A stretch of 64,000 bases of DNA from Stentor roeselii (taxonomy: Eukaryota > Ciliophora > Heterotrichea > Heterotrichida > Stentoridae): positions 202,566 to 266,565 of the forward strand of contig RSEH01000006.1 of NCBI GenBank assembly GCA_006503475.1. Reading direction: 5' to 3'. Shown here in pieces: positions 1-64,000 of the stretch (the first letter of the stretch is position 1; every line of letters starts with the position of its first letter). The position numbers and the translations under genes were made by a program. Under the pieces are notes generated by a model. The model made no database searches. It had not been told where the DNA came from and saw only the letters and a program-made list of their open reading frames with translations.

Positions 1-298
1 TAAAGATGGCTCTGTATGAAAGGAAAGTTTATGTTTTTTGTATTATTTTTGAGGGTGTATTTAGAGTGTCTTTTGAATACACTTTTTAGTTGGTTATGGG
101 AAGTTTTATTATGAAAATGTTGAAACTAAGTCATTTATGTCTAGTTTATATCTTTTGATTAAAATCGCTTTATTTTATTTACATTTGAAAAAGGATTTCA
201 TAATGATGATATCTTTTCAAAAAGTCAATATTAATCATTAAGACAATAAAAAACTATCACTCATCTTCCATATCTAATTTTGATTCATTTCCTCATAA

Positions 299-901
299 AT
301 GCGAAAAAGACTAGCAAGATTCTTCACTGAAGAAATATTCACCACTGAAGACATCTTCAAAGACAAAGAAGGTAGATTCAAAACACGTTGGCACGCTTCA
401 GACAAGCCAAACATAACAATCAATAAGCCAAACGACGTTCCAACCTACCAAGCAACAATCGATTTTCCAGTGAATAAAAAGCGAGTGTTCGACTTTGACC
501 TTCCCAAAGACTTCTCAAGTATCGAGCCGCCGATGCAGATCTGGGCAATGGGCGAGGGAATGTTTTCTGTGAACAACATCTGGATACCTGGCCCCATCAT
601 TATATTTCCCACTGCTGTCTTCATGTGGAACGCGCCTCGATTAGAAGATTTAGAAGATCATCATTTGGATATCCTTAAACTCATTCAACCGAGACTTGAC
701 TACGCTGTTCTTGGCACTGGAAGAGGAAAAGTCTTGAATTTCGCGGAAGGGGTTCGAAAACGATTCAGAGGGATTGGAATTAACCTTGACTTGTGTCCGA
801 CAGTAATTTTTACCTAGTTTGAAGCTTGTTCTACTTTTAATTTGGCTGCTGAGGAAGGGAGAAGGATTTGTGGGTTGATTTTACCTCATAACTATGAGTA
901 A
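299..901 (+). CDS. NDUFAF3: NDUFAF3-like (Mth938-domain) complex I assembly factor, 2 exons
   Basis: Probable mitochondrial complex I assembly factor of the NDUFAF3/Mth938 (DUF498) family, about 195 aa. The open frame stops at 815-817, but that TAG is the end of a 15-nt intron at 803-817 (gtaatttttacctag). Splicing continues the protein as ...LDLCPT-FEACSTFNLAAEEGR...LILP and ends at TAA 899-901. That restores the family hallmark, an Asp/Thr-Pro-x-Ala-Cys-x-Thr-Phe-Asn segment followed by a Glu-Gly-Arg and a short hydrophobic strand, and IWAMGEGMFSVNNIWIPGPI is the family core. An N-terminal basic stretch (MRKRLARFF) could be a short mitochondrial presequence. The family role is well established; assignment here rests on motif recognition only. 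Confidence 0.85.
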
Positions 902-1076
902 AGGAAAGTAGATAATTGAACAACTGGAATAGTTTAAGGTTTAATTCTTAAGAAGCGAAGATCAAAAGACTTTATTTTTTTATTTTTGATTTGATATTTA
1001 TATTTCAAGGTTATATGAAAAATTTAAATCAAGTCGTCAAATGAAAACTCTTCACATGAAATAAAGCAGCTGGATC

Positions 1077-1168
1077 TTAAAGTCATTATTTTATATAGAT
1101 TAAAGTCATTATATTATATAGATTAAAGTCATCATATTATATAGATTAAAGTCATTATATTATATAGA
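1077..1168. repeat. 23-bp tandem repeat, 4 copies
   Basis: Four consecutive near-identical 23-bp units begin with ttaaagtcat; each ends in an AT-only stretch followed by ga. They fill 1077-1168. A fifth partial unit begins at 1169 and supplies the TTA that is the stop codon (TAA on the minus strand) of the giant coiled-coil gene. The array therefore sits in that gene's 3' flank. Confidence 0.85.
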
Positions 1169-4100
1169 TTAAGTTGATGAGAAATAATTGCCATAAGGAA
1201 AAACGAAATTATCTGGTGAGTAGTTCTGACTAATCGATATCGGAGACGCCAACTTATGATTACTTCGAGGTGGCCTACCTTGCAAATCCACATCAACTGA
1301 CTTAGGCCTCGAATAGCTTCTAGCAGAAGCAAGACTCGCTTCAACCTCATAACTATTCCCAGTATAAGTCATATGTCTCGCTATTCTCGGCGAGTCAGCT
1401 TCTAACAAACTCTGCAAATTTTCCATAAACTCCTGATTCTGTTGAAGCAACTGAACAATAAGTGAATCTCTAGAACTTCTCTTAAAAATCCCTAAAACCA
1501 GCTGAGCAGTTTCATCAGGAGAAAGCATTTCAGGAGACAAAGCATTAGAATCCGCTAATTTTTCATTAAGTTCCCTGATTTTTTCTTCTAATTTACTTTT
1601 TTCAATATTCCATTCTTCCTTTTTTCTATTAGAATTCTCAAGCCATTCTTTTGACTTCAAAACATAATTTTTATATTCATTTGACAAGACCTGTAATTCA
1701 TTTTCATATTTTTTAAGAGTTTCCAGGACTTTCTTAGGATTTTCTCTATCATCAGCTGAGTCTCTTTCCATTTGTTCAAGTTTCATTTTATAAGCCTGGA
1801 CCTGAAGCCTGAGTTCTTGACTGTCTTCAACGCTTTGCTTTACCTTTTTCGCTGAAAGGGGCATGTCGAAGTAAGACTCTTCCTGATTGATTAAGCTGGA
1901 GTTTCTGACGTCTTCAACTCTTTTCATCATTTCCAGTCGGAAGTCTTCTCGCATTTTTTCTTTTTCTTGGAAATGTTGAGCGTCTAACTGTGAAATTGTT
2001 TTTAAGTAGTTGTCTTGAAGCTCTCTTCTCACTTTTAACTCGACTTCGTGGATTTTTTCTTTTAGAGAAGCTGAGGAAAGGTCTTCGTGGTACTTTCGGG
2101 TGTCTTCTTGCACCTGTTTCAGCTTTTTCTTGAAAAGTTCAGCTTGTTCTTCCAGTGATTGATTTTTTTCAACTTCGAATTCACTTTTTAAGACCTTTTC
2201 TCGGTCTTGTAGTTCTTTTTGGAACTTGTTTTGCATTAGTTTGGTTTTTGTTTTTTCTTTACGGTCCCAGTCGGCTTTTTCTTTGTTTAGAGTTTCTTGG
2301 TGTTGAACTTCCAGGTCTTTTTTAGCAGTTTCAAGGGCGTTTTCGAGTTGTTGAGTGAGTTTTTTCTGTTCTTTTTCGGATTCTCTTTTGTTTCTTTGTA
2401 GTTCCATTTTAAGGTTGTTGATTTTTTCGTTGAACTCTTCTTTTACTTTTTTTTTTTCAGTTTCTATAGAGTCTTTCAAGTTTTCAATTTCGTTTTCCTT
2501 GTCGCGAAGTTCTTTTTCAAGAGAATTTTTTAAAGTTTTCTGTTTTTTAATGAAAGAGTCTTGAAGTTCTCTTTCTTTTTCCCCGATTAATACAGCGACT
2601 TCGTCTTTGACTCTTTGATTGTCAGCTTTCGAGAGAATGTCTTTTTTGCTCATCATTTCTGAGTATTTTTCTTGTTCTTTTAAAAGTTTTTCATTGAACT
2701 CTTGGGTAAGAACTGATATTTTTTCATTGAAATCTCTTTCAAGTTTCTTTTCTTTTAAGAAAAAGGCTTTTTCAGTGTCTCTCATATCTTTAGAAAAAGC
2801 GGTTTTGTATTCCTCGATTTCTTCTGAGAGACTTTTACGAGTTTCTTGAAGTTTTTCTTCATATTCACCAGTTATTTTTTTTTCTTTCAGTCTTTGCTCT
2901 TCAAGAGCCTCGTTTTTTTTCTTGAGATCCTGCAGAAGTTTCTCGATTTGAACTGAAAGTTCTCTTTTTTCCTGTTCAAATGAATGAAAAAGGTCGGTTT
3001 TTTCTCTTTCGAAGTGAAATTTCGAGTCATCTTTCACTTTTTTTATAATCGTTTCAAGCTCCTCTTGAGAACTTATCAAAGAACTTTGTCTCAAAAGAAG
3101 GTTTTTCTGTGTTTCTGATAAAAGATTCTCGAGTTCTTTGAAGTGCTTTTGACTTAAAAATAATTCTTCTTCTTTCATCCTTAGTTTTTTTTCAAGATCT
3201 TCTGATTTTTCCTGGTCTTTTGAATGTCTCAGTCGATTTTCGTATTCTATTTCCAGAGATTTTACCTTGTTTAAAAAGTCTTGCTCCATTTTAGAAGAGT
3301 TTTTTGAGTAGTCACTTTTTAGAGATTCTAGTTTTTTTGAGTAGTCGTTTTTTAGCTCTTCGACTCTTTTTTCGAAGTTTTCTTTTTCATTTTTTGAGAG
3401 TTTTGCTAGTTTTTCTGAGGATTCTTGCTCGAGTTTTTCTTTCATTTCTTGGATCATTTGTTTTCTCGTGCTTTCCTCGTTTAGTGAGTTTAACTTGCTT
3501 TTGATTAAATATTCTGATTCCACTTGTGCCCTGATTTCATCTCGCATGTTTGAATAGTCAAAACTGGTCTGGGTTGCGGTTTGTGAGTTGTAAATTTTTT
3601 TTAGTTTTGTGATTTCGGCTTCTTTTTCTTTTTCCATTTTTTGTTTGAAGAATTCGAGGTCCATTCTTAGTTTGTCTTCGTTATTCCTGAAGCTTTCTTC
3701 AAGTTCTTGTTTGATTTCCGAGATTTCCTGATCTTTTTCTCTTAACCTCTGATGAAGTTCATCTTTTTCAAACTGACTCTTAGCAGTAATTGACGTGATT
3801 GAGTTTTTAAGTCTTAAGACTTCTTGTTCAACTTCATCTTTCATCTGGATTTTAAGTGAGTTTTCATTAGCTCGAAGTTCTTCCAGTTGTTTTTTTAGTT
3901 TTTCATTAAGTTGCTGATGTTGAGTGCTGGCAAATCGATATTTTTCTATTTCTTCTTCGTATTGTGTTAGTAAATCTTTGTAGTTTTTCGACTCGTTTTG
4001 AAGAATTTCGAGGTTTCTCTGATAACCGTTGTTCATGTTTTCTTGCATTCGCAATTGCTCTTTGAATTCTTGTTCTTTTTGTAATAGTTGACATTCTAGA

Positions 4101-5944
4101 TCTTTTCTTTCATTTGAAAGCTTTCCAAGAGCCTCTGATGATCTTCTTTCGCTGTTTTTCATGTCGAGAAGGCGAAGATTGAGTTCTTTGTTTTCGAATG
4201 TGATTTTGTTTAACTCATCCTGCAGCATTTCTATTGTTTCTTTGGCCTCGTCGTCGAAGGTGTTGTGAATACCAGTCATTAATCTAGCAACCTGAGCCTC
4301 TAAATCTTTAATTTTATTCTCATATCTCTGACAATTCGCCTTGACAAGCAAAAGTTCATCTTTATTTTCATCAAGTTTTTTCTCATAAAGCGCTCTTACC
4401 TTACTGATCTGAAACTCATAATCACCAGCAGTAGTCCTTTCATAAGAAGTTCCAGAGACCTGTTTCTGCAAGATTTCCAAGCTATTTTTCGCATGTTCAA
4501 GTTCATCATTAATTAAATTCTTAGCTTTTTCCTCATTATCCCTGGCATTTTTCATATCTTTAAGTAATTTCGAGTTTTTTTCCAGTTCTTTACTCTTCTC
4601 CATTAGTTCTTGTCTAAGATTAGCGACTTCATCAACCATTTTCTTGATTTTTAAATCCTGATCACTAATAACATTCCTAAACTCTCCATTAAAATTTTCC
4701 TTAATTCTTCCTTCTTTCTCAAGTTTTTCATTTAATTCCTTGATTTGTTTATTCTGCGAGTTATTTAAAATCTTTAACTTCGTGATTTCATAAGTAAGTT
4801 CTTCAATCTCCTTTTCCCTAGCAGAGTTATTTTCAATGATATTCCTCTGTGAAAGTGCATGTTTATAATCCTCAATCTTTTTTTCCTTTTCCGCAAGGTC
4901 AGCCTTGAGTTCCTTGACCTGCAATCTAGCATATTCAAGCGACTTTCCTCTAAGTTGTTCTAAACTTTCAGGTGACTTCTGCTTCATAATCATTAATTTC
5001 ACTTTTTCATCTAATTCCGCATTTTTTTCTTCAAGTTCGATTTTCTCATTTTCCATTTCTTGCAAAGCATTACTACAAGCATAAAGTTCTTTCTTCGTCT
5101 CTTCATGCATGTTCTGTTCAGACCTAAAAGCAACTTTTAAATTAGTAAGTTCTGACTTAAGCCGATGAATTTCTTCAAAGATCGGGGCATTGTCCCTGAT
5201 TTGACTAAGAGAAACTTCTGAAGGAAAGTGATGATTCGCTGCATGTGAAAGCAAAGCACTTCCTTGCATGAGTTCTGTTGAAAAAGAGTTTTTAGGGAAT
5301 TTCATGCTTTGATTTGTTGAACTTCTTTTGGAGTTTTGGTTCGGGTTGAAGTACCAGTTCGCTTCTGCGTTGTTTGGAGAAAATGTTATCACTTCTCGTG
5401 ATGGCTTTTCTTCGTGCGTTGGAAGGTCTAAGACTGGAAGGTTGCTTATGCTCTTCTTTGATTGGTTGTGGGTTCCAAGTGATGAGTGAGAACGAAGAAT
5501 CATTGTTGGCTGAGGAGTGTCTTGGGGAGAGTCCCAGATGTCTCCTTCAATGCTCATGCTTGGAGCTGATACTTGTGGAAAGATACCCTCTGCTGGGTTT
5601 ATGTTGTTTTTAGACCATTCCATTATTCTTGACTCTTGGTTTCTTGTGAAGTTCTGAGACATTGAACTGTCCATCTTTGAGTCTTCGTTTAGGTGAAGGT
5701 TGGATAAGGGAGACGTATGTGCAATTGTGGAATTTATCGAATTCTCGAAAAAGTCCTCTTGATGCCGCCCTGGCGACTGCAAACCTCTGTGAAAAACTTG
5801 AGACTCAGGCTCATATGCTGACCTGCCCATCATGATATCAGAAGAGGCATCACTAATGCTTTCATCTGGAACAGCTATCTGGTCAAGAAGTCGGTGAATT
5901 TCTAGCTCGCGTCTAGGGTCGCCTAAATAAGCATGTTGGTCCAT
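1169..5944 (-). CDS. Giant coiled-coil protein (~1591 aa)
   Basis: A roughly 1,590-residue protein made mostly of charged heptad-rich coiled coil (Glu/Lys/Leu/Gln-rich from about residue 250 to 1450), with Ser/Asn-rich low-complexity ends. I recognise no enzyme domain. It may be a structural cytoskeletal, basal-body or cortical protein, but that is inference from composition. The frame extends upstream to 6133, but I chose the Met at 5944 (MDQHAYLGDP) because the longer form would lie on the first 170 bases of the divergent gene at 5963; the 18-bp gap matches other divergent pairs here. No 15-nt intron is needed. Its stop falls in a 23-bp tandem repeat. Confidence 0.85.
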   Translation of the reverse strand: MDQHAYLGDPRRELEIHRLLDQIAVPDESISDASSDIMMGRSAYEPESQVFHRGLQSPGRHQEDFFENSINSTIAHTSPLSNLHLNEDSKMDSSMSQNFTRNQESRIMEWSKNNINPAEGIFPQVSAPSMSIEGDIWDSPQDTPQPTMILRSHSSLGTHNQSKKSISNLPVLDLPTHEEKPSREVITFSPNNAEANWYFNPNQNSKRSSTNQSMKFPKNSFSTELMQGSALLSHAANHHFPSEVSLSQIRDNAPIFEEIHRLKSELTNLKVAFRSEQNMHEETKKELYACSNALQEMENEKIELEEKNAELDEKVKLMIMKQKSPESLEQLRGKSLEYARLQVKELKADLAEKEKKIEDYKHALSQRNIIENNSAREKEIEELTYEITKLKILNNSQNKQIKELNEKLEKEGRIKENFNGEFRNVISDQDLKIKKMVDEVANLRQELMEKSKELEKNSKLLKDMKNARDNEEKAKNLINDELEHAKNSLEILQKQVSGTSYERTTAGDYEFQISKVRALYEKKLDENKDELLLVKANCQRYENKIKDLEAQVARLMTGIHNTFDDEAKETIEMLQDELNKITFENKELNLRLLDMKNSERRSSEALGKLSNERKDLECQLLQKEQEFKEQLRMQENMNNGYQRNLEILQNESKNYKDLLTQYEEEIEKYRFASTQHQQLNEKLKKQLEELRANENSLKIQMKDEVEQEVLRLKNSITSITAKSQFEKDELHQRLREKDQEISEIKQELEESFRNNEDKLRMDLEFFKQKMEKEKEAEITKLKKIYNSQTATQTSFDYSNMRDEIRAQVESEYLIKSKLNSLNEESTRKQMIQEMKEKLEQESSEKLAKLSKNEKENFEKRVEELKNDYSKKLESLKSDYSKNSSKMEQDFLNKVKSLEIEYENRLRHSKDQEKSEDLEKKLRMKEEELFLSQKHFKELENLLSETQKNLLLRQSSLISSQEELETIIKKVKDDSKFHFEREKTDLFHSFEQEKRELSVQIEKLLQDLKKKNEALEEQRLKEKKITGEYEEKLQETRKSLSEEIEEYKTAFSKDMRDTEKAFFLKEKKLERDFNEKISVLTQEFNEKLLKEQEKYSEMMSKKDILSKADNQRVKDEVAVLIGEKERELQDSFIKKQKTLKNSLEKELRDKENEIENLKDSIETEKKKVKEEFNEKINNLKMELQRNKRESEKEQKKLTQQLENALETAKKDLEVQHQETLNKEKADWDRKEKTKTKLMQNKFQKELQDREKVLKSEFEVEKNQSLEEQAELFKKKLKQVQEDTRKYHEDLSSASLKEKIHEVELKVRRELQDNYLKTISQLDAQHFQEKEKMREDFRLEMMKRVEDVRNSSLINQEESYFDMPLSAKKVKQSVEDSQELRLQVQAYKMKLEQMERDSADDRENPKKVLETLKKYENELQVLSNEYKNYVLKSKEWLENSNRKKEEWNIEKSKLEEKIRELNEKLADSNALSPEMLSPDETAQLVLGIFKRSSRDSLIVQLLQQNQEFMENLQSLLEADSPRIARHMTYTGNSYEVEASLASARSYSRPKSVDVDLQGRPPRSNHKLASPISISQNYSPDNFVFPYGNYFSST

Positions 5945-5962
5945 TTTATTAAGTTTAAGCGA

Positions 5963-7309
5963 ATGTGGAATGAGGTTTTCGATGCCAAGGTCATTCGGGC
6001 TGAAGGCTTTGAGAAGGGCAGTTTGAAACTTGTTGTTCTTGTTGATGATAGAGAAGTTGTTCATGCTCAGAGTTGGGATGGTGAAAAGTCTTTTGGAATT
6101 CCTCAGAAATCGACCTGCCGCATTGTTTTGCATGACTTGAATGGACTGTTCAAAGGTAGTGTTAAGTTTACTACTGAGATTATTTTAGATGATGGAGTTC
6201 AGTGGCTACCGCTTTTTGATAATCCGGAGAAGGAAAATGTTGAAATATGCCCTGATGATGTTCAGTGTCCTAGGGTACTGGTCATGTTTCGTAAAAAAAT
6301 TATTTTAGATCCTATTAATGAGGGCGGTGACAAGTCAGAAGTCGCCAGTGCCTGTGATGAGGACTACATGCCTGAAATCAAACTTTGTACAAGTTTCAAC
6401 GACCATTACTGCGACAGTCAAACTGATGAAAACTTCGAAGAAATCTCCCAAACCGAATCTTTTTCTAATTTTTCATCTCGAGATCCTTCTCCAAACGAAT
6501 ACCAAGAAAACTTAAAAAAACTCATGATTTTGCTTGAAATAGAGAAAAAATCATCAGAAACCCTAAAAAAAGAACTAGAAATCGTTAAAAAGACCTTCGA
6601 AGACGAGCTAAAACTTTCAAAATCACGAGAAACAGGACTTCTCGACGAGTTCAAAAATGCCGAAAATCAACTAAGCGACTACCGAATCCAACTCCTCAAG
6701 ACCCGAACAGAACTATCATCAGTCCAAGGAGAAAACACAAGACTCATCCAGTTATTCAAAGCATCCGAATGGAAAACCCAACAAAAACTAGAAGAACTTC
6801 AAAAAAAGCTAGAAATTCATGAAAAGTCATCAAAATTCATTCAAAATTTTTCGAAATCTTTAGAAACTTCCCAAAAAAATCCAGAAGGCAAAGACGAGAC
6901 AATAAAAAAACTCCAAAGTGAAATTAATCTACTTCGAGGAAAGATCATTGAACTTACTTTAAAAATTCAGTCAACAGATGAATTGGAAGATGCAGTCCAA
7001 AGATCAACTCGTGGCACACGACTTGCAGGTTTAATTAAAAGAGACAAAGAACAAAGCTACACATGTAACAATAAAAAAATCTCTCTGATGATAAAAGACG
7101 GGCAACTTCTCTGCAGGGCAGGGTCGATTTTCAAGCCTTTTTCCGATTTTCTGAAAGACTTTCTTCTGGCAGAGGCAGGGGTGGTAAAAATCGTCCGACC
7201 TTCAGAGTATCGAGAAGTTGAAGATAGAAGCCCTTTAAGAAAATCTTCAAAACAAGTATCTTCAGGTTCAAAAAGTGCTTTAAGGGGCAGTATTATTAAG
7301 AAGGACTAA
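5963..7309 (+). CDS. C2-like / coiled-coil / GAR-like protein
   Basis: About 448 aa from the Met at 5963 (MWNEVFDAKVIR). Residues 1-100 look like a C2-type beta-sandwich (phospholipid or protein binding): VWNEVFDAKV-like strand 1, and a terminal strand ending in W-LPLF. The middle (about 180-360) is coiled coil. The C-terminus (about 380-415, ISLMIKDGQLLCRAGSIFKP) resembles the GAR module that binds microtubules in GAS2-family proteins, though the central glycines are partly replaced (AGSIF instead of GGGY). The same three-part layout occurs in the gene at 38427-40190, so the two are probable paralogues. An alternative ATG at 5933 would overlap the divergent partner. A cytoskeleton-to-membrane linker role is inference. 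Confidence 0.75.
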   Translation: MWNEVFDAKVIRAEGFEKGSLKLVVLVDDREVVHAQSWDGEKSFGIPQKSTCRIVLHDLNGLFKGSVKFTTEIILDDGVQWLPLFDNPEKENVEICPDDVQCPRVLVMFRKKIILDPINEGGDKSEVASACDEDYMPEIKLCTSFNDHYCDSQTDENFEEISQTESFSNFSSRDPSPNEYQENLKKLMILLEIEKKSSETLKKELEIVKKTFEDELKLSKSRETGLLDEFKNAENQLSDYRIQLLKTRTELSSVQGENTRLIQLFKASEWKTQQKLEELQKKLEIHEKSSKFIQNFSKSLETSQKNPEGKDETIKKLQSEINLLRGKIIELTLKIQSTDELEDAVQRSTRGTRLAGLIKRDKEQSYTCNNKKISLMIKDGQLLCRAGSIFKPFSDFLKDFLLAEAGVVKIVRPSEYREVEDRSPLRKSSKQVSSGSKSALRGSIIKKD

Positions 7310-7318
7310 TGAAAATGA

Positions 7319-7735
7319 TTAAATATGAGTTGAAATGTAATGACTTTGAACCTCTGTTCGCTTTATGTTCGTTGATTTTTCACATTGCTCGCATGAATAA
7401 AACACCTCGCTTCGCTCGACTTGCTTCTGACCTGGAATCGCGCTGAAAAAAATACTGCAACCTGAATTTCGGTTTTCAAGGCAAAGACGTGTTGGGTTTA
7501 TTCGACTGTTTTCGTAAACTATCAGGTCTTGAGACTTGCCTTTTCCCATTGAACGGTCGAAGGAGTTCTTGAGTTTGATAAACACTTCTGCTGTTTGGCG
7601 AGGGTTCATGTCTAAATCGTCGCAAAGGGCGAAAAAGTCTTTTGTCACGTATAAAAGAGAGTCAAGATCGCAACCGAACTCTTCCAGGGACTTTAACAAT
7701 GAGGCACTTTTTCCTGCAACGAAATTTAAATCCAT
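7319..7735 (-). CDS. Small protein with C-terminal C2H2 zinc finger
   Basis: 138 aa, family not recognised. The C-terminal 25 residues fit a single C2H2 finger: Tyr-x-Cys-x2-Cys, a 13-residue spacer, then His-x4-His. The N-terminal 80 residues are helical and acidic. It is convergent with the C2/GAR gene, with only 9 bp between the two stop codons. Resemblance of the last 60 residues to a TFIIS-type zinc ribbon was considered but the second Cys pair is missing. The compact position and intact frame support a real gene. Confidence 0.65.
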   Translation of the reverse strand: MDLNFVAGKSASLLKSLEEFGCDLDSLLYVTKDFFALCDDLDMNPRQTAEVFIKLKNSFDRSMGKGKSQDLIVYENSRINPTRLCLENRNSGCSIFFSAIPGQKQVERSEVFYSCEQCEKSTNIKRTEVQSHYISTHI

Positions 7736-7930
7736 ATTTATTTGGCTTTAGACAAAACCATCATCAAGTATTTATTATTTAAAGTATTTTTAAATCCCAA
7801 ATAATTTTAAATATTTTCATCTTTCTATATCAGTCAGAACTCCAAAAAAAAAAATCTTCCTTTTGTAACACTAAATGAAAATAACGTAAACAAATAAAAA
7901 AACCCAACATTCGATAACCAATTCATTATA

Positions 7931-9673
7931 ATGGAAGAGCCAATTCGAAAATCCCTCAGCAAAATCGAGCTGAAAATAATAAAAAACACATTCCTAAGCA
8001 ACTCAAACGACCTCCGTTACAAAGACGACACCCGAAAGTCTCTCCAAACCCTAACCAGTAAAAACTCAAATTCAATTCTTCCCCGTACAATCGATTTATC
8101 CGAAATCAGTCAAATTTCATCATCAGTCTCAAACCATTTCCGAATTTTTTCAATCCAAGAGCTAGACCTGAGTTGTTTAACAAGTCAAATCTCTCTCGAA
8201 ACTCTAGAAAACTTATCAGAAACAATAAAGACTTCCATAGGTGGGACCCAAATCACCCTTCCAGGAAAAAAGCTTTCATTCCGAAGCCTTTTAATAACAT
8301 CTCCAATTCATTTGAAAGGTTCAGCAGGAACATTGCTCGAGCTTCTCGACGGGTCGATAACAGTCGATTTTTCCAGTCAATCACGTGAAAGTTTGCTAGA
8401 AACAGAAAAAGCGATAATCTGCGAGGCAGCAATTTCACTAAAATCCTCTCGATTGATGCTTTCACTATTTTCAATAGAAAGTCCTTCAACACATTTAGAA
8501 GTTCGAGATTGTGATTTAAAAAGTGATTCTTCAAGTCCTGGAGACCTTTTCGCATTTGGAGTGAATTTAAGTGGCTTTCGTAAAGGAGCAAGTAGAAGTT
8601 CTTCGAGGTTTAACAGTTCTTTGATGGTCAGTTCTTGTAATATTCAGGGATTTGGAGATGTCTGTCGTGCGGGACCGAATTCTTCAGTGATTTTTGAGAA
8701 GTGTTATATTTGTGCATGTGAAGGCAACGCGATTTCAGTGATGAACCCAAGAGACTTCCAGGTGAAAAATTGTGTGATTGATAAGGCGGAGAAGTCAGGA
8801 ATAGACGTTTTTATCGCAGTTGATAATTCTTCTGTACTCAACTCGCCATCATCGAAGACTGACACCATGATGTCTTCTCAGTCAGAAAGAACTGTAAACA
8901 TCGAGGGAAACGACATAAGAACCTCAGGAAACTACGGAATTAGCATCTGGTCAGAAGCTCCTGCTTTTTTTCCAGCTTTCATTTCAGTAAAATCAAATAA
9001 AATCACAAATTCCAAGAAAGAAGGACTCGCTTTTCGTCATTTGAATTTAGTTTCTTTAGAAATTGATGGAAATGACTCAAATTGCAATCAAGGAACAGGA
9101 TTTTGGCTACAAAAAGTAATCGCTTCTAAAATTGTCTTTTGTCATAACCGCGCTTATGATAATTACTCCGGCTATGGCCTTTATTTTTATGATACTGGAG
9201 GAGAGGTGAAAAATAATGAGTTCTTCAGGAATAGTCTTGGAGGACTCATGGTTGTTGGAAGTTCAAAAGGCACTGATACCAACTTGGCCATTAAAAAAAA
9301 CCAGATTCATAGCAATGGAGAAAATGGAATCACTGTTATGGACTTTTGTAAAGGAATGATTTTAATTCAAAAATGCAATGTTTCGGAAAATTCTCAGGAT
9401 GGAGTTCATTTGTTGCAAACTAATCCTGATAAAAATTCAGCACTTGTTAAAATTTTAGACTCGGAAATCACTGGGAATTCTATGGTTGGACTTAATGTTG
9501 TTAAGTTTAGGTGCTGGATCGAAAAACTTAGAATCGCTGATAATTTGAATGGAAATATTGTCATTTCTGAAGATAGTAAGGAACTTGTTAGGTTCTTGGA
9601 TCAGAATGAAAAAAAAGTGGAGAAAAGTGAGAAAAAAGGATTGTGTGCGAAAAATAAATGTGTTGTGTTTTAG
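7931..9673 (+). CDS. Right-handed beta-helix protein with C-terminal CaaX box
   Basis: 580 aa. From about residue 230 to 540 it is a series of parallel beta-helix turns with recurrent N-x-I/V...N-G-I/D patterns (IEGNDIRTSGNYGISIWSEA, KKNQIHSNGENGITVMD, SEITGNSMVGLNVV), as in PbH1/NosD-type and SHCBP1-like proteins. There is no signal peptide, so it is probably cytosolic rather than a secreted polysaccharide lyase. The last four residues, Cys-Val-Val-Phe after a Lys/Asn-rich tail, form a CaaX prenylation motif, which would tether the beta helix to a membrane. The N-terminal 150 residues are unassigned. The domain call is firm; the ligand is unknown. Confidence 0.8.
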   Translation: MEEPIRKSLSKIELKIIKNTFLSNSNDLRYKDDTRKSLQTLTSKNSNSILPRTIDLSEISQISSSVSNHFRIFSIQELDLSCLTSQISLETLENLSETIKTSIGGTQITLPGKKLSFRSLLITSPIHLKGSAGTLLELLDGSITVDFSSQSRESLLETEKAIICEAAISLKSSRLMLSLFSIESPSTHLEVRDCDLKSDSSSPGDLFAFGVNLSGFRKGASRSSSRFNSSLMVSSCNIQGFGDVCRAGPNSSVIFEKCYICACEGNAISVMNPRDFQVKNCVIDKAEKSGIDVFIAVDNSSVLNSPSSKTDTMMSSQSERTVNIEGNDIRTSGNYGISIWSEAPAFFPAFISVKSNKITNSKKEGLAFRHLNLVSLEIDGNDSNCNQGTGFWLQKVIASKIVFCHNRAYDNYSGYGLYFYDTGGEVKNNEFFRNSLGGLMVVGSSKGTDTNLAIKKNQIHSNGENGITVMDFCKGMILIQKCNVSENSQDGVHLLQTNPDKNSALVKILDSEITGNSMVGLNVVKFRCWIEKLRIADNLNGNIVISEDSKELVRFLDQNEKKVEKSEKKGLCAKNKCVVF

Positions 9674-9744
9674 AATATTTAATTAATAATTCGGAGCTTT
9701 GGAGGGTTTTAGAAATTCAACCCATTTCATAAATTATTTCAAAT

Positions 9745-11214
9745 ATGAACTCTTCCATCACTTTTTCCAAATTTCCCACCACACTGACCGAGCCAAAAAT
9801 ATTCACTCTTCAACGAGAAATCGAGCAAATGACTCAAAGTCTCGAATTCGAAAAAAGAGAATCAACTTACCTAGACGAGCAAATAAAACTAATCCAATTC
9901 GAAATCAACTCTCTTCCAAAGCCCTCAAAATTGCGTCTTCTCGACTTAAAAGCCAAAATCTCAGTCCAAGAGCGTAAACTAGACCTTGAAATTTCCTCCT
10001 TAAACAATTCCAAGTTCCGAAACCGACAACTTCGAAGTCAAATCGACGAGTACCGCCTTGACAAAAGTGCCCACAAGCAGAGTTTAAACGCGATAAGTGA
10101 AAACTTAGGAAAAGTCTACAAAGAAGCTGACCAAGTGAAAGAAAACAACTTAAAAACTCAAGAAAATGACGAAGAAGAACAAGAAAAAATCTTAAAAATG
10201 CGAGTGCGAAGCGCGAGCCATCGTTCAGCCTACGACGAAAAAATGTCTCACCTTGCAAGTGTTTTAAGAAATTCTGACTTAAACAGTCGTTTTTTAATAG
10301 AAGATAAGACCTACGCTGCACAGAGCATTGAAGTGATAAGCGTTTTAAAGTCAACTTCAAGGTTCTCTCAAAAGTACTCTATTGACAAAAAACGATTTTT
10401 AGATAACTACTTGAAACATATCAACTCTTTGAAGTCAGGCTTTGAGTCTATTAAAACAGCGACTGGAATCAACGTGATTGAAGACATGGTCACTAGTTGT
10501 GTCAAAAGTGAAGAACAGAACTTGCAGGTCTTGTCTTATCTTAACTTGTTAAACGCTGAAATCGATTTACTTGAAGAAAGTTTGAAAAGTTATAAAAATA
10601 AAATAAGGATACTTGAAGGGTCTAAAAATCAAGGAAAAGTCAGCGTTGAAGAAATCAAAGCTTCTAATGAAGAACATTTTCGAAATGTTTTGCAGAGGCT
10701 CAGTGAAAAACAAGAAAAAAATCAAAAAATTTCAGATGAGGTTAAAAAATCGCTTCCTCTTGTCAAGCAGATTTTTTTGAATTTGATGAGAATTAACTTG
10801 AAAGGACTGACGATTAAGAAGATTGACTTGCAGGTTATTGATAAGTTGAACCAGGAATCAACGAGTTTGTTACTTGGAAATATTGAAGACTTTGTTATTA
10901 ACTTGTCAATTGTCGCTGATTTTAGAACTGATCATTTTTCTAGTCACTTCAAAGATACTGCAAAAAGTTCTGTCGGGTTTAAACCTGCTATTAAAGAACT
11001 CTTGGAAGAAAAGGACTTGTTTGATGAACCTGGCTTTGATGACATCAAAGTCCCGATATCTTTAGAAGAAATGAAAAATAAAGCTGTTTTGCATTATCAG
11101 AATAGAAAAAGCTTTTTAAGAAGCAAGCCAGGCACTCCTGATGCGACTTTAGGAAGGAATCATAAACGTGACTTAGCTAAGGAACAGAAAAACGTGAGGA
11201 TTCAGGCTTTGTAG
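9745..11214 (+). CDS. Coiled-coil protein, outer-dynein-arm docking (ODAD1/CCDC63) like
   Basis: 489 aa, coiled coil over most of its length. The segment around residues 85-135 (NRQLRSQIDEYRLDKSAHKQ followed by a short helix) resembles the core of the DC1/CCDC114/CCDC63 outer dynein arm docking proteins. The late segment around 310-395 (predicted helices, then a short LLLGNIEDFVINL) also fits their C-terminal region. In that family the protein links outer dynein arms to doublet microtubules, which would suit a heavily ciliated cell. The match is by pattern only and another ciliary coiled-coil family is possible. It is convergent with the ODR4 gene, with 12 bp between stops. Confidence 0.65.
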   Translation: MNSSITFSKFPTTLTEPKIFTLQREIEQMTQSLEFEKRESTYLDEQIKLIQFEINSLPKPSKLRLLDLKAKISVQERKLDLEISSLNNSKFRNRQLRSQIDEYRLDKSAHKQSLNAISENLGKVYKEADQVKENNLKTQENDEEEQEKILKMRVRSASHRSAYDEKMSHLASVLRNSDLNSRFLIEDKTYAAQSIEVISVLKSTSRFSQKYSIDKKRFLDNYLKHINSLKSGFESIKTATGINVIEDMVTSCVKSEEQNLQVLSYLNLLNAEIDLLEESLKSYKNKIRILEGSKNQGKVSVEEIKASNEEHFRNVLQRLSEKQEKNQKISDEVKKSLPLVKQIFLNLMRINLKGLTIKKIDLQVIDKLNQESTSLLLGNIEDFVINLSIVADFRTDHFSSHFKDTAKSSVGFKPAIKELLEEKDLFDEPGFDDIKVPISLEEMKNKAVLHYQNRKSFLRSKPGTPDATLGRNHKRDLAKEQKNVRIQAL

Positions 11215-11226
11215 AATGAATAAGAA

Positions 11227-12336
11227 TTAATTATTAGAGTTAAGGACGATTATCCCCAGGATTAAAGAGAGAAGTAGGGCTAGGATTGGAAGGATCAACT
11301 TAAAAGGACTTTTTTGAGTCACTTCAGGGATTTTCTTCATTTTTTCTTGGTTTGAATTCTTTTTCTCAAATTCTTGAATGACTGAAGGACTGAATCCTAA
11401 AAGCATCTCAATTCGTTGTTTCCCATCATCTAAAGTCTCATCATCCATCAGATAATCAGAGGCTGTAAACTCGTCTTTGTAAAAAACTCTTCTGGGTAAC
11501 CCGAAACTTTCCTTAAATTCTTGAAAATCAGAACTTATTAAAGAAATTCGATTTTCAAAACTTTTCAATAAATCTTGTTTTATCATCGAGGCAACAAAAT
11601 CCTGAGAGCTTCCTTTTATTACAAAAACGCGACTTTCAAGTACTCCTCTAATCGAGCTCTGAGGTTTTTCAATAACTTTTCCTAGTTCTTTCGAATAAAT
11701 CACAGCTTCTTGAGACTCTTTAATCACTGCACTTTTTTCTAAACCTTTGAACCTGACAACTAACCCATTAACAAACTTTGAAAATTCCTCTGAAACCTGC
11801 TGAAAACCAGTAACTTCTCCTTTTTCAAAATCAAGAAAAACCTTTAAAATCGCTCGAATTTCAACAAAATCTATTTTTTCCTCTTTTCCTCCTCCAGCAA
11901 GATAGTTCTGCCCAGTGAAAAAATCAAAAACCCTTGCAACAGGTTTATTTTTTCCAGTTAAGTCTTGATGATAATGTAAAATTTGATTATTTTTCGTAAT
12001 TTTCTGGATTTTTTTCAACAATTCATTGATTTCCGAGTTAATTCCAGATTTACTCTCAATAACACCCTCTGCCGAGCAGGTGTAAATCCCGATGACCTGC
12101 ATGGAAGGCACTAAAAGTTTACTTGCTTGAACTGCATGTTGCAAGACCCAGCTTTTCATGGAAAATGACTGTGATTTGAAGTGGATAAGCTCGGAAAGTG
12201 ACTCTGGAAGATGAACTTCAGCTTTCGGGACTTCTGCAAAAGAGCAAAAAACAGGCTTTTTCTGAGAAAAGAACCCGAAAACTAAACCGATTTTTCCTTT
12301 CGGATTCTTTCCTGGACTCATGACCAGGGCTTCCAT
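11227..12336 (-). CDS. ODR4: ODR4-like membrane protein
   Basis: 369 aa. The motif GLPRRVFYKDEFTASDYLMD followed by DET and an acidic/Arg helix around residues 283-320 is characteristic of the ODR4 family. The N-terminal domain (GLVFGFFSQKKPVFCSFAEV) matches the family's opening strand pattern. A single hydrophobic anchor of about 20 residues lies at the C-terminus (about 346-366), giving a tail-anchored ER-type topology. In animals ODR-4 acts with UFSP2/ODR-8 in folding and trafficking of membrane receptors; a similar role here is by homology. Its start codon lies 10 bp from the divergent start at 12347. Confidence 0.85.
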   Translation of the reverse strand: MEALVMSPGKNPKGKIGLVFGFFSQKKPVFCSFAEVPKAEVHLPESLSELIHFKSQSFSMKSWVLQHAVQASKLLVPSMQVIGIYTCSAEGVIESKSGINSEINELLKKIQKITKNNQILHYHQDLTGKNKPVARVFDFFTGQNYLAGGGKEEKIDFVEIRAILKVFLDFEKGEVTGFQQVSEEFSKFVNGLVVRFKGLEKSAVIKESQEAVIYSKELGKVIEKPQSSIRGVLESRVFVIKGSSQDFVASMIKQDLLKSFENRISLISSDFQEFKESFGLPRRVFYKDEFTASDYLMDDETLDDGKQRIEMLLGFSPSVIQEFEKKNSNQEKMKKIPEVTQKSPFKLILPILALLLSLILGIIVLNSNN

Positions 12337-12346
12337 TTATAGGTAA

Positions 12347-15300
12347 ATGAAAGTCGCACATTCACGAAATGTCAAGTCGACTACTCTTGAAGGAACTCCT
12401 GATATTGATGAAAACTTGAACCAGAGACTGTCGTTTTTACTGAAAAATAATAAAGGAAGACAGTGTAAGACTCCGAGTTCGTCTTCGAGGATTCAAATGG
12501 GATTCAACCCGGATCCGAATTTTTCCAAAATCATGCCGAAAGAAATTAGATTTGATAAAGAAAGGTTGTTGGAGGAAAATGAGTCGATAAAGTCACAGGT
12601 CTTCGAAATCTCTGAAGAAAATACCAGGTTAAAAACAAAACTCTTAGAACTTCTCAGCCACCAAGACAAAGAAAGCAATAAAAATCTCAGCAAACTAAAA
12701 AGAAAAGTAAGAGACTTCCAAAACCTCCTCCATTCAAAAGACGACGAAATTTTCCAAGTTCTCGAGAACATAAAATCCTCAAAAGTCTTCGAAAAAGAAA
12801 ACGAGATCGCCAGTTACATAACCGAAGCATCAAGACTAAAGTTCCTAATCGAGAAGCTCTGCACGGAGACTACCATCGACCCGGAGCATTTCCAAGAAAC
12901 AGCTCAAGACCTAGCAATCGAGATTCAAACTTTAAAAAAAGAAAACATTCATCTAAACAACGTCCACGACCAGTCCCAACAAGAGTTGTTGACTTTAAAG
13001 CAGAAGCTTGACAAGTTAGAACACAAAAAAGACCAGGAACTTTTCAAGAAAAAGATAAAAAAATACAGCAAAATCAGAGAAAAACAGCTAAAAACATGTG
13101 AAGATCAATCATTTGACTTAAGTAATCAACTCGATTCTTTGAGAAATATGGTGAAAGACCTGGAAAAACAAGAAATTTCTAAAATACAGGTCTTGGAAAA
13201 AAATGACTTGAAAATCATGCAGCAGGACCAGGTGATTAAAGAGATGAAGGAAAAACTGGATAAGGATAAACTTATTAGAAATCGAAGAAATCATACTTTT
13301 ATGCCTTCCACCCTTAGAGAGCAGATAAGCATCAAACAAGTCAACCCTCCACGTCTTTTAGTGAAGTTAAACCAGATCTTAAAAAGAAAAAAAATGTTGA
13401 TAAGTGTTTTTCTTTCACTTCTTGATAAAAACAACAACGGCCAGGTCCATTCCAGTCTTTTTGTATCGGGTCTTAGAACTTTCGGAAAGAAAATCAAGAA
13501 AAAGCACATGGATGAAATTTTTAATTACTTGGGCAACTCGCACTATGTAGAACTGAACAAATTAGAGGATTTATATGAAAAGTACAGATATGAAGATCAG
13601 TATCAAAGCAGCACTGATGAAGAAGTTAATTTAAAAAGACCTGTTCATGGGTCTTCTCCTTCTCATGCCTCTCCATCCTCGCCATCCTCGCCATCCTCTC
13701 CGAACAACCAAAGAAGAGACGATAACCGAAAACCTTCAGTGAAAGAAAAAATCATCAGCTTAGAACCTGTCATCGTCTCCAATGAAAAAATCGTCGACTT
13801 GACCAAAGCCTACCAAATCAAAGACTTTTTAGATGAAGTCAGAGAAAAAATGATTCAACTCAAGATGCATAAAGGAAAAACTGCTTTCTTTTTATTCGGC
13901 AACAACTTCGACCCTGATGAAGACCTGCAAAGTGATGAGGTTGAAGTCATCATCAAACAACAATTAAAAGACTTTCAAAGCGAAAATCTTTTTCCACTTG
14001 TTGCAAAGTTTTTGATTGAACCGGAAATTGGAACTTTCAAGGAAAGCGCTTATAAGAAACTTAAAGGAAACCTTCGAAATGGATGCAGAAAACTCTTGAA
14101 ACATTTGAAAGACTGGGAAATTTTTAATGATTTAGAAGTCGCTGAATTTGAAGCGAGTTTAAAAGCGATTTTAACGTTGAAATATGATAAAATCATGAAA
14201 ATTATGAAAAAAAATGAGGGAAAAAATCAGAAATTTTCAGAGTTTTTAGAAATTTTAGAAAAAGTTGATGCTTCTTTCTCGGAAAGGATGATTTCTTGGG
14301 TGATGTTCACGTATCAGATAAAGGAAAAAACTGCGGAATTTGATGGATTTGCCTTTATGCAGCGGTTTAAGTCAGTTGAGCCTATTTTCGCTGTAAAGCC
14401 CAGTCAATACGAGGAGAAATTCAAAAATTTTCATGAAAAAACTGAAGTTTTTCTTGATGGATTCATTGAAAAAATAGCAAATGTGTTGAAAAACGAACCA
14501 TCTTTATTTCCCAGAGGTTTTTTATCGTTCAGTTCAGATGATTTTATTCACTTTTTCCATGATCTAGGAATTCTTGCCTCGGAAGATGAGCTTGCTGCGG
14601 TTTGGGAGCATTTTTCTAATGCAAGGACTGAAAAAATGAGCCGAGACTTTGACCCTGAAAGGTTTTTAATCGCTTTGAAAAAGTTTGGATTCATTCCGGA
14701 TGAGGAGCCTGGGTTCAAGTCAAGCCGTTCTTTTGATAAAGAGTTTATTGTCATACAAACTAATGAAAAAAATTCACTTTTTTACCCTTCTTCGAACCCT
14801 GGTCTTAATTCAGAGCAACTTCATTTGAAAGACGAAAGTAAAGAATCGATTTCTTCATATGAAAGTGAAAAAAATCAAGAATTTAAAATTGAGAATTCAA
14901 AAATTATCAAAAATTATGAAAAACAACAAAAGTCTGATATTGAGGAAAGCTTTGAAGAATATGATATTGTTTCAAATGGTGGGGAAAGTGATAGAGTTGT
15001 TAAAAGTCAAGATAAAAATTTTCATTTTAATGGAAAAAAAATTGAGGAATTTGAGGTTTCTCAAGAATCTGAAAAGTTTGAAGAGGGGGAGAAGAATGAG
15101 TTTAGTGAAAAAGTAGAGAAAAAATTTAAAGATTTTCAAAAAATTCAGGAATTGAATGAAGGAAGTTTTGAGTCTGATCAAGAGATATGTGATGAAGTTG
15201 CAGGAGAGATTGAAAAAAATAGTGGAGATGAAGAAAATAAGAAGTATGAGCAGGAATTTGATAATATTGAAGAGGATATAGAAGAAGGAAAAAATCAGGG

Positions 15301-15361
15301 AGATGAAGGGGAGACATCATTAGAATTTGAAGAATATGGGATTCGTATCATTAACTCTTAG
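12347..15361 (+). CDS. Large coiled-coil protein with degenerate EF-hand
   Basis: 1004 aa. Residues about 65-310 are coiled coil. Residues about 350-400 contain an EF-hand-like unit with loop DKNNNGQVHSSL beginning near residue 360; the usual Glu at loop position 12 is Leu, so Ca2+ affinity may be weak. A short Ser/Pro repeat (SPSSPSSPSSP) follows at about 440. The C-terminal 180 residues are extremely acidic and Lys/Glu/Asn-rich low complexity. A further helical pair-like region near 730-800 may be a second, highly degenerate EF pair. No enzyme domain is visible. A role in Ca2+-dependent contraction would be speculation. Confidence 0.8.
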   Translation: MKVAHSRNVKSTTLEGTPDIDENLNQRLSFLLKNNKGRQCKTPSSSSRIQMGFNPDPNFSKIMPKEIRFDKERLLEENESIKSQVFEISEENTRLKTKLLELLSHQDKESNKNLSKLKRKVRDFQNLLHSKDDEIFQVLENIKSSKVFEKENEIASYITEASRLKFLIEKLCTETTIDPEHFQETAQDLAIEIQTLKKENIHLNNVHDQSQQELLTLKQKLDKLEHKKDQELFKKKIKKYSKIREKQLKTCEDQSFDLSNQLDSLRNMVKDLEKQEISKIQVLEKNDLKIMQQDQVIKEMKEKLDKDKLIRNRRNHTFMPSTLREQISIKQVNPPRLLVKLNQILKRKKMLISVFLSLLDKNNNGQVHSSLFVSGLRTFGKKIKKKHMDEIFNYLGNSHYVELNKLEDLYEKYRYEDQYQSSTDEEVNLKRPVHGSSPSHASPSSPSSPSSPNNQRRDDNRKPSVKEKIISLEPVIVSNEKIVDLTKAYQIKDFLDEVREKMIQLKMHKGKTAFFLFGNNFDPDEDLQSDEVEVIIKQQLKDFQSENLFPLVAKFLIEPEIGTFKESAYKKLKGNLRNGCRKLLKHLKDWEIFNDLEVAEFEASLKAILTLKYDKIMKIMKKNEGKNQKFSEFLEILEKVDASFSERMISWVMFTYQIKEKTAEFDGFAFMQRFKSVEPIFAVKPSQYEEKFKNFHEKTEVFLDGFIEKIANVLKNEPSLFPRGFLSFSSDDFIHFFHDLGILASEDELAAVWEHFSNARTEKMSRDFDPERFLIALKKFGFIPDEEPGFKSSRSFDKEFIVIQTNEKNSLFYPSSNPGLNSEQLHLKDESKESISSYESEKNQEFKIENSKIIKNYEKQQKSDIEESFEEYDIVSNGGESDRVVKSQDKNFHFNGKKIEEFEVSQESEKFEEGEKNEFSEKVEKKFKDFQKIQELNEGSFESDQEICDEVAGEIEKNSGDEENKKYEQEFDNIEEDIEEGKNQGDEGETSLEFEEYGIRIINS

Positions 15362-16329
15362 AATGAATTATAAAACTTATTAATAGTTAAGATTGAATAA
15401 TTATATATAAAGATTAATAAGAAATCTATAAAATTTCGTTTATTAAAGCCTCCTTTGGTAATTCTTGATTCATTAAATTCTGAACCACTTCAACTAAATT
15501 TAATTCAAATACTAACTTACTATTTTTTATTAGTCCTAATCTTTCAAGTATAAAGAAATTCCTGAAACAATTACTATTTCAAGTAGACCTAGTTAATTAA
15601 AATAAATATTTATATAAAATTTATATTGATTACTGGAATGGGCTAAAATCATCATTAAAATCTAAGTCATCAACTCGTATTTGAGCAACGCTTTCTGGCA
15701 GTATTAAAGCGAGGCAAGTAAGTAAACAGCCTGAAAGTAGTTGGAGTAGAATACAAATTATAAACAGCTCCATAAACAACATAAGGCTAATGATGAGAAT
15801 AGTGTTATATACAAAAAATTTTATCATCAGAAGTTTAGACCTGTATGAATGTCAACATAATAAGAGAGGTCTTTAATTTGACAAAACTTTTTAGGTTTTT
15901 AGAGCATATCTTCTTTTTCTTGTAATTTCTTGGATAAAAAGTCTTAATTCTTACTTTGACAGAGATAATAATCTATTTTAAATAATTAACTTTAAACTTT
16001 ACATTACTACCTAAGTTAGAATCTTCTCATTTTAGATTAAATATTTATTTTCTGCTTTTCTATTGTGTATGATTGTCCATATTGCACAAAAAAGTTTATC
16101 AAAGCTTGGAAGATTGCTGAACTTTTAATAATTCTTACCTCAGAAGCTTAAAATATCTTATATTTCAGAAGTTTATCTGAAAGAGTCAGTTGAAAAACAA
16201 TATCTTCTGATTTATGACATAAATAAAATGATCAACCATTGCTTGGCTACTTTGAGTAATCATCGATATTCATTGAAAATAAAGATTTAATAATACTTAA
16301 ATAAATGCTTTATCTAATTAACTTCACAA
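15362..16329. other. Long AT-rich intergenic interval
   Basis: Unusually long gap for this compact stretch, very AT-rich, full of stops in all frames. The only thing I can point to is one small hydrophobic ORF at 15630-15827 on the minus strand. No RNA gene or repeat was recognised. Confidence 0.6.
15630..15827 (-). CDS. Possible small membrane protein (65 aa)
   Basis: 65 aa. Residues 1-45 are almost entirely hydrophobic (one long or two short membrane segments, containing LMLFMELFIICILLQLLSGC) and residues 48-65 are acidic (VDDLDFNDDFSPFQ). The amphipathic organisation is more protein-like than most chance ORFs in AT-rich DNA, but there is no homologue I recognise and no neighbour support. 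Could equally be spurious. Confidence 0.3.
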   Translation of the reverse strand: MIKFFVYNTILIISLMLFMELFIICILLQLLSGCLLTCLALILPESVAQIRVDDLDFNDDFSPFQ

Positions 16330-18117
16330 CTATCTTTTTACCAAAGTTGCATAGCTTATAATAACAGCTGCAAGCCAAAACCCAATAGCTAGTCCAATTA
16401 ATCCAAAAGCACTGGTGCTAATATCACTACCATAATCAAATCTTTCATCCGGCTCAGGATTAACACCATCATTCAGATCAAGACCTTGAAATTCATTTCT
16501 AATTAACCCAGAGTGGCAATAATAAAGTGGTAAAAAATACCTAATATATCTGAAAACCATTGGAGTGGAATCTATATCAACTATAATTCCTGAAAACAAA
16601 ACAAAAATCACGGTAATTAAAGGAGATATAATCAGAACATCTCTAGATGACTGGCCTAGACTCCCAGATAAGGCTCCAGCAGACAAACAAGACAATAAGA
16701 AACAAACAGAAATCGTATAAAATATAAAAAATTTATCTGCAGACTCTTGGTTGAATCCTACTATGAAGTAGATTATAGAGACTACTACTAAAGTGCTGAT
16801 CACTGCAAGTGGGACTTCAACTAGAAAGATAGATAAATAATAGGATAATGGAGAGTATAATTTTTCTCTTATTTCTTTAGAAACTAGCTGTTTTTCATAA
16901 GCTATCATTATTGACAATATTAGAATTGGAGTAAATCCAATGCCATTCATAAAGTAAAGAATTGCACCATGACGGTCTTCTATACCTCTGTTGTCTTTAC
17001 CAAGATTGTGGAAAGTCAGACATAATAATGCACTAAAATATAAAGGTTGAATAATTTTTGCGTTTGTAATAAAAGGATTACGTTTGACTGAAATAAAGTT
17101 TCTCCAAACTAAGATTTTTAGTGATTGGAAAAATTTTGGATATTTAAGTTCTGTAAGTTTTTCATCACCAGTTAATACTTTCATATTTTCCCAGTCTTCT
17201 TTGTAACATCTCTCTAATCTTTCCATTATCTCAAATTCATGTCTTTTAATATCAAACCTGTCTTCAATATTTAAAATCCTCATAAAAAAATCAGCAGGAT
17301 TTAAATCTTTCCCTATTTCAAATCCTGCCTTTCTAAAATGATCACCCGACTCACCAACCCTTCCAGAATAAACAAAATTTCCATCTTGCATAATAATCAG
17401 CCTATCAATCATCTGAAATATTCTAAACCCAGGTTGATGAATACTGCAAATGACATTCGCTCCTGACCTCGAAATACTTTTAAGTATTTCAATAACTGAT
17501 AAAGCCATAAAGCTATCCAGTCCTGAAGTAGGTTCATCAAGAATTAAAACAGAAGGTCTACTGATGACCTCTGATGCAATAGCAAGTCTTTTCTTTTCTC
17601 CTCCAGAAAGTCCTTTAATCAAGGCGTTTCCTATGATTGTATCCTTTACAAGTTCTAATCTGAACTTTTTCAGTAATTTAATCACTTTTAATTCTACTTC
17701 TTTTCGACTTTTTCCTGTTTTAAGAGATATGAAAAAGGTTAAAATTTCAAAAGGAGTCATGAAATCGAATAAGTGGGTTTCTTGTGGAAGGTATTTCAGA
17801 TGTTGATGGAAAGGATTGGATTTTGAATCTTTTCCATTTATTGTCAATGATCCTGTCAAGGAGTAACTTGTTGAAGGAATGGTTCTTTGTGATAAGATTG
17901 ATAGTAAGGAAGTTTTTCCACTTCCTGAAGGGCCCATGATTGCTGTGAGTTCTCCTGGATTTGCAAAGCCAGAGATATTTTTAAGGATTTTAAGAGATTT
18001 TCGTGGAGTTTTTACTGTGAAATTGATATTTTTCCAACAGACAAGTGCTGGGACAATTTGTTTATTGTTTTCTAGATATTCAAGAAGTGGTTGCTTCTCG
18101 AATTCCATTATAATCAT
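16330..18117 (-). CDS. ABCG-family half transporter
   Basis: About 595 aa from MIIMEFEK at 18117; the frame runs upstream to 18177, but the short N-terminus before the ATPase fits the family better. Order is ATPase then membrane domain, diagnostic of the ABCG/White subfamily. Walker A GPSGSGKT is near residue 62, signature LSGGEKKRLA near 170, Walker B LILDEP near 191, then a switch His in CSIHQPGF. Five or six membrane segments follow from about 360. The protein must dimerise to work. Substrate is unknown; White-type transporters move sterols, pigments and precursors, which is worth noting for a possibly pigmented heterotrich, but this is not shown by the sequence. Confidence 0.92.
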   Translation of the reverse strand: MIIMEFEKQPLLEYLENNKQIVPALVCWKNINFTVKTPRKSLKILKNISGFANPGELTAIMGPSGSGKTSLLSILSQRTIPSTSYSLTGSLTINGKDSKSNPFHQHLKYLPQETHLFDFMTPFEILTFFISLKTGKSRKEVELKVIKLLKKFRLELVKDTIIGNALIKGLSGGEKKRLAIASEVISRPSVLILDEPTSGLDSFMALSVIEILKSISRSGANVICSIHQPGFRIFQMIDRLIIMQDGNFVYSGRVGESGDHFRKAGFEIGKDLNPADFFMRILNIEDRFDIKRHEFEIMERLERCYKEDWENMKVLTGDEKLTELKYPKFFQSLKILVWRNFISVKRNPFITNAKIIQPLYFSALLCLTFHNLGKDNRGIEDRHGAILYFMNGIGFTPILILSIMIAYEKQLVSKEIREKLYSPLSYYLSIFLVEVPLAVISTLVVVSIIYFIVGFNQESADKFFIFYTISVCFLLSCLSAGALSGSLGQSSRDVLIISPLITVIFVLFSGIIVDIDSTPMVFRYIRYFLPLYYCHSGLIRNEFQGLDLNDGVNPEPDERFDYGSDISTSAFGLIGLAIGFWLAAVIISYATLVKR

Positions 18118-18340
18118 ACCTATAAACTCTTTAAAAAACGGTGAAATTTTAATTATAAATTTAAAAACGAAGATCAAATCATATTCTCTAAAAATCTGTA
18201 ACCAATTCGGAAAATTTCAAGAATTTCTTATTGATGAATATCTCGCCCTTCTAATCTAGACTAAAATCTTCTAACTATCAGGTTGTCTCCAGTTTCAAAA
18301 CTTTAAGCCAATCTCACATGCCAATTAATGGTTAATAAAA

Positions 18341-19246
18341 ATGTTTGGAAGAGTTCTTCGCAGCTTCAGCAGCAAACGAAAAACGACGCAACTGAAGGAC
18401 ATGATAAAGTCTTCCAACCTAGAGTACATAATGGAAGCCCACAACGGTATGAGTGCAGTGATAGTAGAAGAAGCCGGATTCAAAGGAATCTGGGGCAGTG
18501 GTCTATCAATATCAGCTCAACTAGGTGTAAGAGACAGCAACGAGGCTTCCTGGACTCAAGTCCTCGACGTGCTTGAGTTCATGAGCGACAGAACAACGAT
18601 TCCTATTCTACTCGACGGTGACACCGGTTACGGCAACTTCAACAACGCCCGACGACTGGTGACAAAATTAGAACAGCGAGGAATCGCCGGAGTCTGCTTA
18701 GAAGACAAGCTTTTCCCAAAGACCAACTCTTTGCTCGATGATGGAAAGCAAACTTTAGCCCATATTCCTGAATTCGCTCTTAAAATCAGAGCCTGCAAAG
18801 ACACTGCTAAAGACCCTGACTTTGTAGTCGTTGCAAGAGTTGAAGCCTTTATTGCTGGGTGGGGACTTGACGAGGCACTTAAAAGGGCCGAGGCTTATAA
18901 AGACGCTGGAGCTGATGCGATTTTAATGCATAGTAAAAAAGCTGATTCCTCGGAAATACAGAGTTTTATGAATGCCTGGGGGAATAAGTTGCCTGTTGTC
19001 ATTGTGCCGACTAAGTACTATAAGACACCTTCTAGTGAGTTCAAGAATTGGGGAGTTTCTATGGTCATTTGGGCCAATCATAATATCAGGTCGTCTGTTA
19101 AGGCTATGCAGGAAACTACTAAGTTGATCTTTGAGAATGAGTCACTGGTTCCTGTCAATGATCGATGTGTAAGTGTTCAGGAAATTTTTAGACTTCAGAG
19201 ACAGCATGAACTTAAGGCTGCTGAAGATAAGTATCTTAAATTTTAG
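18341..19246 (+). CDS. Phosphoenolpyruvate mutase (PEP phosphomutase)
   Basis: 301 aa, the expected length for the isocitrate-lyase/PEP mutase superfamily. It isomerises phosphoenolpyruvate to phosphonopyruvate, forming the C-P bond at the start of 2-aminoethylphosphonate synthesis. Residues 121-130 are [10 protein letters not shown], the mutase signature EDK-x5-NS that separates true PEP mutases from related lyases. LDGDTGYGN at 91-99 carries the Mg2+-binding Asp residues, and residues near 160 (VVARVEAF) complete the barrel. The first 15 residues ([15 protein letters not shown]) are basic and could be a mitochondrial presequence. No phosphonopyruvate decarboxylase is in the window, as expected for a eukaryote. 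Confidence 0.93.
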
Positions 19247-19411
19247 AGGATTTGTTTGGAGAGGGTTTAGTGGTTTTGGGAGGTTGGATTTCGAAGGGTT
19301 TGGGGATTTTTTTTTGGTGGAGAAATTGAGATGATTGGTTTTTTGGAATTTTAAATAGTTGATGAGTTTCGAGACAGTCCTGTTAAATTTGGTTTTAGTT
19401 GATATAATTTC

Positions 19412-20872
19412 ATGGACTGCTCTAAATGTAATTCAAAAGCGACTCATGAGTGTTCTTGTCTTTCTACCCCGATGGCATTTTGCATGAGCTGCCTATCCTC
19501 ACACATCACTTCAGCTCTAAACCTTCAACACGCAGTTCAAGAACTCGGTAACAAGCACGCAAGTCCTCTCTGCTCAGAATGTGACTTTCGTTTCTCCGAA
19601 ATCTTTTGTCTCTGCAAACGAGTAGGAGTCTGCAAGCCTTGTCTATCCTCTCACATATCATCTCCAGGTTCTCACTATTTCGACTACATAAGGACCGAAA
19701 AGCAATCAAAGGACACATTAGACTTAGACCGAAAGCCATCTTCAGACCTAATCAAAACAGAAGTGATAGAAAACATAAAGCAACTTGAAGACTTCATCGA
19801 AAAAATCAAGCAAAGCAGAGATCAACTTCACGCAAGTCTCGATAAAATGACGAGCGACTTGCTATCAACAGCTGAAAACAGCAAAAAAAAACTAGAAGTC
19901 GCTCTTGAAATGATTAAAAATTCAAGAGTTCCCCGAGAAGACATCTGGCCTTACAACTATAAAAAAAGACAAGGAGCCATGACACCAAGTCGAAGATCAA
20001 TGGCAGTTACTTTAAAATTATGTGAAACTGAGTTAAATGTCGATGCCGTGTTTAAAGCGATTTCTACAATGGGCCGAGTGACTTTAAACGGAGACGTTCC
20101 ACATTCACAAGAACAAAATCTTTACTTCTTCAAACCAAAAATGAAAGAATTAGTCTGCGTTGAGACCAGTTCTTTCTACACAGTAAAAAAGATCCTTCCT
20201 AAGAACTTGTCCCTTTCAGAGTCAGGGTCCTGGTGTGAAGGTCCGAACAAGCAGTTGATTTACGTGGGTGGATATACAAATAGAGGCTTTTCCAGTGAAG
20301 TGGTCCTTATCGACCCGATCTCTCTTAACTTCCGCCCGATGCCGAGTATGAAAACTGGAAGAGCAATGTCAGCCGTAATATTCTTCAACAATGAACTCTT
20401 CGTCTTCGGAGGGTACAACGGCAACAATATGGACTCTTGTGAAAAGTTCAGCTTTAGTCTTAATCGCTGGGAAGACCTTCCTCCAATGCCTGTTGCGCGA
20501 AGTGCTTTTAACCTTGCAGAGTCCTCTGGTATTCTTTACATGTCAGGAGACAGTAAAAGACTTGACGCTTTCAACCCAGTTACAAATGTTTATATGGAAA
20601 ATGAAGCAATTTTAGCAGAAGCTAGTTATTCAACTCTTATAAGTTTCAAGGAAAATTTGATATTAATTCAAAATGAATCAGTTTATAAAATCGACCTTTC
20701 ATCGTTTTCAGTAAGAAAAATCGCAAATGCACCAAATGGAAAATGGTGGAGTTGCTTCCCGGCTTATATCAATTCTAACACCCTGGTTTTTTCAAGAGCT
20801 GATGATGGACATTTGTGGGCTTTTGACACTGCTGCTGGAGTTCTCAGTAAAAAGTTGAGGGTCGTTTCATAA
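19412..20872 (+). CDS. Cys-rich (B-box-like) / coiled-coil / Kelch-repeat protein
   Basis: 486 aa. Residues 1-95 hold repeated Cys pairs with His (CSKCNSKATHECSC, CMSCLSSH, CSECDFRF, CKPCLSSH), a B-box-like zinc module in two copies. A short coiled coil lies at about 110-175. From about 275 to 480 there are Kelch-type beta-propeller blades (IYVGGYTNRG, LFVFGGYNGNNMDSCEKF, RWEDLPPMPVARSAF). The layout resembles TRIM-like adaptors without a RING, so ubiquitin ligase activity should not be assumed. A similar Cys-rich plus coil start occurs in the gene at 63312, there followed by MORN repeats. Confidence 0.85.
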   Translation: MDCSKCNSKATHECSCLSTPMAFCMSCLSSHITSALNLQHAVQELGNKHASPLCSECDFRFSEIFCLCKRVGVCKPCLSSHISSPGSHYFDYIRTEKQSKDTLDLDRKPSSDLIKTEVIENIKQLEDFIEKIKQSRDQLHASLDKMTSDLLSTAENSKKKLEVALEMIKNSRVPREDIWPYNYKKRQGAMTPSRRSMAVTLKLCETELNVDAVFKAISTMGRVTLNGDVPHSQEQNLYFFKPKMKELVCVETSSFYTVKKILPKNLSLSESGSWCEGPNKQLIYVGGYTNRGFSSEVVLIDPISLNFRPMPSMKTGRAMSAVIFFNNELFVFGGYNGNNMDSCEKFSFSLNRWEDLPPMPVARSAFNLAESSGILYMSGDSKRLDAFNPVTNVYMENEAILAEASYSTLISFKENLILIQNESVYKIDLSSFSVRKIANAPNGKWWSCFPAYINSNTLVFSRADDGHLWAFDTAAGVLSKKLRVVS

Positions 20873-20899
20873 TTAGAGATTTAAATATTTCTTAATATT

Positions 20900-22117
20900 A
20901 TGGCGGCTTTCACTGAAATGTACGGCAACCCGTGGCTTGCTTCTATTCAGGACTTAATGTGCAGGACACAGAAAAACTTGAGATTTGCAAGAAAGTTCTC
21001 AGGAAATAGAAGTAAAAGTTTTTTTCTTAACTCTGCTGATTTACAGTCAACTAATTTTTCTATTGAAAAACAAGATCTTTGTGAAGATGCTTTGGAAAAC
21101 TTTAAAAAAGAACTTTTCGCTGATATGGAGGAAAAAGTAGAAAAAAACTTTGAAGGGGTTGAGGAGATTAAACAGAGAATTGGAAAATTGGAAGTTTCTT
21201 TTAAGTTTGGAAGGAAAATTCAGGAAAATATTTTAGTTGATGTTGAAAGTTTTGATTTAAGAGTTAAAAAAAGAATTGATTCTGTTAAAGCGAAAGGCTT
21301 TTTAAATCAAACTGAACTGCAAATAGTTAAAGATAAACTCGCAGCTGAAAATCAAGAAAAAAGCGAAATTTTACATCAAAAACTCAGAAAAATCCCGAAA
21401 AAAAATCAAGATTTCTCTGAAATCTTCTCAAAAATTCAAGATTTTCCGAAAGACCTGCTGAAAAAATCGAAATTTTCCAGGTTTACTCAAAACCAAGCAG
21501 AAGTCTCTGAAAACATTTCGAAAACCTGTGAAAATTTAAAGAAAACTTGTAGGAAAAGACTTCGACACCTTGACAAGCGATCAGAATATTTAAGTCAAGT
21601 GAAAGTTGAAGACTATTTAAATAAAACCTTTGAAAATTTGAATGAATCTGAAGATTTGACTGAAGAATCTCAGAAGTTAAGAGAAACTTCAAAAAAGCTC
21701 AGGCGAAGCCTGAGCCGTATTCAAGAAAATGAGCAAAAATTGAAGGAACACAATGAACAGCTTCAGATTTTTTCCTTGAAAGACAGAATTTCAGATGAAA
21801 TAAAAGAAATCAGTCAAATGGAAAATCGAGTCTCTTCTTTGATGGACCGACTTGGAAGACTTAGACAAAAAAAGAAAAAAAGTAACAGAAAGATTGAAAA
21901 TTTTACAAGGATTAATATCAATTATATGGGGGAAAGTGATGAGGATAGCTTTAGTTTTACTTCACCTACACCGTCACCTTTGAATCAGAGACTTCATCCT
22001 GTTAATTCAACGAAACATACCTCGAAGAATTTTAAGTTTAGTGGAGATACGATTCATGAAAATCCAGATGAATATGAAAGACTTTCTCCTGAAGTCGATT
22101 CACAACAATTAATGTAA
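20900..22117 (+). CDS. Coiled-coil protein of unknown family
   Basis: 405 aa, Lys/Glu-rich, with predicted coiled coil from about residue 50 to 345 and a Ser/Pro/His-rich tail (SFSFTSPTPSPL). No catalytic motif is visible. It follows the Kelch gene on the same strand with 27 bp between stop and start, so each is probably transcribed from its own very short promoter. Identity of the start codon is supported by the immediate upstream stop codons. Function not recognised. Confidence 0.75.
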   Translation: MAAFTEMYGNPWLASIQDLMCRTQKNLRFARKFSGNRSKSFFLNSADLQSTNFSIEKQDLCEDALENFKKELFADMEEKVEKNFEGVEEIKQRIGKLEVSFKFGRKIQENILVDVESFDLRVKKRIDSVKAKGFLNQTELQIVKDKLAAENQEKSEILHQKLRKIPKKNQDFSEIFSKIQDFPKDLLKKSKFSRFTQNQAEVSENISKTCENLKKTCRKRLRHLDKRSEYLSQVKVEDYLNKTFENLNESEDLTEESQKLRETSKKLRRSLSRIQENEQKLKEHNEQLQIFSLKDRISDEIKEISQMENRVSSLMDRLGRLRQKKKKSNRKIENFTRININYMGESDEDSFSFTSPTPSPLNQRLHPVNSTKHTSKNFKFSGDTIHENPDEYERLSPEVDSQQLM

Positions 22118-22292
22118 TTAAAGTTTCATTAAATTCAAGAATTTTCAATTTTTTCTTTTTTCGTAAAAAATTATTTCCAAATATTTCTAAAAATCCTAAA
22201 AAATCCCAAAATATAAAAAAAAAATCCTCATCACTTCTTAAAAATCATAAAAATGACCTGAAAACATGCTCCATTCTTTCACCTTATAAAAA

Positions 22293-22652
22293 ATGACTTT
22301 ATTTGAAAAATATGGAGGAGTCGATTTCTGGATAGATCTTATAAATGAATTCTACTCAGAAGTCATAAAATCACCAATTCTCTCTCACCACTTCGAAACA
22401 AAAGACATGGAAAGTATAAAAAACATGATCCTCGGAATAATCCAATCAACTTTCACAGTGCAAGGCGAGTCCGAGTTAGACTTCGTGCGTCAAAGTCACA
22501 AGCACCTTTCAATATCCAACCAAGATTTCAACGAATGGATTACTTTATACACTCAAGTCCTCGAAAGAAACAAAGTCTCTAAATCAGACCAGCTTCGTTT
22601 ATTAGAAGTAATGGAGAACTTCCGTCTTTATTTAGTAACTAACCGTTCATAA
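22293..22652 (+). CDS. Truncated (2-on-2) haemoglobin-like protein
   Basis: 119 aa, the size of a truncated globin. The opening TLFEKYGG followed by an acidic helix and FY (residues 20-21, the B helix, Tyr at B10) is typical. Proximal His F8 is best placed at His69 in SHKHLSIS, matching the family pattern H-x2-L-x-I. The glycine pair usually seen at the EF corner is absent. Ciliates such as Paramecium and Tetrahymena are known to have truncated globins; functions range from O2/NO binding to redox chemistry. A single-exon gene with a very AT-rich 150-bp upstream region. Confidence 0.8.
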   Translation: MTLFEKYGGVDFWIDLINEFYSEVIKSPILSHHFETKDMESIKNMILGIIQSTFTVQGESELDFVRQSHKHLSISNQDFNEWITLYTQVLERNKVSKSDQLRLLEVMENFRLYLVTNRS

Positions 22653-22670
22653 CCCAAAAATGATAAACAA

Positions 22671-23507
22671 ATGTTAGTAAACAATAAATTCAAGCCTCCC
22701 AAACCTTTACCTGAAGTGCAGGTCCTGAGAAAGACCTACGATTTTTACAAAGAAACAGGGAACAAGTGGAACTCGCGATACTTATCAAGTAAAAAGATCT
22801 CCAGGTACTTCCTCGACAACCAGGACTCTGAAGGACTTCCTCAGAACTTGACCCTCAGCAGTTATCAAGACTCGAAAGTCGAGATCAACAAAAGAATCGC
22901 GAAAGACTTACTAATGAAGAGAAAAGTTCAAAGAATCCAATTAACTACTTTCAACTCTTCTCTTAACCCAAAACCTTCTGATTTTAACTTAACAGGAAAT
23001 TTGAACAGTTGGGATAATATCAACGACTTGCCACTTGCTAAGCTTAAACATGTCGTTCCTGCAGAAGTCATTGATAAGGACCGACAAGGTATTCGAAGTA
23101 TTTTACAGAAATCAGCAGAACTTAAAAAAATCGACGAGTGGAACGAGTCACAATTTCAAAAAACTCGGTTAAAGTCAAGACTTGCCCTTGTCCAGCGTCA
23201 TAACTTCTTAAAAAAACTAGAAGAAAAATCAGGAATTATAAAAATTCGAGAAAAATCAAGTCCTCAAGGAATTTTCGGCTACGTCAAAAACTACTCATTT
23301 GATAAAGTCTCTTCCAAGCTCAGCCAGTTAAAAAAAAAGGTAAAAAACGACCAGTTCTCTCATCAAGACTTTCGAGGTCTGCTTCACGCTGACTACTCAA
23401 AAGCGATTTTTAAAATAAACCCGATTTTTCAAGGTATCTCAGAAATCAGCGAAGAAAAATCAATTTCTTCAAAGCCAGGCAGTGTTCAAATAATAAACTT
23501 CGAGTAA
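22671..23507 (+). CDS. Basic hypothetical protein
   Basis: 278 aa, Lys/Arg-rich with no recognised domain. A short helical, possibly coiled stretch is present around 165-200. It starts 18 bp after the globin stop and ends 14 bp before the Myb start on the same strand. Codon use matches the neighbours, and the closely packed context supports a genuine gene. It could be a small ciliary or ribonucleoprotein component; nothing in the sequence decides this. Confidence 0.7.
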   Translation: MLVNNKFKPPKPLPEVQVLRKTYDFYKETGNKWNSRYLSSKKISRYFLDNQDSEGLPQNLTLSSYQDSKVEINKRIAKDLLMKRKVQRIQLTTFNSSLNPKPSDFNLTGNLNSWDNINDLPLAKLKHVVPAEVIDKDRQGIRSILQKSAELKKIDEWNESQFQKTRLKSRLALVQRHNFLKKLEEKSGIIKIREKSSPQGIFGYVKNYSFDKVSSKLSQLKKKVKNDQFSHQDFRGLLHADYSKAIFKINPIFQGISEISEEKSISSKPGSVQIINFE

Positions 23508-23521
23508 GTCTCTTATACTAA

Positions 23522-24388
23522 ATGGCTTCAAATAAATTTTCTTGGACTTCTGAAGTAATTTAAAAGTAGGAAGACGAGGCTTTGGTGGAGCTTGTCAGAG
23601 AAAATGGCGAAAAGAAGTGGTGCAATATCGCGACTCTCATCAATGAACAGTTCCCGAATTCTGATAAAACTGGAAAACAATGCCGAGAAAGGTGGCATAA
23701 TCACTTGAATCCTAGTCTTAACAAGGAAAGTTTCACTTTGCAGGACGAGATTAAAGTTTTTGAGCTTCAAAGGCAGTTTGGAAATAAATGGTCTCTGATT
23801 GCGGAGCACTTTGATGGTCGCAACGATAATTTCATCAAGAACTGCTTTTACAGTGCCATTAGAAGGAACTTGAGGAAGTACAACAGGAAGAAAGTCCCAA
23901 GTAAACAACTTAAAGGAACTATTAATTCACTGTTGAGGAATCCACAGACTAAGAAGATACTTATGTGCTTCCCTGAACATGAACACCCTGAACTTGCCTT
24001 GCCTAGAGAAGAAGTGAAAAAAGTAGAGAAAAATGAAAAAAGTGAGAAAAATGAGAAAATTTGCAAAAGGAATGAACAGAAAAATCATAATTTAAGAGTC
24101 AATGTTCCTCCTAAGGCAACTCCTGCTTTTAGACCTGCAGGGTTTCAGAATTTAATTAGAAGGGACCTTGGAGATATCACTCCTACTATATTTGCTAGTA
24201 TGGGACTTGGAATTGTTTCTGAGGATTATGAACCGAATCAGGAAGTGTTTGGAGTCACTACTCCTCTTGCTTTTGGGAATAGTGAAAATTCTAGGAATGA
24301 ACCTCCTTCGGGGTATCAATTAATTTTGCCTGAATATTGCTTGCAAAGTAGCTTTCAACATTATATCTCACCCAGAAATTCTCAGTAG
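23522..24388 (+). CDS. Two-repeat Myb (R2R3-like) DNA-binding protein, 2 exons
   Basis: 283 aa. Exon 1 is only 33 nt (MASNKFSWTSE) and ends at a 15-nt intron, 23555-23569 (gtaatttaaaagtag); exon 2 starts with EDEALVELV. Without splicing the first Trp of Myb repeat 1 is lost. Repeat 1 has spaced Trp at W-SEEDEAL, W-CNIA and W-HNHLNP with the Myb signature GKQCRERW; repeat 2 (about 63-115) keeps KWSLIAEHF but has the third Trp replaced in NCFYSAI. The C-terminal half is low complexity. Probable nuclear transcription factor. A second, separately diverged Myb gene follows at 24785. Confidence 0.87.
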
Positions 24389-24784
24389 TTAAATACGATA
24401 AGTTTTTGGAATATTGAAGGGAGGAGTGAATGGATTTGAGATAAGCAGCGTGGATTCATTTTTTAGGTTAAAAAGAAGCCGTTTCATGATACCAAAAATT
24501 TCTTCCAAATTAATTAAAATTCTTGATCACTTGGTCTCCATCTAAATAAAACCCTTAAAAATTCTAATAAACTTCAAAAAATCCTTAAAAACCCTTTAAA
24601 AACCCCTGAAAATTCTTAAAAAAATTCACCAATATCTTTCCCAACTCAAAACTCTCACCTATTATTCCCCAATAACTAAAAACCTACCCAATTCTAAAAA
24701 AATCCTTTTAAAACAAACAGAAACTATTTCTTTCAAATTCCCCAAAAAAACCCCTAAAATATTTGAATTCCTTAAAAACCTTAA
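24389..24784. other. Intergenic region between the two Myb genes
   Basis: 396 bp without a gene. From about 24480 it is strikingly G-poor on the plus strand, with many short C runs in A-rich sequence (aaaaacccctgaaaa, caaaaaaacccctaaa). No repeat unit of constant length is present, so it is not a telomere. It may hold the promoter of the second Myb gene. Confidence 0.5.
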
Positions 24785-25477
24785 ATGGAAAATAAGCCTC
24801 ACCCTTATGCAGTAACAGATGATATCTGGATGGTTCCCTGCCTTTCAAACAAAGAAGGCAACCAATACCAGCCTTTATGTCAGCCCTTCAACTCAGAAGT
24901 CTCCTGGGAAGAGCTTCAAGTGCGTCATCCGTGGACGGGACGAGAAGATGCAGCACTGAAAAAAATCACTGAAGAAAGAGGCACCAAGGCTTGGTCAGCT
25001 ATCGCCCGTGAGTTGAATAATTTAGTGCACAATGGAGTTCCTTTGAGAAGAGGCAAACAGTGCAGAGAAAGATACTATAACCACCTTAATACTGGACTCA
25101 AAAAAGGAGATTGGGCTGCAGAAGAAGACCAGTACATTGTGGACATGCAGGGGCAGATCGGAAATAAATGGAGTGAAATTGCTAAACAACTGCCTGGAAG
25201 GACTGAAAATCAGGTAAAAAATAGATGGAAAAGCCTGCTGAAAAAGATTGAAAAAAAACCAGAGATCAAATACAAAAAGAACAAAACTGAAGAATATAAA
25301 ATGATTTCGCCTCTGCTTTCCATGACACCTAATTCGGCTATTGGATTCGTTCCTTACAGCTATGATTTAGGGTTCAGCTCATTGGCTGATAGTATTAAAA
25401 CTCACTACTCGTTTGGAGATCAAAGTGTTAAAAAAGATACACATTCTCCTTCTAGTTTGCTTTATTTTAACCATTAA
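24785..25477 (+). CDS. R2R3-type Myb DNA-binding protein
   Basis: 230 aa. Two Myb repeats lie at about residues 46-105 and 113-160: WTGREDAALKKI, AWSAIARELNN, GKQCRERYYNHL, then DWAAEEDQYI, KWSEIAKQLPGRTENQVKNR W. The last stretch is the canonical R3 recognition helix. The third Trp of repeat 1 is Tyr. The C-terminal 65 residues lack a domain. Likely a nuclear transcription factor with classical Myb-site recognition. It is better conserved than the upstream Myb gene and is not a recent duplicate of it. Confidence 0.9.
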   Translation: MENKPHPYAVTDDIWMVPCLSNKEGNQYQPLCQPFNSEVSWEELQVRHPWTGREDAALKKITEERGTKAWSAIARELNNLVHNGVPLRRGKQCRERYYNHLNTGLKKGDWAAEEDQYIVDMQGQIGNKWSEIAKQLPGRTENQVKNRWKSLLKKIEKKPEIKYKKNKTEEYKMISPLLSMTPNSAIGFVPYSYDLGFSSLADSIKTHYSFGDQSVKKDTHSPSSLLYFNH

Positions 25478-25494
25478 ATGTGAAGAATAATTAT

Positions 25495-26490
25495 CTAGTT
25501 AAATGCACTAATGGTTTCGAAGTAGCTATCTATGAAAATCGGTGGCCAGTTGTAAATCAGAGCAGGTGTGACTTCATTCGAAGGAAACAAATTCGGATTT
25601 TTCCTAGCCTGAGTCACAAAAAAGTTCGAAAGAAACTGTGCCATATCAACCGCTTCATAAAAGTGAGGAATACTTGCCTGATTCCATTCAAACAAGTTTT
25701 TTTCCGGGTGAAACTGAGTCCCATATATAGGGTACTTGACTCCTTCAACCATTCCCACAAAGGTCGTTCCACTTTTATCCTTCATATGACTAAGCACCTT
25801 AAACATATTCCCCAAAGCCGGGTACTGGACATAAGCCTGAGGACTGATTCCATGATAATGAGACAAAAGCGACACATTCAAACTAGCCATATTGTCCATA
25901 ACACGTTTCGACCACTCAGAACTCAGGGTGTTAAAAATAACACTCGAAGCCGCTGCAGGTAAAAACTCAGAATTCCTCGCATAAGAAGGCTCACCGTTGA
26001 AATTTCCTACTGTTCCAAACTGTTGATTTGCACAGACATGCAGTACTTCAAAGCCTAGACAAGTTCCCCATAGTGGATAGAACTGGCCCTGGTTGTTTGT
26101 TTGGACTACTTTGTTGAATATGTAACAAGCTTTTGCTGCGTAGTCGGGACTTAAGACTGGAGTCGCACTGTTGTTCACCCAAAAGACGGCTGATCCTCCT
26201 GTGAAGAGGATTCCATTGAGACGGGTGAATAAGTAATCGATTTCTGAGAAACTATGGTCAATTCTGATTGGAACGACTCGGGCTCCAGACATTTCGAGGT
26301 ACTTGACGTAAGAACTTGCTATGTAACTGGTTCCATTCACAGTAAAGTTTTCGTATGGGTAGTTGGGTAATGACAATATACCGATCACTGGCTGGTTGTT
26401 TGTAGAAGCTTTTAAGTCTTGTTCTAGTTCTGAGAGAAAAGTTGGACTAGTTGAGGCTAGAGATATGAGAAAGAATAAATTCAACACCAT
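25495..26490 (-). CDS. GGH: Gamma-glutamyl hydrolase (peptidase C26), copy A
   Basis: 331 aa with an N-terminal signal peptide (MVLNLFFLISLASTS), so lysosomal/vacuolar or secreted. It is a class I glutamine-amidotransferase fold of the folate gamma-glutamyl hydrolase family, which removes polyglutamate tails from folates. PVIGILSLPNYPY at 34-46 is the family opening. The nucleophile is Cys144 in LWGTCLGFE and the catalytic His is His261 in GTQFHPEKN. The neighbour at 26692 is a close tandem paralogue (most residues identical). Both end in the identical ISAFN. Convergent with the second Myb gene, 17 bp between stops. Confidence 0.92.
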   Translation of the reverse strand: MVLNLFFLISLASTSPTFLSELEQDLKASTNNQPVIGILSLPNYPYENFTVNGTSYIASSYVKYLEMSGARVVPIRIDHSFSEIDYLFTRLNGILFTGGSAVFWVNNSATPVLSPDYAAKACYIFNKVVQTNNQGQFYPLWGTCLGFEVLHVCANQQFGTVGNFNGEPSYARNSEFLPAAASSVIFNTLSSEWSKRVMDNMASLNVSLLSHYHGISPQAYVQYPALGNMFKVLSHMKDKSGTTFVGMVEGVKYPIYGTQFHPEKNLFEWNQASIPHFYEAVDMAQFLSNFFVTQARKNPNLFPSNEVTPALIYNWPPIFIDSYFETISAFN

Positions 26491-26691
26491 TTATGAAAGA
26501 CATAAAAAATGTTAGATTAGAATGTTGATTACAAAAACTATAAGAACTGATGTTGTGGGTTATAGAGTTTTGATTTTTTATTAATAATAGTTCTTGATAT
26601 CAGTAATAGTGATAGAGGGCTTTGAGAAGTTAATGATTCTAAAGGATAGAATTTTAGTTGCTTATATTTACATAATTTCTTTAATCGTTAT

Positions 26692-27681
26692 CTAGTTAAA
26701 TGCGCTTATAGTTTCGAAGTAGCTGTTAATGAAAATAGGTGGCCAGTTGTAAATCAGTGCGGGGGTTAATTCATTTGAAGGAAAAACATTTGGATTTTTT
26801 CTTGCTTGAGCTACAAAAAAGTTCGAAAGAAACCGAGTCATTTCGACAGCTTCGTAAAAATGAGGGAATACAGCGTCATTCCATTCAAATATGTTCTTTT
26901 CTGGGTGAAACTGAGTACCATAGATGGGATACTTAACTCCTTCGACCATTCCGACAAAAGTTGATCCACTTTTATCCTTCATATAACTAAGAACCTTGAA
27001 CATATTCCCTAAAGATGGGTACTGGGCATAAGCTTGAGGACTGATTCCACGATAATGATTCAAGAGCGAGACATTCATAGTCGACATTATGTCCATCACA
27101 CGTTTAGACCACTCAGGATTAAGAGTGTTAAAAATGACACTCGAAGAAGCTGCAGGTAAGAATTCAGAACTTCTTGTATAAGGAGGTTTACCATTGAAAT
27201 TACCTATTGTTCCAAACTGTTGATTTGCACAGACATGCAACACTTCAAAACCCATGCAAGTCCCCCAGAGCGGGTAGAACTGGCCCTGATCGTTTATTTG
27301 AATGACCTTGTTGAAGATATAACAAGCTTTTGCTGCATAGTCCGGACTCAAGACTGGAGTCACACTGTTGTTGACCCAGAAATTCGCTGTTCCTCCTGTG
27401 AAGAGGATTCCATTGAGACGAGTGAATAAGTAATCGATTTCTGAGAAGCTGTGGTCGATTCTGATTGGAACGACTCGAGCTCCTGACATTTCGAGATATT
27501 TGACGTAAGAACTCGCCATGTAGCTGGTTCCATTGACAGTGAAGTTCTCATAAGGGTAGTTAGGTAAAGTCAATATGCCAATAACAGGCTGATTATTAAC
27601 CCCAGCCTCAACTCCTTTTTTTCCATCATCCAAAACCACAGTGCTTCCGAAGGTGAAAACAACAAGAAAGTTCAACCACAT
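26692..27681 (-). CDS. GGH: Gamma-glutamyl hydrolase (peptidase C26), copy B
   Basis: 329 aa, tandem paralogue of the gene at 25495 in the same orientation with 201 bp between. The catalytic Cys (about 142, LWGTCMGFE) and His (about 259, GTQFHPEKN) are intact, so both copies are predicted to be active. The main divergence is at the N-terminus: signal peptide MWLNFLVVFTFGSTVV and a different linker before NNQPVIGIL. This is consistent with a local duplication followed by divergence of the sorting region. The start codon lies 24 bp from the divergent TPR-IQ gene. Confidence 0.92.
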   Translation of the reverse strand: MWLNFLVVFTFGSTVVLDDGKKGVEAGVNNQPVIGILTLPNYPYENFTVNGTSYMASSYVKYLEMSGARVVPIRIDHSFSEIDYLFTRLNGILFTGGTANFWVNNSVTPVLSPDYAAKACYIFNKVIQINDQGQFYPLWGTCMGFEVLHVCANQQFGTIGNFNGKPPYTRSSEFLPAASSSVIFNTLNPEWSKRVMDIMSTMNVSLLNHYRGISPQAYAQYPSLGNMFKVLSYMKDKSGSTFVGMVEGVKYPIYGTQFHPEKNIFEWNDAVFPHFYEAVEMTRFLSNFFVAQARKNPNVFPSNELTPALIYNWPPIFINSYFETISAFN

Positions 27682-27705
27682 TTATCAAACAGTAACCCTT
27701 AGAAA

Positions 27706-28815
27706 ATGTCTAAATTTTTAAGTCTGAAACAAAAGGACGAGGTAGTCAAGAGTTACAACAAGTTAGCGATGGAGCAGCTTCAACAAGAAAACTACGACAA
27801 CTCCCTATCATACCTAAAGCAAGCCCTACTCGGCATCAAAGGCATATCCGAAGAGTCTCTAAAAAACAAGTTACTTGCAATCACCTACAACAACCTCGGC
27901 ATCTTTTTCAAGCGAATGTCAAACTATCCCGAGGCATTAAAATACCTCTACAAGTCAATAGAACTCGAAAACAAGATCCCAAACGAAGTTTCAACGATTT
28001 CCGGCGCTCACTTGAATGTTTGTTCAATTCTTTCAAGTCAAGGCGACCATTCCCAAGCGATTCGTCATGGTCTTCGTGCTTTATTTTTACTGAAATCGAT
28101 TTACAGATATGAGCCGAGAGTGATTCCGACATTAGTGACTGCTTATTACAACGTGGCAAAAGAATACACTGTTCTTGGACAGTTACCTGACGCTGAAGAC
28201 TGTTATAAAATAGGTCTGAAAATATGTACTGAAGAACTTGGAGCCTCACATAGCTTGACCTCTTCATTCAAACAAGCTCTTGGAGGCTATTCTCGCAAAA
28301 TGTCTCCAAACTACGACACTTTCCGAATGACTAAAAATTCAGTCTCGCCTCGAGGACGAGCTGTTAACGCCTCGGCAAAGGTCAGGTCAACTAGTCAAGA
28401 AGCTGAGCAAAAAATGAACTTCAGCAAGTTTTTAAAAGAAAAACGATTTGAAGATGAACAAAGCAAAAAGTCCTCAGATTCCAGAAGGGCATATCCTGGA
28501 TATGACTTGAAAAAACCTTTTAATATAAAAAGACCTGGAAAGTCGAAAAGTGATGAAGAAAATTCAGTCACTACTGATAAAAGCTTCTTGTCTTATGGAA
28601 GTGCCTCTAGAAGAATAGACCTGGAACGTCATAAAGCGACTGAAAGGGTCGCCGCGATTCTTATTCAAAGTGCCTGGCGAGGGTTTAAAGCACGAAAGCG
28701 ATATAAAGAACTGCAGATGACTTACAAGTTAAGACAAGCTGAGATAAAAGCACGTAAAGCAGTTGAAGAATATGAGAAGTTGAAACAACAGGCGACTAAA
28801 CTTAAGAAAAAGTAA
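27706..28815 (+). CDS. TPR-repeat protein with C-terminal IQ motif
   Basis: 369 aa. Residues about 13-190 form four TPR-like helical pairs (NLGIFFKRMSNYPEALKYLY, AYYNVAKEYTVLGQLPDAED). A disordered basic linker follows. An IQ motif at about 319-332 (LIQSAWRGFKARKRY) should bind calmodulin or a related EF-hand light chain, and a short helix ends the protein. The TPR plus IQ arrangement resembles ciliary TTC proteins, but I cannot name an orthologue. Probable scaffold linking Ca2+ signalling to a cytoskeletal complex; that role is inference. Confidence 0.8.
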   Translation: MSKFLSLKQKDEVVKSYNKLAMEQLQQENYDNSLSYLKQALLGIKGISEESLKNKLLAITYNNLGIFFKRMSNYPEALKYLYKSIELENKIPNEVSTISGAHLNVCSILSSQGDHSQAIRHGLRALFLLKSIYRYEPRVIPTLVTAYYNVAKEYTVLGQLPDAEDCYKIGLKICTEELGASHSLTSSFKQALGGYSRKMSPNYDTFRMTKNSVSPRGRAVNASAKVRSTSQEAEQKMNFSKFLKEKRFEDEQSKKSSDSRRAYPGYDLKKPFNIKRPGKSKSDEENSVTTDKSFLSYGSASRRIDLERHKATERVAAILIQSAWRGFKARKRYKELQMTYKLRQAEIKARKAVEEYEKLKQQATKLKKK

Positions 28816-28828
28816 TGTTAATTAGTTC

Positions 28829-30298
28829 CTAACCAATGGACAGGCTTCTTTCCTTGATATCGATACTCTTGTGTTCCTCTGAAGGCTCAGAGTTGACTGG
28901 AAGGTCATCGTCTTGAACTGCCCGAACCTCTTGAATCGCTTCGACTCCTTCCATGTTGTCTTCTTCGAATGACGAGTTCATTCCGAGCTGACCGTGTTCG
29001 AACATCAGGTTGTCGCTTTGACCTTTTGAATCTTGCTTCTTTTGAATCATTTTGGCTTTTAGCTCTTCTGGGTTGTTTACACTTAATGGAATACCTGAAC
29101 CTATTGGAAAGACTGGGACGTACCCTGCACTGGGACTTGACACAAAAGCCTCGTAACTTGAAGAAGAACTTTTGAAGCAAGAGGGTAAAAATGACCATGG
29201 CTTTTTCAATGAAAACTCTAAAAGGGTCCTACCCGCCTGTATCACAAGTTCTTCATTCGCCTCTAAAGAAATCGGCCTCTTGATCTGTATAAGAGTCCCA
29301 AACTTACTTCCCTTATCCTCCAAAAAGAAGCACCCTCCAATAAGTCTAATAACTCCATGAAGCCTAGAGACAGAAATATCAGTCATTCTCAATTCACAGT
29401 CATTTGCCCGTCCGAACTTAATAGAGTCTTTGCTATTAAGTGACACCACATGAAGCCACTTACTTGAATTTTTTTCACTGCAAAGTCCTTCAAGAATCAC
29501 GTATTTTTCTGGAGGCTTCGGAATTTTTATTAGTTCCACAGTCTTGCCATTGACGATGAAGTGGTAAGGGTAGGGCCGCTTGCAAAGGTCGCAGCTCATT
29601 GACTTCCACGTGAAGGACAAAGCGCTTTCTGTCGACCTTGATGTCACCTTTGAACGCAGAGCACGTTGAAGGCACTTCAGGTGGATGTACTTCATTGTTC
29701 CGTCGCAGTTGCATGGGCAGATTAAAGGGTTTTCTAAGTCGTACTTCTCGCTTAGGCATATTCGGCAGGGAAGGGAAAACTTGTGGCAGGTTTCTTCGTC
29801 TTCACTGTCGTCGCTGTCTTCTTTTATTATTATTAGGTCTTGAAGGTTGAAGTCTTTAATTCGCTTTTCGGGGTCCGCACCTTTTAGTTCTTTTACTCGG
29901 AATTTTAAACGACCCATTTTGATTACGTCACCTTCGGTTACCATATAGCCTTTATTCGAGTTGAGGTATTTCACAACAAGATGAGGCTTTTCATTAATTT
30001 TGTTCTTTGGAGACTGTTCCCCAACTTCACAAGGCGAGATAAGAAACTGTCCTGATTTTCACATACCATCTGAATTGAGTAGATGTATCAAATACTTCAA
30101 ATCCTTGTCAGGAATTTCTTGATAAACTTGAGTGACTTCTTGACCCTTTCTAATCAAATAGCATTCAGAGGCTGTTTTAATCGATTTTTTCGTAAGTTTC
30201 TGGCATTCATAATCAAAAAGTCCATTTGAATCACGTGCCCAAGTATTAGTTTTGATAGTAACGCTGAATGATTTTTACGTAGATGTTTTTTTTTTCAT
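28829..30298 (-). CDS. RINGv (RING-CH) / FHA protein, 3 exons
   Basis: About 479 aa after removal of two 15-nt introns, at 30264-30278 (minus-strand gtaaaaatcattcag) and 30052-30066 (gtatgtgaaaatcag). Exon 1 is only 20 nt and encodes MKKKTST with a split codon. Residues about 60-130 look like a divergent FHA-type beta sandwich (a long strand, then GDVIKMGRLKFRVKEL). A RINGv zinc domain (C-x2-C...CDG-x4-H-x2-C...C-x2-C) spans about 168-229. A clear FHA domain at about 266-348 has GRANDCELR, SVSRLHG and the KGSKFGT turn. It combines a probable E2-binding ligase module with phosphothreonine recognition, but lacks the membrane segments of MARCH proteins. Confidence 0.87.
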
Positions 30299-30328
30299 TT
30301 TATAAACAAAAATTAATATAATTTTAAA

Positions 30329-31102
30329 TTATCGACTAAAATCATTAATCTCTTCAAAATAATCCAATTGAAGTTTAGGATCAACAGGTAAAAGCCAAGT
30401 CCAGCTATTTCTTCCAAAAACTCTTTCAAGATTTTCAACAAATCCTAAAGTTTTACCTTTTTTCTTCTGATAAAACTCAATAGTCGTCTGATCATTTCGA
30501 ATACTTCGAATCTCTACCAACATCAAGACTCCTCCAAAAGCATAAAACATCAAAGCTTCAAAAATACTAAAAAAAATGCAAATCATTCCAAAGTTATCAA
30601 AATTTTTTCCAATCTTATAACTAAAATAAAAAATCCCTATAATCAACAAGCCAAAGGTACATGTGCAAGTTGTGTAAAACAAAAAAAGAATGAAAAATTT
30701 CTTATTTGCACTTCCGATGCAGTTCCCAGCCCATATGCAATGATGGTCTAAACGATGGACACATTTTTGGCAAGTTTTGCAATGATGGCTACGGCTTGGC
30801 TTGAACTGGTCGCAAGTTTTGCAGTAGTCGGGGCAGTCGGGGGTTGTTTGATGGGAAAGACTTGGAGTAAAGCCTGGGTTTGATGTGATTATCTTGAAGT
30901 GACTCATTAAAGATAGAAGAACTGAGAAAAGATAGATGAAGTAATGAAAATGGACTAGATGGAATTCGAAGGATTTCCAAGTTTTCATCTGGAGGGATGG
31001 AGTTATTATGTATCGATGTATTGTCAGAGTTGGAAATATCAGAAGTAACCAGGTCTATGAAGGTTTTACGAGAATGATCAAAAGGATTTCTAATTTTTGC
31101 AT
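30329..31102 (-). CDS. DHHC palmitoyltransferase, 2 exons
   Basis: About 252 aa. Exon 1 (31070-31102) encodes MQKLEILLIIL and is joined across a 15-nt intron at 31055-31069 (gtaaaaccttcatag). The spliced N-terminus gives a first membrane segment absent from the uninterrupted frame. A second segment (FHYFIYLFSVLLSLM) follows. The Cys-rich domain has C-x2-C, HHCKTCQKCVHRLDHHC with catalytic DHHC near residues 114-117, and TTxE is replaced. Two more membrane segments follow. It transfers palmitate to Cys of client proteins on Golgi or plasma membrane. Total of four TMs, as usual for the family. Confidence 0.92.
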
Positions 31103-32635
31103 GTTTTTTTATTTAGGGATTTGGATTTAAGTTGGTGAGATTTATAATAATGGAATAAGACTTAAGTTGTCAATGTTTCTGGATATGATTTTGTTTACCG
31201 GATTATTCAAGTTTATAAGGAATTTATCTGATGGGTCAATAGTACCTTTAAGTATTGAATCAAATAGTGAGTTTTTTATATCTAGAGGTGAATTTAGAGA
31301 TTAGAAATATTGAAGAAATACGGGCGATGATAGCGAATAACTATTTCGATTTGAATTTTGAATATCCTAATGTTTTAAAAGTTTCGGAGATTATTATTAC
31401 GGATTCCTTTCGATGTATTGGGTTCATTTTTACAATTAAAAAAATTGATACAACTCTTCAGTTAGTGATAATTTACCAGACGATATTCTTATTGAAGATC
31501 ATTATAATTATATTCTATATCAACTTTTGATTCACATAATCAGGCTTCATTATTTTAACTTTTTTCTATACCAAGAATAAATTGGATAATATTTTTATAA
31601 AAACAAAACTGCACTCTGAACTTTCTCATTTGTTTTGAGCTATAATCTAATTTACAAAGAATTTCAATGATTATCCGAATCCTAGTCACTGAAAATAACA
31701 CGGAAACTATTTTGAAAAATTGGTGCATTGATAAATTGTTGATACGCTGCTCCAAAAGTTATCATGTTTAATCAAATTTTGAAGAGTTAATTGTGAATAT
31801 TAGATCTCATCTTATACGAAATGATAAAAAAAAGAACTAGTTCCTGGAAATTGTGATCAAGATTGTTTAAGGATAATAATTGAACTCTTAAAGCTACATT
31901 AAATATACAGCAATTTAAATTTATAGAAAAGGTTATCAATATTGCTAAAAATCAAGAACTTGAATACTTAAAATCAAGAAGTTGAACACTTAAAATCAGT
32001 AATTTCAAGAACAAATATAAAAAAAATTAATTGAATATCAAAACTCAAGAACCTGGGACTGAGAAAAAATCCAAAAAAATCAATATAATACTAAACAAAT
32101 CTGAAAGTTTTATAAAAGTCTATAAAAAAAGATCATTATGCAATAAGGATACTATTGTGAAGCTGAGGATGAAATAAAACTAAAAACATTCAATTTCAAC
32201 AATCATTTTGATCAAATTTCTTAAATCTCGGAAAACCAATTTAAAATTAACTAAGTTTTCAAACATTAGTCTTCATTTTCTGAAATTTTGAGGAACTTCC
32301 TGCATATCAAGGGTCTCTGACATTGATATCCAAGTCCTTAGATATGTAAGTAAGAAAATATTGAAAATTTGTGAATCGGCACAACAATTGAAAACAAAAA
32401 TATCTGAATGATTTCAGCAATCTGGAAGTTTTCGGCGACGAAAGCCTGATGGATTCAATATTAATTATTAGAATAGATCTGATAAATCATCTCTAGATTT
32501 GAAGGTAATTTAAGAATGATATCAAAAAGAGACAACTTCTAACTGTGAAGTGCTTTGCTTCGAATTATTTATTTGAGATCATATTAGAAAGGAACATCAA
32601 ACTCTTAATGAAATTTCTTTTTTAGTAACTTATAA
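31103..32635. other. Gene-poor AT-rich interval with degraded coding remnants
   Basis: About 1.5 kb with no intact gene. Short frames (for example 31255-31530 and 31555-31755) lack homology or a convincing start. Around 31945-32010 an imperfect ~22-nt unit, each copy beginning aaaatcaaga, is repeated about three times and reads as broken coiled-coil sequence (Leu/Lys/Glu with stops). This looks like the decayed 5' part of the coiled-coil gene that follows, or of a relative. Confidence 0.5.
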
Positions 32636-33508
32636 ATGGAAAAGCTCGAATCAAAAAAGATACATGAGGAGAAGGTCAATCAAGCTGACATAAAAACCAC
32701 TGAGCAATTAGAGCTAGAGTTAACGAAAAGGATAGATGTGATCAATTCCAATTCGGATTTAATCATTAAGTTTCAGCAAGAAGATCACGAGGCAATAATT
32801 ATGTTGGATCGAAAAATTCAATCGGAGGTAAATAAAAGACAAGATCTTGAGATTCGATTAGGGAGTGAGCTCAATAAGAGGGATGATGATATTAAATCAA
32901 AAATTTCTACTGAATCAAAAGAAGATCATGAAAGTATTATTCAGTTGAGGAAAAATATTGAATACGAGACTAAAACCAGGCAAGGTCTTGAAAGTCGAAT
33001 GGATAGGAACTTAAATGCTTTGAAAGCAAAAGTAGAGAAAATTAATCAAACTGAAAAGGAATCGAAGAAAATTATGGAAGAGTTAAAAAATAAAGCGAAA
33101 CTAGGAGAAGAATCAATATTGAAAACAGAAAATATTAATAAGGACTTGAAACAATTCAGAAATGAAGCGAATAGTAAACTCAATAATTCAGAAAAAAATG
33201 TTGATAAATTGAATAAAAGATATGAAAAAATAGTTAAAGGGCTTCAAGAGAATACAAATGAAATTGCTGAATTAAAAAAACAAGTTCAAGGGAATACAAA
33301 TGAAATTGCTGAATTAAAAAAACAAGTTCAAGGGAATACAAGTGAAATTGCTGAATTAAAAAATGAAATTGTTGAAGTAAAAAAACAAGTTCAAATACTC
33401 ACTGGAGTTTCTAATGAAACTAAGTTCGAAATTAAAATACTAGATGAAACTATCAAAGTTTTGATAAACCAGATCAAGAATTTTGAATTTTTATTCAAGT
33501 TTAAATGA
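32636..33508 (+). CDS. Coiled-coil protein with 14-aa internal repeats
   Basis: 290 aa, nearly all coiled coil. A 14-residue unit (NTNEIAELKKQVQG) is tandemly repeated near residues 205-240, encoded by a 42-bp DNA repeat. The stop is TGA, followed within one codon by an in-frame TAG, which is unusual in this window. The island around it is degraded, so this may be a young, transferred or partly decayed gene. No function is recognisable beyond an extended parallel coil. Confidence 0.6.
   Translation: MEKLESKKIHEEKVNQADIKTTEQLELELTKRIDVINSNSDLIIKFQQEDHEAIIMLDRKIQSEVNKRQDLEIRLGSELNKRDDDIKSKISTESKEDHESIIQLRKNIEYETKTRQGLESRMDRNLNALKAKVEKINQTEKESKKIMEELKNKAKLGEESILKTENINKDLKQFRNEANSKLNNSEKNVDKLNKRYEKIVKGLQENTNEIAELKKQVQGNTNEIAELKKQVQGNTSEIAELKNEIVEVKKQVQILTGVSNETKFEIKILDETIKVLINQIKNFEFLFKFK
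33248..33361 (+). repeat. 42-bp coding tandem repeat
   Basis: Two full units at 33248-33289 and 33290-33331 and a third partial unit at about 33332-33361 (each containing aatgaaattgctgaattaaa or a one-base variant). They encode the 14-residue coiled-coil repeat. Unit identity is very high at the DNA level, indicating recent expansion. Confidence 0.85.
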
Positions 33509-34632
33509 ATTTAGTTAACTTTTAGGTTAGATAAAATCTTTAATCGGTGTTTGATTATTAACTCTAAAAAATATATTCTTTTATTTAAACCAGTGATGAT
33601 TTTATCTTTTCAATTCTATAAACTATGCTATCTATCTAATTAGTTTTTAATAAAACTTTCTGAAATTGATATCTTTATACTATGGATTTTAACAGTCTTC
33701 AATAAACTTAGTGAAATTTATAGATTTATTCTCTTATTAAAAGTTGCAACAATAAATACCCAAAAATAGCAGTCATCTTACTAATCTTTATGCAAAATAA
33801 TTTAATATCCTATAATTAGATTAAATTAATATCCTATGTAAAATCTTTTAGTCTCCAGTATAATCACAACAATGAAATCAATCATTCAATAAATTCTATT
33901 AAATATCGGATTAAATCAAGGCAGATAACACTAGAGATTAGACCTGAACTAACAGGAAGAATCAATTTCTTGAAATAATCAAAAATTACATGCTATCTTT
34001 AATTTTTATAAAATTACGAGTTACTCATTATGAAATTCAGCACATCTTTTCATTTTTCGAATTTATTAAGATTTCTCTGATAACAAAACTGACCTTATCG
34101 TTTGAACATTCTGAGAAATGAGGAATATTAATTGAAAAAATCCCAGTTTATGAAAAATAATTCAAAGTAAGTGAAACTCTTATTTTCAAACTAATTAAAA
34201 AGATTATTTCATTTGAAAAAGATTATATTGCATATTCTAATTGTTAAAATTTTAATAAAGATACTTCAAAGAAAAAAATAGAGCCTGGCTATTTTATCAT
34301 TTCATTTTAATTATTGGAAACATTAATTATATTAGACACTAAAAAGCTATCAAACTAGAAGGTAAATTTGTTATATATTTCAGTAGTGATTTATAAGGAT
34401 GATTTCTTATTGAATATAATTTCAATAAAAAATGATTTCAGATGATTTAAGAATGAAAATTCAAAAGATTCATTTCTATAGCATAAACCCACTCTTCTTA
34501 TTTATATTTAAAATGTCTGAAAACTATAAAAATAATTTTAACCAGCCTGTGATACTTTAACCAAATCAATTTTACCATCTCTCTTATCCTCATAAAAATT
34601 CAATTCTCCATACTTCATATTTCTATAATCAA
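33509..34632. other. AT-rich interval without recognisable gene
   Basis: About 1.1 kb, very AT-rich, stops dense in all six frames. I see no RNA gene, tandem repeat or coding remnant that I can support. The last 50 bases before 34633 are A/T/C-rich and probably hold the start region of the next gene. Confidence 0.5.
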
Positions 34633-36492
34633 ATGAAAAAATTTTACAGAACCTTAAGTATCGATGATTACTTATGTAAATCAGAATCCGAGTTAAAGCC
34701 TCTAAACCCTTTAAACCACACTTTGAGGTTCACTAAGTCAAATTCATCGAAAACTCTGTCAATATTGTTCAAACTAAAGAACGAGAACTACTTAAAATCA
34801 ATGAAAATCAAAGAACTTCAAGAACAAATAGAAAAATTTTCATTTACTTCCAAAACTCAAGACCCTGAAAGCGAAACTGAAAAAAAATCCTCAAAACAAT
34901 CAATCGAGGACTCAATCAAAGACTTAGAATTGAAGACACAAGCTGAAAGTTCTTATTCAAGTCAATTGAAAAAAATGATCATTTCCAATCAGGAGTCTAT
35001 TGTGAAGCTTATTTAGAATGAATTAAAAGCGAAAAACATCCAAATTCAAGAGTCTTTAAAAAAATTAAAGTCTGAGCAAGAAAAACTCTTAAATTTCACT
35101 TCAAATGCAAAAAGCTTGAAAGTCACTGCTCAGAACTCTTTGCAAGTCTTTACTCGTAACTCGAGTAAGACTTCTTCAGAACTGAAGAAATCACTGATCA
35201 AGAAAAAAAACGAAATCATCGGACTTGAAAACCTGGTCAGATCCAAAGCTGAAGACTTGAACAAAAGAGAAATAGAAGAAGAACGACAATTATCAAGAAA
35301 AAACGCTTTAATCAACGACCTTCACCTACACCTAAAAGAAAGTGAAAAAATGCATAAAAAAAACTCAGAAATTTCATCAAAATTGAGAAATTTTCAATCA
35401 AGTTTCGATTTTATTTTTCAGTAATTTCAAGAAAGGAAAATCGGGTATCAAGGGCAAGTTTCAAGTTCAGCGATTGACTTAATCATTCAGAAAATAAACC
35501 AAAATCTCTTCAACGACGGGTCAGTTTCTGAAAGATTTATTCATTTATCCCAGCAGCATCATTTAAAAGTTGAAGAACTCGATTTTTCATTGAAAGAACT
35601 GAAAACTTTGACATCAAATTTAGAGTTTTCTGAGTTTAAAGTCCCTTCGAATATGACGTTTAACTTGCATCGATACAACTTGGAAAATGCTTCTATTAAG
35701 ATAGAAAGTCAGTTTGAAATGAATTTGTTGAATGTTTATGGGAAAAGTTTGATTTTATTTCATAGGTTTCTTCAACAGCTGAAAAAAATCGAAGAAAATT
35801 CAAGTCTTTCAGTGCGTTCTATGGTTTTGTATAAAGAGCTTGAAGTCGCTTTAACAACGATAAAAAGAGAAGGAAGAAAAACACTTTTTAAAGCAGTTTC
35901 TCTTCATAGCTTCTCAGAAGACATGAAAGCGGTTTTATTGCCTTCAGCTCATGAGTCCATCGAGCAAGAAGTCTTAAAACACTTTCCAGGCGACACGAAA
36001 AAAGCTTCATTTATCTTCTCTTTAATCAAACAGTCCCCTATCACGAAATTCATGTTAACTTTTGAACATTTCGAAACTTTTCTCCTTTCAGGAGAAATTT
36101 CCACTTGTTTCCCTCAACTACTTTCAAATTGTTTCGAAAAACTTGAACTTCAATACCAAAAAATCTTAAAAATCTTAAAAAAACTTCTAAAATCTCTGAA
36201 AAATCCTTCAGAAAACGACTCAGTTTTCAAGCATCAGTCTTCAATCACTGATATTCGAAGGAACTGCTTACATGTAAAGACTTCTCTAACAATGGTTCCC
36301 AAGTCTCTCGGCGTAAAAAGTCAAAAATTAAGGAAAAAATCAGGAATAATCGTCTCAGACCTCACAACAATTGAATCTTTTCAAGAAAAAATCGATAACT
36401 TGAAAAGTCTTCATATGCGAGCCACTCGATCTTCAGAAAATCTGAAAAAACATCTGCCAGGGACTAGAGTGAGTAAAATAATTATTAAATAA
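34633..36492 (+). CDS. Coiled-coil protein, 3 exons (~609 aa)
   Basis: Three frames join across two 15-nt introns at 35002-35016 (gtgaagcttatttag) and 35421-35435 (gtaatttcaagaaag) into one protein of about 609 aa; each unspliced frame ends at a stop inside an intron. Residues 1-90 are Ser/Lys-rich, about 90-270 coiled coil, and the C-terminal half is helical with a basic tail. No known domain is recognised. The first intron starts with the less common GTGA. Joining matters: treating these as three small genes would be wrong. Confidence 0.83.
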
Positions 36493-36536
36493 AGAAGGAT
36501 TTGGTGGAAAGGGATTATTTCTGTTAGGTTATAAAA

Positions 36537-36884
36537 ATGCAGAGATATACGAAAGAGTCCAGCTTTCTGGAAGCTTCTCATAATGAAATCCTTATGGACT
36601 TCAAATTAATCATCGGCAATGATGCTGATAAAGTTGTCTCTGGATTGGAAGGAAAGGCTCGAGGAAGGCAAAAAAAAGAGAAACATGCTGTTTGTGGAGT
36701 TCTTGGATTGGCTTCACTTATTGGAGATCGTGATGGAAAGGAACATAAAATACCGAATGATTGGTTTCAACCTTATCCTCTTACTTATAGGAATTCTAAT
36801 GAAATATTGCCTACTGGAATTCCTTTGCAGGGAAGAGGATTGCTTGATGCATCGTTTGATATCTATTATCGAGGGTTGATATAA
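36537..36884 (+). CDS. Small hypothetical protein (115 aa)
   Basis: 115 aa, no recognised family. Notable features are a basic patch (KARGRQKKEKH), a possible hydrophobic turn (CGVLGLASLIG) and an aromatic C-terminus. It starts 44 bp after the three-exon coiled-coil gene on the same strand. An overlapping frame in +1 is also open over most of the length, but this frame has the ATG at a plausible distance. Could be a small enzyme-associated or structural protein. Confidence 0.55.
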   Translation: MQRYTKESSFLEASHNEILMDFKLIIGNDADKVVSGLEGKARGRQKKEKHAVCGVLGLASLIGDRDGKEHKIPNDWFQPYPLTYRNSNEILPTGIPLQGRGLLDASFDIYYRGLI

Positions 36885-38426
36885 GGTGAATAATTTCTAT
36901 TCATGTTAAATATGCCTTAAATTTCAAATGCAAGAGAATAAAACATAGCTCGCAGCTTTTAAATGTAAATTTAAAACTCCTTAGCGAAATCCATTTGCAT
37001 TATTTGGTAAAAGTTCAAGATAATCATAACTTGCTTGGTTAGTCTTGATCTGGCATATCTATGTTTAATTACCCTGGTAACTTCGAGATGAACTTACGAT
37101 TTTTTAAATTTTGTTAGATTTATATACTTATTTTTGTAAACATTTTTTTAATATTTGTAGTCATTTGTCTTGCCACCGAGTTATTCTATATAAAGTTCTC
37201 TAATCCATCGACCCTTCCTGTTAGAATAGAATGATACTGGACTCGTTTACACCTTCAATGTCTTTGCCACCGACTTTCCCAACCATGAAACATGAACAGT
37301 CAATTAAAAACTTTATCCTCACTCATGAAGCTCTCTTGGAAATCCTGGTGAAAGTTTTAAAAATACAATAGGCCATCCTTCATGTGATGGTCAGAATGAG
37401 AAGATGCATATCAATATTTATGACAATAAATGGGATCCAATAATATTTTAAGTTGGCTGATTTCTGGAATATTCTAGTCAATAATCAGGACTCTAATGCT
37501 TACTCTGAACTTAGAAAAAATTCTAAATATGTTTAAGCTAAGATTTTCTTAACAATAATCAAATAGGGCTTACTTGGCTGTATAGAGTCACCTGATGAAG
37601 ATTTTATTGTTGAGCTTTCTACTAATAAGCTAGATAATTTCGTGATGAATTAAGAACAGCAAGAAAAAAACGAGGAAGAATGCATTCATCAAAGAAGCAA
37701 GGAGAGGTATACTGAGCCTAATGGGTCTTATGCTAAGGTTATTCTTATTTATCCTAGTAATTCGAAAATACCAGATCATATGTATATGATAAAGAACATA
37801 AGAAAATGTATTAAATTGTCTATTAATTTTCTGTAACTTCTTCCATTCACAGTCCTCAACTTTTTTTTATCCAGTAGCGACATGAATGAGAAATTTACAG
37901 CAAGGACTATTGATATATAAAGAATTGTTGAATAAATTGAGCGATTTATCTAAAGTATGATTTTTCAGTTAAGATATCATTGATGCTCTCATGAGTTGTA
38001 GTCAGAAAGCGAAAGATTCTTATAACCCTGCAAAATACACATATATACTTGTAGTAAGATAATTATTCATGTAGGTGGTTTAAATAATCAACTCTTATTT
38101 TAAGTTAAACGGTTCGTTGAATTTTCATAAGGACAACATATTGAAAGGAAATGAGTGGCTAAGAGGATTAAAACAATCCATAAATCACCATGATTTATTT
38201 ATATCAAAAGTAATACCAAAAATAATCCTTCACAATTTAAAAACCAGATCATTCATAAAACTCTACTCATTGAATTCTTATTACTCAATATAAATAAATT
38301 CCAATTTTTCAAACTTTATAAAACTCTTTAATAATAAAAAACAAGTAAAATACATAATTCAATAGATTTAAACAATACCCAACCATTCCTTATAAATCCT
38401 AAAACCTACTCTAACCCTTAAAACCT
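36885..38426. pseudogene. Intergenic island with decayed coding remnants
   Basis: No intact gene. Plus-strand fragments look formerly coding: 37231-37371 (46 aa starting MILDSFTPSMSLPPTF), a segment from about 37570 reading GLLGCIESPDEDFIVEL... to a TAA, and continuing in frame to about 37835. The residue composition is protein-like but interrupted by in-frame stops and shifts. Family not identified. I treat it as a pseudogene remnant rather than a gene; the strand of the remnants is plus. Confidence 0.45.
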
Positions 38427-40190
38427 TTAAAATAACTTACTAATCCTCGACACCGGAGTATAATTTCTATCCTTAAGTGGGTAAACAACCGTCAATTTAT
38501 CCAATATTTTCTTTTCCAAGTTACTCCCAGTTTTATTTTCCTTAGGACTACCTTTACTAGAGTGATTTTCAGGAGTGATCGAAGCAGCTCTCTTATGAGT
38601 ACGAATAGGTGACGAGCCCTGCGACAAGAAAAGCGACTGTTTTTTGACATACCTCGAAATTTCTTCAACTTCAGTATTCTGATAAAGTTTCAAGAACTGG
38701 TCAATGGGAGTATATCCTCCTCCAGTCCTACAAATAAGCCGATTATCTTTTTTAAGTGAAATATTCACCCTTTTAGTTCCATAGATATAAACTCCATGCG
38801 CCATTTTCACAAACAAATTTTCAATTCCTTGTTCAAAAAGGTACTGTTCAAGTTGAAAGTCAATTTCATCTAATTTTATTTTCTCCAGTTTTCGAGTTGT
38901 AATATTTTTGCACTTCAAGTTCGTGAATTCCCTTTCAAGCACCTCAATCGTCCGTGTCAAGGTCAAGACTCGTTGTTTGAGTTCAGAACATTCAGCAACT
39001 ATTTCCTTGTTTTCAAATGAAAGATGTTCACTTTTTAACTCAGATGATTCAAGTTTTTCCAAGATTTTTAAAGTTTCACAGTTTTTTTCAACCATTTCTT
39101 CTTGTAACCTGCTGATTTCGCTGTCTTGCATGAAAGAATGTTCTTGTAAGTACTGGATGAACCCGTTTTGAGCCTTGAAAGTACTGAGTTGCGATTTAAG
39201 CTCAAAGAGTTTTTTTTGGATTTTTTCGATTTCTAAGGATTTAACTTCACATTTTTCACAGAAAATTTCTTGTTTTTCACTTGAATCTGTAAGTTCGATT
39301 AAAATTTTATTTTGCTTCTGGGCTTCTGCAAGTCCTTCATTCAAGATTTTGATTCGAGTTTCGTATTCTGCAGCTTCAAACCCTTTAGAGCAGTCAAAGC
39401 GGGAAGTGATTTCCTTGATCCTCACGTCTTTAAGTGAAATTTCAAAGTTTAACTGGTTAACCTTCTGATTAACTCCAGCCAGTTCTCTTTTAAGTGCCGC
39501 ATTTTCTTCAAAGCACTCCAAAGCTTTCCTTTTAACCCCTTCTAAAACAACTTCCTGTTGTTTTAAAGTTTCTGCAAGTTTAAAATCCAGCATTTCCACT
39601 TTTTTCTGTTCAGTCTGGCAAAGTCTCATCAATTCAACCTTTTGTTTATTGAGTTCCTGAATAATTCTAAAAGAGTTACTCAGTTTAATCTTCAATTGTT
39701 CTAAAGTCAATTCACTTCCAACTTGCAGTTCATGCAACAAGCGAGTTTTTTGATTGAGTTCTTTCGAGTTATCCTCTTTTTCCTTTCCCAATTTACACTC
39801 CAGTTCCAAGACAGTCGTTGAAAGTTCTCTGATTTGATTAAGCAAGTCGCTGGTATTGTGCGAATTCGACTGGTTTAAATATTTTGAATAAGAACTTCCA
39901 ACAGAAATTTGAATTCTCGGCATCGGGTTAAGACTTGAGGACAATTCAATCCATTGTTCTGAGGACAAAGTCGCGATTTCGCCTGTGAAGGTCCCAAGGA
40001 CCAGGTCTTTCCGCATGTCTTTTATCACGAATTCGATGACTCCTGATGATGGCACTTCTGAGTTGTTCTCTGGGTTCTGCACGTTGAGAGGCGTGATGAT
40101 GTCTACTAGTGAACCGTTCACTGATAAAAAACAACCCAGCGCCGCCGGGTCATTCAAAAGGTTTTCAGTTTGAATAACAGATAATCGCAT
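38427..40190 (-). CDS. C2-like / coiled-coil / GAR-domain protein
   Basis: 587 aa with three parts. An N-terminal C2-like beta sandwich at about 1-95 includes VIEFVIKDMRKDLVLGTFTG and ends EQWIELSS. A long coiled coil spans about 115-430. A C-terminal GAR-like module at about 470-515 has the glycine core CRTGGGYTPIDQFLKLY, closely resembling the microtubule-binding GAR domain of GAS2 proteins. A Ser/Lys-rich tail completes it. Same architecture as the gene at 5963, but with a better preserved GAR core. Likely links microtubules to membrane or cortex; that is inference. The start lies 11 bp from the divergent zinc-finger gene. Confidence 0.82.
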   Translation of the reverse strand: MRLSVIQTENLLNDPAALGCFLSVNGSLVDIITPLNVQNPENNSEVPSSGVIEFVIKDMRKDLVLGTFTGEIATLSSEQWIELSSSLNPMPRIQISVGSSYSKYLNQSNSHNTSDLLNQIRELSTTVLELECKLGKEKEDNSKELNQKTRLLHELQVGSELTLEQLKIKLSNSFRIIQELNKQKVELMRLCQTEQKKVEMLDFKLAETLKQQEVVLEGVKRKALECFEENAALKRELAGVNQKVNQLNFEISLKDVRIKEITSRFDCSKGFEAAEYETRIKILNEGLAEAQKQNKILIELTDSSEKQEIFCEKCEVKSLEIEKIQKKLFELKSQLSTFKAQNGFIQYLQEHSFMQDSEISRLQEEMVEKNCETLKILEKLESSELKSEHLSFENKEIVAECSELKQRVLTLTRTIEVLEREFTNLKCKNITTRKLEKIKLDEIDFQLEQYLFEQGIENLFVKMAHGVYIYGTKRVNISLKKDNRLICRTGGGYTPIDQFLKLYQNTEVEEISRYVKKQSLFLSQGSSPIRTHKRAASITPENHSSKGSPKENKTGSNLEKKILDKLTVVYPLKDRNYTPVSRISKLF

Positions 40191-40201
40191 TTAAAAACAA
40201 A

Positions 40202-40816
40202 ATGCTCTGCAAATACTGCAACAAAGACATACCTGAAGATAATTTTCAGATTCATGAAGTTAACTGTGAGAGGAATAATATTGAATGTGAAAAATGTAAA
40301 GAGATTGTACCTAAGTCTTCTATTGATCAACATTTGATGATTCATCAGGAGAAGACTTGTAAGAATTGTGAAATTGCTTTTGAAAGTAGATATTTTGACA
40401 GTCATCTTTGCAGTGATCCGCTGAAAACTTGTAAGTATTGTGAGGCGACTATGAAGACTTCGGTGTTTGAGGAACATTTCAGTCAGTGTGAGAATCGGAC
40501 TGAGCAATGTCTTAAGTGTGAAAAGTTTATCAAGAATAAGGATATGGAAAAACATAAGGAATTAGATCAATGTACTGCTTTGGATTATCTTAGTATTGGT
40601 AGTAGCTCTTCTTCAGATAGTTTTTCAAGTAGCTACATCAAAATTAAGGGAAATTATTCAGATTCTTTACTTACAAAGAATTCGACTAAGTTGTCGATAT
40701 TTAGGGGTACTTTCATTAGTGTTTGTGTAGGAGTCAGGATCAATGCTCCGAGAATCAACAGGTTTTATGATAAGGACGCTTACGAGAAATGGATAAGTAA
40801 AAACTACGATAATTAG
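40202..40816 (+). CDS. TRAF-type / XAF1-like multi-zinc-finger protein
   Basis: 204 aa. Residues 1-125 contain five to six short Cys2-His-Cys fingers of TRAFD1/XAF1 type: CKYCNKDIPEDNFQIHEVNC, CEKCKEIVP...H...H, CKNCEIAF...H..C, CKYCEATM...H...C, CLKCEKFI...H.....C. The C-terminal 75 residues are Ser-rich then basic and unassigned. Such zinc fingers act in protein interaction and signalling rather than DNA binding. Complete, single exon, packed between neighbours with gaps of 11 bp and 9 bp. Confidence 0.83.
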   Translation: MLCKYCNKDIPEDNFQIHEVNCERNNIECEKCKEIVPKSSIDQHLMIHQEKTCKNCEIAFESRYFDSHLCSDPLKTCKYCEATMKTSVFEEHFSQCENRTEQCLKCEKFIKNKDMEKHKELDQCTALDYLSIGSSSSSDSFSSSYIKIKGNYSDSLLTKNSTKLSIFRGTFISVCVGVRINAPRINRFYDKDAYEKWISKNYDN

Positions 40817-40825
40817 TCATAATAA

Positions 40826-41215
40826 CTACTTCCACTTAGACCTCATAGTCAAGTAACTCCGAGGTTTCAAACTAATAGAAGGACTTATCCTTTCATCACT
40901 ATTCTCAGAATGAACAGCAAACATATTCCCTGCTTCAAATCGTCCTCGAATCTTGCTTCCTCGAAGAGGGGTACCAAAAGCCGAGATAAGACTAGGAAAA
41001 TTACCTTCAGTCTGCCCAGGAGTATACAAAAAAGTGACTCCATTTCTCATCAAGACATAAGGACTTCGACTCGGTGGACAAGGAGTTGAAGGTTTTTTGC
41101 ATTCAACTCGAATAGGAAATCTTTGCTTTCGACCTTCACCAGGAAGAGTTTTCGTTGAAGTGACAGGAGTGATCGATCTAGTCTGCATCGTCTTTTTTGA
41201 ACTATTCCTGGTCAT
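40826..41215 (-). CDS. Small basic hypothetical protein
   Basis: 129 aa from the Met at 41215 (MTRNSSKKTMQ); the frame also allows an earlier Met at 41257. Basic and Pro/Ser-rich, with no domain I recognise. Convergent with the TRAF-like gene, 9 bp between stops. Small, basic, Pro-rich proteins of this type include microtubule-associated proteins, but there is no motif to support that here. Confidence 0.6.
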   Translation of the reverse strand: MTRNSSKKTMQTRSITPVTSTKTLPGEGRKQRFPIRVECKKPSTPCPPSRSPYVLMRNGVTFLYTPGQTEGNFPSLISAFGTPLRGSKIRGRFEAGNMFAVHSENSDERISPSISLKPRSYLTMRSKWK

Positions 41216-41313
41216 GTTGAGGTTTTCATTGATATGTAAATGTTTGTGCAGCTGCATAGGGATTAATTATTTCAGTTCTGACGAAAACACAGATGTTGAA
41301 GAAAGACTTATTT

Positions 41314-41679
41314 TTATTTGGTTTTAACAGGTTTCTTATTAAAAGGTCCTACTTTTGCCACTCTTATCGTCGAGTCGATGTACTTGGTGAAGTCTCCTGA
41401 TCGTTTGTAAAAAACGTTAGGATTATTATCAATCACTTTCGAATATCTCTCAGAACAACTAACTTCTCTTGGAATGCGGGTTCTTTTCACTTCTTTCATC
41501 GACATCATGTCGTAGTCCCGCTGTCCAATTGGAGGGTTCCAGTCATGAGACTTGCCTCGAGTCCATAAGTCTGAACTTTCAGTGTTGTAATGAAAAATGA
41601 ATTCTCCCATTTCAAGTCTAACTCGCTGAAAAGGCTCAGTTTTTAGATGCGGATTTTCTTTTGTTTGCTTTCGGCTCAT
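41314..41679 (-). CDS. Small basic hypothetical protein
   Basis: 121 aa from the Met at 41679 (MSRKQTKENP); an upstream Met at 41715 would overlap the divergent 7TM gene, whose ATG is at 41690. Contains aromatic/Pro motifs (SHDWNPPIGQRDYD) and a C-terminal GDFTKYIDSTIRVAKVG. The short repeated-turn style is reminiscent of ciliary microtubule inner proteins, but no orthologue is recognised. The gap to the divergent start is 10 bp. Confidence 0.65.
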   Translation of the reverse strand: MSRKQTKENPHLKTEPFQRVRLEMGEFIFHYNTESSDLWTRGKSHDWNPPIGQRDYDMMSMKEVKRTRIPREVSCSERYSKVIDNNPNVFYKRSGDFTKYIDSTIRVAKVGPFNKKPVKTK

Positions 41680-41689
41680 TTTTATATAA

Positions 41690-42535
41690 ATGTGCAATGA
41701 GGATGAGAGATTCAAAGTGATTCATGATGTTTTGGTTTATTGCTCTATTCCTTCTGGAATCGCTTGTCTTTTCATGATATTCGCTTATTTGAAGGTCAGG
41801 GTGTTGCAAAGTTTTTCATTGAAAATAGTGTTTTGGATGTCGGTGAATGATTTGGTTAGGAATGCTTTTTATGTTTTGCCTTTGAAATATTTGGAAAATG
41901 AGAATATTTGTGTTTTGTATGGAGTTGTTATTAATACAGCTTTGACTAATAATGCGATTTGGGCAGTTTTTATTGTGATTTCTTTGTACCAGGTTATTTT
42001 TTCTTATGATAGAAATGTTGAGGTTTATTTTAAGTATGCTCTTTTGATTACTTTTGGAGTTATTCCGATCTTGAATGTGCTGCCAATTTTTACTAAGAGT
42101 TATGGGTTTAATTATGGAATTTGTACTTTTAAAACTGATTTAGGTGGAATTATATGGAGATCTATTCAGGAAGGGATTATTATCATTACAATTATTTTTA
42201 GTCTTGTGATGTATTCTGTTATATATATAAAGCAAAGACGATTCCAAATGCTGACAATAAAAGAAGTAATCTTTGACAAAGGCATGATTTTTGTGATAAT
42301 CACATCTGTAACAGTAACTTTTCTTATTCTATTTCGATACTTAGAAATTTCCTATGATATATGTCAAATCTATGAATTTGGAATATTATCTTCTTCTGCA
42401 GTTTCACTTCACGGTTTTCTAAACTTTTTAGCTGTAATGGGTAACTCAAGCATCCGAAGAGCAGTGACTGATTCCTTACATAGCCGACCATCAATAGACG
42501 AAAAGGGACTTTTCGAAGTAATAACCCGAAACTAG
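41690..42535 (+). CDS. Seven-transmembrane receptor, cAMP-receptor-like
   Basis: 281 aa with seven predicted membrane segments, a short extracellular N-terminus and a short cytoplasmic tail. The segment LKIVFWMSVNDLVRNAFYVL in TM2 and the later GFLNFLAVMGN in TM7 resemble class E (Dictyostelium cAR / slime-mould cAMP receptor) and related family-2-like GPCRs found in ciliates. The ligand is unknown. The stop TAG shares a CTAG palindrome with the stop of the convergent LTV1 gene, so the coding regions overlap by 4 bp. Composition changes sharply at about 42240 inside this gene. Confidence 0.82.
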   Translation: MCNEDERFKVIHDVLVYCSIPSGIACLFMIFAYLKVRVLQSFSLKIVFWMSVNDLVRNAFYVLPLKYLENENICVLYGVVINTALTNNAIWAVFIVISLYQVIFSYDRNVEVYFKYALLITFGVIPILNVLPIFTKSYGFNYGICTFKTDLGGIIWRSIQEGIIIITIIFSLVMYSVIYIKQRRFQMLTIKEVIFDKGMIFVIITSVTVTFLILFRYLEISYDICQIYEFGILSSSAVSLHGFLNFLAVMGNSSIRRAVTDSLHSRPSIDEKGLFEVITRN

Positions 42536-43485
42536 TTTAATTTAATAACAGAAGTTCCCTGTCTAACGTCATAATTTCCAACACCTCTCTTAACCTCCTT
42601 CGCTTTTTCCACTTTCACTTCTTCCTTCTTCTTTTTTTTTTCTTCACGAGCTTCTTTTCTTTCATTTTTGATTTTTTCCTTCCTAATCTTTTTCTCTTCT
42701 TTTGTTTCATTTCTTTCCCGTCGACCACTAATTTTCTTGCTTTCCAATTCTTTATTTTCTTCTTTTTTCACTATTTTTTTCGAAGTCCTTCCACTTGTTC
42801 TAACAGAAATGACTTCAGGTCGATTATCAGTATTCGTAAAATGAGAAGCATTCGAAATAACATCATCTTCTTCTTGACTTTCACTTGATTCTTCAAGTTC
42901 TTTTTCAGAATCACTTGATTTATCGAGAGCTGCTTTTAAAACATGGTCTTGTTCGAAAGGAATTCCTTCAAATTCGAAGATTTTCGGGTTTTCTTGGTTG
43001 AAGAGAGGTTTGTGCTCTGTGATGAACTCGTTTAAAGCGGCTTCTAGTTCAGATCTGCTCACTTTTATGATTGGTTCTTCTTTTTCTTCAAGGTTCTCGT
43101 CGTATTCTTGAAGGACTTCGTCGAGGTTCGCTTGTTGGATGAAGTCGTCGTCGATTTCTTCGTAGTCTTTTTCATCGTATAGAGCTTTTATTACTTCGAC
43201 TTCTTCGTCGTTTATGTTTTCTGGATCGATGTCGATGTCAACTGCTTCTTCTTCTTCAAGTTCTTCGATTTGGACGTCTGGGTGGCTTGGATGGTGAAAG
43301 TCTGGTGGCAACGTGTCTCTAAAGTGTTCTCCTCCAATAAGCATCTTCAGTTTCAAGTACTTCTCAGATTGAGCCTCCCCTTCATCGACAGGTGCAAGAT
43401 AGCAACCCTCTCCATCCTTGGGCAAGAGTTTAAGTCTGATTCCTTTATCCTTTTTCTACTTACTCCTTACGCCTCTGCCAGCCAT
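42532..43485 (-). CDS. LTV1: LTV1 40S-ribosome biogenesis factor, 2 exons
   Basis: About 312 aa. Exon 1 encodes MAGRG and joins across a 15-nt intron at 43456-43470 (gtaaggagtaagtag) to KKDKGIRLKLLPKDG. The acidic centre holds YEEIDDDFIQQA, the LTV1 signature, and the C-terminus has the family's basic helix TKEEKKIRKEKIKNERKEAR. LTV1 is an adaptor that joins and then leaves pre-40S particles, so nuclear export and ribosome assembly are the expected role. The last residues end in VIKLN and the TAG overlaps the 7TM gene's TAG. The start is 15 bp from the divergent gene at 43501. Confidence 0.87.
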
Positions 43486-43500
43486 GTTGCTCCAATAATA

Positions 43501-43986
43501 ATGGCTTCAGTATTCACATCAAGTTACCCAAACTACGGAGACTACTCAAGCAGTCCAGTTAAGACGCTAGCAATAAGTCCTCCAAAGCGCAATCCAATAA
43601 CCCAATCCGAGATTTCAACCCCTGAGTTCAAAAGAGCGAAAAAAGTGCCTCCAAGTTACGAAATCACTCCAAACAAAACAGAAGGCATCGGCCGAGCAGC
43701 TTATTCAGAAAAAGGCTGGAGGTCCTTTTCCTTCTCCTACTCCACCCCTGAGCCTTACACCTTCACCAAGCGAATGATCAGCCCTGCTCCTTCAGAACCT
43801 GTTCGAGGGTCAACCATTCGGAAAAAGGGAGAATTTAGTCCTACAAAGCGAGACCCGATCATTCAAAAAGAAGTAAACTTAACACCTCAGAAGGTTCGAG
43901 CGAAAATCACTGAAAGCAATATTGACTTGTCGTTTGGAAGGGAAATGGAAAAAACGGATGAATTGAGGATCAGACAAGGGCCTTAG
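43501..43986 (+). CDS. Small Ser/Pro-rich basic protein
   Basis: 161 aa from the ATG at 43501 (MASVFTSSYPNYGDY). The open frame starts earlier, but only inside the divergent LTV1 gene. Rich in Ser, Pro, Lys and Arg with short SP/TP sites (SPPKR, SPTKR, TPEFK), so it could be a phosphorylated, disordered cytoskeletal or nuclear protein. No domain recognised. It is followed 24 bp later by another small gene on the same strand. Confidence 0.7.
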   Translation: MASVFTSSYPNYGDYSSSPVKTLAISPPKRNPITQSEISTPEFKRAKKVPPSYEITPNKTEGIGRAAYSEKGWRSFSFSYSTPEPYTFTKRMISPAPSEPVRGSTIRKKGEFSPTKRDPIIQKEVNLTPQKVRAKITESNIDLSFGREMEKTDELRIRQGP

Positions 43987-44010
43987 TATTTTTTATTCAG
44001 CTTTGAAAAT

Positions 44011-44259
44011 ATGAAAAGTCGCGTTTTTAATGCACCGGATGTGGAGAAAAAAATTTGCTTTAAAAAAGTACCGACTCGGGCTTCGGAAGTTGCGAGTATT
44101 ATTACTTATAAGGATTGTCAGATGAAGGAAGAATCGCAGGCGAAGAAACCGAATAATTACTCGATGAAGAAACAGGACTTGGCGCAGAAAGGAACGCTTA
44201 CTGGACTTGCGAAAATTTATAGCGAGAAAATGGTTAAGTCTCAAGTAGTCTTTAATTAA
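44011..44259 (+). CDS. Small hypothetical protein (82 aa)
   Basis: 82 aa, basic, no membrane segment or known domain. The ATG follows the previous gene by only 24 bp; the codon pattern and closely packed context argue that it is real. Could be a ciliary or structural small protein; nothing in the sequence decides this. Confidence 0.55.
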   Translation: MKSRVFNAPDVEKKICFKKVPTRASEVASIITYKDCQMKEESQAKKPNNYSMKKQDLAQKGTLTGLAKIYSEKMVKSQVVFN

Positions 44260-44389
44260 AGATGAGATGATTAGTTCTTGATCATTGAAGAATAGATGAT
44301 TAAAACCTTGAAAATACTTCCTTTAAAATAAAAAGACTTTCTTATTAAACATCAAATCTTAAAACAAATTTACTTTTAATAATAAATCA

Positions 44390-44638
44390 ATGGGCTGTTC
44401 ATGCAAAGGCTACCGAGTGAACGGCGAGTACCACGAGACCTTAGAAGCAAACAACTCCGAGCCTATAATAATCCAAAGGCCAAAAAAAGTAGATCTTTTC
44501 ATAGTAAACGAAGAAGAAAGCCATTTAGAGCAATCAAACATCGCAAGTTGCATCCATTCAAAGCGTCAGTCTCTAGCTTCAGTTCCCCAGCGATTCTCAG
44601 ACCACTTTCAGCTTTCCATCCCTAACCCCAAACCATAA
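44390..44638 (+). CDS. Small protein with probable N-myristoyl/palmitoyl anchor
   Basis: 82 aa. The first residues are MGCSCKG: Gly2 fits N-myristoylation, and Cys3 and Cys5 are typical palmitoylation sites, together giving stable membrane attachment. The remainder is polar with no domain, and another frame across it is also open. Membrane tethering is inferred from the motif. It lies 12 bp upstream of the following gene's start. Note the DHHC palmitoyltransferase gene elsewhere in the window, with no demonstrated link. Confidence 0.6.
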   Translation: MGCSCKGYRVNGEYHETLEANNSEPIIIQRPKKVDLFIVNEEESHLEQSNIASCIHSKRQSLASVPQRFSDHFQLSIPNPKP

Positions 44639-44651
44639 TTTGAATTTAAAA

Positions 44652-45251
44652 ATGCTAACAAGTCCAAGACGTCCAAAGCTTCAAAGATTCACTTCTACTG
44701 ACTCCCTAAGAAGCCAAGTTCACATCGTTGACGATTTAGGACTCATTTCAAGCGACTTGGACACGTTTAAACCGCACTCAGGCCGTCATTTAACGAGAAA
44801 TGTGAATACTGTTAAAATCGCTGACTTCTGGGGCAAGGAACACTCAAAAAAAATTATAAAAAATGCGAGATTGTCGAATGCTGCTAGCAACTTGAAGTTC
44901 GAGTACTGGATTCAAGAGCGTAAAGGGAAAATTCTTAGAAATCTTCCGAATTTACCTCATCGGATTGAAAATCTCAGATGTCCAGTTGAAAAATCAAGAG
45001 GTTTTGATAGGAAAATCGTGAAGGTTCATTCGGATTTGAAGGAATTCGCTGCGAAAGATGTGGCAAATACTCGAAGGCTTAAAGCGATTAATGAAATTAT
45101 TCAGAGTTGTGTTGAATGTGAAAATGAAAAAGTGGTTGTTAAGAAGATTCATCAAGATTTTGAGATGGGGAAGAAAAGATTGACTAGGAATCAAAGAGTT
45201 AACATTGAAAATCAGATTTGGAACCTGGATCATAAGTTTAGTGGGTATTAA
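44652..45251 (+). CDS. Hypothetical basic protein (~199 aa)
   Basis: About 199 aa from the ATG at 44652 (MLTSPRRPKLQR). The frame runs four codons upstream to a TTG, which I discount. Basic and helical, no recognised domain. The tail contains regularly spaced Lys/Arg helices. Follows the lipid-anchored small gene by 13 bp on the same strand. Possibly a nuclear or cytoskeletal protein, not assignable. Confidence 0.65.
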   Translation: MLTSPRRPKLQRFTSTDSLRSQVHIVDDLGLISSDLDTFKPHSGRHLTRNVNTVKIADFWGKEHSKKIIKNARLSNAASNLKFEYWIQERKGKILRNLPNLPHRIENLRCPVEKSRGFDRKIVKVHSDLKEFAAKDVANTRRLKAINEIIQSCVECENEKVVVKKIHQDFEMGKKRLTRNQRVNIENQIWNLDHKFSGY

Positions 45252-45356
45252 TTAAGAATGTAGCTTTCACCTAAAGAATTTTTAAGATTTCTCAATATTT
45301 TCTGTGATTTTATCATAAATCTAATAAAACACTGCTATTCTTTATCTTTAATTCAA

Positions 45357-47318
45357 TCATCCTTCAATCATCCCAGCTTCAACAAGGACTTTTCTGTACT
45401 TTTCTCTATCAGCAAAGCTGAAATCTCCATTATGCCCACATTCAACACTAATCAACCCTCCCGCTTTTTTCCAGTCCTGAGCAATTAAAATTTCATCAGG
45501 GCCAGCAGACCTCCTTCCAGACCTTTCAAGAAGTCCATCATAAACAAGATCCAAGCACTTAGCAATGACTTCAACATCTTTCCAAAGTTCAGCCTCTTCA
45601 AGATCCTTCATCACAGAAGCCAAGATCCTCAATTCTGCGACATGTCGAATTAAAAAGCTGCTTGTTTCTTCTCCATCAATTCCCCAGACCTCAAGAACCA
45701 TGAACCAAACCTGAAGTTCCAAAGCAGGTCTTTTTGCTTTTGTCAATTCGAGAAGTCGAAGGCCGCCAGCTTGAATTTCATTTAAAATTTTTACAGTCTT
45801 TCTGAGATTATTTTTAAAGCCTGGGTCTTCTCCTTGCTCAGTCTTCACATTTGCTTTGATTTCTTCTTTTGTTGAAATTTCTGTTAAGAGCGTCCAGGAA
45901 TTTGAAATGTTTTTTAAAGACCTGCAAACTGCCCTGCCTGATTCTTTTGAGATTATGCATGAAAAGTCCTTGGATATGTTTTTTAGAAGAAGATCTCTGA
46001 TTGAATTGTACCTTGGACTGAATAGAGCCAGAGCGACGCCTGACTTTAAGGATGATAAGTTCTTGATCATTTGGTCGTTTGGGTCGTTTACGATTAGCTT
46101 TGGACTTTCGAAGGAAAGATAGACTTCAGTCGTGTCCATGTCTTTGTGGCCTGTTAGGCGAAATAAGTAGTAGGCTAACTTTCCGTATTTTACTAAGATT
46201 GCACTGAATAGAGAACTGTAGGTACGGTCACAGAGAAGGAAGTCGGGATTGGTTACTTTAGCTATATGGGCAGCGATACACCCTCCAAGAGACTCTCCAT
46301 GAATACCGATTTTAGAATATTGAAAGTTTTCCTTGATATAATTAACGATTTCCACCCCATCATCAACAAGCAAGGGTAAATAAGGTGAGCCAGTTGACCT
46401 TCCATACCCACGATAATTCCAAAGTACCAAATTAACTCCATTAGTAAGATAAAACTCACTCCAATTAGTCTGAAAGTAGAAGTATTCAAAATACCCAGCA
46501 TTTCCATTGCATATAAGAAAAACAGTTTCAGCTTTTTCTTCCAAACTCAGATGAAGACTACTTAATTCTTACCAGTCAATAATCGCCTTTCCCCTCCTAA
46601 CTTTAAACTCAGTGCATTTAAATCTATTAAGCAAGTCACTTCTCATATATTCAATGCTTCCAATGCTATCATTGAACCAACTCAAGAACATCCTGACCCA
46701 TCCCTTGCTTTCAAAGCATTCTTCAAGAAAAGAAATAAACATAATACAGCAGTTTAATGCAAGATTCGCAGAAGTTGTCTGAAAAGAATCATTCAAAGAG
46801 ACCTTCGTAACATTCGAGCAGTCTTTTTTGACATCAAACCATTCGAACAAGTTAAATTCTTCAGAGTCATTGACAGTGATCTGGACCTTTTCTAAGTGAT
46901 CCTTCAGATCAACCAGATGATTGAAGATCTTTCGTTGATACCTGGAAAGTTTTGGCATTGTTGAGTAGATTTTAATCAGAGACGATATGAATGAGTTGAG
47001 GTTCTCAATTCGATAGTCCTTTAATTGAGAACTTTTCAGAATTAGAAGTTCTAGATAGTCTTTTAGATGAGAGACTTTTTCGTGAATTTGTTGAGAAAGC
47101 TCTTTTCGGTAGGATAACTCGTGAGCTTTAAGCACGAAAGATGAGGATCCTGGGTAAATCGTTTTGTAAACTATTGATCGGAATATCAGCCAGAGGACTA
47201 GCAGGAAGATTGCACTTGATATTGAAAGGCTTAGGTAATGAACTAGAATGCAAAGAACTATTGTCAGACATGATAGGAGAAGGATACCTAAAATAATCAG
47301 AAAATTGGAAAGTTTCAT
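45357..47318 (-). CDS. Membrane-anchored alpha/beta hydrolase, 2 exons (~648 aa)
   Basis: Two frames join across a 15-nt intron at 46558-46572 (gtaagaattaagtag) into one protein of about 648 aa; the split codon becomes Cys in RRGKAIIDC. The N-terminus has two membrane segments (about 5-50), then a helical cytosolic stretch to about 245. The alpha/beta hydrolase follows: ICNGNAG oxyanion strand, WNYRGYGRSTG, nucleophile elbow GIHGESLGG with Ser near residue 338, and a late GHNGDF providing the catalytic His. The closest relatives I know are ABHD12/13/17-type serine hydrolases; the substrate is open. The stop is TGA, followed two codons later by an in-frame TAA. Confidence 0.85.
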
Positions 47319-47427
47319 TTATCACTTTGATTTTTTAGGATTTTGGATATTTGTTTGGGAAAGTTTTAGTTTTTTTTAAGGGTTTTTTTGTTTCTTGGGA
47401 TTTTGGTTGAGGAAGGGAAAAGTTGAT

Positions 47428-47432
47428 AAAAA
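47428..47432 (-). terminator. RNA polymerase III terminator of tRNA-Gly
   Basis: A run of five T on the minus strand begins at the first base after the tRNA 3' end, the usual eukaryotic Pol III stop. Confidence 0.8.
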
Positions 47433-47503
47433 TGCATCAGCCGGGAATTGAACCCGGGTCGAGACGATGGCAACGTCCCATTCTACCTCTAAACTACTGA
47501 TGC
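47433..47503 (-). tRNA. tRNA-Gly(GCC)
   Basis: 71 nt on the minus strand, folding as a full cloverleaf: 7-bp acceptor stem GCATCAG with CTGATGC, D-arm GTTTAGAGGTAGAAT, anticodon loop TTGCCAT (anticodon GCC), T-arm with GGTTCAATTCC, discriminator A. The A-box-like GTTTAGAGGTAG and B-box GGTTCAATTCC are intact. No intron and no encoded CCA. It is the only RNA gene I can identify in the window. Confidence 0.95.
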
Positions 47504-47659
47504 TACAATTAGGAAGCAGATGACTGGTTTAAATATAAGTGTTTTGAAATAATGAAGTTTTTTTGATAGAATTATTATATCCAATTCATGAATTTTTAAT
47601 GAGATAAGTATATCCATATAGACAATATTTATTTAAAATTTAGCCTAATTAAATTAAAA

Positions 47660-48763
47660 CTAGTTATTTAAGCTATTTTTAAATGTTTCATATCTTTGAA
47701 AAGCCTCATCGAATCTTTCACTAATATTTTCAATGATTTTTATATCAGTAATACTCTCAAAGTATACTTTATCATTTTTTTCTGAATTAATCAAGAAGTA
47801 GTTATCCAACATATTTGAGCTTTGTTCATTTTTTTTCATTATTTCATCTTTAGGATATTCGAAAGGGCGTTCAAATTCTGGAAAGACTTCCTGTTTCTTT
47901 TCATTTCCAGGAACTGGTAAACATCTTAAGGATTTTAATTCATTTATTTGGCTTCTCGACTGGGCAAATGAATTTTCAATGCTTTGAAAGCTGGTATCGA
48001 ATTTCTTTAACATGCTTGTTTGCACTTGAAGTAGTTCTGAGATGTTCTCAATCTTGAGATGGGTATTTTCGAACTGGTTTAACTCTTGGTATTTATTTTC
48101 CATTTTCTGCAACGAATTTTTCAATTGTTTTAATCCTTCTTCAAAGTTTTTCGAAATATTTTCGATTTCAGGAGGTAAACAATAGGGTAAGTTATGAGTA
48201 GAGTTTAATTTTGTTGATATTTCATCACTATTAAAAGATTGCTTACTATATACTTGGAGTTTTCTTAGTTCATTCATTATAGTTGATCTTATAGATGGCT
48301 TTTTATTTTCTAAAATTTTATAATTGATGTAATGATCTTCCTTATTAGCTGATTTGATTATTTCATCAGTGACAATTGAACTGATTTCTTCAAGATTGGA
48401 GGGTTGATTTAGAAAGGGCTCAAATAAATCAAGTTTTTTTGAAATGAAATTCAGTTTTTCTTGAGTTTCTTTAGAATTTTTTTCGCTTTCTTCTTTATTA
48501 AATTTAATCAGTTCTTCGAGTCTTTCAAATCGATTTGGTATGTTTTGGGTAATAGCATTTGTTAATTTCTCAAGATCTTCAACTAGTTTGTTTACTTTAG
48601 ACAATAAATTCTCAGATTCAGTTTTTTGCTGAATTTTTTTTAGACTTATCTGAGAATTTCTTTGAAACATTTCTCTTTCTTCTGGATTATGGTTATCTTG
48701 TATACTTTCAGAGCTTCGGCTTCTAATTGAAATAGAATCATATCTACGAAAGCTTTGATTCAT
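47660..48763 (-). CDS. Coiled-coil protein of unknown family
   Basis: 367 aa. A Ser-rich start (MNQSFRRYDSISIRSRSS) precedes coiled coil at about 40-130 and 200-290. No catalytic motif. Codons are more T/A-ending than in the packed gene clusters, as in the other genes of the AT-rich flanks. Upstream sequence is AT-rich with no alternative ATG nearby. Function unknown. Confidence 0.7.
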   Translation of the reverse strand: MNQSFRRYDSISIRSRSSESIQDNHNPEEREMFQRNSQISLKKIQQKTESENLLSKVNKLVEDLEKLTNAITQNIPNRFERLEELIKFNKEESEKNSKETQEKLNFISKKLDLFEPFLNQPSNLEEISSIVTDEIIKSANKEDHYINYKILENKKPSIRSTIMNELRKLQVYSKQSFNSDEISTKLNSTHNLPYCLPPEIENISKNFEEGLKQLKNSLQKMENKYQELNQFENTHLKIENISELLQVQTSMLKKFDTSFQSIENSFAQSRSQINELKSLRCLPVPGNEKKQEVFPEFERPFEYPKDEIMKKNEQSSNMLDNYFLINSEKNDKVYFESITDIKIIENISERFDEAFQRYETFKNSLNN

Positions 48764-49158
48764 TATATATATTATCTATAATTTTCATGATATGTTATTT
48801 TTTTTAAATATGAAGATAAGCTGCGAGATTTTTAAAGCGAAAATATTGTAAGATAATTTACTCTATGTTTTAAGATGCAGTCCATAATAATATTTCATAG
48901 TTTTTACTCTAAAATTTTATTTAAGTCTGATTTTATCCATTTAAATCAACATATAAAGTTTTATAATATAATTATATTGATATAATCTTATAGAAATTAG
49001 CGAAAACCAATCCTACCTTGAATCCAATAAATAAGATATTTTTGCATATAATACATTTTCAAGTTTTTAAAGAAACTAAACCTAGAGGAATATCAGTTAT
49101 CATATAAATAAATTAATGGAAAATCAAAAGATCCTTCAATTAAGAAAAATTAAGAAAT
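48764..49158. other. AT-rich interval without gene
   Basis: About 395 bp of AT-rich sequence with stops in all frames between the coiled-coil gene and the 3' end of the WD40-channel gene. I see nothing further in it. Confidence 0.5.
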
Positions 49159-52100
49159 CTAGTCTATTTTCTCTAAAATTTTGCTTAGTCCTTTTTCAAT
49201 TAGATCAAGTCTGCATTCTAAAAATTCTACTGATTTTTTATTAGATTCTTGAACTTCTCTAATCTTTTCCATTAAAACCTCTTGACATTCATTCAACTTT
49301 TCCTCAAATCTTCCAAAATCTTCAAGTTTTCCACTCTGATCACTTCCTTTAAATTCTCCTCTCTCTCTTAAAATCTTCTCAATCCCTTTAACCTGTTCAT
49401 TCAAGTCATCCAAACACATCTTAGTCCCATTATACTGACCCTCAACAAAGCTCTGATTATCTTTCAAATTTTCCTGAACTCTATCAATTTTAATCAAACT
49501 TTTCTCAATTTCAGGTAAAACACTACCTTCAACTTTTTCAGCAATTCCAGAAGCCATACTCGAAAAAGAAAACTTAATATTTTTATCAATGTTTTCAATC
49601 AAATTTTGAAGATAACTAATTCTTCCTTGCCAGAAATATTGTTCTTCCATTTCCTCCATATTGACAACATGAAAAAGACCATAAAAATTACTGCTTTTTT
49701 TCCAAAAAAACATTTTTTCAACTTCAAAAACAAGTTGAGCCTTTTCCAAGTAATCGACGATGACCTTCTCAATTTGGAACTGGTCATAAGAATCTCCAAG
49801 AATGGAGATTAAAAGATTAAGCATGACTACTAAGTTAATCAAAGTGGCTCCAATAAAAATAAAGATCCCGAGAGGACTTTTATTATTTTCTGTTTCATAA
49901 ATCCCGAAGTTCAAGCTGTACATATCAAGCCATAAAGTGTTGAAGCTCAGATCTTTTTGATCCTTAGCTGAATAAAGTGCTCCAAACATCAGGTTGGAAT
50001 AAACAAAAAGTAAAAGAAAGTATTTAACATCATTCACTGCACGGAAAATCAGGTTTATGTAAAATCGTGTTCCATCAAACATGTGAAAAGCTGTCAGTCC
50101 TCTAATGAAATTAAGTAAAATAACAAGGATTTCCAAGTATTGAATATCAGGAAGTATTAACCAGACACAAGTCGCAGCTACTCGGACTAAATCGATGAAG
50201 TTCCAAATATCTGAAAAGTATTTTAAGCCTAAAGTTAATACCTGAGCTACTTCCCAAATTAAGAGAAAAGCATTCAGAACTATGAAAATAACAAGATTAA
50301 TGAAATTAGGATTAGAATCAGTCATCACTATTAGAAAAACCAAGTTACTCAAAAGCAGCAATGAATACAAAAACACCCAAATTCTTACTGATTTCCAATG
50401 AAAGTCAATGTAGCTCATCACAAATGTCGTTGAAAAAATGTTGGTTTTTTTACAATTCAACATTGATTCTAACAATTCTATACTTTTTAAAGACCCTGGA
50501 ATGTAAGGTACCTCGAAAGGAAGATGACTGAAAATAACAGTAACTGGATCGATTTGATTCGTGTTGTTATTAAATTGATTAGAAAGAAAATCTGATTCAC
50601 TTGGATTGTAGAATTGATTGAAAGAATACGAAGGAAATTCAATTTCAGAAGATATCAAACCATGACTGCTCTGAATAAGACACAAACTTAAAAATATTTC
50701 TATTTTTCTTATCGAATTTCTGATAATCATAGCAAATTCACCTGAAATAGCAAATAAAGAAGTTTGGAAAAAAGCTGCTTCAGGACTTTCAAACAATAAA
50801 ATAATCGAATCCATCAAAATCTCTGCACATTTTAGATGCTTTCTTTGAATGGCGTAGAAAAAGGGAGACTTTCCAAATATATCTCGAGTGATTAGTCCTT
50901 CAGGAGTAAGAACTTTTTGTAAAGTCTCGCTTAGCCCAAGATAAGAGAGAAAATGTGAGACAGTGAAATAAAACCTGCTGATAATAATCAACCTGGCAGA
51001 TTCTGACAAGTCTCCAAACTTTAAATCTTTAAGCGAGTCGATCACATTGAAAAAAATAGATTTTTCCTGGTAAAAAGCATCAAAAGAAGAGTAAGGCGAA
51101 TAAAAACTAGCGATAATTTCATTATTCTCATCATAAACATGTCCAAAGCTCTTCCCATCTGAAGAAATCATTAAATTTGAATCAGTCACTCTAGAAAAAT
51201 TCTCCCCATTCATTTTTTTTTCGTCAATTTCCCAAATTTTAACGGTATTATCTTCAGAAGCACTGAATAAAACCCCATTCGAACTAAAAGCCAAAGATCG
51301 TACAGGCCCTAAATGTCCTGAAAGGTCGAATTGCAGCCGTCTTTCACTAACATTCCAGACCTTCACTAAAAAATCCTCACCCCCACTGATTAAATATTTA
51401 CAATCAGGACTTTCAACTAATGCTAAAACTGATTCTGAATGTCCAGCAAGTTTAAAAACTTCTCTTTTTGCCTCAAAATCCCAGATCCTAACAAGACAAT
51501 CAACTGACCCAGTCGCAAAAAATTTTTCATTTTGAATCAAAAGAACTGTTAAAAAACTAGAAAAACCTTGAATTGTAGAAATTTCAGTTTTTTTCAAAAG
51601 ACTCCAGATTTTTATTGTGGAATCTTCTGAGACACTTATAATTTCTTGATTTTTTGAGAGTTTTATGCAGCTTACTCCACTTTTATGCCCTCTTAATGTG
51701 GCAAGAACGGTTTTTGATTGAATATTCCAGATTTTTATAGAGTTATCGAGAGAACTACTGAGAATTTGCTTGGAATCACTTGTTAATTGTAAAGACTTTA
51801 CGCCGTTGGTATGTTCTTTTGGGTTTTTTAGCATTGTCTTGGTAGAAATATCCCAAAAGCCTAGAGAGCAGTCTTTTGAACCAGTGATAAGCAAGTTTGA
51901 CTCTGGAAGAAATGCGAGACAAGTGACAATATCTGAATGGCCCATAAGAACAGCTTCCTCTTCAAACTTGAGAAGGTTAAATATTTTAACTGAAGAGTCA
52001 GTTGCCAAAAAAATCCGATTTTCTGATAGAATCACTTCTTCAATCTTTGCAGAAAAACCTTTAAAAACAGATCCTTCAACATTTTCTTTTACTTTCCAAG

Positions 52101-54327
52101 TTCGAATTGTTTTATCCCAGGAGCAAGATAACAATTCATTAGAGTTTATTTGAGCTAAACTGTAAATTTTATCAGTATGAGCTGAAAATGACTGAATTTC
52201 TGTGAAGTTATCAAGATTCCAAATTTTTATCAGTTTGTCATAAGAACAACTTGCCAGGAGTGACTTGTTAATCTTGATAATACAAGAAATTCCATCTTTA
52301 TGACCTGTTAAAGTCCCAATCAATGTTTTATCTTTCAAGCTCCAGATCTTGATGACTGCGTCAAATGAAGAGCTGATAAGTTGTTTATTTTCTTCATCAC
52401 AGACAAGGCACCAGATGCCTTTTGAGTCTCCATTTAACACAAATGAAACCTGCTTTGATTCCAAGTCCCAAAACAAAATTTTTCCTTCAGCGCCTCCAGT
52501 GATGATGTTATTTTCATACTTGCATAAAGAAATAACTCGATTGTTGTGTCCTTGAAGAGAAAAATCTTCTGTTCTGCTTTTGATGTCCCAGATGCGAATT
52601 GTTTTGTCCCAAGAGCAACTTGCGATTTTTTCATCATTATGCAAGAATTTCACATTTCTTACACAGTCAGTGTGGCCTTTTAAAGTAAATTCCAGTCTTT
52701 TCTTAGGAAGACTCCAGACTTTTATAGTCTTGTCAAGTGATGCAGTCGCGACGAGGCTGTCATTGTCTGAGACTGAAACATCCCAAACAGTGTCTTGATG
52801 GCCTTTAGAAGAAAAGTAAAGACTTTTCGTTTCAAAGTTCCAGATTTTAACCTCTCCACTTTTAAGTCCACAGACAAGCTTTTGCTTGTCGTTTGAAAGA
52901 CAGAGAGACATAGTTCTATCTGAAGGCCAGGATATTGTCTTTGGCTGTTTTAAGAAATTCCAAGTTTTTAGACTTCCATCAGTTGAGCCGCTGATGAGTT
53001 TTTGGTTATTTAAGAGAAACTTCAAACCAAGGACTGCACCTTTTGAATGACCTGATAGAAAAAATTCGATTTTTCTTTTTTTTGTATTGAAAATAATGAT
53101 TTTTTCAAGTGAAGCATAAGCAAGTCTAGTCTCGTCTGGACTGAGACATAAACTTTGAATGAAATTCGCTTCAGTTGGAGTGGAATACAGAAATTTTTTA
53201 TGCTGAAGACTAAGAACTTTCACGTTTTTATCTTGAGATGCTGTGAAAATTTCGTTTGACTTGCTTAGCAAAAGAGATGTGATATAACTGTTGTGCACTT
53301 GGAATGAAAAGTCAATTGCTTTGCTTTCAAGGTTCCAGATGTTGATTAATTTATCTTCTGAACCGCTGATGAGACTTTTACTGTCGTTTGAGAAAACGAT
53401 TGAAGTGACGTAGTCTGTATGACCTGTCAAGGTGAACTTTTCTTTGAAATTGGAAAGGTCCCAAAGCTTTATTGATTTATCTTTTGAACCAGTTCCTGCG
53501 GTTTGATTGTTTTTACTTATAGCTGTGGTTAAAATTATATCAGAATGGCCAGCAAGTGAATTGATTACTTTCATTTTCATTAGATGAAGTACGAGTGTTA
53601 TATTTTTATCTGTTCCACAGATCGCTATTTTATTTTTGTTGTCTGTTGTTACCGTATAAACTTTTCCTATGGTCAGAGTAAGAAATTGTGATAGTTTTAA
53701 TTTTTGGATGTCCCAGATTATCATATTTTCGTCTTGTGAGCAGGACAAGAGAGTTTTATCATTTATCAGGCAAATATCTCTGACCCAACCCCCATGTCCC
53801 CTAAGCACAGCTTCAATCTTCCTCGCCTCAATATTCCAAATGATAACAGTTTTATCATCAGAACAGCTCGCAAGTTTCCTTTCTTCACATATCAAAGCTA
53901 AACTCCTGACAAATCCATTATGTCCTTTCAAGACAAACTCCTCTTTTCTTTCTTTCCACTTCCAAAACTTAATATCTTTGCTATAAGATGCGCTAATCAA
54001 GACCCGTTCATCTTTGGTAAGAAGAAGTCTTCTAATCGACCCTTGTCCTTCAGCAACTGTGAGTTCTTCAACAAATGTTTCAGAATTCCAGACTTTAATC
54101 GACTTATCCTTTGACCCCGTGATTAAAAACTTGTCGTCTTGAGTGATGCAAAGAGCCCAAATCTGGTCAGAATGTCCTGAAATGCAAATTTCTTCTAAAT
54201 TTTTTTCGAAATCCCAGATTTTCAGGCAATTGTCTTCTCCTCCACTTGCAATTTTCTTGGAATTTTTGAAAAATTTCAAACAAACTGCGACATGAGTGTC
54301 TTTTGAGAGAATTGTTTTTACTTCCAT
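49159..54327 (-). CDS. WD40-repeat / TRP-like ion channel, 3' part of a split gene
   Basis: 1722 aa. Residues 1 to about 1010 hold about 24 WD40 repeats (for example LKGHNGFVRSLALI, GSKDKSIKLWDLS). An ankyrin-like helix pair follows at about 1120-1160 (GKSPFFYAIQRKHLKCAEIL). The channel domain then has about six membrane segments: S2-S5 include FSDIWNFIDLVRV, and the pore and S6 end VVMLNLLISILGDSYDQF, as in TRP-type channels. A coiled coil of about 120 residues ends the protein. It starts with Met only in the middle of a WD blade; the preceding frame (54333-55694) encodes the missing start, so this is the 3' part of one gene. Confidence 0.87.
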   Translation of the reverse strand: MEVKTILSKDTHVAVCLKFFKNSKKIASGGEDNCLKIWDFEKNLEEICISGHSDQIWALCITQDDKFLITGSKDKSIKVWNSETFVEELTVAEGQGSIRRLLLTKDERVLISASYSKDIKFWKWKERKEEFVLKGHNGFVRSLALICEERKLASCSDDKTVIIWNIEARKIEAVLRGHGGWVRDICLINDKTLLSCSQDENMIIWDIQKLKLSQFLTLTIGKVYTVTTDNKNKIAICGTDKNITLVLHLMKMKVINSLAGHSDIILTTAISKNNQTAGTGSKDKSIKLWDLSNFKEKFTLTGHTDYVTSIVFSNDSKSLISGSEDKLINIWNLESKAIDFSFQVHNSYITSLLLSKSNEIFTASQDKNVKVLSLQHKKFLYSTPTEANFIQSLCLSPDETRLAYASLEKIIIFNTKKRKIEFFLSGHSKGAVLGLKFLLNNQKLISGSTDGSLKTWNFLKQPKTISWPSDRTMSLCLSNDKQKLVCGLKSGEVKIWNFETKSLYFSSKGHQDTVWDVSVSDNDSLVATASLDKTIKVWSLPKKRLEFTLKGHTDCVRNVKFLHNDEKIASCSWDKTIRIWDIKSRTEDFSLQGHNNRVISLCKYENNIITGGAEGKILFWDLESKQVSFVLNGDSKGIWCLVCDEENKQLISSSFDAVIKIWSLKDKTLIGTLTGHKDGISCIIKINKSLLASCSYDKLIKIWNLDNFTEIQSFSAHTDKIYSLAQINSNELLSCSWDKTIRTWKVKENVEGSVFKGFSAKIEEVILSENRIFLATDSSVKIFNLLKFEEEAVLMGHSDIVTCLAFLPESNLLITGSKDCSLGFWDISTKTMLKNPKEHTNGVKSLQLTSDSKQILSSSLDNSIKIWNIQSKTVLATLRGHKSGVSCIKLSKNQEIISVSEDSTIKIWSLLKKTEISTIQGFSSFLTVLLIQNEKFFATGSVDCLVRIWDFEAKREVFKLAGHSESVLALVESPDCKYLISGGEDFLVKVWNVSERRLQFDLSGHLGPVRSLAFSSNGVLFSASEDNTVKIWEIDEKKMNGENFSRVTDSNLMISSDGKSFGHVYDENNEIIASFYSPYSSFDAFYQEKSIFFNVIDSLKDLKFGDLSESARLIIISRFYFTVSHFLSYLGLSETLQKVLTPEGLITRDIFGKSPFFYAIQRKHLKCAEILMDSIILLFESPEAAFFQTSLFAISGEFAMIIRNSIRKIEIFLSLCLIQSSHGLISSEIEFPSYSFNQFYNPSESDFLSNQFNNNTNQIDPVTVIFSHLPFEVPYIPGSLKSIELLESMLNCKKTNIFSTTFVMSYIDFHWKSVRIWVFLYSLLLLSNLVFLIVMTDSNPNFINLVIFIVLNAFLLIWEVAQVLTLGLKYFSDIWNFIDLVRVAATCVWLILPDIQYLEILVILLNFIRGLTAFHMFDGTRFYINLIFRAVNDVKYFLLLFVYSNLMFGALYSAKDQKDLSFNTLWLDMYSLNFGIYETENNKSPLGIFIFIGATLINLVVMLNLLISILGDSYDQFQIEKVIVDYLEKAQLVFEVEKMFFWKKSSNFYGLFHVVNMEEMEEQYFWQGRISYLQNLIENIDKNIKFSFSSMASGIAEKVEGSVLPEIEKSLIKIDRVQENLKDNQSFVEGQYNGTKMCLDDLNEQVKGIEKILRERGEFKGSDQSGKLEDFGRFEEKLNECQEVLMEKIREVQESNKKSVEFLECRLDLIEKGLSKILEKID

Positions 54328-54332
54328 TCTTT

Positions 54333-55694
54333 CTAGGTCCCAAAGGATGATTGTCTGTCTTTAGAGCCGCTTACTAGCAAGTGGTCTTTAGCGTCAAGAC
54401 TCCAGATTTCTTTTGAGTGAAAGGAAAGAGAATTCCTTTTTAAGGTTTCAGGGTCCCAGACCTTTATAAGTCCATTTGAATGCCCACTGATGACGAAGGC
54501 TTCATTTTTTGCTAGACATAAACAGATCGAATTTTCTTTTTCTGAACTTTGAAAAACTTCACTTTCATTTGTTTCCATATCAAAAACCCTGACAGTACCA
54601 TCAAAAGAAGCAGTTAAAAATGATTTACCGTCATTTGTGATGTCTATTTGTCTGATTTCATCAGAGTGAGGATAAAAAGTTGTATCATCTCGTTTTTCAT
54701 CAGCAGTCCAAATTTTAAGTGATTTATCATTGCAACCTGTGACAATAATGCTTCCATCATAGTTGACTCCAATACAACTGGCGGTCTTTGGATATAAACT
54801 AATTGAAAAAGTCCTCTGTCGAAGTTTCAAGTTCCATATGTAGTTAAAATAATCATCAGAGCATGAAACTAAGAACTCGTTATTCCCAGAGAACCTGATA
54901 CAATTAATTCTTTCACCATCTAAAAAGCTATATTCCATTTGAAATGTCTTCGCATTCCAAATTTTAATATTTTTTTCATACTCAGCACTTGCGAAGTGAC
55001 TCATATCCCGAGTGACTGCCAGTGAAACTACTTTAAAAGAACAGCTGAAAAGATCTTGGACATGCGAGAGTGAATCAATACTCCAAACTTTCACTGACCC
55101 ATCAACTGACCCAGTGACCAGGAAGGATTCAAAAGAAATGCAAGTTAAAACTTCATGTGAATGACCTTCGAATGAATAAATCAACTGACCTGAAAAGTCC
55201 CAGAGTTTGATTGACTTATCATTTGACCCAGTCACTATCATTTTTTTGGACTCAATGAAATTGACTGAGTTTATTTTGTCTAAATGGCCGATGAAGGTGC
55301 AGAGTGCTTGTCTTGAAGTCAAGTCCCAAAGCTTTACTGTCTTATCTGAGGACCCACTCACTAACAGACTGTCATCTGATGAAAGAGTTAAACAGAGCAC
55401 TTCGTCTGAGTGGCCTTCGAGGACTGTCCATGGTTTTTTGAATAGCAGGCTCCATATTATTATTTTTGAGTCACTTGACCCGCTGATTATCGACTTTTGG
55501 TCTGAGGTTATCTCGATGGCATTTATTGAACCACTGTGACCTTCAAGGTCCCCAGCTATTGTTCTTAGCTCGGCTTCAAGGATATCCAAGGGCGATACTA
55601 CTTGGTGGGTGTTGAAGAGGATGGGCTCTTTAGAAAGCAGAGGGATAGTCAGAGGCATTGGTGATAAGGAGTTTTTAGAGACACCAGAAAACAT
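54333..55694 (-). CDS. WD40 / ion-channel gene, 5' part before an apparent frameshift
   Basis: 453 aa starting at the Met at 55694 (MFSGVSKNSLSPMPL) with about 10 WD40 repeats. It ends abnormally in the middle of a blade as ...SGSKDRQSSFGT. In the next frame the same bases read TIILWDLERMEVKTIL, so one missing nucleotide near 54350-54360 joins it to the 49159-54327 frame. The joined protein would be about 2,175 aa with about 34 WD repeats. No 15/16-nt GT...AG intron covers the break. The cause (assembly error, mutation or frameshifting) is undecided. Confidence 0.85.
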   Translation of the reverse strand: MFSGVSKNSLSPMPLTIPLLSKEPILFNTHQVVSPLDILEAELRTIAGDLEGHSGSINAIEITSDQKSIISGSSDSKIIIWSLLFKKPWTVLEGHSDEVLCLTLSSDDSLLVSGSSDKTVKLWDLTSRQALCTFIGHLDKINSVNFIESKKMIVTGSNDKSIKLWDFSGQLIYSFEGHSHEVLTCISFESFLVTGSVDGSVKVWSIDSLSHVQDLFSCSFKVVSLAVTRDMSHFASAEYEKNIKIWNAKTFQMEYSFLDGERINCIRFSGNNEFLVSCSDDYFNYIWNLKLRQRTFSISLYPKTASCIGVNYDGSIIVTGCNDKSLKIWTADEKRDDTTFYPHSDEIRQIDITNDGKSFLTASFDGTVRVFDMETNESEVFQSSEKENSICLCLAKNEAFVISGHSNGLIKVWDPETLKRNSLSFHSKEIWSLDAKDHLLVSGSKDRQSSFGT

Positions 55695-56316
55695 TTTATA
55701 ATTTTATTTGGGAATTTTTTTTGGTGAAGATTGGATGATCTTTGGGGTAATTTAGATTTTAAATATTTCGATTACACCGATAAAGACTATGAGTTTAGGA
55801 AAATGAATTTAAAGATACCTTTTTACTTATATTATAAAGAATTTGATTGCTTTTACTAATTTAAAATAATTAGGATCTTATATAAAATACTTAATGTTAA
55901 ACGAAACAATTTGATAATCTTGGCAAGCATATCGTAACTTTCGAAGTCCCGGAAAAGTTGTAAAGGAAAATTAGTATATTTTCAGATAGACCTTCACTAA
56001 TCAAAATTGGGTTTTTACGTATAGCAAATATTGGAGGTTTGCTCAAATATTCCTTTGATTTGTCTAAGCATTGTTCATAATTAAAGATAACTTCAACTTT
56101 TTGATACATTCTCTGATTCTGATAAATTTATATTTTAATTTTCAATTTTCTTTGATACTTTAAGGATAGTGCGACTTTTTCTTCCAATTTTTGTTTCTCC
56201 CTTATTTTTCAATTGATCAAAATATAAATTATCATTACCATATTCAGCTCTCTCTTTAAAGTGTCTATGCACTATTTATAGTTTCAGCTTTTTTTCTTTT
56301 ATTTTGTTGCACCATT
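55695..56316. other. AT-rich interval
   Basis: 622 bp between two minus/plus genes. One short frame (55897-56109, minus, 70 aa) is unsupported. No gene, repeat or RNA is recognised. The plus-strand gene that follows lacks an ATG, so part of its missing 5' end may be decayed here. Confidence 0.45.
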
Positions 56317-57804
56317 TTGTATCTACTAAGCCTGGATTGGACTGAAAAAATTAACATTTTTGATGAAAAAAGAGAATTTCAATTGTCTGAAACAAAAGAG
56401 CTATTCAATAAATACCAAGAGAATAAAACATGGGAAACATTGCTAGAGCTGTTAATTTCAAATATTGTTTCTCAGTGCATTTGTAATAAAAATATATTAT
56501 TCGGTAAAGACCGTTTCTTTGCTATCACACTATTCAGATTATTGGAAAAAATCTCAAAAAATGAGACAATAAATAAAACTCATATTAAAAATTTGAAGTA
56601 TATCTACGAGCTCATTTCAATTAATTCGAGCAGATTACTCTATTTTTACTCAGAACGGAATTTAAAATCTTATAAAATATTAGACAACATTTCGAGCCTT
56701 ACTGAAATTACCCAAGAATTATTAAATAATTTAAACCAATTTGAAGATCACCAAAAATTTATTTTTTTAAGTTATTTTCACACACTAAAATTGAAACCAG
56801 AAATTATCGAAAAAGCGCCGCTGCTTTACTCACTCTCTCAAACAGGCAAGATTATTTATTCTGTTGACATTTTGAATTGGATTTTAAAAGAAACCAAAAT
56901 CATTGTAAAATTAAATGAATTTAAAAACCAAATCTGTACCGAAGAAAAATTTTTGATCCTAGAGCAGAGTAACCTCATGAAAAACTTAGAAAAAGCAGTT
57001 AAAACACCAAGTAATTTCAAATTCATGTTTATGAATCAGCTTCATGCTAGGTATTTTAATTCAAAAGAAAGAAGTAACTTTAGAGATTTATGTTCAAATT
57101 CCTCTGAATTTTTAATAAAAAATGCTGAAAATTGTAAAAAATTACTTCAAGCCACAGATAATTCAATGCCTGAACTTTTTACAATTTTAAAACTCTTAAA
57201 TCTGAAACAAACTTTAGAAATCTTTTTGGAGGTTCTAGAAAATTTAAGTAACTATAAGGCTTTAAATCAGTATTTAAACACTATTCAAGATCTTTTTAAT
57301 TTGAAACCATGGAAGGACCTTATTTATTCTTTTTTATTTAAAAGATTGAATAATCTACCAAGAGATATTCAAGAGCTATTGAAAAATAAGAATCAATTAA
57401 AAGAGATGCATGATCAGATCAATAAAATAACTAAAATACTTGATTATAAGCCTTTGGCTATTTTCGAAAACAAAAGCAATAAAAACAATAATTTAATTAT
57501 TGATGGAATATTGATATTGGACGGTATTTTAAGGAATCATATAAAATCAAATGTTGATTATAATGAAAATTTAAAAATTTTCTTGAATTTAAAGGATATT
57601 TTTATAACTACCGAAGATTTGTATAAATTATTAAAAAAAGTAGAAAAAATATATGATCAAACAGATTTTCCTTTAATTCGTTATTCAATAATTATAGTTT
57701 ATTGTTCACCACTGATATTGAAAAGATTTATTGGCTTAGAGAAAGTTAGATACACTTCATTGCTATCTTATTTTAAAACCATATTTATTTGGTATCCATA
57801 TTAA
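56317..57804 (+). CDS. Large helical protein, first half, no ATG start
   Basis: 495 aa, leucine- and lysine-rich, all helical, no family recognised. The frame opens with TTG at 56317 and the first internal Met comes only after about 215 residues; the nearest in-frame stop upstream is 56257-56259 with no ATG between. No 15-nt intron places an exon upstream. It runs directly into the next ORF, with stop TAA and ATG two bases apart in a different frame, and may be one broken gene. Possibly a pseudogene or 5'-truncated copy. Confidence 0.45.
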   Translation: MYLLSLDWTEKINIFDEKREFQLSETKELFNKYQENKTWETLLELLISNIVSQCICNKNILFGKDRFFAITLFRLLEKISKNETINKTHIKNLKYIYELISINSSRLLYFYSERNLKSYKILDNISSLTEITQELLNNLNQFEDHQKFIFLSYFHTLKLKPEIIEKAPLLYSLSQTGKIIYSVDILNWILKETKIIVKLNEFKNQICTEEKFLILEQSNLMKNLEKAVKTPSNFKFMFMNQLHARYFNSKERSNFRDLCSNSSEFLIKNAENCKKLLQATDNSMPELFTILKLLNLKQTLEIFLEVLENLSNYKALNQYLNTIQDLFNLKPWKDLIYSFLFKRLNNLPRDIQELLKNKNQLKEMHDQINKITKILDYKPLAIFENKSNKNNNLIIDGILILDGILRNHIKSNVDYNENLKIFLNLKDIFITTEDLYKLLKKVEKIYDQTDFPLIRYSIIIVYCSPLILKRFIGLEKVRYTSLLSYFKTIFIWYPY

Positions 57805-57806
57805 TC

Positions 57807-59540
57807 ATGAAAGAAACTAATGAAAATAATCAGGACGAATGCATAGAGGAGATAAATCTCAAAATGAAAGAATTGAAAAATATGAACCCTTTTAAAAACA
57901 TTCAATTAATTTTTATGTGTTTGTTGAATGAGTTGATAAATTTGGTTATAAAAAATCATACAATCCATGATATATTAATGTCGATGAAAGATGAAAATTA
58001 TAGAATCAGTCAGTTCCATTCAATTATAGATTCTTACTCATATAATGTGATCAATGCTGTTGATAATCGAAAAAGTTTGACATGCAAGCAATTTTTAATT
58101 TACTATTTTAGATCTTGTCTTATAGATGCAGAAAGCTTATTTACCCAAAACTTTAACAGAAAGTCTTTCACACAAAGTGATTTAATAAGCCAAGTTGGTG
58201 AAAAACTTTATCCTCTTGTCAAAGTTTTCTTTAACTTTGAAGCTGAAATCAGTGCTTTAAACAATCTTTCTTCAGTAATTATCTTCTTGAATCACTTACT
58301 CAGAATTTTTTCATATAAACTCACAAGATCAGAGGCAAAAGTAAAGAAACTTGATGAAATATTTATAAAAAATTATGAAACTGAAGCTTTATTCCAGAAA
58401 TTTGAGATTTCATTAAAAGTCATAATAGAAAACTTGCAAAAAATTACTCTGATAACAAATAAACCTGATATTAGAGAACTTAGCAGCCTCAGCCGGCACT
58501 GCACTCTTGATTATTTCTTAATTGATGAAAATAAAAACGAAAAAGGGATCCACTTGGCTAATCTTCTCAAGTTTATGTGTCAAGTTCATAATGGACTAGC
58601 GATTATATTAGGAAAAATAAAAAATGAAAAGATCTTTAACTTAGAAAACTTTGATATCAAAAAATACAGAATTCAAAAGATTTATAACAAAAAAATTAAT
58701 TACACAAAGAACACAATCAATTCAATTTGCCAAAAATTTAGCATAAACGACCCATCTAGTCTTTATTTTGAAACTTTCTTTGATTTTGAAAGTCTTGAGA
58801 ATTCTTTGTCTGGCCTTTTTAATATTGATGAAATTCTCGAAACAAGACAACTTGACACTATTCAATATTCAAACGAAATTTTTAATTCATCAAGTAAGCA
58901 CAAAGATTTGATCCAGGAACTTAGGATCAAGGGCTACTCAGAAAAATTAAATGAAAGTTTAAAAAAACAGTTGATAGACCCACTTAAGAAGATAAAACAG
59001 AAAAGCGAAATTTTAAAGTTGGTCTTTGAAATGATGATTTATATTAATCAAGTGGATTGTGATACCTTAAAAAACACTTCACTAGATAAATTTATTGTTG
59101 GAGAGTCAGGTATAAGAGAAACTCTTCCAAATTTTATCAGAACGATTTCTATCATTAAATCAATTAAAGTCAGAAATATTGTAACTGTTTTAGAGATCAT
59201 TGAAGAGACTTGCTTTCATGATTTTACTTCATGGATAATAAATGAATGTAAAAAAGAAACTATTAAGGAAGAATATGTCCAGAAGTTTTTTAAATATTAT
59301 AATGAAGATATTCACCCAAGTAAAACGGAAATTATTCTAGCTTTAAAGAGAGTTATGCTTAGAAATTTAACTTCAGAGATAGATATTTCAGAACCGATTC
59401 TTGGATATTTGGAAAATAGATCAGTTTGGGAGTTTTCTGAAGAAAAGATGTATAAAGCTGAAAAAATGTTAGTTGATTGCATTTCCGCTGATATGCCAAT
59501 TGAAAACATTTACGCATTTTATAAGAGATTAAGTAATTAG
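57807..59540 (+). CDS. Large helical protein, second half (~577 aa)
   Basis: About 577 aa from the ATG at 57807 (MKETNENNQDECI). All-helical Leu/Lys/Ile-rich protein without membrane segments; no domain I recognise. Its C-terminus (LPNFIRTISIIKSIKVRNIV, ...EDIHPSKTEIILALKR) is somewhat like the C-terminal part of giant RNF213/mysterin-type proteins, but this is only a faint impression. Composition and codon use match the upstream frame, so the two probably derive from one gene that is now in two frames (relative shift -1). Confidence 0.5.
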   Translation: MKETNENNQDECIEEINLKMKELKNMNPFKNIQLIFMCLLNELINLVIKNHTIHDILMSMKDENYRISQFHSIIDSYSYNVINAVDNRKSLTCKQFLIYYFRSCLIDAESLFTQNFNRKSFTQSDLISQVGEKLYPLVKVFFNFEAEISALNNLSSVIIFLNHLLRIFSYKLTRSEAKVKKLDEIFIKNYETEALFQKFEISLKVIIENLQKITLITNKPDIRELSSLSRHCTLDYFLIDENKNEKGIHLANLLKFMCQVHNGLAIILGKIKNEKIFNLENFDIKKYRIQKIYNKKINYTKNTINSICQKFSINDPSSLYFETFFDFESLENSLSGLFNIDEILETRQLDTIQYSNEIFNSSSKHKDLIQELRIKGYSEKLNESLKKQLIDPLKKIKQKSEILKLVFEMMIYINQVDCDTLKNTSLDKFIVGESGIRETLPNFIRTISIIKSIKVRNIVTVLEIIEETCFHDFTSWIINECKKETIKEEYVQKFFKYYNEDIHPSKTEIILALKRVMLRNLTSEIDISEPILGYLENRSVWEFSEEKMYKAEKMLVDCISADMPIENIYAFYKRLSN

Positions 59541-60059
59541 TGTTGGGATGATTTCAAAAACATAAGTTTAAAATTTAGCTAAGGTTTAATACGATGGAAA
59601 TTTAATAGAATATCAATTGTATTATATCTTAATAGAGTATTGGGTTTATTATAATTTTCATTTTCGCTTATTCGGATATTTCTTAGTCTCTTAGGTTTAA
59701 TAAAATCTCACAGATATCAATCAAGATAAACATTAAGATTTAAGAATTTACAATTCAAAATCTAAATAGTAAAGATTAAATATTATTATTATCTTAGAAT
59801 CAATATTGAATGAAGTGATTTGTGTAATGGAGAACCTGGTTACATTTTATTTAAGGTAAAGAATTTTATTTTTTGTATAAAGGGTTATGCTTATTATTAA
59901 ATTGAGACAGTTTTATAAATATACATAGATCCTTAATCTTATTTCTTTTCAAAGAATAGAAATAATTAGTCTAAATTTCACAATACAAATATTGAATAAT
60001 TCTTTATAATTTCCCTTATTTTCAATCTTACTCAGGAACTAAAACTAATTTAAAATATC
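59541..60059. other. AT-rich interval
   Basis: 519 bp, low-complexity AT-rich, with no gene, repeat or RNA I can support. Confidence 0.5.
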
Positions 60060-61272
60060 CTAAACTCTAAGCACGTTAATTATTCTCGTTGACAACTCAA
60101 CTGCAACAAATTTTCGACTTGCTGAAAACCAAACTCCCTTAATATTTTCCTGAAATCCTCCAAATTCTTTCAATTTTTCAGTTTTCCCAACTTCCCAGAA
60201 CAAAACAGCCCGATCACTGGAGCCGCTTACCAAATTTTTCCATCTCTCGAAAAAGCAACAGTTAAAACCAACTTATATGTCCTTGAAAAAATTGAATCAA
60301 CCTTCCATCCAAGTCCCAAATCTTAATAAGCCCATCATCAGCCCCACTAACAATAAACCTACAATCATTTGAGAATCGAGCAGTTCTGATCCAGTTCTTA
60401 TGAGCTTTAAAGCTTAAAACTTCTTTTTGCTGATCAACAAGCCACAATTTTAATATTTTTTCATAGCCACTTACAGCATATTTGTTATCACTTGAAAATG
60501 CTATTGGAGCGGACCTGTTGTAATTTTCAACATAGGTCATTTCGATTACCTTCTGCAAATTATCCGTTTCGAGATGATAATTAAAAATAGCAAAAATGTG
60601 CTTGCCATTTAACAAAACCTTTCTCGCGTATATCTGACGCGCAGCTATGAATTCCTTAAAACATTTTTCAATGTTCCAAAAGTCAATAGTACTGTCATGA
60701 ATAATAAGGTAGTCTTGATACATCCCTGCAAAAGAATTAAATCCATAGTATCCGATATTAAACGACTTCTCCAACATCATGCTATGAAAATTCCAAACAT
60801 TCACAGTTTTATCTTCGGAATAACTTAGAACAGTTTTTTTATCGTTTCTGAAAAAAACATTCAAAATTTTGCCACCGTCACTTTTGAACGAACATTTTTC
60901 AGTCTTGCTTTGAATGGACCAGATACCTAAATACCCGTCTTCATAGCCAAAGCAAATCAAGCCACAATCCTCTGATAAAGCTGCAGCCGAATGACAGATA
61001 TTTACTATTTCAACTTTAAAATACTTGCCTTTATTGAATATATCAAAAAAACGAAAAAAAGTATTCGAGACTGGAAAAAAAATGAAACTGAAATCATCAT
61101 AAACAGGAATATTTTCTGTAGCTTTTTGAATGGAATATTCAAAAATTTCTGTTGTTTTTTCGAAATCCCAAATCCTGATGGAAACATGAGAAATAGTCAT
61201 TAAATAACGGCAGTTCTTAGAAAGTTTGAAAAAGTCGTTTTTCGAAGTATTTTTTGTGCAAAAAAAATTCAA
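60060..61272 (-). pseudogene. WD40 protein, 3' part, with frameshifts
   Basis: Continuation of the WD40 frame at 61217-62386. The frame at 60262-61272 gives 336 aa with about five WD blades (WIRTARFSNDCRFIVSG, GLIKIWDLDG) and stops at GHISWF. Past the TAA, the minus strand carries on in other frames: LTVAFSRDGK, then after a second shift LVSGSSDRAVLFWEV, to a natural-looking TAG at 60060. So two missing bases (near 60268 and 60243) lie inside one WD repeat. These shifts make it either a decaying gene or a site of sequencing indels. I annotate it as pseudogene-like. Confidence 0.6.
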
Positions 61273-62386
61273 ATCGGTTTTCTTTGATATTGTAAATTTT
61301 GAAGCCTGTTATATAGTTATTGAATCCGAGGTATTTTCCGTCATTTGTGATAATAACATCTGATGTTTCTTTACCTTCTGAGCCTTGGGAAAAACTAAGT
61401 TGTTTTGATTTTTGATCTAAAGGCCTGATCATTATTTGCCCATAAAAACACCCAATTACGATGGATTTTGAATCAGGAGTAAAAACCACAACAGAGTGGG
61501 TCGATAACTCAGAAAAAAAAATTTTTTCTATTAGTTTACTCTCAATATCAAAAACTGTATTAAAAAGACGGTTTGAGCCTATTACTAATTTCTTATTATC
61601 AGGTGAAAACGAAACCGAATTAGGTTGATCATCATACAGAAATTCTAAATATTCACATTGATGAAAAACATCCCAAATTTTCAGCAGTCTTTCAGAAATA
61701 CTTGCAACATATTTTCCGTCATTTGAAACAGCCATGAATTGAATTTTATAATTATGAGCATTCATCTGAAATTCAACTTTTCTATTTTCAATATTCCAAA
61801 AAGTGATAAGCCCATCTTCTGACCCACTGATAAACACCCTGCCATCAGCAGACCTTGCAACACTCGTCACATTTTTTTCATGTGCTTCAAGCCTAAACTC
61901 TTCAAGTCTATCAATAAATCTCCAAAAAACTAAAGAATTTCTATCAAAGTTAACTATATACTTTCCATCTGCAGTGAAAATAGCTGGTCCAGGACTTTCA
62001 TATGGAAATTCGATGGTGAAGTTCAAGGATCTAAGACCAAAGTCCCAAATTTCGACAAGGCGTCGGAAACCGCATAGAAGGAAATTCCCGTCAGGGGAAA
62101 AACTCAAGGATTTCAGGGAAGTATCAGAGCCTTTCAGTTCGGGTTCTATTTTGTTTTCAGTGATGTCCAAGATGAATAGAATTCCTCTTGATATCCCTCC
62201 GACTACGTATAGACCGCATGGGGAGACTGCGATTGAAGTTATTGTATCGTGGCAGACTTTGTGATAAGTGTAGGTGTAGTTGTTGAAGTAATGGTCTTCT
62301 TGAAGGTGTCTTATTTTTTTATGCAGAATCGACTTGATGGACGATGATGATTTTTTAGCTGATTTGGGTAAATCAGAGTCAGACAT
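61217..62386 (-). CDS. WD40 protein, 5' part before a frameshift
   Basis: 389 aa from the Met at 62386 (MSDSDLPKSAKKSSSS), with about seven WD40 blades. It ends out of frame: at a homopolymer (T8 on the minus strand, then CAC and A6) the reading shifts, and the continuing WD sequence is in the frame starting CTKNTSKNDFF. There is no GT on the minus strand here that would allow a 15/16-nt intron. The 56-bp overlap of the two frames (61217-61272) is therefore a shift of one extra base, not two genes. Confidence 0.75.
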   Translation of the reverse strand: MSDSDLPKSAKKSSSSIKSILHKKIRHLQEDHYFNNYTYTYHKVCHDTITSIAVSPCGLYVVGGISRGILFILDITENKIEPELKGSDTSLKSLSFSPDGNFLLCGFRRLVEIWDFGLRSLNFTIEFPYESPGPAIFTADGKYIVNFDRNSLVFWRFIDRLEEFRLEAHEKNVTSVARSADGRVFISGSEDGLITFWNIENRKVEFQMNAHNYKIQFMAVSNDGKYVASISERLLKIWDVFHQCEYLEFLYDDQPNSVSFSPDNKKLVIGSNRLFNTVFDIESKLIEKIFFSELSTHSVVVFTPDSKSIVIGCFYGQIMIRPLDQKSKQLSFSQGSEGKETSDVIITNDGKYLGFNNYITGFKIYNIKENRFEFFLHKKYFEKRLFQTF

Positions 62387-63311
62387 TTATAGGGATTTGA
62401 TTTTAGACGACTTTTTAGATATTTGCTTAGGTTTAATTTTTGTGATTATATGGATTGAGTTTGGATTTATAGAGCTATGAGGCTAAGCATGGGTCTTTTA
62501 ACTCAGATTTAATAGCCTCCATCACTAGAATTTGTACTAAGTAGCTAATAATGATTGAAAATATACAAGATTGATTGAATATCTCATTCAAAGAAGTGAA
62601 AATAAAAGCAAATTGTAAAACAGTTAAATTTCAATAAATAAATTTATGAAGCAGCAATTTATCATTACAAGTAATTACTACCAAAACAGCGATGTGTTTA
62701 TGTTCATATAAATATGCTAAATAATGTATTTTAACCAAATACCACTATTTAAGATGTTTGTAAGATAAAAGGTTAGGCCGAACTATTGTAGAATCTTGTC
62801 CGAGAATAAAATTAAATCCAACCTATACATATTTTCAGTAGAAAAAACATTCCTTGCTAAAAACTCTAAATCCTAGGATATAAACTTTCATAGTTATGAA
62901 AAATAGTACTAACAATTCAAAATTATTCATCAAATTTCCATTCGAAAAGCACTAAACTACTTATCAAATTTATAGAATTTATTTATTATATTCAATTAGT
63001 TTATCAAAAGGTGAGTAAATCTAAGATTAATTAAGATTTAGAAGGATTTAAAAAAAGTATTGTTATCTTGATCTATATTAGTTTTCTATTGTAATGAATT
63101 TTGCTAATATTTCATCATTAGAAGGTTTGATGCACCTGGCTAGTTTTAAATTTGATTTGAAATTTTATAATCCTTAAATTGATTTAAATTTAGATTGAAT
63201 AGTCATTCAAAGATCTCTTAAGAGTTAATATATCAAAAATCTCTTTCAAATAAATCAAATTTTTATATCTCGACTCAGACAATTTTAAATTGTAGACATA
63301 TAAAAATATAA
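62387..63311. other. AT-rich interval
   Basis: 925 bp of AT-rich sequence with stops in all frames between the WD40 gene and the final gene. No RNA, repeat or coding remnant I can support. Confidence 0.5.
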
Positions 63312-64000
63312 ATGGAGTTTTGTACCTCGCATTGCACTCAAGAGGACTTCATCTATTGTCTATGCCAAAAAAGAGTAAGATTTTGTTTTAAACATCCAAA
63401 GCAACATTATGAAGCATGCCAGTATGCCAAACAGATTTACATGAAACTACGTAGAGATAAGCTCAAGGAAATAAAGCAAAGAATAATCGAGAGCATGGAG
63501 TACATCTACGAGCGAATCGATGAAGCATCAAGCAAACTCCTGAAGCAAATTAAGAATCTAGATGAAAAACTGTCAAACATGCAAACCTTACTGATCACAA
63601 CAGGATCAAGTCAACAATTGACTCTGGATTCAATAGGTTAACATGGATTTGAAGAATTCAGTTCTACTGTGGTCAGGTACTATACAGAGTTATTAACCAC
63701 AAGCTTTATCAGCAAAGGCACTCTCTTAAATTTCAGTTCTCAAGTTAACAACTCAACATTCGTTCATAATGGAGCTACTTATGAAGGTAATAATTATTTT
63801 AACAGCCTTTCAGGGTTGTTTAGGAAAATTGATCAAACTGAAGAATATATTGGGTATCTTGTGAATGACTACAAGCATGGCATCGGGTTTTCAAGGGTTA
63901 CAAATGAATATACTTATATTGGAGAATGGTTTCGTAATTCGAAGCATGGCTACGGAATTTGTGATTGGAAAATATCACAGAATGGGGCTCGAGACTGGTA
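63312..64000 (+). CDS. Cys-rich / coiled-coil / MORN-repeat protein (partial)
   Basis: Cut off by the window end. The N-terminus (MEFCTSHCTQEDFIYCLC) is a Cys/His B-box-like finger, followed by coiled coil at about 45-100. The frame meets TAA at 63639-63641, then is open again in the same frame and continues to the window end with MORN repeats (YIGEWFRNSKHGYGICDW). An 18-nt GT...AG candidate at 63637-63654 (gttaacatggatttgaag) would remove the stop, though every other intron here is 15 nt. Same N-terminal style as the Kelch gene at 19412. MORN repeats bind membranes or junctions. Confidence 0.65.

What the first reader, a model, noticed from the sequence alone, without database searches (positions are those of the whole stretch)
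49159..55694. Probable ~2,175-residue WD40-ankyrin-TRP-like channel gene
Directly read: about 34 WD40 repeats, an ankyrin-like helix pair, then S1-S6 of a TRP-like channel ending NLLISILGDSYDQF, then a coiled coil. WD40 arrays fused to an ion channel are not a textbook animal TRP arrangement, and the cell type (a large contractile, mechanosensitive ciliate by inference) makes a signal-scaffold channel attractive. The fusion of a very large propeller array to a pore is the most interesting protein in the window.
Basis: partly seen in the sequence, partly recalled or inferred. Interest (0 to 1): 0.8.

Follow-up and report, generated by a model that had tools for sequence, protein, structure and literature searches.

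The report
Five-propeller WD40-ankyrin-TRP channel gene family
In this ciliate-like genome a TRP-type ion channel is fused to a long chain of WD40 propellers, and the gene belongs to a very large family of related channels, which may be a sensory repertoire of a single-celled organism.

Summary
The finding holds and is larger than described. On the minus strand, 55694-49159, two ORFs (453 and 1722 aa) encode 10 and 25 WD40 blades, then an ankyrin-like pair, an Ion_trans/TRP pore with TRP helix, and a charged tail. The frame changes inside blade 10 (about 54348-54365). The closest paralogue is collinear with both ORFs in one uninterrupted 2199-aa frame, so this is one gene, broken here by an assembly error or early decay. 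The genome holds at least 141 related channel loci (this one included). I read the part before the channel in 35 of them: WD40 runs in frame in 33, lies in broken pieces in one, is absent in one. Arrays of 14, 21, 28 and 35 blades predominate (15 of 22 counted, 15 of 17 clear ones), i.e. whole seven-bladed propellers; clear arrays of 31 and 39 break the rule. A two-propeller model scores pLDDT 86.9. Nearest solved pores by sequence are TRPV3 and TRPM8. I read it as a tetrameric TRP cation channel whose cytosolic propellers are docking or tethering arms. Function, gating and species are inferred. Eight searches of open-licence papers showed no description of it.

The parts
55569..55694 (-). N-terminal leader of the gene (residues 1-42 of ORF 2), start ATG
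   Evidence: translation; blade register
54699..55568 (-). WD40 blades 1-7 (proposed propeller 1)
   Evidence: own WD40 HMM register; Pfam WD40 E 5e-63 for the ORF
53827..54698 (-). WD40 blades 8-14 (proposed propeller 2), holding the frame change
54348..54365 (-). zone in blade 10 where the reading frame changes (no WD40 residue lost to within one; the frame of ORF 2 stops at 54333-54335)
   Evidence: three-frame translation and collinearity with paralogue C245
52957..53826 (-). WD40 blades 15-21 (proposed propeller 3)
52090..52956 (-). WD40 blades 22-28 (proposed propeller 4)
   Evidence: AlphaFold2 model pLDDT 86.9; Foldseek
51217..52089 (-). WD40 blades 29-35 (proposed propeller 5)
   Evidence: AlphaFold2 model with a low-confidence break at model residues 299-308, at the junction of blades 28 and 29
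50809..50964 (-). ankyrin-like pair (YTxLHxLAxxG ... DxFGKSPLFYAI in the family consensus)
   Evidence: phmmer match to a designed ankyrin protein at query 82-133 (E 0.0067); consensus; Ank_2 in 18 of 33 members
49774..50385 (-). Ion_trans domain, S1-S6 with pore
   Evidence: Pfam PF00520 31.4 bits; family profile matches TRPV3 E 3.3e-6 and TRPM8 E 5.8e-6
49708..49776 (-). TRP-helix-like segment after S6
   Evidence: aligned with the corresponding segment of TRPV3
49159..49640 (-). charged C-terminal tail, possible coiled coil, then stop
   Evidence: weak heptad signal; one of 33 members matches TRPM_tetra

Best explanation
This locus is one gene, on the minus strand from 55694 to 49159, for a very large TRP-type cation channel subunit (two ORFs of 50.7 and 196.3 kDa as assembled). 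Its cytosolic N-terminus is a chain of five seven-bladed WD40 propellers, followed by a short ankyrin-like linker, S1-S6, a TRP helix and a charged tail. By analogy with other TRP channels four subunits would assemble, so one channel would carry about twenty propellers. The propellers most likely act as docking or tethering arms: they bind cytoskeletal, ciliary or signalling partners, and the binding or pull is passed through the ankyrin-like linker to the pre-S1 region and TRP helix to open the pore. Shown here: domain order, blade count, fusion in single-frame paralogues, family size, predicted fold of two propellers. Inferred: tetramer, cation flow, cytosolic side, docking, gating by partner or force. 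The copy in this window has one frame change in blade 10, so it is either an assembly error or a recently broken member of the family.
For: WD40 and Ion_trans by Pfam; 35 blades by register. Six joined paralogues each run from WD40 to channel in one frame of 2120-2263 aa, and eleven more in frames of 1174-2598 aa. Both window ORFs are collinear with paralogue C245. At least 141 channel loci counting this one, 130 of them with an open frame of 1000 aa or more. WD40 in 31 of 31 scanned upstream parts and, by the home-made HMM, in C106, one of the weakest-matching loci. Pore and TRP helix align with TRPV3. AlphaFold2 of blades 22-35 gives pLDDT 86.9, and Foldseek's best match is the propeller structure 2ymu (E 3.0e-43, 590 alignment columns). 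The channel tree groups the window with other 35-blade copies.
Against: The channel model made from one sequence is worthless (pLDDT 37.8), so no predicted fold of the pore supports the assignment. PDB sequence matches are modest (best 2.5e-6) and divided between TRPV3 and TRPM8. Ion_trans passes E 0.01 in only 20 of 33 members. Blade counts of 31 and 39 in two clear arrays, and of 37, 26, 22, 13 and 11 in degenerate ones, do not fit whole propellers. The propeller model began at a boundary that I chose, so the seven-plus-seven split is partly built in, and its overall match to 2ymu is loose (TM 0.45 and 0.47, rmsd 12.7), so the placing of the two rings is not the same. The window copy is broken as assembled. 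The upstream part was read in 35 of 141 loci only. Nothing tests gating, location or partners.
Confidence: 0.6

Rival explanations
1. The window copy is a recently broken gene (pseudogene) of a real WD40-TRP family; it makes no full-length channel.
For: Frame change inside blade 10 with a stop at 54333-54335. Other copies are clearly decayed: C31 has in-frame stops and no WD40 match in the 1.5 kb held upstream; C19 has WD40 pieces in shifting frames. 11 of 141 loci have open frames under 1000 aa (some may be cut by contig ends).
Against: Only one break in about 6.5 kb; the 25 downstream blades, pore and tail are open. A single-base assembly error would look the same.
Confidence: 0.3
2. Two independent genes: a 453-aa WD40 protein and a separate 1722-aa WD40-channel.
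For: Two ORFs as assembled; the second has an ATG just after the break.
Against: Paralogue C245 covers both parts in one frame, and five other paralogues run from WD40 to channel in one frame. The WD40 unit continues across the break, and the residues just before the second ORF's ATG still read as WD40 sequence.
Confidence: 0.04
3. The pore is a six-helix cation channel outside the TRP family (polycystin-, Kv- or CatSper-like).
For: PKD_channel matches 3 of 33 members; Kv chains appear in the profile search (E from 7.1e-5).
Against: TRPV3 is best in both PDB searches of the membrane part and its match runs through S6 into the TRP helix; an ankyrin module precedes S1; by eye the window's S4 segment holds few arginines (sequence printed).
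Confidence: 0.08
4. The WD40 array is not a set of closed propellers but an irregular chain whose length is free to vary, with multiples of seven due to shared ancestry.
For: Clear arrays of 31 and 39 blades; no seven-blade periodicity in blade-to-blade similarity; members of one length cluster in the tree.
Against: 35 occurs in two groups of the tree (the second weakly placed), 28 in one, 21 and 14 each in one clade, so several changes ended on multiples of seven; the model shows two halves with a break after seven blades and its best match is a propeller structure of similar length.
Confidence: 0.15

Closest known systems
TRPV3 / TRPM8 (animal TRP channels)
   Same: S1-S6 and TRP-helix region align (TRPV3 E 2.5e-6 for the window protein, and 3.3e-6 for the family profile; TRPM8 5.8e-6, without the S6-TRP-helix part)
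   Different: Their N-termini are ankyrin repeats (TRPV) or the TRPM homology region (recalled); here 14-39 WD40 blades precede an ankyrin-like pair
NOMPC (TRPN), PDB 5vkq
   Same: TRP pore behind a long cytosolic repeat arm; top match of the whole-family profile (E 7.6e-25), driven mostly by ankyrin repeats
   Different: NOMPC's arm is 29 ankyrin repeats (recalled); here the arm is WD40 propellers, so any likeness of function is analogy
Protist TRP channels: TRP-like ion channel 6pw4 (Chlamydomonas TRP1, recalled) and ADF1/TRP15 (PMC5068960, passages)
   Same: Protist TRP channels; 6pw4 matches the family profile at E 7.2e-5
   Different: In the passages read, ADF1 is a TRP channel and the WD40 domains belong to another protein, FAP16; no fusion is described there
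Repetitive propeller structure 2ymu (14 blades, recalled)
   Same: Best Foldseek match of window blades 22-35 (E 3.0e-43, 29% identity)
   Different: Overall superposition is loose (TM 0.45-0.47, rmsd 12.7); the chain of 577 residues is titled a propeller structure, with no channel named

Membership tests
TRP channel superfamily | Six-helix Ion_trans domain with pore between S5 and S6 | tested here: met
   PF00520 31.4 bits over the 25-bit cut-off in the window; 20 of 33 members at E 0.01. Sequence only; the fold prediction failed
TRP channel superfamily | TRP helix directly after S6 | tested here: met
   Sequence alignment only, with TRPV3
TRP channel superfamily | Assignment to a named animal subfamily | tested here: inconclusive
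   TRPV3 and TRPM8 score alike; no tree with animal channels was made
TRP channel superfamily | Tetramer that conducts cations | not testable with these tools
   needs expression and recording or cryo-EM
TRPN / NOMPC | Long ankyrin-repeat arm (about 29 repeats, recalled) | tested here: not met
   Only an ankyrin-like pair; the arm is WD40
WD40 repeat protein | WD40 blades of about 42 residues | tested here: met
   PF00400 E 6.8e-154 and 5e-63; spacing 40-43 residues in the window
WD40 repeat protein | Closed seven-bladed propellers | tested here: inconclusive
   Model pLDDT 86.9 with a break after seven blades and multiples of seven in 15 of 22 arrays; but the cut was mine, and 31 and 39 do not fit
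Polycystin (PKD2) | PKD_channel domain | tested here: not met
   Window E 0.51, under cut-off; 3 of 33 members at E 0.01
Heterotrich ciliate (Stentor-like) origin | Standard code and 15-16-nt introns (PMC9505925, passages) | tested here: inconclusive
   Long frames read by the standard code; 15-nt GT-AG stretches cover 5 of 13 candidate stops, one of them antisense to this gene, against 1 and 2 of 13 for two control motifs

The most novel reading that the evidence does not exclude
A single-celled organism has evolved a repertoire of well over a hundred TRP channels whose sensor arms are WD40 propellers, with array length changing mostly by whole propellers and sometimes by amplification of single blades: a birth-and-death family comparable in spirit to animal chemoreceptor families, in which the propeller chain decides what stimulus or partner opens the channel.
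Probability: 0.35. Interest if true: 0.88.

Novelty: new variant of a known kind. Interest (0 to 1): 0.68.

Why it matters
TRP channels are known with ankyrin or TRPM-type cytosolic arms (recalled); a WD40-propeller arm is a different sensor design on the same pore. At least 141 loci in a 44 Mb genome compares with 28 TRP channels in mammals (abstract of PMC7312350 as shown in the listing). It would give a concrete gene set for the old question of how large ciliates sense touch and chemicals without neurons. Because array length varies among related copies, the role of the arm can be tested directly.

Tried and rejected
Intron as the cause of the frame change: rejected, because a 15-nt intron keeps the frame and a 16-nt one would leave extra residues, and none are there. 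Programmed frameshift: not supported, since the zero-frame stop is not at the shift site, and the 17 joined paralogues have one open frame; left at low probability. Seven-blade periodicity in blade similarity as a sign of propeller duplication: looked for, not found. Structure of the channel from one sequence: pLDDT 37.8, discarded. A first alignment of 21 blades was messy and not used. Relatives in viral contigs (600 pattern matches) and prokaryote contigs (17 pattern matches): none confirmed by tblastn. Identifying the organism by ribosomal protein L3: best match 5xxb, not decisive. Long Ion_trans frames without WD40 (L043-L046) were first suspected to be family members; L043 and L046 are IP3/ryanodine-receptor-like. 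Literature: eight searches listed no paper that I recognised as describing a WD40-TRP fusion; only the listed titles and abstract starts were seen, of open-licence text. Passages of PMC5068960, PMC7935092 and PMC9505925 were read; a term search of PMC9882060 for WD40, TRP and channel found nothing. The Stentor genome paper PMC5659724 is not held. Eukaryote protein databases could not be searched, so similar unannotated entries may exist.

Full report
What was checked. The window lies at G000:C495:202566-266565 of a 44.4 Mb assembly of 522 contigs. The gene is on the minus strand. ORF 2 (54333-55694, 453 aa) is N-terminal and ORF 1 (49159-54327, 1722 aa) is C-terminal. Pfam reports WD40 in both and Ion_trans, over its curated cut-off, in the last third of ORF 1.

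Blade count. A WD40 HMM built from 133 motif-anchored stretches of the window and six paralogues found 10 blades in ORF 2 and 25 in ORF 1. A register count, with spacing of 40-43 residues in the window, gave the same 10 + 25 = 35. The HMM is home-made from these proteins, so it cannot by itself prove that they are WD40 repeats; Pfam does that independently.

One gene or two. The closest paralogue, C245, has a single frame of 2199 aa. ORF 2 aligns with its residues 7-456 at 45% and ORF 1 with 472-2199 at 39%. The frame changes inside blade 10, about 54348-54365, with no WD40 residue lost to within one. An intron does not explain this. So the locus is one gene that is broken as assembled. I cannot tell an assembly error from a young pseudogene. 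Decayed copies do exist in the family: C31 and C19.

The family. The window's channel part matches 65 places in the genome, itself included. Two more searches, with the membrane parts of two paralogues, raise the union to 141 loci, each at E 1.3e-18 or better in one of the three searches; this is a lower bound, because only the best candidates are scored. The places were copied by hand from the three answers into the script. Of the 141, 130 have an open frame of at least 1000 aa: 88 of 1000-1399 aa, 15 of 1400-1799 and 27 of 1800 or more. I aligned 33 channel parts, the window and 32 paralogues. These were not a random sample: they are the best matches and the last four, without C31. The upstream part was read in 35 of the 141 loci: the window (Pfam), 31 paralogues (WD40 by Pfam in 31 of 31), C106, one of the weakest-matching loci (WD40 in frame by the home-made HMM), C19 (WD40 pieces in shifting frames) and C31 (none in the stretch held).

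Propellers. By register, with hits of 5 bits or more, blade counts are 35 in six arrays (window, C245, C136, C149, C97, C30), 28 in one (C307), 21 in six (C324b, C273a, C165, C2a, C314, C383) and 14 in two (C2b, C77). Gaps between hits are filled by interpolation, so a degenerate blade is counted where the spacing demands one. Two clear arrays are not multiples of seven: C183 with 31, of which 24 are closely similar 41-residue units, and C273b with 39. C514b (37) is degenerate. Four more full frames (C76, C172, C236, C446) are degenerate and give 13, 26, 22 and 11 (4, 26, 21 and 11 at a threshold of 10 bits). So 15 of 22 arrays are multiples of seven, 15 of the 17 that I judge clear. The naive probability (1e-10 for 15 of 18) ignores kinship; grouping by clade, a grouping that I chose, gives 5 of 8, p about 0.002. 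The tree places lengths in clusters, with the window beside other 35-blade copies. I looked for a seven-blade period in blade similarity and did not find it.

Structure. AlphaFold2 of blades 22-35, with other window blades as alignment rows, gave pLDDT 86.9 and pTM 0.53, with a low-confidence break between blades 28 and 29. Foldseek's best match is the repetitive propeller 2ymu (14 blades, recalled) at E 3.0e-43 over 590 columns, but TM-scores are 0.45 and 0.47 and rmsd 12.7, so the rings are placed differently. My cut started at blade 22, so the phase of the split is partly imposed. The single-sequence model of ankyrin plus channel failed (pLDDT 37.8).

The pore. phmmer of the window part matches TRPV3 (2.5e-6) from the S3 region through S6 and the TRP helix. 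The family profile of the membrane part matches TRPV3 (3.3e-6), TRPM8 (5.8e-6) and a TRP-like channel, 6pw4 (7.2e-5); Kv channels appear from 7.1e-5. The profile with the ankyrin part is dominated by ankyrin matches, NOMPC first (7.6e-25). Ank_2 matches 18 of 33 members. The pore is TRP-like, without clear assignment to a subfamily. The C-terminal coiled coil is weak, though one of 33 members matches TRPM_tetra.

Organism. Standard code, 34% GC, an ODAD1-type dynein-docking gene in the window and candidate 15-nt introns fit a heterotrich such as Stentor, whose introns are 15-16 nt and whose code is standard (PMC9505925, passages). The intron test is weak: 5 of 13 stops against 1 and 2 of 13 for two control motifs, and one of the five is antisense to this gene. 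The species is not established.

Mechanism. Inferred: a TRP tetramer of 35-blade subunits would carry about twenty propellers. WD40 propellers usually bind proteins (recalled; also stated in a passage of PMC5068960), so the arms probably tether the channel to cytoskeleton or signalling partners and pass load or binding state through the ankyrin-like linker to the TRP helix. Family size, amplified blades in C183 and decayed copies suggest birth and death as in sensory receptor families; this is an analogy, not a result.

Novelty. The pore is a known kind and WD40 is a known kind; I recognised no description of the fusion or its scale in the listings of eight paper searches, which cover open-licence text only. 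No eukaryote protein database was available. No relative was confirmed in viral or prokaryote contigs. I file it as a new variant of a known kind.

Noticed in passing
window 45357-47318 (-): Two ORFs (45357-46544, alpha/beta hydrolase, and 46569-47318, no Pfam match) are in one frame and would be joined by removing a 15-nt GT-AG stretch at 46558-46572, a tiny-intron candidate.
   Followed up: partly
window 9745-11214 (+): ODAD1 central coiled-coil match (E 1.4e-17), pointing to an organism with motile cilia.
   Followed up: no
window 56317-59540 (+): Two ORFs of 495 and 583 aa overlap by 16 nt in different frames, with no Pfam match; possibly one gene with a frame change or a tiny intron.
   Followed up: no
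G000 C55, C97, C46, C80, C131, C502 and others: Several ORFs of about 1400-1860 aa each carry more than one strong Ion_trans domain, like four-domain voltage-gated calcium or sodium channels.
   Followed up: no
L043 550-8517 (-) and L046 1304-9448 (+): Open frames of 2656 and 2715 aa are IP3/ryanodine-receptor-like (Ins145_P3_rec, MIR, RIH_assoc, Ion_trans); L044 and L045 have frames of similar length but were not scanned.
   Followed up: partly
C425:4599-6200 (+) and C425:7407-9014 (-), L019/L020: Two WD40-TRP paralogues that are sisters in the tree stand tail to tail in a 14.8 kb contig, an inverted pair that may reflect duplication or an assembly artefact.
   Followed up: no
window 7931-9673 (+): Right-handed beta-helix protein (Beta_helix E 6.4e-23).
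   Followed up: no
window 16330-18177 (-): ABC transporter with ABC_tran and ABC2_membrane domains.
   Followed up: no
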